The notes beneath the pieces are model-generated. The model made no database searches, had not been told where the DNA came from, and saw only the letters and a list, made by a program, of their open reading frames with translations. From positions 1 through 28,218 of the IMG/VR virus record IMGVR_UViG_3300006916_000275: a stretch of DNA of 28,218 nt; one strand, 5' to 3'. Shown piece after piece: positions 1 through 28,218 of this stretch. Origin of the DNA: a virus. Both the position numbers and the translations under genes were made by a program. Within the stretch, counting starts at the first letter, position 1. Every line of letters starts with the position of its first letter.

Positions 1-10
1 ACACCCTCAG
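1..10. repeat. Terminal direct repeat, left copy (circular closure)
   Basis: The first ten bases (acaccctcag) are identical to the last ten. Joining the window through one copy gives a 28,208-bp circle and keeps the scaffold gene open in frame across the join. It most likely marks the arbitrary cut of a circular or circularly permuted assembly, not a biological terminal repeat, which is usually much longer. Confidence 0.75.
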
Positions 11-245
11 CATCTACACTAAAAGTAGTGCCGTCTTCTAGGCTATATGTACCCTCAGGCATTGGTGTCTGCACACCGTCTTCTGATAGTATGTTAACTA
101 CTACACCTGCAGCTAGTTCATCAGCTTCAGATACTATAATTGTGCCGTCTGCTAACTTTCCTTCAAACATTAGCTGCACTTCTTGTGTTTCAGTTGCTTC
201 ATCATTTAAGCCTAAAGCAATACGTATTCTTTCTTTTAAGTCCAT
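1..245 (-). CDS. Capsid scaffold-like protein, N-terminal part (gene runs across the window ends)
   Basis: ATG at 245-243 opens a frame that runs off position 1 after 81 codons and continues at 28208 down to 27818, giving a 211-residue protein when the window is circularised. This part is acidic, with beta-type stretches around residues 30-81 (motifs LADGT, EGTYSLEDGT, VDAEG). The protein lies between the capsid protease and the major capsid protein, the usual place for a scaffold or capsid assembly protein. The 14-bp AT-rich motif at 270-283 lies 24 bases upstream. The scaffold role is inferred from position, acidity and the coiled coil in the other half; the sequence itself shows no catalytic motif. 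Confidence 0.75.
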   Translation of the reverse strand, partial: MDLKERIRIALGLNDEATETQEVQLMFEGKLADGTIIVSEADELAAGVVVNILSEDGVQTPMPEGTYSLEDGTTFSVDAEG

Positions 246-269
246 TTTAGATAGTTATTAAGGTGCTTT

Positions 270-283
270 TAGTATAATATATA
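270..283 (-). promoter_or_regulatory. AT-rich 14-bp motif, copy upstream of scaffold gene
   Basis: The minus strand reads TATATATTATACTA. Exact copies, with C or G at position 12, occur at 8661-8674, 9986-9999, 15063-15076 and 26144-26157. This one sits between the protease stop and the scaffold start, 24 bases from the ATG. It resembles an extended -10 element and may be a phage promoter, but an AT-rich translation-initiation element would look the same. Confidence 0.4.
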
Positions 284-290
284 ATTCAAG

Positions 291-1442
291 TTATTTTGTT
301 TCATTTTCACGCTTTACAATTCTTTCTGCCCATCGTAACATAACGTCACCCCCCCATAAGTTATATGATATAGTACCACAGTCATCCCAGTTACCTGTAT
401 CAAAGCCTTGTGCACGGCTTAGGTAACTGTATACACGCTTTACAGTTTTGAAGCTTATAGGCTTACGTGATGCTAACTGTTGGGCACGTACCTTGCCTGT
501 TTGTGTTGCACATTTGTTGCCACGTTCTTCGTTTTCAATTATAGCACGTTCTGCATTAGCACTTGCACCTTTAGGGTAGTCAGTATAACTAGCTAACATA
601 GTACATGTATCGTTAGCTTCTATATCTTCAATAACTTCCATTAGTGCCTTGACTATATCGTGGTTATTGCACGGCATATAATACAAGTCACCATCGACTT
701 GATGTTCATGTGTACCCTCACAGCCTAGTTCTTTAGCTGCTTCAATAGCATCTTTTATATCAGTGTATAAAGGTAAGCCACCTATTTCACCTACAGGTTC
801 TGCTAGCCTTTGTGTGCTTAGTGTTTGCATTTTGTCTACAAAGTAACCCTCTATACTAAGGCCTTTTAGTTCACCGTCTTTAATTCTGTTCCATACTTCA
901 TCATTCTCAATACGCATGCTTACTGCCCACGTGCCTACAGGTAAGTCGTAGCCGTATAGTGCAGTCTTGTCTGTTTTACTGTCTTGTACTATCCAGCTTT
1001 CAACAGTATACACACCTGTTACTTTTTCTTCATGCTGTATAGTTGCATTGTTAGTGTTTTGGTGCTTCATGTATGCTTCACTAGCTTTACGGACTGTATC
1101 AGCTGTAAAGTATACATAGTAGTCTTGACCTGTTTGTTCATCATACCTGTATATTTGCTTATACGGTATAAGTGCAGGGCTTACTAGTAACCTTTTTTCA
1201 TCATCTATAGCTGCTAGTGTTAGGTTGTTCTTTTGTTTATTAAAGTATACAAAGTTCTGTTCTATAGCAGGGCTACTAACTAAGCTTATCGCATCAATAG
1301 CTAGCTGTTCACTATCTTTGTCAATTACTAGTTCTACTATTTTATAGTTGCTGTTAGCAGCTTCACATTCAGCTAGTGTATTGTATCTACATGCACCGTC
1401 ACCGAACCTATATTTACCGTTACCACATTTTTTACAAGGCAT
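291..1442 (-). CDS. XkdF-like prohead protease
   Basis: A 383-residue protein resembling the XkdF family of putative phage serine proteases, which mature the capsid. The core at about residues 50-210 holds the family-like stretches AIDAISLVSSPAI, an ATIQHE segment, GVYTVESWIV, GTWAVSM and GLSIEGYF; the His and Ser in these are candidate catalytic residues. The N-terminus carries CxxC (residues 3-6) plus a third Cys near 18, possibly zinc-binding. A C-terminal domain (about 305-383) ends in a LWGGD...RWAER motif often fused to such proteases. It lies directly before the scaffold and capsid genes, as expected. Its upstream neighbour is the tape measure, 12 bases away, so tail and head genes are joined in one run. 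The family call is firm; the active site is not proved. Confidence 0.8.
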   Translation of the reverse strand: MPCKKCGNGKYRFGDGACRYNTLAECEAANSNYKIVELVIDKDSEQLAIDAISLVSSPAIEQNFVYFNKQKNNLTLAAIDDEKRLLVSPALIPYKQIYRYDEQTGQDYYVYFTADTVRKASEAYMKHQNTNNATIQHEEKVTGVYTVESWIVQDSKTDKTALYGYDLPVGTWAVSMRIENDEVWNRIKDGELKGLSIEGYFVDKMQTLSTQRLAEPVGEIGGLPLYTDIKDAIEAAKELGCEGTHEHQVDGDLYYMPCNNHDIVKALMEVIEDIEANDTCTMLASYTDYPKGASANAERAIIENEERGNKCATQTGKVRAQQLASRKPISFKTVKRVYSYLSRAQGFDTGNWDDCGTISYNLWGGDVMLRWAERIVKRENETK

Positions 1443-1454
1443 ATTTCTTTTATT

Positions 1455-3128
1455 TTATATTGTTGCTTTTTGTCTTATCTTATTCAAATTATTTTGACTT
1501 TCTGTTATATCGTCAGTCACTACAAACGCTTTGATTGCACCTATAGTAGCACCACCTGTACCAGTATCTAGTGTGCCACCATTAGCAAAACCTACACCAC
1601 CACCTGCTTCATTTATAGCACTTAGTAAAGGCTTGAACATACGTGTGCTTCGTGCATTTATTACAGTTTCACCTTTGCTAAGCCTAGCACTTACACTGTC
1701 ACTAGTACCAGTACCTGCACCCCTTACTACACCACCTCTAGCAAACTCAGGTTCAGGTGTTGCTGTTATAGCGTTAACTTGCTTGAGGCCTGCTGCTACA
1801 GCTAGTGCTGCAAAAGGTATACCTAAGGGTACACCAAACTGTGCTAAAGCCTTACTAGCTGCTTGATATGTATTGATAGTAGCTTGTGCTATTGCAGCTG
1901 CTTTGCCTGCTGCACTTTCTTTACCGAACACGTCTTGTGCTGTACTTAGGCCTGTCATTAAGCCATCCTGCATAGCTGCCTGTTTAGCCTTTGCGTTTTT
2001 TAATTCATCGTCATCAAGTTTCTTTTTGTCATCAGCTACTTTTTTATTTGCTGCTGCTAAATCATCTGCTGCTTTTTTGTCTAGTGCAGCTTGTTCACGT
2101 GTCAACGTTTCTATTTCAGTAGCTATCCTTTTACGTGTTTGGAACGACTGTGTCTGTAAGTTGATAAGTTCTACTTCTAACTGTGCTAACTCGTCAAAGT
2201 CTTCTTCTAAACTTTCGCCTAAGTCTACTTCAGCTTGCTTAGCAGCTAGCTTTTCTTTTTGTAACTGTATTGCTTTTTCTGTAGTAGCTATTTCTAAGTC
2301 ACTAGCCTTTTGAAGTGCTTCAAGCCTTTCGTCTAGTGTTTTATTTTCATCTAGTGCTTCAAAACGTGCTTTTTGTATTGCTTGTGCTGTCTTTGCTTTC
2401 TCTATACTAAACTCACGTTCAGCATCTTTTATCTTTTGTAATGCACCAGCTAATTCTATTGCTGCATTAGTTTCGTTCTTTATTTCAGTTGTAATTTCTT
2501 TAATTGAATTGGCAAAGTTTTTACGTTGTACTTCATCCATACCTGTAGCCACTTGTAGTGTAGCACTAGCAAAATCTTCTGCACCCTGTTTAACACCATC
2601 AAAGTCTAAATCTATAGCTGATTTAATTATTTTACCAAATGCTTTGAATTGGTCAATAGTACCCTCTATTCTATTTATAAGGTTTTCTTTTATAGTATTC
2701 CATAAACCTATGATTGCTTCTTTAGGGTTGCTAAAAGCATTAACTATTGTTTCACCTACTGCACTAAATCTATCTGTAAGTACTGCAACTGCTGCACCAA
2801 AGCCTTTAAATATTCTTTGTAATTGTTCAGCACCCCTTTTAGTATTTGTAAAGTATGCTATCAAGCTACCTATAGCTATCACAAAAGCACCTATACCAGT
2901 TGATATAAGGCCTGCTTTTATGCTACCGAACATAGCTTTTGCTGTTGGTATAATTTTAGCGAATGCACCTTTCACACTGTTAAGGCTAACACCCATTATA
3001 CTAAAGTTACCAGCTGCTTCTTTTGCTGCATCACTAGTTTCTGCAGTTGACTTTTTTACATTGTCTAAGTCTTTATTCGCTGCAGTAGCATCAGTCTTTA
3101 CACTTATTATTATTTCTTCTTTTGCCAT
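1455..3128 (-). CDS. Tail tape measure protein
   Basis: A 557-residue protein with typical tape-measure layout. A short Lys/Ala-rich N-terminus is followed by hydrophobic segments near residues 65-95, then a long charged helical and coiled-coil stretch (about 215-400) rich in Ala, Lys, Glu and Gln. A second Ala-rich hydrophobic part (about 410-460) leads to a Gly-rich C-terminus with GGVVRGAGTGTSDSVSARLSKGE, wording common near the end of tape measures. It sets tail length and helps DNA entry through the host envelope. At about 1.5 angstrom per residue it would give a tail near 80 nm, consistent with a siphovirus. The start overlaps a 51-codon gene by 19 bases. Confidence 0.9.
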   Translation of the reverse strand: MAKEEIIISVKTDATAANKDLDNVKKSTAETSDAAKEAAGNFSIMGVSLNSVKGAFAKIIPTAKAMFGSIKAGLISTGIGAFVIAIGSLIAYFTNTKRGAEQLQRIFKGFGAAVAVLTDRFSAVGETIVNAFSNPKEAIIGLWNTIKENLINRIEGTIDQFKAFGKIIKSAIDLDFDGVKQGAEDFASATLQVATGMDEVQRKNFANSIKEITTEIKNETNAAIELAGALQKIKDAEREFSIEKAKTAQAIQKARFEALDENKTLDERLEALQKASDLEIATTEKAIQLQKEKLAAKQAEVDLGESLEEDFDELAQLEVELINLQTQSFQTRKRIATEIETLTREQAALDKKAADDLAAANKKVADDKKKLDDDELKNAKAKQAAMQDGLMTGLSTAQDVFGKESAAGKAAAIAQATINTYQAASKALAQFGVPLGIPFAALAVAAGLKQVNAITATPEPEFARGGVVRGAGTGTSDSVSARLSKGETVINARSTRMFKPLLSAINEAGGGVGFANGGTLDTGTGGATIGAIKAFVVTDDITESQNNLNKIRQKATI

Positions 3129-3265
3129 TTGCCTAGTATTATACTATTGTACTTTGTTTTTTTATTGTATCGTGTTACTAAAGGTAGCACGTCTTGTAGG
3201 CTACTATATGCTACGTTAAGCATGTCACCGTGTATCTTAAATTTATCTGCAGCTAGTTTAGCCAT
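3110..3265 (-). CDS. Small 51-aa protein between fibre-like and tape-measure genes
   Basis: ATG at 3265-3263 lies inside the last codons of the 251-residue gene (8-base overlap). The frame ends with TAA at 3112-3110, inside the start of the tape-measure gene. The product begins MAKLAADKFK, is basic at its C-terminus (GKWQKKK) and has no membrane segment. It fills an otherwise empty 128-base gap and is coupled at both ends, which supports a real gene. I do not recognise it. Position suggests a small tail-assembly or tail-tip factor, but that is inference. Confidence 0.6.
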   Translation of the reverse strand: MAKLAADKFKIHGDMLNVAYSSLQDVLPLVTRYNKKTKYNSIILGKWQKKK

Positions 3266-4013
3266 TTCTTATTTCTGTTACTGTTAGTACTACGTTATAA
3301 TTGAGTGTACGGCCTGCTATACCTGTTACACTTATTTCTATATAGTCAGGTGTACTTGCTACTGGTGCTATACTATATACAACAGCAGATAAGCCACTAT
3401 CCCCACTGTTAACAAAGCCGCTGTCTAAAACCTCAGTCAATGTATTGTTAACATATTTATATAGGCCTAAACTTGTACGTAAAACTGCTTCATTGTTTGC
3501 ACTATCTAGTACTACACATTTACTCTCTATATAGTAGGCACTTTCATAACTTTCATCTATAAAAAACCTGTTGTCATTTACTAATTTTAGTTCAGTCGCC
3601 CTATCATCTGTAGTAGTGCCAGTATAAGTCAATATGAAATTCCTTGCTGTGTTACTTTCGTTGTATACACCGAACAATAAGCTGCCATCTAATTTAGTAT
3701 ATAAGTTATTACCTAGTACATTGTTATACATACCGTCAACAGTATTGTGGTAACCTTTTACACAGTTGTTATAGCCACCTACTTTATTATTAGCACCGTA
3801 TACTTTATTAGTTATGTTACTTACTGTGTTATTAGCACTATAGCTACGTGCCGTATTTTTGTTATATGTTTCTCGCCTATATGCATGACATTTACCGTTT
3901 ATAAAGTGGTAACCGTATGCACTGCAAGTAGCTAAGTCACCTGCACTGTCTTTGCCATTTTTAGTAAATGTGACTACACCATCTTCGTCAATTGATTTAA
4001 CCTTATCTATCAT
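3258..4013 (-). CDS. Fibre-like tail protein with seven-residue Asn/Val/Gly repeats
   Basis: A 251-residue protein. A Cys-bearing segment (CSAYGYHFINGKC, residues 30-42) precedes six tandem seven-residue repeats at about residues 61-102 of the form N-N-x-V-x-G-x. Such repeats recall the beta-roll head of trimeric YadA/Hep_Hag adhesins and the beta-helices of phage fibres. The remainder (about 105-251) is beta-rich with many Tyr, Thr and Asn residues and ends in a segment like a small beta-sandwich. It starts 4 bases inside the end of the 734-residue baseplate-like gene. A receptor-binding or tail-tip role is inferred from repeats and position. Enzymatic activity is not suggested. Confidence 0.6.
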   Translation of the reverse strand: MIDKVKSIDEDGVVTFTKNGKDSAGDLATCSAYGYHFINGKCHAYRRETYNKNTARSYSANNTVSNITNKVYGANNKVGGYNNCVKGYHNTVDGMYNNVLGNNLYTKLDGSLLFGVYNESNTARNFILTYTGTTTDDRATELKLVNDNRFFIDESYESAYYIESKCVVLDSANNEAVLRTSLGLYKYVNNTLTEVLDSGFVNSGDSGLSAVVYSIAPVASTPDYIEISVTGIAGRTLNYNVVLTVTEIRNG

Positions 4014-6214
4014 AACCTATACAGTTCAACAGTTGAAAATTTATTTTTGTCAGTATTATATTTTATTTTATTTACCCTATATAGTTGCTCATCTATACGT
4101 ACACTGTTAGCAAATGTAAAATTGAATATATCTTGTGCATTTAATTTTAACTTGATAGTATACAATAAGCTGTCAGTAGTATTGTACCTTTCTGCAAAAT
4201 AAGCTTCATAAAATTTGTTATATAAAGTATTGACAGGTGTACTACCTAAGTCAGGTGTATATAAAGGGTTGACTATACCGAAAGTCAAAGTATCAGTATC
4301 AGTGTTTGTATTTATTACGTCATTAGCATAGTGGTAGCCACTTGACCACTGTTCTAAATCGTGGTTAAACTGTGTAGGTGTATCACCTATCACTAGTACG
4401 TTTTGGTAGGGTGCAGTAACTGGGAAGTCATTTACTACACTATTTTTAAAAAATACACGTGGTTTGTTTTCGTATCCTTTTACCTGGTCACCATCTTCAG
4501 TGCCTACATGCATCATGTAACCTACGTCTAGAGAACCTTTATATTTTTGTACGTATGCAGGGGCAAACACTTCGAGCTGTATATCTAGTGTACTTACATT
4601 TTCACTATCTAACTGTAAGCTAAAGTTACCATAGTCACTTCCAGTAGCTAAGTTGTACCTATTTAAGTAATAGTCATCATCATCTTCTGCAAATAGTAAA
4701 TTGATATCTCTAGGTATTTTTATAGGTGCTATTTTAGCATCTTGCATATCAGCTTTGTAAGTCCAGTCAACAATAGTTCCTGCACTAGTGAAGTCCATGT
4801 AAGGTTCTATTTTCAATTTGTTTTCTACACTTGTAGGTTCTGCTACTAAGTTGAACATTTTAAAAGTATCACGTAAAATATCTACTAGCTTTATATTGCC
4901 TATTCTGTTACGTACCATACCGTCAGGGCTGTCAAGGGGCTGCAGCTGTAACCTAAGCTGATTGAAAGGGTTTTGTACAAAGCCACCACCACCAGTATTG
5001 ATAAATTGACAGCCGTTGCCACTAGCTTGAAACCTAACTTTTACTGTAGTGTTTTGTGAAATAACAATATCACCGAACATAGTCACAATAGGGTTGCTGT
5101 TAGGTGCTATGTTATATGTGTCTATAAGGTAGTCACCATCTGCCATAGTAGTACTACCTGTTACCTCAGCATACATATATATGTTCCTATAGAAATTGGT
5201 AGTATTTTTTAGCCTTAGGTAGTGCACTATAGATAAGCTGCCGTAAAAACTAGCTGTATATATATCAGTGCCTAAGTTGAAACTATTGTTAGTATCTTCT
5301 TGTGTATGTTGGTAGTCTTGTGCAGTAAAGCTAAATGTAGAAATATCAACAGGGTAGCCACCTGCTGTAAAGTCATCTATAGGGTCTACACTAACTTTTA
5401 CGTATTCATCATTAGCGTTAGCTACACCTGTGTCTTGGTAAAAACTAGGCTGTGTAGTGCAGTCAAAATATATTTTTTCAAAATATGTAGCATCATCAAA
5501 AAAGTCACTATCGTACTCAAAACCTGCAAAGTCAAAAATTTTGTCTATAACATATTTTAGCTTTAGGCATATAGGTGTATTGACCATTTCAATACCGTGT
5601 AGGTTTATGTTTTGGCCTACATTGAACGGGTCGTATAGTTCACTATTACCTACTATGTTATACATAACTGCATCAGTAGGTGCTGCAGTAGCTGAATAGC
5701 TTGCACCACTTGTAAAATTATCAGGCACGATACCTGTAGTCCATGATGTAGTGATGTTGTCAATACTACTTCCACCACCTATATCAGCATACTTTAGGTG
5801 CTGTATATCACCAAAAGTCAAGTCATTGATAGTGCTTTCACCTAGTAAGTCAAATAAGTTAGCTACTTTGTCATAGGCTACAATTTTATAGTAATAGTCT
5901 AAGCCTTTTTTGTCAACGCTTATCAACGTAAAAAAACCTGTCAACACATTTATACCGTCTACTTCAATTCTGCAGCTTACACGCTTGTAAGGGTTAAAAG
6001 TTGTAGTATACCTATCAGTGTTATAGTAGTGCTCAAAAAATTGGTTGTTAACCTTAGTAGCAGGTAACTGAAAGTCTTTACTATAGCCTGTATTTTTACC
6101 CTCAGTGCTTTGTACGTCATCAATAGCAAGTTCTATGCTGATGTTTTCATCACCCATAGTATCAAGCAAAGTTTCTATATCAGTGCCCTGTTGTATAGCG
6201 AATAGTTTTACCAT
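4010..6214 (-). CDS. Baseplate / distal tail-like protein
   Basis: A 734-residue structural protein with few Cys and many aromatic, Asn and Asp residues. The N-terminal segment around residues 25-110 (ISIELAIDDVQ, then a KDFQLPATKVNNQFF stretch) resembles tail-tip or baseplate proteins common in Bacteroidota siphoviruses. The C-terminus (NSVRIDEQLYRVNKIKYN) resembles the end of the same group. It lies between two other large tail genes and 3 bases from its upstream neighbour. It probably forms part of the tail-tip or baseplate complex; the precise equivalent (Dit, Tal or hub) cannot be told from sequence alone. Confidence 0.65.
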   Translation of the reverse strand: MVKLFAIQQGTDIETLLDTMGDENISIELAIDDVQSTEGKNTGYSKDFQLPATKVNNQFFEHYYNTDRYTTTFNPYKRVSCRIEVDGINVLTGFFTLISVDKKGLDYYYKIVAYDKVANLFDLLGESTINDLTFGDIQHLKYADIGGGSSIDNITTSWTTGIVPDNFTSGASYSATAAPTDAVMYNIVGNSELYDPFNVGQNINLHGIEMVNTPICLKLKYVIDKIFDFAGFEYDSDFFDDATYFEKIYFDCTTQPSFYQDTGVANANDEYVKVSVDPIDDFTAGGYPVDISTFSFTAQDYQHTQEDTNNSFNLGTDIYTASFYGSLSIVHYLRLKNTTNFYRNIYMYAEVTGSTTMADGDYLIDTYNIAPNSNPIVTMFGDIVISQNTTVKVRFQASGNGCQFINTGGGGFVQNPFNQLRLQLQPLDSPDGMVRNRIGNIKLVDILRDTFKMFNLVAEPTSVENKLKIEPYMDFTSAGTIVDWTYKADMQDAKIAPIKIPRDINLLFAEDDDDYYLNRYNLATGSDYGNFSLQLDSENVSTLDIQLEVFAPAYVQKYKGSLDVGYMMHVGTEDGDQVKGYENKPRVFFKNSVVNDFPVTAPYQNVLVIGDTPTQFNHDLEQWSSGYHYANDVINTNTDTDTLTFGIVNPLYTPDLGSTPVNTLYNKFYEAYFAERYNTTDSLLYTIKLKLNAQDIFNFTFANSVRIDEQLYRVNKIKYNTDKNKFSTVELYRL

Positions 6215-6216
6215 AT

Positions 6217-7632
6217 TTAGCCTTCTCTTTGTACCCTATAGTTATGTGACATTTCAACAGTTATAATATACTGTATGACTTTGTCATTTGCTGATGTTTG
6301 TTTTATATACTCACTTTCAGTTATTACTACACCTACCCACTCAGCAGTAGCACCTGTACCTACTTGCATTTGCACGTTAGGGCTAGTAAAACAGTGCTTC
6401 AAAAAGGCTGCTTCTTCTTCTGTTATAAAATCAGTGTTAGCTTCTATAGTTTCTTTTACTGTGTTTGTTAGCACTTGTGTACCACCAGTGTTTTCACTAT
6501 AGCTGTAACCGTAAGTGTCGCTATCTTGCCTATAGCCGTACTGTTGTTCATATGTACTACGCTTACTGTTGGAGCTTTGTGTGCTTTTTTTAGTAAAATT
6601 ATAGTAGTCCCATGCACCAAAACTATTCACCCATGCTAGCCTTAATGTATCAAAACCTTTACAGTCATCCTCTATAACTTTATAGTAATATATTTGTGAC
6701 TTGATAGCATTACTGTCATTTTCTAAAAATATACTGTAAAAAGCAGTATTGTCTAAGTTAGTTGTAGTTGTAATAGCCATATCTCTGAAATTCTGCATAC
6801 CTGCAGGTATCCATAGCAGCCCAGTACGTTGTGTCATACCAAAAGTACCTGCTACGTCTTCATAATTGTTATCTAGATTTTGAGAAGTTATGACAGCTTC
6901 ATTACTATCATAAAAATTATACTGCACCCTAGTCCAATTATTTATATGTGTGTGGTGGGTTCTATTGAAAGCAGCTATACTAGCATAGTCATTAGTCCTT
7001 ATTTTTTGCAGCTGGTGTTCACTAGTCACGTCTTGCATACTTACAAACGTTGCTACTATACCTGTAGCATCTGTCAATAGTTTACCACTAGCACTGTTAC
7101 ATTTGTGGTCTAGTATAAAAGTAGCATCGTTACCGTCTACATGCTGCCTAGTACCGTTGTATACAAAAAACTTTTTATCTATACCTGCTGTATGTGTCTG
7201 GTCAGTAGCATCTCTTAGTATAGTACTTTGCACACCGTTAACTTCGTATTCTTCACCACCACGCAAGTCTACTTGTATTAAGCTGTTTTTATTTTGGCTT
7301 ATAGTTACTATGTTATGTGTAGCATCTTTTTCTGCATTACTACCGTCTAAGTAAAAAGGTGTAACGTCAGTGCTTAAGTAGTCTTGAAAAATTTTTTCTA
7401 GGTGAAAGTTAGCCCTATCATATTCGTTAGGTGGTGCTTTTAGTGTAACTACTACAGTGCCATTTATACTGACTTCTAGTAAGTATTTTAGGTTAGTAGG
7501 TGTTATAAAACCTGTAGGGTACACATAGTATGTGCTTTGTGCATTATCTAAGCTGACTACATATTTTTGATATGCAGGGTATACACCCATTTCTAGTTTC
7601 GTGTTACTTAGTTGTACTGTGCTTTGTGGCAT
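6217..7632 (-). CDS. Tail-tip / baseplate structural protein
   Basis: A 471-residue beta-rich protein. The stretch WVNSFGAWDYYNF near residues 333-345, followed by a Ser/Lys/Tyr-rich segment, is like a conserved part of baseplate-type proteins in Bacteroidota phages. The C-terminus (VIQYIITVEMSHNYRVQREG) looks like a small beta domain. It sits immediately before the 734-residue tail protein and after the tail-completion gene, so a structural tail role is well supported by context. The specific role is inference. Confidence 0.6.
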   Translation of the reverse strand: MPQSTVQLSNTKLEMGVYPAYQKYVVSLDNAQSTYYVYPTGFITPTNLKYLLEVSINGTVVVTLKAPPNEYDRANFHLEKIFQDYLSTDVTPFYLDGSNAEKDATHNIVTISQNKNSLIQVDLRGGEEYEVNGVQSTILRDATDQTHTAGIDKKFFVYNGTRQHVDGNDATFILDHKCNSASGKLLTDATGIVATFVSMQDVTSEHQLQKIRTNDYASIAAFNRTHHTHINNWTRVQYNFYDSNEAVITSQNLDNNYEDVAGTFGMTQRTGLLWIPAGMQNFRDMAITTTTNLDNTAFYSIFLENDSNAIKSQIYYYKVIEDDCKGFDTLRLAWVNSFGAWDYYNFTKKSTQSSNSKRSTYEQQYGYRQDSDTYGYSYSENTGGTQVLTNTVKETIEANTDFITEEEAAFLKHCFTSPNVQMQVGTGATAEWVGVVITESEYIKQTSANDKVIQYIITVEMSHNYRVQREG

Positions 7633-7637
7633 CTTAT

Positions 7638-8156
7638 TTACATTTCTTTTGTTACTGTTCTTATAAAAGCTGCTGCATCTTGTGCATATGCTTTAGCAAA
7701 TTTTTTAGGCATTGTACGTAAGCCTTGATTCAGTGCATCAGTGAAAAAGTTACTAGGTGCTACACCGTATAGCTTTATACTACGTGCTATCAAAAATACT
7801 AAGCTTTTACGCTTTATAAAACGGCCTTTTTCATCACGTGCAGCTTTAAGGCCTTTACGTACTACCCACTTGTCTATCACGTTACTAGGTGGTTGCTTTG
7901 TAGTGTACTTATAAGGGCTTCTAGGTGCTTTTTTACTACTAACTGAACCCCTAACACCTTTATCTACTAAAGATGCGTAAGGTGCACCCAAAAAGCGTAA
8001 CTCAAGCACGCCTTGCTTTACGTTAAGATAGTAACCTAAACTACTGCCTAAGTCACCACTAGCGTTTTTACCTTGTGCATTGAGTATACCTTGTGCAGTC
8101 TTTACTACCTTTTTACCGAACAAGTCGAATACTTTTTTTACGTGCTTTGTCTTCAC
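7638..8156 (-). CDS. Tail completion protein, HK97 gp10-like
   Basis: A 172-residue basic protein with the YASLVDKGVRG stretch (about residues 60-70) typical of HK97 gp10-like neck or tail-completion proteins, then Lys/Arg-rich loops and a C-terminal helix. These proteins sit at the head-tail joint. The start is GTG at 8156-8154, sharing its first G with the TAG stop of the upstream gene (TAGTG), which is strong evidence for translational coupling. Downstream is the baseplate-like 471-residue gene. Confidence 0.7.
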   Translation of the reverse strand: MKTKHVKKVFDLFGKKVVKTAQGILNAQGKNASGDLGSSLGYYLNVKQGVLELRFLGAPYASLVDKGVRGSVSSKKAPRSPYKYTTKQPPSNVIDKWVVRKGLKAARDEKGRFIKRKSLVFLIARSIKLYGVAPSNFFTDALNQGLRTMPKKFAKAYAQDAAAFIRTVTKEM

Positions 8157-8611
8157 TATAATGTCGCTATAAATACTTCACAGTCTACTACAGCACTACC
8201 GTGTGCGTTATGCACAAATAAAGTTTCTATATCATCTTGTGATGTTATAGCTGCTTTGCTTGTAGCACCGTTGCCGTTAGGTGTAAAGTACACTGCACTA
8301 CAGCCTGCTTTGATTTCAGTAGCTGAAGATGTTGCACTAAAAGCTTTAGTCAATATCAAGTTTTCAGTGTCATCTAAATTAGTAACACGTAAGTACTTTA
8401 AGTCTTCTACGTCAAACTGATTGTCAGTTACTGTTGATATAAAGGTTGCTAGTGTTACTGATGAGCTAGCTGGTATGCTAAATATACGTTTAAACACGTT
8501 GCCTACACTTGCTATAGTTTTTGTAGTCGTTTGGTCGTATACAGTACCGTTTAGTGTCAAGTTTTCTGCTATTGCTACTGTAAGTGTAGCAGGTGTTACG
8601 GTTGTTGCCAT
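8156..8611 (-). CDS. Small beta-rich structural protein
   Basis: A 151-residue protein rich in Thr, Ala, Ser and Val, with predicted beta strands throughout and no clear motif. The composition fits a virion decoration or neck protein. Its leader is unusual: the 14-bp AT motif lies 49 bases upstream and a run of ATAA units directly precedes the ATG. This suggests its own strong expression signal. It is coupled to the tail-completion gene by TAGTG. I do not recognise a family. Confidence 0.5.
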   Translation of the reverse strand: MATTVTPATLTVAIAENLTLNGTVYDQTTTKTIASVGNVFKRIFSIPASSSVTLATFISTVTDNQFDVEDLKYLRVTNLDDTENLILTKAFSATSSATEIKAGCSAVYFTPNGNGATSKAAITSQDDIETLFVHNAHGSAVVDCEVFIATL

Positions 8612-8660
8612 TTATTTATTTATTTACTATTTATATTACTATTACTATTATCTTTTATTA

Positions 8661-8674
8661 TACTATAATATATA
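8661..8674 (-). promoter_or_regulatory. AT-rich 14-bp motif, copy upstream of the 151-aa structural gene
   Basis: The minus strand reads TATATATTATAGTA and is followed directly by TAAT, giving two overlapping -10-like elements. It lies in a 111-base gene-free gap, 49 bases before the ATG at 8611. Of the five copies this has the most ordinary promoter geometry. Confidence 0.45.
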
Positions 8675-8689
8675 TACATTGTTAGTGCC

Positions 8690-8709
8690 GTTTTGCTGTT
8701 GGGCAAAAC
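8690..8709 (-). other. Perfect 7-bp hairpin downstream of tail-terminator gene
   Basis: Arms gttttgc and gcaaaac pair perfectly around a 6-base loop. It lies 13 bases past the stop of the 163-residue gene. No T-run follows on the minus strand, so it is not a classical terminator; it may protect or process the upstream mRNA 3' end, with the AT motif restarting transcription just after it. Confidence 0.4.
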
Positions 8710-8722
8710 ATGTAAGTCACTG

Positions 8723-9214
8723 TTAACTAGTAACATAGCCGTCACATGCACTAGCATTAAAAGGTACTACAATATCAATACTTGCAGTCCAGCCTGTTAC
8801 TTCATTGTCAAAACGTTCTGTAAAAGGCTCACAGCTAATAGTTTGCTGTATAGCTATATTGTGCCTAAAGTCTGTAAAGTCAGTGTCAAAGTCACTATTC
8901 AACAGTACACTAAGCACGTCACCAATAACTTGAAGCATATCACTAAGCACTTCTTCTTCATTACTTTCATCTTTTTTTACTAAGTCCATAACTATAAATT
9001 GAAAGCTATAAGTAAGGCTACCAGTTTCGTACTGTGCAGTTGATGTACCTATATGCAGTAGTGGGTACGTGGTTTCTACTAAGTCTACTTCAAATATATC
9101 TCCTATAGTAGTCGTTTGTATTATAGTGTTGTTAGCACCTACTGCACGAAATAAGTCATACAGCATGTTAAGTGTTACATTTTTATTTTCTTGCCCTTTG
9201 TAAAATACGCTCAT
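8723..9214 (-). CDS. Tail terminator-like protein
   Basis: A 163-residue protein with the pattern YPLLHIG, then SLTYSFQFIVMDLV, then EVLSDMLQVIGDVLSVL, and finally EPFTERFDNEVTGW with a hydrophobic VVPF end. This resembles the tail terminator or neck protein family of Bacteroidota siphoviruses, which caps the tail tube beneath the head. Its ATG overlaps the stop of the frameshifted chaperone product by one base (TGATG at 9216-9212), which supports translation into that frame. The family call rests on remembered pattern and gene position. Confidence 0.6.
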   Translation of the reverse strand: MSVFYKGQENKNVTLNMLYDLFRAVGANNTIIQTTTIGDIFEVDLVETTYPLLHIGTSTAQYETGSLTYSFQFIVMDLVKKDESNEEEVLSDMLQVIGDVLSVLLNSDFDTDFTDFRHNIAIQQTISCEPFTERFDNEVTGWTASIDIVVPFNASACDGYVTS

Positions 9215-9986
9215 CAGTTTTTGTTTTGCAAATATGTTAAGTCTTTCTTATATGCTACATAATTAAAGCATGTGTCAACAGTTAGTTCTAGTACCTTGTC
9301 AAATTTTAGTATATCACCATTAGCTAAACTATAGATGACCGAATACCAGCCATAACGTTCTTCAAACGCTTCTTCATCAGTTTTGTAAAGCTGCGTCTGT
9401 TCCTCCTGTTCGCTACCTTTGAATATGCTTGCATAGTGCTCATATAACTTACTGCGATAGTCAAAAAAAAACTAGCAGCACCACTTGCTACATTCATACT
9501 CATTTTTTCTTTGAATATATCAGCCCTTTTTTTAGCACTTACAAAGTCATAGTCTTCTATATTGTACTTGCCGTTTTTTTGTTCAGTTATAGGCCTATAC
9601 AGTATGCTCATTACACTGTGCATGTTAGCCCAGGTGTCTGACAATTTATTGTCTAAGTCTACGAATTCTTTTAGCTTTAGCTCACTAAGGTTAGGGTGAA
9701 AGCCATAGTCAACACCGTCTATTTCTAGCTGCAGTACTAACTCATCACTAGGCTTTATAGACATTAGTTCATTTAGCCTTTCAGCTGCTTTGTCTATTAT
9801 ACTTTTTTTTGCTTTGTTTAACGTGACTATAGGTACACCAGTGAAAGCACTAACTAACTTTATTGTCTTATCTAGTTCACTATCTTCTTCGTTATATGTA
9901 GCCATAAAACGCATGTATGTACTGATAGGTACTTGTTCCCACTTGTTAGGTATATAGTGCCCTGTGCCGTTAATAACTATTTCCAT
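9214..9986 (-). CDS. Tail assembly chaperone, -1 frameshift fusion product (GT-like)
   Basis: The first 174 codons follow the zero frame. A -1 slip on T TTT TTG (9468-9462) enters a frame with no stop for another 82 codons and ends at TGA 9216-9214, giving about 257 residues. The added part starts DYRSKLYEHY, contains EERYGWYSVIYSLANGDILK and is clearly protein-like, with acidic, aromatic and helical character. Its stop overlaps the next start (TGATG). In many siphoviruses (lambda G/GT, HK97) a -1 shift upstream of the tape measure makes a short and a long chaperone that load the tail tube on the tape measure. Here the tape measure is five large genes further on. A sequencing indel in the 9-base homopolymer is the main alternative. 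Confidence 0.75.
9324..9986 (-). CDS. Tail assembly chaperone, zero-frame product (G-like)
   Basis: A 220-residue product read without frameshift. Residues 1-172 are shared with the long form: an N-terminal beta segment (MEIVINGTGHYIP) and then mostly helical sequence. The last 46 residues are basic (NRRNRRSFTKLMKKRLKN) and overlap the acidic -1 frame for 140 bases, so the same DNA encodes two tails of opposite charge. The role is assistance in tail-tube assembly, inferred from frameshift architecture and position between terminase and tail genes. The 14-bp AT motif ends exactly at its ATG. Low similarity outside its group is normal for this family. Confidence 0.7.
   Translation of the reverse strand: MEIVINGTGHYIPNKWEQVPISTYMRFMATYNEEDSELDKTIKLVSAFTGVPIVTLNKAKKSIIDKAAERLNELMSIKPSDELVLQLEIDGVDYGFHPNLSELKLKEFVDLDNKLSDTWANMHSVMSILYRPITEQKNGKYNIEDYDFVSAKKRADIFKEKMSMNVASGAASFFLTIAVSYMSTMQAYSKVANRRNRRSFTKLMKKRLKNVMAGIRSSIV
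9462..9471 (-). promoter_or_regulatory. Slippery site for programmed -1 ribosomal frameshift
   Basis: On the minus strand nine T residues (9471-9463) precede G. In the zero frame they read AGT TTT TTT TTG, so T TTT TTT and T TTT TTG are both canonical X XXY YYZ heptamers. Slipping -1 opens the 82-codon continuation described above. No obvious strong pseudoknot was identified downstream by eye. Confidence 0.7.
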
Positions 9987-9999
9987 ACTATAATATATA
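9986..9999 (-). promoter_or_regulatory. AT-rich 14-bp motif abutting chaperone start codon
   Basis: The minus strand reads TATATATTATAGTA, its last A being the A of the chaperone ATG. As a promoter this would make the mRNA start inside the gene, so here it may instead act in translation initiation, or an internal start may be used. There is no purine-rich ribosome site in front. Confidence 0.35.
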
Positions 10000-10042
10000 A
10001 AAGGTTAGTTCTTGTATCTTTGCCTAGTTATTTTGTTATAGT

Positions 10043-10082
10043 GCAGGTGTTGTAGCTTTTGTTTTTGGGTTGCAGCACCTGC
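10043..10082. repeat. Imperfect 14-bp inverted repeat downstream of terminase
   Basis: Arms at 10043-10056 and 10069-10082 surround a T-rich 12-base loop. On a plus-strand RNA all 14 pairs form (11 Watson-Crick, 3 G-U). On the minus-strand mRNA the three wobbles become A-C mismatches, leaving 7 clean pairs (gcaggtg with cacctgc). It begins 3 bases after the terminase stop in a 98-base gap with no supported gene. No T-run follows on the minus strand. Confidence 0.5.
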
Positions 10083-10084
10083 AT

Positions 10085-11392
10085 TTATTGTATATAGTAC
10101 CTACCTGTTGACCTCAACTCATAGTACATACGCATCATTATAGCATCACTAAAGTCAGGGCTACGGCCTATAGCTAACTTGACATCATCTTTACCTACTA
10201 GCTGTAGCTTAGTGTCTTTGTCATAGTTTTTACGCCTTACTTGTTCTAGTTCTTGTATAATACTGTTGCGTGCACTTATATCATTAGTGTGTAAATATAT
10301 TGCACTACGGTTGATATAGTCAGCAAGTGTATAGTAGCACTGTGTTTTCAAGTTTTGATAGTTTTGCTTTTTTATAGCTGCACTGTTATTTACAAAGCCT
10401 ACACACCTAAGTATATCACGTACACCACCACCTACACCGTCATCATCTACAATTATATTGCTAAGCTTAACACTGTGCATAGCTTGTAGCTTACGTATTT
10501 CATCAGCTGCCTGTGTTACACTGTTACTGCTCAATACGACAAACTGCTCAGCACGTAAGCCGTTCCAGTAAACTATAACTGTCTTGTCTTTACCGTAACG
10601 TGCTATATCTGCTGTTATATACTTGTCACCTGCTTGTATATGTTTGTTGTCAAAGCTGCTTACAATAGCATTATAGTCTATAAGCTTGTCATCACTGTCA
10701 TCATATTCCCAGTTACCAAATAGTAGCCTTTGCTTACTTATATAGTCAAGCTTGTTAAGCTGTTCTTTATAGTGCTTACTTACGTGCTTATTGTCATCTA
10801 CTAGTGACTGTATAAATTTACGGTATACTGGTAGTTTACTTTCTTTGTGGGGCTTGTAGAATGTATGATATACCCACGACTTACTAGGGTTGCAAGTCAA
10901 CAGTACTTTAGGTGTTAAGTTATATTCATCTAGCTTGTAACGTATACGGCTTGCTACTATTTGCTTTGCTTTTTCTGTTATTTGACTGCACTCATCTATA
11001 AACGCTGCTGTAAGTTCTAAACTACCTAAGCTATCAAAATTACGGTCACTAGGGTACTGAAATAAGTCTTTGAGTATAACAGTACTGCCGTTAAAAAAAG
11101 TAATAACATTACTGCTAGCATTATAGCTGTAGTGTGTGTTAGCATGTATACCCCACTGTGCACACACTTCAAAAAAAGTATTGAGTGTAGTTTTTTTAAG
11201 TGTATCTAGTTTACTACGGCCTATCAAACACCTAACACCGTCATATTCTGTACATAAATATATAATAAAACAACAGCCTAGGTATGACTTGCCACCACCT
11301 GCAGCACCACCGTATAAAACTTCTGTAGTAGTTTTGTCAGTAAGGTATTTTAGTGCTATACCTTGCTTAGCTGTTAGTGTCGCTGTCTTCAT
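10085..11392 (-). CDS. terL: Terminase large subunit
   Basis: A 435-residue packaging motor and nuclease. The N-terminal ATPase shows Walker A GGAAGGGKS (residues 28-36), Walker B AAFIDEC with Asp133-Glu134, and a coupling-like LLTCNPS at 164-170. The C-terminal RNase H-like nuclease shows the first Asp in ITADIARYG (about 262), the second in IIVDDDGVGGG (316-318) and a likely third in SPDFSDAIMM near the end. Length is normal. It pumps DNA through the portal and cuts it; closure of the window into a circle with no long repeat suggests headful packaging. It overlaps the small terminase gene by 26 bases. Confidence 0.97.
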   Translation of the reverse strand: MKTATLTAKQGIALKYLTDKTTTEVLYGGAAGGGKSYLGCCFIIYLCTEYDGVRCLIGRSKLDTLKKTTLNTFFEVCAQWGIHANTHYSYNASSNVITFFNGSTVILKDLFQYPSDRNFDSLGSLELTAAFIDECSQITEKAKQIVASRIRYKLDEYNLTPKVLLTCNPSKSWVYHTFYKPHKESKLPVYRKFIQSLVDDNKHVSKHYKEQLNKLDYISKQRLLFGNWEYDDSDDKLIDYNAIVSSFDNKHIQAGDKYITADIARYGKDKTVIVYWNGLRAEQFVVLSSNSVTQAADEIRKLQAMHSVKLSNIIVDDDGVGGGVRDILRCVGFVNNSAAIKKQNYQNLKTQCYYTLADYINRSAIYLHTNDISARNSIIQELEQVRRKNYDKDTKLQLVGKDDVKLAIGRSPDFSDAIMMRMYYELRSTGRYYIQ

Positions 11393-11720
11393 CTATTACA
11401 AGGTTGATACGTACAGGCTTGTCACCCCCAGTGTGTTCAAGTTCTTGCCTTTCAACAAAGCCCCTACGCTTCCCTTTAGTTTTTAAGTAGAATATAGTAG
11501 CAGCTGTGCTACCGTCTTGTATCTGTTCAAATAGTTTACTTTCTGCAAAGTCTAGTGCTACGTCTTGTATAGCTGTTACTTGTGCACTAAAGTCTGCATC
11601 TTCATTTAGCCACCTGTAATAAGTAGCCCTACTTACACCTGCTTTTTGACAGGCTGTAGTCACTACACCTAGTGCTTTTTCTAGTGCTTCTAGTATTGCT
11701 TCTTTTTTAGTGTGTTTCAT
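11367..11720 (-). CDS. terS: Terminase small subunit
   Basis: A 117-residue DNA-binding protein. A helix-turn-helix at about residues 19-40 (VVTTACQKAGVSRATYYRWL) is typical of small terminases that recognise the packaging site. The middle part (DFAESKLFEQIQDGSTAATIFYLKTKGK) forms the usual oligomerisation region, followed by RGFVERQELEHTG and an acidic tail. It lies directly before the large subunit, as is usual, and its start overlaps the end of the dioxygenase gene by 14 bases. Confidence 0.88.
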   Translation of the reverse strand: MKHTKKEAILEALEKALGVVTTACQKAGVSRATYYRWLNEDADFSAQVTAIQDVALDFAESKLFEQIQDGSTAATIFYLKTKGKRRGFVERQELEHTGGDKPVRINLVIDEDSDTNS

Positions 11721-12546
11721 TTGTCTTATTTTTAGGGTTGATACCTTTAGCCCTATTTACTGCACGCTTACGTTTCATAGTGTTAAGCCTTGTCACTTCT
11801 TCTTTATAAGGGTAGCAGTGTTTTAACTGTGCCATAGTATAGTATACTATTGAAGCCCTATAAAAGTCATCAGTATAAGGTGTTATAGGCATTACACCGT
11901 GTATTTCTTCTTGCCCCCTAAATATACACAGTGCACCGTCTAACTGTTCAAGTGCTATACGGTACTCAGGTAGTACTAGCTCACCACCTTTACAGTTCTT
12001 TTTTAGTATTAGTACGTTACTGTAGCTGCCTTTTATATTGCCACTATCACGGTGATACTTTATTGCATGGTTAACGTTTATATTCACTGTAGTGTAAGGT
12101 GTATCAGTTAGCCTATAGTCATCATTGACTAACTGCCGTACTGCAGCTAAGTCATTGTCATATATTTCAGGTAGGTGCTTTTTGTATATATCACATATCA
12201 CGTCTTGAAAAGCAAACATAGTTTTCATGATAGGTTTTTCCTCTATTGTTTTGTTGCTAAAGCGACAAAAGTCATTCCTAAGTGCTACACGTGGCAAAGC
12301 ACCGAATACACTTGACTTTGTGGGTATAGCATTAGTACGGTAAGTTTCTACATACTTTGTAGTGTTGACTGCCTTACGTATACCTTTCAACAGTTGCTTA
12401 TCTATGTTAACATATATACCTATACACACACCGTCTAGGTAAAACTTAGTGTCATCTGTTATAAGTGTATCATAGTGCTCAGCTACTGGTGTACTTTTGA
12501 GCAGTTGTTTACTATCGTTATATTTTGTTAGGTTAACAGTCTTCAT
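11707..12546 (-). CDS. TET/JBP-like 2-oxoglutarate/Fe(II) DNA dioxygenase
   Basis: A 279-residue protein with the full signature of a double-stranded beta-helix 2OG/Fe(II) oxygenase. It has HxD at His165-Asp167 (KYHRDSGN), a GGELVLPEY turn at 188-196, the distal iron-binding His216 (EEIHGVMP) and the 2OG-binding Arg230 (YRASIVYY). The upstream stretch FGALPRVALRNDFCRFS (81-97) fits the TET/JBP group, which oxidises the methyl group of 5-methylcytosine or thymine in DNA. With a C5-cytosine methyltransferase in the same genome, the likely substrate is phage 5-methylcytosine, yielding 5-hydroxymethylcytosine or further products. The C-terminus is very basic, as expected for DNA contact. It overlaps the ParB-like gene by 14 bases. 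Oxygenase fold is nearly certain; the DNA substrate is inference. Confidence 0.85.
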   Translation of the reverse strand: MKTVNLTKYNDSKQLLKSTPVAEHYDTLITDDTKFYLDGVCIGIYVNIDKQLLKGIRKAVNTTKYVETYRTNAIPTKSSVFGALPRVALRNDFCRFSNKTIEEKPIMKTMFAFQDVICDIYKKHLPEIYDNDLAAVRQLVNDDYRLTDTPYTTVNINVNHAIKYHRDSGNIKGSYSNVLILKKNCKGGELVLPEYRIALEQLDGALCIFRGQEEIHGVMPITPYTDDFYRASIVYYTMAQLKHCYPYKEEVTRLNTMKRKRAVNRAKGINPKNKTNETH

Positions 12547-13114
12547 TTTCTAGTATCTTATATATAAGTACCCTGTAGTCATCACAGTCATATTTTTCTA
12601 GCAAGTTTTCTAGTCTGTTTACTACGTCTTCAAACTCATCAGCTTCAAAAGGTATAGTCAAGCTTTTTATTTTAGCTTCCATGAACCTTTCAAGCTTGCT
12701 ATCTACGTCAAGGTTGCTGTAGTCTGTAGTATTGCTTATATCGTCTTCATTTTGCCATACGTCAACACCCCAGTCAGCTAAGTCAACAGTGTTAAATTCG
12801 TTACCTAGTATATCCCAATCCCACTCACCGAATGATACGTTGTCTTTTATTACAAAAGCATCTTGCTGTTCTTTTGTCATATCACTAGCTACTATAATAG
12901 GTATTTCTTTAAGGCCTGCTTCTATACATGCTTTGTATCGCATATTGCCACCTAGTATAACGTTATTTTCATCTACTACTATAGGCCTAAGCTTCAGCAT
13001 ATCAGGTAAGTCTTTTATTGACTGTACTAGCTTTTTAAATTTTATATCTTTTATTAGCCTGGGGTTTTTAGGACTTGGCCTTACAGCACTTATGTGTACT
13101 ACTTGTGTTTTCAT
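12533..13114 (-). CDS. ParB-like nuclease-domain protein
   Basis: A 193-residue protein with an N-terminal ParB/sulfiredoxin-type domain. It includes SPKNPRL (14-20), LRPIVVDENNVILGGNMRYKA (42-62, with the GGNMRYKA motif) and the stretch IKDNVSFGEWDWDIL (89-103), common in ParB-like domains linked to phage DNA methylases. The C-terminal half is acidic and probably helical. ParB-like domains can bind DNA or use CTP, and in phages they often neighbour DNA-modification genes. Here it is translationally coupled to the TET/JBP-like oxygenase, so a shared role in modification or targeting is plausible. No methylase is fused. Confidence 0.8.
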   Translation of the reverse strand: MKTQVVHISAVRPSPKNPRLIKDIKFKKLVQSIKDLPDMLKLRPIVVDENNVILGGNMRYKACIEAGLKEIPIIVASDMTKEQQDAFVIKDNVSFGEWDWDILGNEFNTVDLADWGVDVWQNEDDISNTTDYSNLDVDSKLERFMEAKIKSLTIPFEADEFEDVVNRLENLLEKYDCDDYRVLIYKILENEDC

Positions 13115-13373
13115 TGAAATAGTTTTTATTGATACGTTTCATTTGTTCATTTTCACTGATAAGCTGTAGCCGTTCTAACTCAAAATTGAGGTGGTCTATA
13201 GCTTTTTTTATATCTTGTTTTGCAGGGTTGTTAGGCTTTTTACCTGCACGCAAAAGGTACGTCACTGCAGTCCCTATATTGTATGTTAAGTCATAGTCAT
13301 TTATTACGTGGTATGCATGTATACCCTTATATGCACCTTTATAGTATTTTGGTAGTTCTTTCTTTTTAGTCAT
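13068..13373 (-). CDS. DUF3310-like protein
   Basis: A 101-residue protein with the DUF3310 pattern: PKYYKG at the start, YHVINDYDLTYNIGTAVTYLLRAGKK in the middle, then DIKKAIDHLNFELERL. Phage members are sometimes labelled nucleotide kinase but the biochemical role is not established. It overlaps the ParB-like gene by 47 bases, an unusually long overlap in which both reading frames look genuine. It shares one base with the preceding gene's stop region. Confidence 0.75.
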   Translation of the reverse strand: MTKKKELPKYYKGAYKGIHAYHVINDYDLTYNIGTAVTYLLRAGKKPNNPAKQDIKKAIDHLNFELERLQLISENEQMKRINKNYFNENTSSTHKCCKAKS

Positions 13374-13594
13374 TATTTTTTATTGTCTATATATTTACCC
13401 TCAGCTATTTCTTTTATCCCTTTTAAGCACGTGCTAAGGCATGCACTGCAGCGTGTAGTGTGTTTGTAACGTGTGCCGTATATTGTATTATACAGTTCTA
13501 CTAGCTCACGCTTTACTAAGTGGTTAGGTGCACGGCCTGTGCAGCATAACTTGTATAAGCGTTTAGCTTCTTCTATTTGTTTGTCAGTTACCAT
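13373..13594 (-). CDS. Small protein with CxxC pair
   Basis: About 73 residues from the ATG at 13594-13592 (MVTDKQIEEAKRLYKL), whose bases overlap the upstream TGG TAA end. A longer start at 13624 would create a 37-base overlap and is less likely. The helical N-terminal half is followed by CSACLSTC near the C-terminus, a possible metal site. Function is unknown. Confidence 0.65.
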   Translation of the reverse strand: MVTDKQIEEAKRLYKLCCTGRAPNHLVKRELVELYNTIYGTRYKHTTRCSACLSTCLKGIKEIAEGKYIDNKK

Positions 13595-13818
13595 TTTTTT
13601 AAAGGGCATACTTCTGATTTCCATGCAGCCTTAGTTTCTATAGGACAGCCACATACACTGCATTCTTTATGTTCGTGTTCCATGTATTCACACCTGCTAC
13701 ATGTATGCACCCTATCATAATACACGTCAGTGCTTACATTTTCAAAGCCACCTAGTACACGCTTGCTAACTGCTTTTAGGTAGTTATAGCTTTTTACCAT
13801 TAAGTTTGCCTTTTTCAT
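13588..13818 (-). CDS. Zinc-ribbon protein, DUF6171-like
   Basis: Up to 76 residues. A Lys-rich N-terminal helix is followed by CSRCEYM, CSVCGCPI, and a final Cys in a CPLKKW end, giving CxxC-CxxCxC-C zinc-ribbon spacing. Similar small proteins are frequent in phages of Bacteroidota and Bacillota and have no known activity. An internal ATG at 13800 would halve the overlap with the upstream gene and is equally plausible. DNA or protein binding is inferred from the metal site only. Confidence 0.7.
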   Translation of the reverse strand: MKKANLMVKSYNYLKAVSKRVLGGFENVSTDVYYDRVHTCSRCEYMEHEHKECSVCGCPIETKAAWKSEVCPLKKW

Positions 13819-13993
13819 TTTGTCTTATTAGTTTTATTATACCGTATGCTTCATGTTCATTTAGTATTACGTCTACGTCATCAAAATATACAGTTTCTAA
13901 GTCAAGCACGTATTCTAAATCACCGTTTTCATTATACACTTCTATTATAGGTATTTCATAACCTACTAAGCGTGCTAAGTCATCATAAATCAT
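13784..13993 (-). CDS. Acidic 69-aa protein of unknown function
   Basis: A very acidic small protein in its first two thirds (MIYDDLARLVGYEIPI, then DDVDVILNEHEAYGIIKL) with a basic tail. No family recognised. It overlaps the sigma-factor gene by 11 bases upstream and the zinc-ribbon gene by 35 bases downstream, so it is an integral part of this operon. Confidence 0.6.
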   Translation of the reverse strand: MIYDDLARLVGYEIPIIEVYNENGDLEYVLDLETVYFDDVDVILNEHEAYGIIKLIRQNEKGKLNGKKL

Positions 13994-14522
13994 TCCTTAT
14001 ATCATTTAAGCGTTTTGCTATATGTTTTTTAACACCTTTTATAGTGCTGTATATTGACATTCTGCTTATACCTGTTTTTTGTGCTAGTGTAGTATATGTA
14101 TATTTTTTGTCATCTAGCCTACCTAGTACGTATAGTTTAAATAGTTCCCTATCGTACCAGTATAGTTCTTCTAGCAGTTCATTTATTATATCAACACCCT
14201 GTATAATATATAAAGTGTCATCGTACTGTTTGTCAGCTGTTTTGTGTAGCATACCTTTTGCTAGGTCTGTATGGTATGTTACAAGTTCGTATTCTTTTTG
14301 GTAGGTGTAGTAGTATCTGCTTGTCTTGCTGTAGTAGTTTAGCTTGCACATACGGTTGAAATACGGATATATTTCATCACTCGCTACTAACTGCTGCAGC
14401 TTGCTACTTTCCATAGTCAATAACTGCACAAATACTTCTTGCACTAAGTCATCTAAATCTGCAGCTGGTATAAAGTTAGCTGCTATACTTTTTAGTTGCC
14501 TGCATAGTTTGTCGCTGAGCAT
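13983..14522 (-). CDS. Sigma-70-like (ECF-type) RNA polymerase sigma factor
   Basis: A 179-residue protein with sigma-70 organisation. DLDDLVQEVFVQLL (about 22-35) matches region 2, which binds core polymerase and the -10 element. The C-terminal helix-turn-helix at about 139-170 (YTTLAQKTGISRMSIYSTIKGV) matches region 4. A phage sigma factor would redirect host RNA polymerase to phage promoters, most likely for the structural genes further along. The repeated AT-rich 14-bp motif is a candidate target, though nothing in the sequence proves this. A perfect inverted repeat lies in its leader at 14574-14595. Confidence 0.78.
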   Translation of the reverse strand: MLSDKLCRQLKSIAANFIPAADLDDLVQEVFVQLLTMESSKLQQLVASDEIYPYFNRMCKLNYYSKTSRYYYTYQKEYELVTYHTDLAKGMLHKTADKQYDDTLYIIQGVDIINELLEELYWYDRELFKLYVLGRLDDKKYTYTTLAQKTGISRMSIYSTIKGVKKHIAKRLNDIRNDL

Positions 14523-14573
14523 AGGACAATACTATACAAATTATTGATATATAAAAGGTGTGTGTAATAAAGT

Positions 14574-14595
14574 TATCAACAGTTGAATGTTGATA
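14574..14595. repeat. Perfect 8-bp inverted repeat in sigma-factor leader
   Basis: Arms tatcaaca and tgttgata flank a 6-base spacer, 52 bases upstream of the sigma-factor ATG and 4 bases after the NinG-like stop. On the minus strand it is followed by a weakly T-rich stretch (ACTTTATTAC). It could be a weak terminator or an operator for the sigma gene. It contains one copy of the over-represented octamer ACTGTTGA. Confidence 0.5.
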
Positions 14596-14599
14596 GTAG

Positions 14600-15022
14600 C
14601 TATATAAGTTCTTTTAACCTAGCTTTATAGTAGTCTATCATTTCTTGTAGTTCAACAGTACTAAATTTACTAGCTTGCTTGCTTTTTATTTGCAGCTGCT
14701 GTACTATATCTTTACCTAGCTCTGCAGTTAGCCTACTACCGAACAGCCACTGCTCACCCTGTGCAAACAGGTTGCAGCGTGGGCATTGTGGCCTGCAGTT
14801 GTTTTCATCCCAGCGTGTTGACAAGTGCCTACGTGATATGAAGTGACCGTTATGCATTTCTTTTACATGTTTTTTATTATAGCAAGTGTAACACTCAACA
14901 ATACCGTTGTCATCAGCTGCAGCATATCGTACATACTGACTAAAGACCTTGTCTAGTTCTTTTTTTAGTTTTGTGTGTGTTTTCTTCATACTGCTTATTA
15001 CGCTTTTGTAAACGGTGCTCAA
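14600..15022 (-). CDS. ninG: NinG-like recombination nuclease
   Basis: A 140-residue protein resembling lambda NinG (Rap), a nuclease acting on recombination intermediates. After a Lys-rich helix with LDKVFSQYVR, metal-binding pairs appear: CYTC (Cys44, Cys47), HNGHFISRR (His57, His60) and CPRC (Cys80, Cys83), with RWDENNCRPQC linking them. This HNH-like pattern is the NinG core. The protein is shorter than lambda NinG (about 200 residues). A second Met at residue 12 is an alternative start. The gene overlaps the small membrane-protein gene upstream by 83 bases. Confidence 0.8.
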   Translation of the reverse strand: MSTVYKSVISSMKKTHTKLKKELDKVFSQYVRYAAADDNGIVECYTCYNKKHVKEMHNGHFISRRHLSTRWDENNCRPQCPRCNLFAQGEQWLFGSRLTAELGKDIVQQLQIKSKQASKFSTVELQEMIDYYKARLKELI

Positions 15023-15095
15023 AATATAAAGCTAGTAGTATATATGCACTAACTTGTATCAGTACTATAATATATAAAGCTTTTAGTGCTGTCAT
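14940..15095 (-). CDS. Small single-pass membrane protein (51 aa)
   Basis: ATG at 15095-15093, 2 bases after the methyltransferase stop, TAG at 14942-14940. The product begins MTALKALYII, has one hydrophobic segment at residues 5-24, then a charged Arg/Lys-rich tail (HKTKKRTRQGL) expected in the cytoplasm. It overlaps the NinG-like gene by 83 bases in another frame. The tight spacing after the methyltransferase and the clean membrane-plus-basic design support it. Function is unknown; it could anchor a phage protein or affect the membrane. Confidence 0.5.
   Translation of the reverse strand: MTALKALYIIVLIQVSAYILLALYFEHRLQKRNKQYEENTHKTKKRTRQGL
15063..15076 (-). promoter_or_regulatory. AT-rich 14-bp motif, copy 40 bases before NinG-like start
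   Basis: The minus strand reads TATATATTATAGTA. Here it also encodes part of the hydrophobic segment of the 51-residue membrane protein (LYIIV), so the match could be coding coincidence, but its distance to the NinG-like start is promoter-like. Confidence 0.3.
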
Positions 15096-15097
15096 TT

Positions 15098-15745
15098 TTA
15101 AAAAATTTTATACTGTTTTGTATCGTTGCTTTCGTATATACCCAACACTGTCTTGAATATAGTTTCACCTGCTTGATAGTCTACTAAATTTCTTGCAATT
15201 TTTAGAATAGGTTGTTCACCTTTGTATTGAGTAAAGTCATAGTCATGAAATTCACATAACCTATTTAGTTCATCAGTGCCTTGGCATACTTTAGCTACCC
15301 TGTCACCTAAATCATTAGGCAAGTTAAAATTAGTCCAATATAAGTGCCTATTTCTTTTTTTTGGGTTTAGCAGGGGCTCATAGTATGGTGTCACATTTTC
15401 TACTACATACTTACCTTTATAGTGGTAGTCTAATAGTAGTATTTCTTCATACAGTTTCATGTTTGGGTATATAGGGTTTTTGCCATTAGCACCTATTGAC
15501 CAATACCTAGCCCTGCTGTGTGTTGGGCAAGGTGGTGATGACCATATAAAGTCATACTTACTATAGTTATGTAAAAGGTAGTCATGTGCATCTTGCACTA
15601 ATACTGTATCGCCTGGGAAACGTTTTGCATATAATTTAGCTAGTTCTTCATCAAGTTCTACAGCTGTAACATGTATATCTTTTTTAACGTCATTCCATTT
15701 GTAACGGTTGCCACCTAAGCAAGCATATAGGTTTAGTATGTTCAT
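15098..15745 (-). CDS. Compact C5-cytosine DNA methyltransferase
   Basis: A 215-residue enzyme that transfers methyl from S-adenosylmethionine to carbon 5 of cytosine. Motifs in order are a SAM-site LYACLGGN (6-13), acidic VTAVELDEE (26-34), QDAHDYL (51-57), the catalytic loop SSPPCPTHSRAR (69-80, nucleophile Cys73), VVENV (114-118), RNRHLYW (131-137) and a C-terminal IARNLVDYQAG segment (183-193). It is much shorter than M.HhaI (327 residues), so the target-recognition part is reduced, hinting at a short target site. No nuclease partner is present, so it is not a restriction system. With the TET/JBP-like oxygenase it probably makes oxidised methylcytosine in phage DNA. Confidence 0.9.
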   Translation of the reverse strand: MNILNLYACLGGNRYKWNDVKKDIHVTAVELDEELAKLYAKRFPGDTVLVQDAHDYLLHNYSKYDFIWSSPPCPTHSRARYWSIGANGKNPIYPNMKLYEEILLLDYHYKGKYVVENVTPYYEPLLNPKKRNRHLYWTNFNLPNDLGDRVAKVCQGTDELNRLCEFHDYDFTQYKGEQPILKIARNLVDYQAGETIFKTVLGIYESNDTKQYKIF

Positions 15746-16005
15746 TTACTTAGTTGGTTTATCCAGTGTTTTAGCTTACCTATAGCATGGTTAGTCCATG
15801 ATGTATTAAAGGTTTGTACTAGTTCAAGTGTAGGTATTTCTACTACTACTGTTTTATCTATTATTTGCTTGCCGTTTTCAAGTATCATATAAGGTACTGT
15901 AGCTTCAATATGTGTAGTATTGCCGTCTACTTGTATACATGTTAACTCATTTATACACACATATGTGTGCTTAGGCTCATCATTAGTTTTTGTCAATTTT
16001 GTCAT
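15742..16005 (-). CDS. 87-aa protein of unknown function
   Basis: A small protein with a beta-rich middle (HTYVCINELTCIQVDGN, then IEATVPYMILENGK) and a C-terminal Trp-containing helix. No family recognised. It overlaps the methyltransferase by 4 bases (ATGA) and the 131-residue gene by 4 bases, so it is cotranscribed with replication and modification genes. Confidence 0.6.
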   Translation of the reverse strand: MTKLTKTNDEPKHTYVCINELTCIQVDGNTTHIEATVPYMILENGKQIIDKTVVVEIPTLELVQTFNTSWTNHAIGKLKHWINQLSK

Positions 16006-16397
16006 TTTAGTTTTGCTTTTGTTATTGTGTTATTTATTAGTTTCATATTTTCTTCGTGCTTTTGATAGTCGGTCAGTAGGCCTTGCTGCCTTTTAAGTGC
16101 AGCACTTTGTTTATATTCTTTCAGCCATATATTAAAGTTTCTTACATTGACAAAGCCACCATGCTCACTGTGCCTTACACCTTGTTCACATGCATATGCT
16201 ACTTCCTGCATAGTCATTCTACTGTAGCTATTTATAAGGTCATCATATAGCAGCTGTGACATTAGCACTACTTGCTGCGTGTCAGGCTTTTGGCCTAGCA
16301 TCAAATAACACTTGCTTAACAGGTCTACACAGTCAGTCTTTAGCTTTTTATTGTCATGTGTGTACCTGTACCATATCTGTTCTTTCTTATTCATCAT
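16002..16397 (-). CDS. Replication-region helical protein
   Basis: A 131-residue, mostly helical protein. The stretch MTMQEVAYACEQGVRHSEHGGFVNVRNFNIWLKEYK (given here as residues about 79-114 in part: EVAYACEQGVRH and NVRNFNIWLKEY) is like that seen in phage proteins encoded beside a replication initiator. Position directly after the winged-helix initiator suggests a helper role in replisome assembly, perhaps like a helicase loader. No Walker motif is present, so this is inference. Confidence 0.55.
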   Translation of the reverse strand: MMNKKEQIWYRYTHDNKKLKTDCVDLLSKCYLMLGQKPDTQQVVLMSQLLYDDLINSYSRMTMQEVAYACEQGVRHSEHGGFVNVRNFNIWLKEYKQSAALKRQQGLLTDYQKHEENMKLINNTITKAKLK

Positions 16398-16998
16398 TTA
16401 TTATTTTTCTAGCTTCTTGCCACGTATCAAGTATATTACTTTTAGTTTGCTTTTTGAAGTTAGCTTGATTGTTGTACCATGTTTTGAGCCTACGTTCAAT
16501 ACAAAATGTAGGCTGTAGTTCATACCTTAGTTTTGTTTTGCTACGGTTAGGCTCACACCAATATGATACAAAGTCAGATACCATAGTTTCACTAAAGTCA
16601 TCATATCTATTTTCCCAGGCTGACCACACGTCACTTTTAAACTTGCTAGCTACAGCTTGTAAGTCACGCTTAACAGCTGTATCATAACCTTGATATGTTT
16701 TATATTTTAATACTGTCACTTTACTGTTTTTAGTATTACTATCTATTTTTATGTATTTCATTTTTTGTAGTCGCTGCATTCTATCGTATACTGTGCTAGG
16801 TGGTAACCTAAGTTCTTCTGCAGCTGTTACCCTACCTGTTACAAATTGCCCTGCTTTTAGTGACCTGCCGTAAACTACAGCAGGTTCACTGTTAGCTTTT
16901 AGTATACACCATACAAACACTTTCAACAGTTCAGCATTTTCGAATATACCGTTGTCTAGTATTTTACGGTGTAGTTTTATATAGCCCTTAGACATCAT
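16387..16998 (-). CDS. Phage replication initiator with N-terminal winged helix
   Basis: A 203-residue protein. The N-terminal domain (1-100) reads GYIKLHRKILDNGIF, a hydrophobic WCILKAN helix, GQFVTGRVTAAEELRLPPSTVYDRMQRL and a wing (KYIKIDSNTKNSKVTVLKY). This is the winged-helix domain of phage replisome organisers (DnaD or lambda O-like). The C-terminal part has FVSYWCEPN and RLKTWYNN, typical of the same group. It should bind the phage origin and recruit the host helicase; no phage helicase or polymerase is encoded here. It overlaps its neighbours by 11 bases on each side. Confidence 0.75.
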   Translation of the reverse strand: MMSKGYIKLHRKILDNGIFENAELLKVFVWCILKANSEPAVVYGRSLKAGQFVTGRVTAAEELRLPPSTVYDRMQRLQKMKYIKIDSNTKNSKVTVLKYKTYQGYDTAVKRDLQAVASKFKSDVWSAWENRYDDFSETMVSDFVSYWCEPNRSKTKLRYELQPTFCIERRLKTWYNNQANFKKQTKSNILDTWQEARKIINDE

Positions 16999-17245
16999 AG
17001 TGACTGTTAAACACTATAGCTGTTTGCTTTGTAGGGTATTGTAGCAAAGTGTACTCTGCTATAATAGTTTGATTGCCTAGCCTTGTATACACTTTTTTGT
17101 TTTCACTGTGTATAACATAGCCGTCATTTCTAAGGTTGAATATTACGTTTGCTAGCCTTGTGATACCATATTCCATGATAGCATCCCAGCTTGTTATTTT
17201 TTTGTGCTTACTAAAGTGGTCTAGCACTACTTGTCTTTGTGTCAT
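16988..17245 (-). CDS. HTH_39-type helix-turn-helix protein
   Basis: An 85-residue protein: QVVLDHFSKHKKITSWDAIMEYGITRLANVIFNLRNDGYVI (residues about 4-44) matches the small winged helix-turn-helix called HTH_39, in which ITSWDAIMEYGITRL is the recognition part. The rest is a short beta stretch. Probable DNA-binding regulator or replication accessory, next to the initiator gene. Confidence 0.7.
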   Translation of the reverse strand: MTQRQVVLDHFSKHKKITSWDAIMEYGITRLANVIFNLRNDGYVIHSENKKVYTRLGNQTIIAEYTLLQYPTKQTAIVFNSHYDV

Positions 17246-17262
17246 TTTGTAAAAATTTTAGG

Positions 17263-17682
17263 TTAAACGGTTTTCAATAAAAGTTCTTTTTGGGCTTCTA
17301 GTGATGCTAGTGCCCTTTCTATATCATCAATTACTTCAAGCTTTGCTAGCCTATTCCTAAACAGGTCGCTAACATGTGCCCTGTTGTCATATTCATCTAG
17401 TACAGATTCGTACAGTAAATTATATTCAGGGTAAGCTTTAGGGTTTGTGATATAAAAATTGTGCTGCTTACGGTAGTGGTAATAGTTAGTACGGTGTTTA
17501 CAAAAGTGCTCAGCTAATTTAGCAGGGCTTATACCACCGTCCATGAGCATATTAGTCACTACCATACGCCCCATAACTAAAGGTTCAGTCTTTTTCTTTT
17601 GGTTAAGTGTGCCTGCAGGCATACCTAACTTTTTTTCAGTTATGCTTGTAATAAGGTTGATTTCAAATTGTAACTCAGTCAC
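17263..17682 (-). CDS. DnaA domain IV-like DNA-binding protein
   Basis: About 139 residues from a GTG at 17682-17680 that overlaps the upstream TGA (GTGACTGA); an upstream ATG at 17739 would overlap the 66-residue gene by 65 bases and is less likely. The part GRMVVTNMLMDGGISPAKLAEHFCKHRTNYYHYRK (roughly positions 17575-17475) resembles the helix-turn-helix of DnaA domain IV, which binds DnaA boxes (conserved R...Y..., then HRTN-Y-H). A C-terminal helix follows. Without the ATPase domain it may mark the phage origin or compete with host DnaA. The call is based on pattern only. Confidence 0.6.
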   Translation of the reverse strand: MTELQFEINLITSITEKKLGMPAGTLNQKKKTEPLVMGRMVVTNMLMDGGISPAKLAEHFCKHRTNYYHYRKQHNFYITNPKAYPEYNLLYESVLDEYDNRAHVSDLFRNRLAKLEVIDDIERALASLEAQKELLLKTV

Positions 17683-17875
17683 GTTTTTTTGTTTTATGGT
17701 TATCGTCTTCGTTAAGTATATTCCAAACAGGCATATCAAATTTCTTGATTCGCTTATATATGTGCCTTACTTTTTTATAAGCTTCTGCACGTACAGTCTT
17801 AGGTACGTCAGTTCCTGTAGCATCAGTTATTATACTGTGTGCTTGCTTCAACAGTTTATGTGTACTCTTTTTCAT
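17675..17875 (-). CDS. Basic 66-aa protein
   Basis: A small Lys/His-rich protein (MKKSTHKLLKQAHSII at the start, KKVRHIYKRIKKFDMP in the middle). It overlaps both neighbours by a few bases. No family recognised; charge suggests nucleic-acid contact. Confidence 0.55.
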   Translation of the reverse strand: MKKSTHKLLKQAHSIITDATGTDVPKTVRAEAYKKVRHIYKRIKKFDMPVWNILNEDDNHKTKKRD

Positions 17876-18117
17876 CTTAAATCACGCATTTCATCAGCAC
17901 GCATTTCTGCATAGTGCTCACGCATATTTTCATCATACTCATACTGTTCTATTTGTTCACATTCACAGCCACAGTCATCACACATGGTGGCTTCATGCAT
18001 ATGCTCATCATCTGAACAATACTTACTGACTTCAGCACCACAGCAGCTGCTTACACAGTCGCTGTAGTAGCCGTCATCATGTGGGTTGCTTAGTTTATAG
18101 TTGTCTAAACTTGTCAT
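17872..18117 (-). CDS. Cys-rich zinc-binding protein
   Basis: About 81 residues from ATG 18117-18115, which begins one base after the stop of the SSB-like gene; a longer start at 18150 would run into that gene. The sequence has SSCCGAEV, a second cluster CDDCGCEC and a very acidic Glu/Asp-rich C-terminal half (EQIEQYEYDENMREHY). The paired Cys clusters indicate one zinc knuckle. Function is unknown. Confidence 0.6.
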   Translation of the reverse strand: MTSLDNYKLSNPHDDGYYSDCVSSCCGAEVSKYCSDDEHMHEATMCDDCGCECEQIEQYEYDENMREHYAEMRADEMRDLR

Positions 18118-18118
18118 G

Positions 18119-18550
18119 TTAAAAAGGCATTTCATGTGATACAGGTTCATCTGCAGGTATTGTACCTGTTTGCACCCAATTTGTTAATATATCAGCATTG
18201 TGAAGTATAGTAGTGATGTTACCACCATTAGCTATAACATAGTCTGTAGCACATTTAAGGCTTGACTGTCTGATGATTGATAACTCTCTCCCAGGCGAGT
18301 TAGCTTTTTGTGTATAGCTACCTTGTTCAAATGTATTGACAGGCTTAACTTTAGGGAATTTACCCCCTATATATTCGTACTCAGTTTCTTGCCCTACGAC
18401 AAACTTATTTTGTTCAGGGCTTTTGCTACTGTACTCACCTACGTCACCGTTTTCAAAGCTTACTTCAAACTTGTAATAAGTTGTATTGTATTGCTTACTT
18501 TCCCATGTGCCGTTAGCTTGCACGTTTGTTACTTTACTTGTTTTGTTCAT
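18119..18550 (-). CDS. SSB-like protein with acidic MPF tip
   Basis: 143 residues from ATG 18550-18548 (MNKTSKVTNVQANG). The longer frame to 18646 would swallow the small membrane gene, so the inner start is preferred. Residues 5-70 alternate hydrophobic and polar like an OB fold (YYKFEVSFENGDVGEYSS, TEYEYIGGKFPKVKPVN). A helical part follows (LKCATDYVIANGGN), and the end is HEMPF, close to the acidic DDDIPF tip through which bacterial SSB recruits partners. A single-strand-binding role in replication is inferred; sequence identity to SSB is not apparent. Confidence 0.55.
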   Translation of the reverse strand: MNKTSKVTNVQANGTWESKQYNTTYYKFEVSFENGDVGEYSSKSPEQNKFVVGQETEYEYIGGKFPKVKPVNTFEQGSYTQKANSPGRELSIIRQSSLKCATDYVIANGGNITTILHNADILTNWVQTGTIPADEPVSHEMPF

Positions 18551-18557
18551 AATAAAA

Positions 18558-18683
18558 TTATATAAATAGGTTAAAAAAATACTTGATAGTTGCGTGTCCA
18601 CTATAAGTGAAGCACAGCCAAAAGGGCAACAGACATACTGCTGCACCCCCTAGCGTTTCGTATATGCTTTCTTCTTGCTTCAT
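18558..18683 (-). CDS. Small membrane protein (41 aa)
   Basis: ATG at 18683-18681 overlaps the stop of the upstream gene as ATGA; TAA at 18560-18558. The product begins MKQEESIYETLGG, then a hydrophobic Cys-bearing segment (AAVCLLPFWLCF, residues 14-25) and an amphipathic, aromatic end. It fills the gap before the SSB-like gene. The tight coupling supports it. Function is unknown. Confidence 0.5.
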   Translation of the reverse strand: MKQEESIYETLGGAAVCLLPFWLCFTYSGHATIKYFFNLFI

Positions 18684-18952
18684 TTGCTTAGTATTTTAGC
18701 TTGCGTTTCTTTGAATAAGTCTAGTGCTGTTTGCCATGTATCAATACGGCCTTGCATTAGTGTAGCCTTGACTTCATCATCTTCTAGCATATAGTCTTTT
18801 TGCATGTTTTCACACACTGTTATGTTCTTTAGTATTGTTTGTTCTAGTTCTAACATAGCAAACATAACGTCACCGTATGCTAATTTTGTTACGTTAAGCT
18901 GTGTACCATAGTGTGCATCAGCTAGGTTTTTAAAAAAGTTTTTGTCAATCAT
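18680..18952 (-). CDS. 90-aa helical protein of unknown function
   Basis: A mainly helical protein (NFFKNLADAHYGTQLNV; LELEQTILKNITVCENMQ; TWQTALDLFKETQ). No family recognised. It overlaps its upstream neighbour and the downstream membrane gene by 4 bases each (ATGA). Confidence 0.6.
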   Translation of the reverse strand: MIDKNFFKNLADAHYGTQLNVTKLAYGDVMFAMLELEQTILKNITVCENMQKDYMLEDDEVKATLMQGRIDTWQTALDLFKETQAKILSK

Positions 18953-19197
18953 TTTATTATAGTATTAGTTTTGTTACACATTCTTAGTTCTTTTATAATA
19001 ACGTTGTCTACGCTAAGCCTAAAAAACGTTATATCGCCTACTACACGCTTTGTAGTTATTACTGTAGCTAGTAGGTTACTGTTATTTGCACTTGTACCTA
19101 CGTACACCTTAGTCTGTGCAGTATTTTTACTGCCATAGCTTTTGCTGCTTTTGTAATTGCACGCTGTTATATCGTGCCATATAGGGTAGCTTCTCAT
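18949..19197 (-). CDS. 82-aa protein of unknown function
   Basis: A small protein with a Ser/Lys/Tyr-rich N-terminal part (NYKSSKSYGSKNTAQTKVYV) and beta-like repeats of Val/Thr residues. Its KSSKSYG pattern recurs in small proteins of related phages, as I recall, without assigned function. Coupled to the 90-residue gene by a 4-base overlap. Confidence 0.55.
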   Translation of the reverse strand: MRSYPIWHDITACNYKSSKSYGSKNTAQTKVYVGTSANNSNLLATVITTKRVVGDITFFRLSVDNVIIKELRMCNKTNTIIK

Positions 19198-19211
19198 AAT
19201 GTTATACAGTT

Positions 19212-19517
19212 TTAGTAGTTACTTATTTTGTATTCATCATCAGCGTATTCACAATATTCATATAGTGCTTGCTCAATTATAGCTACGTCTTGTTCTATGA
19301 AGTTTTCACGGCCTATAATAGTACTGTAGTAGCCGTTGTTATGCTTGAATATATATAAGCCACCGTCATATATAAGCACACCCTCAACAGTGTCTTGCCA
19401 TTCACTGTCATAGTCATACTCATCATATACGTGGCTGTAGTTTTGTTTTAGTGTTTGTACACCTTTAGCATCTAACTCTATGTAGCCTGCTGTTTTTTGG
19501 AATTCTTGTAAAGTCAT
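19212..19517 (-). CDS. Acidic 101-aa protein, first gene of the early run
   Basis: An acidic, Tyr-rich protein (VYDEYDYDSEWQDTVEGV; EYCEYADDEYK at the end). No family recognised. It is the first gene after a terminator at 19555-19585, so its 38-base AT-rich leader (19518-19555) probably carries an early promoter. Strong acidity recalls phage anti-host or DNA-mimic proteins, but this is only a suggestion. Confidence 0.55.
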   Translation of the reverse strand: MTLQEFQKTAGYIELDAKGVQTLKQNYSHVYDEYDYDSEWQDTVEGVLIYDGGLYIFKHNNGYYSTIIGRENFIEQDVAIIEQALYEYCEYADDEYKISNY

Positions 19518-19554
19518 TTTGTTATATATAAAATTAGGGCACTATTGCCTTATA

Positions 19555-19585
19555 CCACAAAAAGCCCACACCGTTAAGTGTAGGC
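19555..19585 (-). terminator. Rho-independent terminator after the 85-aa gene
   Basis: On the minus strand arms GCCTACAC and GTGTGGGC pair over 8 bp (one U-G) around the loop TTAACG, followed directly by TTTTT. It lies 19 bases past the stop at 19604. It would separate the 85-residue gene from the early genes that follow. Confidence 0.7.
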
Positions 19586-19603
19586 CGTTGAGGTTTGTTA
19601 TTT

Positions 19604-19861
19604 TTAGAATATAAAAAGGTTTTGTATACTTTTACCTTTTGCACGTTTTATTTTATGAAAGGTATTGAAAAAAGCTTTATACACTTTACCTGCGTGCATA
19701 GTTTCACCATCTCTATACCATTTCATTTGCCCACCACTTATATGGTGTTTGTTAACTACTTTTATAGTGTAGCCTTTTTGCAACATGTTTAGTATGTTTT
19801 TTTGTGCAGGTGTAAATTTAATACCTTGTATAGCATCTTGTAGTACTTCTATATTAGTCAT
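19604..19861 (-). CDS. Monocistronic 85-aa basic protein
   Basis: A basic protein: IQGIKFTPAQKNILNMLQKG near the start (helical), GGQMKWYRDGETMHAGKVYKAF in the middle, then KIKRAKGKS. No family recognised. It stands alone between an AT-rich repeat-bearing region upstream and a strong terminator downstream, which suggests a separately regulated early gene. Confidence 0.6.
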   Translation of the reverse strand: MTNIEVLQDAIQGIKFTPAQKNILNMLQKGYTIKVVNKHHISGGQMKWYRDGETMHAGKVYKAFFNTFHKIKRAKGKSIQNLFIF

Positions 19862-20032
19862 TTTATTATATTATTTTGTTAAACTTGATGCTAATATAAA
19901 CACTTTTAATTACTCACAATACTTTTTAACAAAAATTTGTATATAAAGTTATTAGATATAGAATGTTAATATTCTATATACTTACTAGATATGAATATAT
20001 ATATATGTTGTTTGTGTTGGATAGCTGCTGGG
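19862..20032 (-). promoter_or_regulatory. AT-rich gene-free region, candidate promoter/operator or origin
   Basis: 171 bases, the most AT-rich gap in the window and the late-to-early boundary. It holds a perfect 9-bp inverted repeat (19956-19979), a related half-repeat tagatatgaat at about 19986, an alternating AT run near 19997-20006, and on the minus strand a TTGTGA / TATATT pair with 15-base spacing in front of the 85-residue gene. No ORF with a credible start was seen. Origin or early promoter function is inference. Confidence 0.4.
19956..19979. repeat. Perfect 9-bp inverted repeat
   Basis: Arms atatagaat and attctatat around gttaat. The palindromic layout suits a dimeric repressor or an initiator protein; candidates encoded here are the HTH_39 protein, the winged-helix initiator and the DnaA domain IV-like protein. 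Confidence 0.55.
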
Positions 20033-20752
20033 CTACAGCTGCATCAATATATTCAACGGTTGAGTGCCGTTGTCTTTTACTACCATACATGCGATAGCAG
20101 GCTTCTTGCCACTTTTAGCATAGGCCATAGCATAAGACTTAAAGTTGATACCACAGCCGACTTGACTGCCGTATACCCTATACTTTTGGCCGACATAGTG
20201 CTCTGTATAACACTGTGTATGTAGGTGGCCTTGTATCGTGTTCATCATATCAGCACGGCATTTAGTGCGTGCAGTACCTGCTTCACCGTGTATATACTGT
20301 ACGTCATCTTTTACATAACGTTCTACAAAGTTCCACCCAGGCACTTCAAGTACCTCTTTATATGACTTTATCCATTTACTAGGTATAGCACTAGTCTGTG
20401 CTTTACGCATTACCATTCTATCATGATTGCCTATTATTACTGTAGCTACTGGGAAAGCATCACGGTATCTAGCTATACGCTGTATAGCAGCTTCTAGTTC
20501 ATCTGCACCACCTAAGCCGTCAGCACTAGTTTCATGATAACTACTATAGTGGTTGTCTATGATATCACCTATAAAAACTACTTCAGTACAGTTATGCTTA
20601 TAGTACTGTTCAATACAAAAGTCAAGGTATTCATCTAAATCAAACGGACAGTGTAAGTCGCCGATGACTAGCACGTTATTACTACTGTGCTTACGGTAGT
20701 TAAGTAACAGTGCTTCTTCGTCAGGCTTTAGCCTATATCTATTGTTTGCCAT
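20033..20752 (-). CDS. Calcineurin-like metallophosphoesterase
   Basis: A 239-residue enzyme with all motifs of the family: GDLH (31-34), GD at 62-63 (FIGDIID), GNHD (108-111), YIHG with His155, and GHLH (175-178). These bind two metal ions and cleave phosphoester bonds. The substrate cannot be told; phage members include DNA-repair-like nucleases, phosphatases and nucleotide hydrolases. It is the last gene of the lysis/late run and overlaps the holin gene by 14 bases. A short, weak hairpin lies just past its stop, without a T-run. Confidence 0.9.
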   Translation of the reverse strand: MANNRYRLKPDEEALLLNYRKHSSNNVLVIGDLHCPFDLDEYLDFCIEQYYKHNCTEVVFIGDIIDNHYSSYHETSADGLGGADELEAAIQRIARYRDAFPVATVIIGNHDRMVMRKAQTSAIPSKWIKSYKEVLEVPGWNFVERYVKDDVQYIHGEAGTARTKCRADMMNTIQGHLHTQCYTEHYVGQKYRVYGSQVGCGINFKSYAMAYAKSGKKPAIACMVVKDNGTQPLNILMQL

Positions 20753-21140
20753 TCTTTACTTTTTCATAGCTACGACCACCAAAATAAGCACCGAAAGCTG
20801 TTATACTGAGCATTTGCCATAAGTCTATATAGCTGTCTTTTATTTCAAGTTCAACATAACTGAAATCAACGAGAGTAAATACAGTAAGTACAAAAAGCAA
20901 AAATAGTAAGCTAATAGGTCGTACAGATTTGGCAAGCCAGTTGTCACTTTGCATATCAGCTTCCCAACGTTTAGTGACTTCTTGCTGTATTTTATTTTCA
21001 TGCTGTTGTATTTGTTTTTGTATTTCTGCTTTTACTAGTTCTTTTTCTTCTGCTGATGTATGCATCTTGTCAATAGCATTACCTACACTGTTGACTAAGT
21101 CACTAGCTTGTGATGTAAAAATTTTTTTAAGTATACTCAT
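20739..21140 (-). CDS. Holin of the 3-TM family
   Basis: 133 residues from ATG 21140-21138, one base after the endolysin stop. An N-terminal amphipathic stretch (SQASDLVNSVGNAIDKM) and a charged coiled coil (EEKELVKAEIQKQIQQHE) precede SVRPISLLFLLFVLTVF (TM at about 75-92) and a second hydrophobic segment at 106-121. This is the pattern of the Holin_3TMs family (GLL/ID...RP motif). It makes membrane holes that release the endolysin. Start at 21188 is possible but would overlap the endolysin gene. Confidence 0.75.
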   Translation of the reverse strand: MSILKKIFTSQASDLVNSVGNAIDKMHTSAEEKELVKAEIQKQIQQHENKIQQEVTKRWEADMQSDNWLAKSVRPISLLFLLFVLTVFTLVDFSYVELEIKDSYIDLWQMLSITAFGAYFGGRSYEKVKNGKQ

Positions 21141-21141
21141 A

Positions 21142-21522
21142 TCAATAAAGCCATATAGCATCTTCTTTGTCTGTATCGTCATCAACATGTATAAACACTT
21201 TGTCTATACCTTGTCTACGGCCTAAGCCTACAGCGTGAAGTGCATTTAGTATTTTAGTTCTTGTATAGCTATCACGGCACATTATATCAACAGCTTTGCA
21301 CGGTACTTTAGCATGACTGCTGCCTACACGGCCACCTACTTTTTGATTGTGTTCAGCTGTACGGTATGCACTTGTGATGACAAAAGGCACACCTGCTATG
21401 TCACGTGCTTTGTCTAATTTGTGTAAAAAATTGATACACATTTTACCACCGTCAGCGACTGGTAAGCCACTACCTGCATCATCAGGGCTATCAAATTCAT
21501 CAAAGTCAAAGTATTGTAGCAT
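21142..21522 (-). CDS. Endolysin, peptidase M15 family
   Basis: A 126-residue zinc peptidase: SAYRT (51-55), GSSHAKVPCKAVDI (His70, Asp79) and FIHVDDD (His112, Asp114) form the M15 metal and catalytic site. M15 phage enzymes cut peptide cross-links in the cell wall. There is no signal peptide, so release by the holin directly downstream is expected. It ends with a WLY motif common in this group. Length is normal for a single-domain endolysin. Confidence 0.9.
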   Translation of the reverse strand: MLQYFDFDEFDSPDDAGSGLPVADGGKMCINFLHKLDKARDIAGVPFVITSAYRTAEHNQKVGGRVGSSHAKVPCKAVDIMCRDSYTRTKILNALHAVGLGRRQGIDKVFIHVDDDTDKEDAIWLY

Positions 21523-21528
21523 ACGAAT

Positions 21529-21621
21529 TTATTTAAGTTTTTTGTGTTTTTTCTTGTGAATGACAAAATTAGATTTAAGCCTATTTACAGCCGTTTTGCG
21601 ACACTTTACTAGTTCTAACAT
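21529..21621 (-). CDS. Tiny basic peptide (30 aa), tentative
   Basis: ATG 21621-21619 to TAA 21531-21529, 6 bases before the endolysin start. The peptide starts MLELVKCRKT and ends with ten residues of which eight are Lys or His. It may be a real small lysis-region gene or chance; coding evidence is limited to position and the clear basic composition. Confidence 0.35.
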   Translation of the reverse strand: MLELVKCRKTAVNRLKSNFVIHKKKHKKLK

Positions 21622-21753
21622 ATAAACATATTGATATATAGCAGTTCTTATAACCTCGCAAATTTACCTCTGATAGTTTTTACTGTTTTTGTGCTCAAAA
21701 AAAAACTTTCCTATTTCTTGTATATTATATAAAAATATAGTAAGTCGTTTACG
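21622..21753 (-). promoter_or_regulatory. AT-rich gap between spanin-like and endolysin genes
   Basis: 132 bases with stops in all frames. A TATAAT lies on the minus strand at 21729-21724 with no convincing -35 at 17 bases, and a run of nine A/T at about 21697-21705. A weak promoter for the lysis genes is possible; nothing else is seen. Confidence 0.3.
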
Positions 21754-21972
21754 TTAGTCGTTGCAGCTTTGCAGTTTAGCTAACTGTATTTCAAGTTCTA
21801 CTATCCTGTCTTCACAGCTGTTTATGACTTTAATTTTTTTTTCTAAACGTTGTTCTAAAATTGTAATTTCGTGGTCAAGATATGTTATATTACTGTATGC
21901 TATACCTGCCATAAATATAACACCTATCACCCACACGATATGACTTAAAGATATAGTCAAGTCTTTTTTCAT
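21754..21972 (-). CDS. Spanin-like protein: one TM segment plus coiled coil
   Basis: 72 residues with a membrane segment at about 9-30 (LSHIVWVIGVIFMAGIAYS) and then a predicted coiled coil (HEITILEQRLEKKIKVINSCEDRIVELEIQLAKLQ). This single-anchor plus periplasmic coil resembles inner-membrane spanins of Gram-negative phages, which help fuse membranes at lysis. It lies in the lysis cassette. No lipoprotein partner was recognised, so the role is inferred. Confidence 0.55.
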   Translation of the reverse strand: MKKDLTISLSHIVWVIGVIFMAGIAYSNITYLDHEITILEQRLEKKIKVINSCEDRIVELEIQLAKLQSCND

Positions 21973-22091
21973 CTGCCTTGACCTTTATATTTTTTTTTGT
22001 AACCTACTTGCCCTTTACTTGCATTTTTACTGTGCTTACGCCTTTTTACTTTTGGCTTAGCAATAAAACTGTATACTGTTTTTTTTGCCAT
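21969..22091 (-). CDS. Basic 40-aa protein ending KYKGQGR
   Basis: ATG 22091-22089 overlaps the stop of the gene before it (TAATG), and its TGA overlaps the spanin-like ATG (ATGA). The product starts MAKKTVYSFIAKPKVKRRKH and ends KKKYKGQGR. About half the residues are Lys, Arg or His. I recall very similar short proteins with a KYRGQGR end in Bacteroidota phages; function unknown. Both coupled junctions and composition support expression. Confidence 0.65.
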   Translation of the reverse strand: MAKKTVYSFIAKPKVKRRKHSKNASKGQVGYKKKYKGQGR

Positions 22092-22255
22092 TACTTACGC
22101 TTATTTCTATAATACATGAACCTATCAACAGTATATGCTATAGATACTACTAGCAATAGTATTTGTAACACTTGTTCAACAGCAGTGAAGCTTATACTGA
22201 ATGTTAAACTATTTAGACTTAGTACGTCTGCGTTCTCTTTTAACAGGTCTTTCAT
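22091..22255 (-). CDS. Single-pass membrane protein (54 aa), possible holin-like
   Basis: ATG 22255-22253, TAA 22093-22091. The product has a short soluble start (MKDLLKENADVLSLNS), one hydrophobic segment at about 28-44 (VLQILLLVVSIAYTV) and a charged tail (DRFMYYRNKRK). It overlaps the 34-residue gene by 47 bases and is coupled to the next gene by TAATG. The layout fits a small membrane-disrupting or pinholin-like protein in the lysis region, but it could equally be a host-interaction protein. Confidence 0.55.
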   Translation of the reverse strand: MKDLLKENADVLSLNSLTFSISFTAVEQVLQILLLVVSIAYTVDRFMYYRNKRK

Positions 22256-22313
22256 CTTTCTTTTGTAGGTAGCTTTTTAGCTTTGTTACATTTTCTTTTT
22301 TTGGCTTATACAT
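22209..22313 (-). CDS. Very basic 34-aa protein
   Basis: ATG 22313-22311 overlaps the end of the connector gene; TAG 22211-22209. Starts MYKPKKENVTKLKSYL and ends in RERRRTKSK, with more than 40% Lys or Arg. No family recognised. Tight packing with its neighbours is the main evidence. Confidence 0.45.
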   Translation of the reverse strand: MYKPKKENVTKLKSYLQKKDERPVKRERRRTKSK

Positions 22314-22866
22314 TTAGGTCAGGTGTTAAAAAGTCACGTAAAGTTATACCTCTAAGTTGCTTGTCTTTACCGATATTCATACCACTGTAGTAAGCTTGTG
22401 TGTTAGGTGCTAAGTCTGCACCACTATTTGTATTAAACTCAGGGAAGCTACTAGTGTTATTACGTAAATATTCTACTAACCTTTCAGCATAGTACTCTGC
22501 TGTGTTTTGTATTATATCACGCATGTACTTTATATCTTCTAAGCTTGCAGCTGTACTAGTTTCACTGACTTTACGTACTATATCTTTGTTCATAATTTTA
22601 TAGCTTAAAAAAGGTAAGCATTCATATAAACTATAGTGTATAAGTACAGGCTGTATATATTCATCAATAAGGGTTTGGTATACACCTGCTACACTGCTAC
22701 CAGTTACGTCACTTTGTAACTTTTCATATAAGTCAGTGCCTAGTAATTGATGCACGTGTATATCTTGTGCTACTTTTATGTACGGTAGTAATAGTTCTAC
22801 GTCAACGTTACCGTTGATAGTAGTACTCTTTTTTATTGTGTCTTCTGATATAAATAGTACAGCCAT
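22306..22866 (-). CDS. Head-tail connector, DUF6712-like
   Basis: A 186-residue helical protein of a type seen in Bacteroidota phages: LFISEDTIKKSTTINGNVDVELLLPYIKVAQD at the start, then a middle IQPVLIHYSLYECLPFLSYKIMNKDIVRK and AEYYAERLVEYLRNNTSSFPEF near the end. Such proteins are annotated as DUF6712 and, from position and fold, are considered neck or head-tail adaptor proteins. It follows the portal gene directly (TAATG). Confidence 0.65.
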   Translation of the reverse strand: MAVLFISEDTIKKSTTINGNVDVELLLPYIKVAQDIHVHQLLGTDLYEKLQSDVTGSSVAGVYQTLIDEYIQPVLIHYSLYECLPFLSYKIMNKDIVRKVSETSTAASLEDIKYMRDIIQNTAEYYAERLVEYLRNNTSSFPEFNTNSGADLAPNTQAYYSGMNIGKDKQLRGITLRDFLTPDLNV

Positions 22867-24719
22867 TAGTTTAGTCTTCCTTGTCTAGGCATATCAATAG
22901 GTGCTTGATATATACGTTGGTCGTTTTCTTCAGGTCTAAAGCCCCTACTGCGTGCCTTTGTTTTGTTAATTACTTCGTCTGTGTTATAGTTAGGTGTTGC
23001 ACCTGCTTTTGTTACGTATATTTTTCTCACCCATTTATGATGACAATTTACGCCTCCTTTGTATAGCCATACATTGTAAGTGTTAGCACCGTTAGGTCCG
23101 TGGCCTGGGTTGGCTTGTATACTACTTAATGAGTGTGCTTGCCCTATTATATCTTCTTTACGGTATACCTTACCTGCTGCTATCATTTTACTGCAAAACT
23201 TACGCTGTGCAGTGTGGCTTTTACTTTTAGGTGCGTACTGATACCTAACACGGTATAAGTTACCGTCTTCATCTTTGCCGTCTTGTTGGCTTCCTCTTTT
23301 ACGTGCTTCACCTGTTCTAGTAAAATTTAATTTTTTAGCAAGTTGGTTAAGGTTATGCTCAAAGTCAAAGTCAGCATGTTCTATATCATCACTGACAAGT
23401 TCTTCTTCATCAATTAGCTGCCAATTGTCTAAGTCCTCATCTTCACCATACTTACCTATAAAGTCATCTAGTAAGTCAATTTTAGCTAACTGTTGTTCTT
23501 GTGCTACAGTTTCTTCATTGTTTGATAGTGCTTCATAGCCCATTTCTTCCCTTAGTTCATCTTGTGTTAACACTTCTTTAAGTGTTTCTGCATCAAAAAT
23601 AGCATTTAAAGGCTGCACGTCTTTTATGCTTAGTGGGGTTACTATACCATTTACAGCTAAAAGTTTCTTAAAAGCCTTTAAAATGATGTTTTGGAAAGGT
23701 TTTATAACTGTATTCATATACAGTTCGTAAGCTTGTACAAGTTCATTACGGCCACCTAACTGACCGTCAGTCTTAACACCTAACAGCATAGGGCTAGTAA
23801 CACGGTGGCCTATCATTATATTTTGCACGCATAGTTCATTCAGCACTGTATACTGCTTGTCTGCGTTGCTAACTTGTATAGGTACTATTTCAGGCTTACT
23901 GTTAGCATCATCACTGAAAGTCAATACAAATTTGCCTGCATTATTACTTCCACTAAATTTGCGTGCTATTTGAAATTCTATTTGTTCTCTTTCCTCTTTC
24001 GTAGGAATACCATTAGTAAAGTTAATAAAATAACTCCCACTGAACCCATTAGCTATATTATTTAAGTGATAGTCGCTTGTAAGGTTGTCTATTTGTACCC
24101 AGTTAGTTGATGCTACATAGTCAGGTGTATGGTACAATTCCATAGCAGGTGAATACACACCACTGTATAACAGCTGTGATGCTTCACGTCTATCGTTAGT
24201 ATTAAAGCATGCTACACGCTTAGGTGCATACTCTTTTTTTCTATACTGCGACCAATCTGCAGATATATAGTAGTCTTTTACTTTAGTATCACTGTTAGGC
24301 TTACCTACTCTTACCTGCTCAACAGGTACGTGGTGTATTTCAGCGATACGTGTTCTATCTTTTGACCATATCACATTAAGTGCAAAAGCACCTTGTAACT
24401 TCAAGTCAAAAGCTACTTTGACTAGTATTTCATGTGCAGTTTCAGTACCGTTTATACTAGCTAGTAATTTTTTTACCTCAACATACTGTTGTAAGTCTTT
24501 GCCCTCATCAACAAGTATATCTTCACCTGCTATCATAGCAGCTGTAGCATTCACTACTGCAGCATGTGTTGCACTGTTGTTATATAAGTCAATAAGGTAC
24601 TGAGGGTACAAGTTGCGATATTCACCGTCACCATAGTGTACCCAGTCAGCACCGTTGACTTCTTTTATTTTAGGCTGTACTTCATTAGTCAGCTGTATGT
24701 TTAGTAACCTGTCTTTCAT
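22866..24719 (-). CDS. Portal protein with a C-terminal extension
   Basis: A 617-residue portal. The first 420 residues show portal-type order: a helical start, then VYSPAMELYHTPDY, a stretch with GSYFINFTNGIPTKEEREQI, KFVLTFSDD and VTSPMLLGVKTDGQLGGRNELVQAYELY, leading to NTVIKPFQNIILKAFKKLL. These forms occur in portal proteins of Bacteroidota phages. The portal is the ring through which DNA enters. The last 150 residues form an additional domain with FCSKM and NCHHKWVRK, of unknown role. It lies far downstream of terminase, after capsid and accessory genes. Confidence 0.92.
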   Translation of the reverse strand: MKDRLLNIQLTNEVQPKIKEVNGADWVHYGDGEYRNLYPQYLIDLYNNSATHAAVVNATAAMIAGEDILVDEGKDLQQYVEVKKLLASINGTETAHEILVKVAFDLKLQGAFALNVIWSKDRTRIAEIHHVPVEQVRVGKPNSDTKVKDYYISADWSQYRKKEYAPKRVACFNTNDRREASQLLYSGVYSPAMELYHTPDYVASTNWVQIDNLTSDYHLNNIANGFSGSYFINFTNGIPTKEEREQIEFQIARKFSGSNNAGKFVLTFSDDANSKPEIVPIQVSNADKQYTVLNELCVQNIMIGHRVTSPMLLGVKTDGQLGGRNELVQAYELYMNTVIKPFQNIILKAFKKLLAVNGIVTPLSIKDVQPLNAIFDAETLKEVLTQDELREEMGYEALSNNEETVAQEQQLAKIDLLDDFIGKYGEDEDLDNWQLIDEEELVSDDIEHADFDFEHNLNQLAKKLNFTRTGEARKRGSQQDGKDEDGNLYRVRYQYAPKSKSHTAQRKFCSKMIAAGKVYRKEDIIGQAHSLSSIQANPGHGPNGANTYNVWLYKGGVNCHHKWVRKIYVTKAGATPNYNTDEVINKTKARSRGFRPEENDQRIYQAPIDMPRQGRLN

Positions 24720-25426
24720 TATAGTCCGTTTCTACTTTTTATATCGTTTTCAGCGTTAGTCAAGTCTGTACCTGTTAGTGCATCATTGAATATAGCACAT
24801 TCAAAAATTGATGCATCTAGCGTACCTTGTGAAAAGCCTGTAAAGTCAAATAAGTCTGTGATAGTACTAGTTGTACTTTCTACTTGTAATTGGTTGTGCC
24901 TTAGCAGTACGTTACCGTTACTTAACCGTATAACAGTGACTAGAAATTTACTTGTAGGTATAGCACTAGTAACATTATTCATATCAGAAATAACACCATT
25001 AGCACGATAGCCTACACGTATAGTACTAGCACCCCTAAAGTATCTTACTGTATCATTAGCTAAACGGCCTATGACTACCTCATTTGTCAATGATACTGTT
25101 TCGTCAAAGTCTATTACAAACATAGCAGTCATAGCACCTAAGTTAAGCTGGTCTGATGCTGTAGCTAGGTAGCTTTTATTAGCTTGTGAAAATACTGCTG
25201 CACCTGTACTAGCTACATACCCTGTAAGGTTGTCTGATGAAGGTGGTACGACATCCATGTTTTCACTACTGTTTAAACTACTATCTGCCCATGTAGTTAT
25301 ATTGCCACTACCGTCTACAGTTACACCCTCTTTGTTTTTATACCATGCTTTCAAACTTGATATATCAGTTAGTGCAAATGTAGATAGTACACGGCTTTTT
25401 AATTTTATACCGTTACCTAAAAACAT
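24719..25426 (-). CDS. LamG/concanavalin-like structural protein
   Basis: A 235-residue protein resembling LamG-type jelly-roll proteins: SLKAWYKNKEGVTVDGSGNITTWADSS at the start (only the first part is given here), AAVFSQANKSYLATAS, AMFVIDFDE, and EXIFNDAL-like ECAIFNDALTG near the end followed by NDIKSRNGL. This fold commonly binds sugars or decorates virions. It lies between capsid-related genes and portal, so it is more likely a head-surface or neck protein than a tail fibre. Ligand unknown. Confidence 0.6.
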   Translation of the reverse strand: MFLGNGIKLKSRVLSTFALTDISSLKAWYKNKEGVTVDGSGNITTWADSSLNSSENMDVVPPSSDNLTGYVASTGAAVFSQANKSYLATASDQLNLGAMTAMFVIDFDETVSLTNEVVIGRLANDTVRYFRGASTIRVGYRANGVISDMNNVTSAIPTSKFLVTVIRLSNGNVLLRHNQLQVESTTSTITDLFDFTGFSQGTLDASIFECAIFNDALTGTDLTNAENDIKSRNGL

Positions 25427-25427
25427 A

Positions 25428-25706
25428 CTAATTGATATATCCTACAGCTACACCACTTGTCAAAGTGATAGCTGTTATGTTCAAAAATAATACTGTTCCT
25501 GCAGGTATTGTAGTATGTAGTATGCTTGTAGCTGCACTACTACCGTGCAAATTACTTACTGCTATTGATGATACTACACTTTCAGTTACAAAGTGCACAG
25601 CATAAAAGTCCTGTGATGTTACTGCAGCTGTGCTGATTAGAAACTGTTTGTTACCACCTTTACCTAGTTGTTCGTTCAATAAGTCTACTGTGTTTTTTAC
25701 TGCCAT
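25428..25706 (-). CDS. Small beta-rich virion protein
   Basis: A 92-residue protein, almost all small, hydroxyl and aliphatic residues, ending in GVAVGYIN. Beta strands are likely throughout and there is no enzyme motif. Position between head genes suggests a decoration or collar protein. It ends one base before the LamG-like start. Confidence 0.5.
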   Translation of the reverse strand: MAVKNTVDLLNEQLGKGGNKQFLISTAAVTSQDFYAVHFVTESVVSSIAVSNLHGSSAATSILHTTIPAGTVLFLNITAITLTSGVAVGYIN

Positions 25707-25710
25707 TTTT

Positions 25711-26142
25711 TTAGATGCTTATATATTGTGTGTTACTATTTGTTGTATTTGTATTAGTAGTAGGTGTATACTGTGTATAAGTTACCTCAGTAACACTATC
25801 GTCTTTTATAAACGCTTTACCAGTTTCTACTACTTGTGACTCAGTTACTGATACACTGTCAACGTTGCTTATATCTATACTAAGGCTAGTCACTTCATAT
25901 ATTTTATACGTATAAAAGCCCTCGTCAGGTAAAGTCAAAGGTGGGCTACCTATAGTATCATTGATAGTGAAACGTGTTAGTCGTGGTGTGTGTGTTTGTG
26001 CACCATAACTCCACCAGTTCACCTTAGTCATATCATTGTTAAGGTTAATTAAATAGTACACAGTTGTACCACTTGCGTTAACCCTTTTTTCCCTTAACGT
26101 TGTAGGGAATGTACTATTGCCACCTTTTGTAATATGTATCAT
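25711..26142 (-). CDS. Structural protein of the head-neck region
   Basis: A 143-residue protein. LREKRVNASGTTVYYLINLNNDMTK and GFYTYKIYEVTS form beta-rich stretches of a type I associate with small proteins encoded near Bacteroidota phage capsid genes. The C-terminal 25 residues are Thr/Asn-rich and low complexity. It begins a new transcription unit after the terminator at 26188-26210; an AT motif lies 2-15 bases upstream of its start. Confidence 0.5.
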   Translation of the reverse strand: MIHITKGGNSTFPTTLREKRVNASGTTVYYLINLNNDMTKVNWWSYGAQTHTPRLTRFTINDTIGSPPLTLPDEGFYTYKIYEVTSLSIDISNVDSVSVTESQVVETGKAFIKDDSVTEVTYTQYTPTTNTNTTNSNTQYISI

Positions 26143-26143
26143 T

Positions 26144-26157
26144 TAGTATAATATATA
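26144..26157 (-). promoter_or_regulatory. AT-rich 14-bp motif directly before the 143-aa gene
   Basis: The minus strand reads TATATATTATACTA, ending one base before the ATG at 26142. It comes after the strong terminator at 26188-26210, where a new promoter is needed, which makes the promoter reading attractive although the mRNA would then be nearly leaderless. Confidence 0.4.
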
Positions 26158-26187
26158 AATACTTTACTGTTATTTGTTTTATATCAT

Positions 26188-26210
26188 AAAAAAAGGGGCA
26201 CTTAGCCCCT
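26188..26210 (-). terminator. Strong rho-independent terminator
   Basis: On the minus strand, arms AGGGGC and GCCCCT pair perfectly over 6 bp around TAAGT and are followed by seven T residues. It lies 25 bases past the stop of the probable tail-tube gene, so it ends the capsid/tube transcript. Confidence 0.85.
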
Positions 26211-26235
26211 CTTTTACTAGTTTATATACTATTTA

Positions 26236-26817
26236 TTAGTCTTGGTCAATAGTTATACTACTTCCACCGTTGAAGTCACTATTGTCAAACGGTGTGCTAG
26301 TATAGTCAGCTACTACAGATACAGGGAAGCGTTCAGCACCTGTGAAAGTCAAAGTGTAACCGTTCATATCACCGAAAGCTGCACCACTAGCACCAGTACC
26401 AGTAGTCAATTCCATACCGTTTTCACCACCTAAACACAATATAACATTGTGGCCACCTGTAGCTAGTCTTTGATTTAACTCTACAAAAATGACTAGTCTA
26501 TTTTGTGACAATAGTTTTATTTCGTTTTGGTCGGCACTTGATAAGTTATGCAGCATGATAGTAACACTAGGCTCATAAAACACAGTGCCGTTTTCAGGGC
26601 TACCTGTAATAGTTTCAGTATAACTACCTGTACCACGTGGTAAAACATACTTACGCAAAGTATCAGTAGCACCACCTGCGAATTCTAAGTCTGATATAAC
26701 TCCTGCTTCAGGGTTAGTCAGTACTAAGTCTTCTAATTGTGCAAAGTATACAGCTTTGATACCACCTGTGCTGCTTTTGCAGTCAAGGCTTCTTCCTTTA
26801 GTCAATTCACAAGGCAT
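26236..26817 (-). CDS. Probable major tail tube protein
   Basis: A 193-residue protein: MPCELTKGRSLDCKSS at the start, GGIKAVYFAQLEDL, GTVFYEPSVTIMLHNLSSADQNEI in the middle, and DMNGYTLTFTGAERFPV near the end. In Bacteroidota siphoviruses such proteins follow the capsid gene, and the pattern fits a tail tube subunit. It is placed between the capsid gene and a strong terminator, so it would be very abundant, as a tube protein must be. It could alternatively be a capsid decoration protein. Confidence 0.55.
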   Translation of the reverse strand: MPCELTKGRSLDCKSSTGGIKAVYFAQLEDLVLTNPEAGVISDLEFAGGATDTLRKYVLPRGTGSYTETITGSPENGTVFYEPSVTIMLHNLSSADQNEIKLLSQNRLVIFVELNQRLATGGHNVILCLGGENGMELTTGTGASGAAFGDMNGYTLTFTGAERFPVSVVADYTSTPFDNSDFNGGSSITIDQD

Positions 26818-26840
26818 ATTCTTTATGTATTAAGCTATAG

Positions 26841-26860
26841 CAGGGGCTTTTACACCCCTG
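26841..26860 (-). other. Hairpin between capsid and tube genes
   Basis: A perfect 6-bp stem (caggg g / c ccctg) around an 8-base loop lies in the 65-base gap after the capsid stop. No T-run follows on the minus strand. It may partly stop polymerase or stabilise the capsid mRNA, setting the capsid-to-tube ratio. Confidence 0.45.
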
Positions 26861-26882
26861 TTATATTTGTTAGTTATTTATT

Positions 26883-27809
26883 TTAGTCGTGTCTTACGAT
26901 ATCACCACCTTGTGCGTGCTGCACACCTGCAGTAAATTTAGCTACTACACGAACATTATCAGAGCCGTCTAAGTCAGCCATGTCTAACATTCTGATTTCA
27001 GTGTGGTCGCTAAGTAAGTCAGTACCGAAGAATAAGTTAGAAGCTTGTGCTGCTACTAATTTATTATCAGGCATTCCTGGGCATACTGCAATTTTGATAC
27101 CTTCAAACATTTTTGTATACTCACCCATGTGGTTGAAAGGGAAAGCAGACAAAGCAGAGATAGCAGACAAGTATAGTCTATATGATGCTTTGCTCATGTA
27201 GATATATAAGTCATCTTTGCCGTATACTGCACTAGGTATAGAAGCTACACAGCCCTGTAAGTTAGTAATGATAGAACCTGTTCCACTACCTGCAATAAAA
27301 GCTGTAGCTGCACCACCGTCATTGTCACTTTCTACGATTGCTGTATCGTTTTCGAAGTAACCGTTACCTGCGTGCATAAAGCCTGTAAATTCACCTGCGT
27401 TTGAATCTAAGCCTGTCCATATGTTAGTTTCTACGTGGTCTGCAATAGTAGCAGATAAGTAAGACATAACAAAAGCAGTAAAGTCATCAGACAGTCCGTT
27501 GTTATGTGCACCTGCACGCATTTGAGCAGCTTGCCAATCAGCAAGTAAGTCTTTTTTACATAAGTCTACGTTAATTTGTAACTCCTTAGGGTTGAGCACT
27601 CTCTCTGTAAGAGTAAGTGTACCTGCATCATTGAAGTCACAAGTAGCATCTACTATCATACCACTGCTTGATACCTTAGTTATGTTTCTTTTGTACTTTA
27701 CATTTTCTAGTACTGTTAAGTACTGTAAAGAATCAGCTGACTTTAACGCTGCAGCAATATACTGACCAGCGTGGTCACCACTGTAATTTGATGTAATTGA
27801 AAATCCCAT
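26883..27809 (-). CDS. Major capsid protein
   Basis: A 308-residue capsid protein of the HK97-fold type in Bacteroidota phages, judged from size, position after protease and scaffold, and internal pattern: an N-terminal arm, then LTLTERVLNPKELQINVDLCKKDLL, FTAFVMSYLSATIADHVETNIW, and GIKIAVCPGMPDNKLVAAQASNLFFGTDL (P-domain type end). It uses TTA, TCT, ATC and AGA codons far more than its neighbours, consistent with very high expression. It starts 8 bases after the scaffold stop. Confidence 0.88.
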   Translation of the reverse strand: MGFSITSNYSGDHAGQYIAAALKSADSLQYLTVLENVKYKRNITKVSSSGMIVDATCDFNDAGTLTLTERVLNPKELQINVDLCKKDLLADWQAAQMRAGAHNNGLSDDFTAFVMSYLSATIADHVETNIWTGLDSNAGEFTGFMHAGNGYFENDTAIVESDNDGGAATAFIAGSGTGSIITNLQGCVASIPSAVYGKDDLYIYMSKASYRLYLSAISALSAFPFNHMGEYTKMFEGIKIAVCPGMPDNKLVAAQASNLFFGTDLLSDHTEIRMLDMADLDGSDNVRVVAKFTAGVQHAQGGDIVRHD

Positions 27810-27817
27810 TTTTCTAT

Positions 27818-28218
27818 TTATTTATTTAAGTTATACCAGTATTTTTCTTGTCTTGTCATTTGTGCAAAAGGCTTGTCATTATTTGTAAAAGCCTTAGCAA
27901 ACTTAGATACTTTTACAGGTGCTTCAGCTGGTGCTTGACCTAACTCTTTTACCTGTGCTTCTAAGTTTGTATTTTCTTGTTGTAACTCAGCTATATTTTC
28001 ATCTTTAGCTAAGTTTTCACCTCTAAGCTCATCAAGCTCAGCAGATATACGTGAAATATCTTTGCGTACTTCTTCTAGTAGTTCTTTTACTACACTACCT
28101 ACCTCAGCAAATAGTTCAGCGTTGTCAGACATATAAGTTTCCTCATCATCTTTTTTCATATCGTCTTCGTCATCCTCTGCTTCTACTTCTTCAGCTACTT
28201 CAAGTACTACACCCTCAG
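27818..28218 (-). CDS. Capsid scaffold-like protein, C-terminal part (continues at position 245-1)
   Basis: The frame is open from the right edge. From 28208 it continues the N-terminal part through a shared Val codon, giving 211 residues. This part has an acidic stretch (EEVEAEDDEDD), a predicted coiled coil at about residues 115-175 (VKELLEEVRKDISRISAEL; NIAELQQENTNLEAQVKEL) and a short end (PFAQMTRQEKYWYNLNK). Acidic, coiled-coil composition and the place between protease and capsid genes fit a scaffold that is removed during maturation. An ATG at 28159 would give only the last 113 residues and is not the true start. Confidence 0.75.
   Translation of the reverse strand, partial: EGVVLEVAEEVEAEDDEDDMKKDDEETYMSDNAELFAEVGSVVKELLEEVRKDISRISAELDELRGENLAKDENIAELQQENTNLEAQVKELGQAPAEAPVKVSKFAKAFTNNDKPFAQMTRQEKYWYNLNK
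28209..28218. repeat. Terminal direct repeat, right copy (circular closure)
   Basis: Identical to positions 1-10. See the left copy. Counting it once gives a 28,208-bp circle. Confidence 0.75.

Follow-up and report, generated by a model that had tools for sequence, protein, structure and literature searches.

A TET/JBP-type dioxygenase coupled to a ParB-like protein beside the terminase genes of a marine flavobacterial-type phage

The window, that is, the whole stretch of DNA that was analyzed, is a linear virus record of 28,218 bases, and the genome is therefore incomplete. Its source is a marine flavobacterial-type phage. The features considered here are the following:

10085..11392, minus strand: terminase large subunit (TerL), with 55% identity to the TerL of Flavobacterium phage 11b
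11367..11720, minus strand: terminase small subunit (TerS), far border of the exchange slot described below (PHROG_309, 1.7e-10; conserved position)
11707..12546, minus strand: TET/JBP-type Fe(II)/2-oxoglutarate DNA dioxygenase, 279 aa (Pfam PF12851, TET2 profile match, AF2 model, structure comparison, invariant residues)
12533-13114, minus strand: ParB-like protein, 193 aa (PF02195)
12761..13114, minus strand: N-terminal domain of the ParB-like protein, residues 1-118, ParB/Noc/Spo0J CTPase fold (PF02195, profile matches, Foldseek)
12533..12760, minus strand: C-terminal tail of the ParB-like protein, residues 119-193, proposed oxygenase docking module (partner-class prediction, double dissociation, helical model)
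15098..15745, minus strand: short C5-cytosine methyltransferase, 215 aa (PF00145, 3.1e-07)

The earlier note on this DNA had placed the oxygenase, ParB-like, and methyltransferase ORFs on the minus strand at these positions, and all three are present there. The overlap that it reported between the oxygenase and ParB genes measures 14 nt (12533-12546); a second overlap of 14 nt (11707-11720), absent from that note, joins the oxygenase gene to the TerS gene directly downstream. The methyltransferase gene lies ∼2 kb upstream of the ParB gene, with several small ORFs between them, and is not adjacent to the oxygenase gene. Purifying selection acts on all three protein families (median dN/dS of 0.085, 0.081, and 0.09, with dS near saturation).

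The oxygenase matches the Pfam family Tet_JBP (PF12851) with an E value of 9.8e-19 and 67.6 bits, against a curated cut-off of 34.9, and a profile search matches it to TET2 (E = 6e-08), with HRDSGN aligned with HRDLHN. Structure comparison of its AlphaFold (AF2) model (pLDDT 88.8) yielded VIA Z scores of 20.0 to TET2 and 19.3 to NgTet1, compared with ≤15.2 for other 2-oxoglutarate (2OG) oxygenases. Family and fold place the oxygenase among the TET/JBP DNA dioxygenases, as had been proposed; the prolyl hydroxylases and other non-DNA 2OG families, the placement that the earlier note named as contrary to its proposal, are ruled out by the Pfam match, the TET2 profile match, and the fold comparison. 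An annotation as DpdA or “queuine tRNA-ribosyltransferase” (PHROG_6059), which is carried along in records, was rejected because Pfam, profile, and fold all indicate TET/JBP. The residues on which the original proposal relied, an HxD motif at 165/167, His216, and Arg230, were confirmed (H165, D167, H216, and R230); neither they nor N170 vary in any of the 111-112 homologues whose alignments cover these positions. As assigned by family, H165, D167, and H216 would be the iron ligands and R230 the 2OG residue, and the predicted activity is oxidation of a 5-methylpyrimidine in DNA. N170 occupies the base-contact position of TET2 N1387. In bacterial genomes, no host or prophage relative was confirmed.

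The ParB-like protein matches ParB_N (PF02195) over residues 4-86 (2.6e-07, 31 bits; cut-off 26.3), its profile matches to ParB, Noc, and Spo0J reach E values down to 6e-09, and a Foldseek search with the N-terminal domain matches CTP/CDP-bound ParB. By sequence and fold, this is a ParB/Noc/Spo0J CTPase-fold domain, for which binding of CTP and of a DNA site is a prediction only; the C-terminal tail is predicted, with moderate confidence, to be helical. The ParB-TET-terminase unit was found in nearly all of the 80 viral relatives with flanking sequence and also in the complete phages Nigel, Kharcho, Terij, LittleMunchkin, Reprobate, LilMcDreamy, and MED4-117, and the ParB-TET-TerS-TerL order is conserved from the window phage to Mycobacterium phage Nigel. 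The coupling to ParB to which the earlier note drew attention is real and deeply conserved, and the genetic partner of the oxygenase is the ParB-like protein, not the nearby cytosine methyltransferase.

In relatives, the slot between ParB and TerS also holds Mom, DpdA/Que, ADDT, PAPS reductase, ABC-ATPase/GNAT, TAGT glycosyltransferases, or N6/N4 methyltransferases fused to ParB, a swapping that was seen in a TerS-based scan blind to the oxygenase. DNA-modifying enzymes are thus exchanged at this position.

The tail of the ParB-like protein, not its head, tracks the enzyme in the slot, in a comparison that spans nine partner classes. With partner classes merged after a shared TET type was seen, the tail predicts the partner class in 87/89 proteins (shuffled mean, 25.2; maximum, 38); with the classes unmerged, the figures are 84/89 against 25/89. 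The N-terminal domain predicts the merged classes in 27/89, where 25.4 are expected by chance. Prediction from the tail holds for tails of <70% identity (59/61) and of <55% identity (35/40). Loci L174, L012, and L074 show a natural double dissociation of tail and head. L174 and the window have a common backbone (N-terminal domain, 73%; TerS, 82%; TerL, 84%), but their tails are only 33% and their TET proteins 28% identical; conversely, L012 resembles the window in tail (67%) and TET (72%) and has a foreign N-terminal domain (36%) and TerL (21%). By computation, tail and partner are co-inherited and partners are swapped, and the ParB head looks like an interchangeable adaptor joined by enzyme-specific tails to many DNA-modifying enzymes. 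For the role of ParB-like domains beside phage DNA-modifying enzymes, this suggests a simple answer: the head would be shared and load DNA, and the tail would serve for docking, in the window of the oxygenase.

The tail physically adjoins the enzyme gene, however, which counts against docking in that co-inheritance could be hitch-hiking: cassettes would recombine within the conserved N-terminal domain sequence, a natural anchor for homologous recombination, and carry the tail along. Several observations make this doubtful. The TerS gene overlaps the oxygenase gene on the other side, yet TerS tracks the enzyme in only 21/63 cases, versus 60/63 for the tail. Tails are conserved within a partner class (normalized score, 0.40) and unrelated between classes (0.03). 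Furthermore, loci that lack the enzyme have a shortened ParB (L110, L212, and L177, the last with a window-type backbone and no TET), and in L105 and L200 N6/N4 methyltransferases fused directly to ParB_N stand in the place of the tail.

Judged from its motifs, the methyltransferase is genuine and catalytically complete. It matches DNA_methylase (PF00145) at 30.6 bits (cut-off 22), the PPC at 71-73 and VEN at 115-117 reported earlier are both present in the 215-aa protein, and motifs I, IV, VI, VIII, and X are conserved among 13 aligned family members. Its shortness, which had been taken as unusual, is not: 211-222 residues is the normal length in a common flavobacterial-phage family, and truncation is ruled out by the whole family being equally short. 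A reading as a CmoX-type carboxymethyltransferase was considered only; CmoX residue numbering reaches 350, and no CmoA was seen.

The earlier note had this enzyme make 5-methylcytosine in a short motif, for the oxygenase to convert into 5-hydroxymethylcytosine. Both genes are indeed in the window, as they are in L207, the methyltransferase has all its catalytic motifs, the closest folds of the oxygenase (TET2, NgTet1, and CMD1) act on 5-methylcytosine, and Asn170 is compatible with that base. Among relatives, however, there is no association: a C5-methyltransferase is found in 8/73 TET records versus 2/48 TET-free relatives (Fisher p = 0.31) and in 0/13 complete TET phages, TET is found in 0/50 records with the window's methyltransferase family, and the closest relatives retain ParB-TET-TerS without the methyltransferase. 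With so sporadic a pairing, the methyltransferase does not hold up as the supplier of the substrate and is probably an independent orphan enzyme without fixed ties to the oxygenase; cytosine as the target therefore becomes a minority reading, and the proposed route to 5-hydroxymethylcytosine is unlikely. Oxidation of host-deposited 5-methylcytosine, in phage or host DNA, against methylation-dependent defense or for host take-over, accounts for TET without a phage C5-methyltransferase and suits the fold, but it is highly improbable, needing widespread C5-methylation in hosts as unlike as Mycobacterium, Prochlorococcus, and flavobacteria, and the other slot occupants are modifiers of self DNA (Mom, DpdA, and N6/N4 methyltransferases).

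Thymine is the more probable substrate, which the oxygenase would turn into 5-hydroxymethyluracil, with 5-methylcytosine as the main rival. The 13 complete TET phages, all without a C5-methyltransferase, point to thymine, and 5 of the 13 have the ADDT of the thymidine-hypermodification pathway. Two further points favor thymine: PALP, ADDT/P-loop, and TET occur together in the slot of locus L203, and Rhodococcus phage Tonitrus is a published candidate for thymidine hypermodification (PMC11955845). Thymine as a substrate needs no methyltransferase. Against it stand the window's own C5-methyltransferase, the possibility of 5-methylcytosine deposited by the host, and the distance of the TET phages with ADDT or kinases, whose TET is only ∼21-31% identical to that of the window. 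The active site does not separate the two bases because TET2, a 5-methylcytosine enzyme, also has Asn at the N170 position (N1387; PMC7854593, PMC11040006), which rules out Asn170 as a thymine signature.

The favored explanation, with a probability of roughly 55%, is that an adaptor of the ParB-CTPase fold delivers the TET/JBP oxygenase to phage DNA through an enzyme-specific docking tail, with thymine most likely being oxidized; that the records are fragments was counted against it. Its core would be a two-protein DNA-modification cassette immediately upstream of the terminase genes. The N-terminal domain would bind phage DNA and position the complex, perhaps as a nucleotide-gated clamp, and the tail would dock the oxygenase. 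Before packaging, the oxygenase would act on a flipped-out 5-methylpyrimidine, thymine being the likeliest, and hydroxylate it, at places chosen by ParB, to 5-hydroxymethyluracil. The modification may benefit the phage against restriction. The end product in the window phage is probably 5-hydroxymethyluracil itself, or else a further oxidized form, because no adjacent glycosyltransferase, kinase, or ADDT was found in this phage or its nearest relatives; among the 20 proteins scanned in the window, which is a fragment, no kinase, ADDT, or PPlase was recognized. In sister phages, this slot carries different chemistries, again with that ParB head.

A broader and more tentative generalization is that, in tailed phages of several host groups, one ParB CTPase head serves as a universal DNA-loading adaptor, into which swappable enzyme-specific tails plug unrelated chemistries beside the terminase (TET oxidation, momylation, glycosylation, 7-deazaguanine exchange, amino-acid addition, and perhaps phosphorothioation), all loaded by a common, perhaps CTP-gated, mechanism, with thymine oxidation without a cytosine methyltransferase as the version proposed here. 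From the division into a loading head and a docking tail, each tail should bind only its own enzyme, and oxidized thymine should occur in ParB-TET phages even without a cytosine methyltransferase.

Among known systems, the window oxygenase shares with the TET/JBP family (PF12851; mycobacteriophage gp2, TET2, NgTet1, CMD1, and CcTet) the double-stranded beta-helix over the whole domain, the HxD...H and Arg, and an Asn or Asp three residues past the iron Asp. It is only ∼21-31% identical to actinophage and cyanophage members, and the ParB to which it is coupled has a distinct type of tail. Phage clusters of methyltransferase and TET with a glycosyltransferase were reportedly described by Burke et al. 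in 2021; the window likewise has a C5-methyltransferase and TET, but the pair is neither adjacent nor co-conserved, and there is no glycosyltransferase. Thymidine hypermodification cassettes (ADDT, 5hmU kinase, and aGPT-PPlase), for example, that of Rhodococcus phage Tonitrus, a published candidate (PMC11955845), have ParB and TET/JBP near the terminase in a gene order similar to that of the window, which, without a recognized kinase, ADDT, or PPlase, probably stops at the hydroxymethyl base. The role of the ParBc domain beside phage DNA-modifying enzymes has been described as unknown (PMC12783734). The ParB_N head of the window is the same as in ParB-fused phage N6/N4 methyltransferases and in ParB-linked Mom, DpdA, and CmoX cassettes, and the fused methyltransferases, Mom, and DpdA occupy the same slot before TerS; the window differs in that its enzyme is an oxygenase with a gene of its own, which overlaps that of ParB, and in its TET-type ParB tail.

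The window is a linear virus record of 28,218 bases whose minus strand carries all the main genes. The three ORFs named in the earlier note are real, and each matches its family in Pfam above the curated cut-off: the oxygenase matches Tet_JBP (E = 9.8e-19), the ParB-like protein ParB_N (E = 2.6e-07), and the methyltransferase DNA_methylase (E = 3.1e-07).

10085-11392, minus strand: large terminase subunit (TerL)
11367-11720, minus strand: small terminase subunit (TerS)
11707-12546, minus strand: oxygenase (TET), 279 residues
12533-13114, minus strand: ParB-like protein (ParB), 193 residues
15098-15745, minus strand: C5-cytosine methyltransferase, 215 residues

The reported overlap with the ParB gene is present (14 nt at the oxygenase start), and the 3' end of the TET gene overlaps the TerS gene by 14 nt; ParB, TET, TerS, and TerL thus form one tightly packed block. 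By its sequence, the phage is of flavobacterial type. Its TerL is 55% identical to that of Flavobacterium phage 11b, its capsid protein matches Nonlabens phages, and its methyltransferase is 62% identical to those of Flavobacterium phages. An independent assembly (L081) shows 98 to 100% identity to the window across the methyltransferase, NinG, sigma, and replication genes. The sigma-factor-like protein (13983-14522) is a weak match (sigma-K PHROG, 0.0044; Sigma70_r2, 0.0041), and the position of its gene between NinG and ParB is conserved in relatives.

The oxygenase is established as a TET/JBP enzyme, as had been proposed, an assignment that does not extend to its substrate. A profile of 30 relatives matched human TET2 (E = 6e-08), with HRDSGN aligned to HRDLHN. 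The AlphaFold2 model (pLDDT 88.8, pTM 0.84) resembles TET2 (Z 20.0 across 257 residues), NgTet1 (Z 19.3), and CMD1 (Z 18.5), compared with Z ≤15.2 for other 2OG oxygenases. H165, D167, N170, H216, and R230 are invariant across all 111-112 homologues. Related TET/JBP proteins are labelled "queuine tRNA-ribosyltransferase" (NC_011044 gp2, NC_022064 gp2, PHROG_6059) or "putative SNF2 DNA repair protein" (Cr30, S-CBWM1, HTVC112P), a probable case of propagated misannotation.

The C5-methyltransferase, cast in the earlier note as the partner of the oxygenase, does not behave as one. In homologue sets drawn from pattern-based scans, which favor close relatives, its family was absent from the fetched flanks of 80 viral TET relatives, and TET was absent among 80 relatives of the methyltransferase. 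Searches of whole records, themselves genome fragments, found any PF00145 enzyme in 8 of 73 TET records (5/50 + 3/23; 5/25 of those of at least 20 kb) versus 2 of 48 TET-free relatives found by TerS (Fisher p = 0.31). None of the 13 complete named phages carrying this oxygenase encodes a C5-methyltransferase, and a reverse search, which does recover Tet_JBP in the window, yielded no Tet_JBP match in 50 methyltransferase records. Nor is the short length unusual: members of the family have 211 to 222 residues and conserve motifs I, IV, VI, VIII, and X. Most simply, this is an orphan methyltransferase. In L110, the short C5-methyltransferase is immediately preceded upstream by an additional ParB-like protein (1343-2089) that is unrelated to the first.

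Because many phages with this TET lineage lack a C5-methyltransferase, the 5-methylpyrimidine they always have available is thymine. ADDT, an enzyme of the 5-hydroxymethyluracil-based pathway, occurs in 5 of the 13 complete TET phages. A published study (PMC11955845) names Tonitrus, which has the best E-value among the phage TET matches, as a candidate for thymidine hypermodification. We favor thymine as the substrate, with a probability of about 0.6. Phage- or host-made 5mC is a less probable substrate. N170 occupies the position of TET2 N1387, NgTet1 D234, and CMD1 D350, which hold N4 of 5mC (PMC7854593, PMC11040006), but it does not decide the substrate because pairing of Asn with either T or 5mC is possible in principle. 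Some other substrate is unlikely. No glycosyltransferase (as noted earlier), kinase, or ADDT was recognized among the window proteins scanned, and no TAGT-like glycosyltransferase was found in the flanks of close relatives, so the reaction probably ends at the hydroxymethyl base.

The proposed coupling to ParB is borne out. Among the records compared, which are fragments, nearly all relatives with enough flank carry ParB directly upstream of TET and terminase genes directly downstream. The order is ParB, TET, TerS, TerL in Mycobacterium phage Nigel and ParB, TET, one ORF, terminase in Microbacterium phage Terij; Gordonia phage LittleMunchkin and Arthrobacter phage Kharcho keep it with extra modification genes (P-loop kinase) between TET and terminase. 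Two P-loop kinases (L168, 3234-3764; L170, 7741-8283; Pfam Ploopntkinase3) are grouped in PHROG_800, which carries the label "terminase small subunit." In Cyanophage MED4-117, an FkbM-type methyltransferase lies between ParB and TET; FkbM-type enzymes adjoin TET there (L169, 7192-7893) and in Pelagibacter phage HTVC112P (L258, 5527-6225), possibly for O-methylation of the hydroxymethyl base.

The ParB-TerS interval is a swappable slot. Using TerS as the query, and thus blind to the enzyme, a scan recovered 80 loci. Some slots were empty; the others held TET alone; a TAGT-type glycosyltransferase with TET; a glycosyltransferase alone; Mom (PF25680, E = 1.6e-37); an N6/N4 methyltransferase fused to ParB; an ABC-ATPase together with GNAT; PAPS reductase; DpdA accompanied by Que-like genes (by inspection); or TET together with PALP, ADDT, and P-loop. 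For example, locus L105 retains the window gene order (methyltransferase, NinG, sigma, ..., ParB, TerS, TerL), with a ParB-N6/N4 methyltransferase fusion replacing ParB and TET.

The seam of exchange lies inside ParB. Its N-domain (residues 1-118) is a ParB/Noc/Spo0J CTPase-fold domain, and its tail (about residues 119-193) varies with the partner. Among 89 ParBs dereplicated at 85% N-domain identity, taken from pattern-based scans that favor close relatives and classed by HMMs from single seeds (representatives confirmed by Pfam), the nearest neighbor by tail had the same partner class in 87 and that by N-domain in 27, which is chance level, with three TET-containing classes merged (84 and 25 unmerged). 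With labels shuffled, agreement averaged 25.2 and peaked at 38. The match held for tails below 70% (59/61) and below 55% identity (35/40), and TerS, which borders the slot at its far end, agreed in 21/63 versus 60/63 for the tail. Single cases point the same way. L174 shares the window's N-domain (73%), TerS (82%), and TerL (84%) but differs in its tail (33%) and its type of TET (28%). L012 and L074 share the tail (67% and 49%) and TET (72% and 51%), with foreign N-domains (36% and 30%) and foreign TerL (21%); L177 has the window backbone and a shortened ParB but no TET. The exchanged unit is therefore tail plus enzyme. Docking of the enzyme by the tail, whose structural model is of moderate confidence, would be the simplest reason for the co-exchange; the main alternative is hitch-hiking of a neighboring segment.

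In a related phage (L203, 2206-6002), this slot holds what looks like a complete thymidine-hypermodification-like cassette: ParB, a PALP-like PLP enzyme, an ADDT/P-loop fusion, and TET, with TerS following. In L188, ParB and TET flank a putative glycosyltransferase (4473-5189) that itself matches neither Pfam nor PHROG but does align with the TAGT-like set. L206 (4158-6002) encodes ParB, then an ABC-type ATPase, GNAT, and a formyltransferase, a possible further DNA acylation/formylation chemistry. Finally, in the PAPS-reductase types (L213, 3672-4328; L242, 4788-5447), a second, different ParB-like protein follows the reductase, an arrangement reminiscent of IbrAB, and the first has a CPxCxHEFN-like motif at its end.
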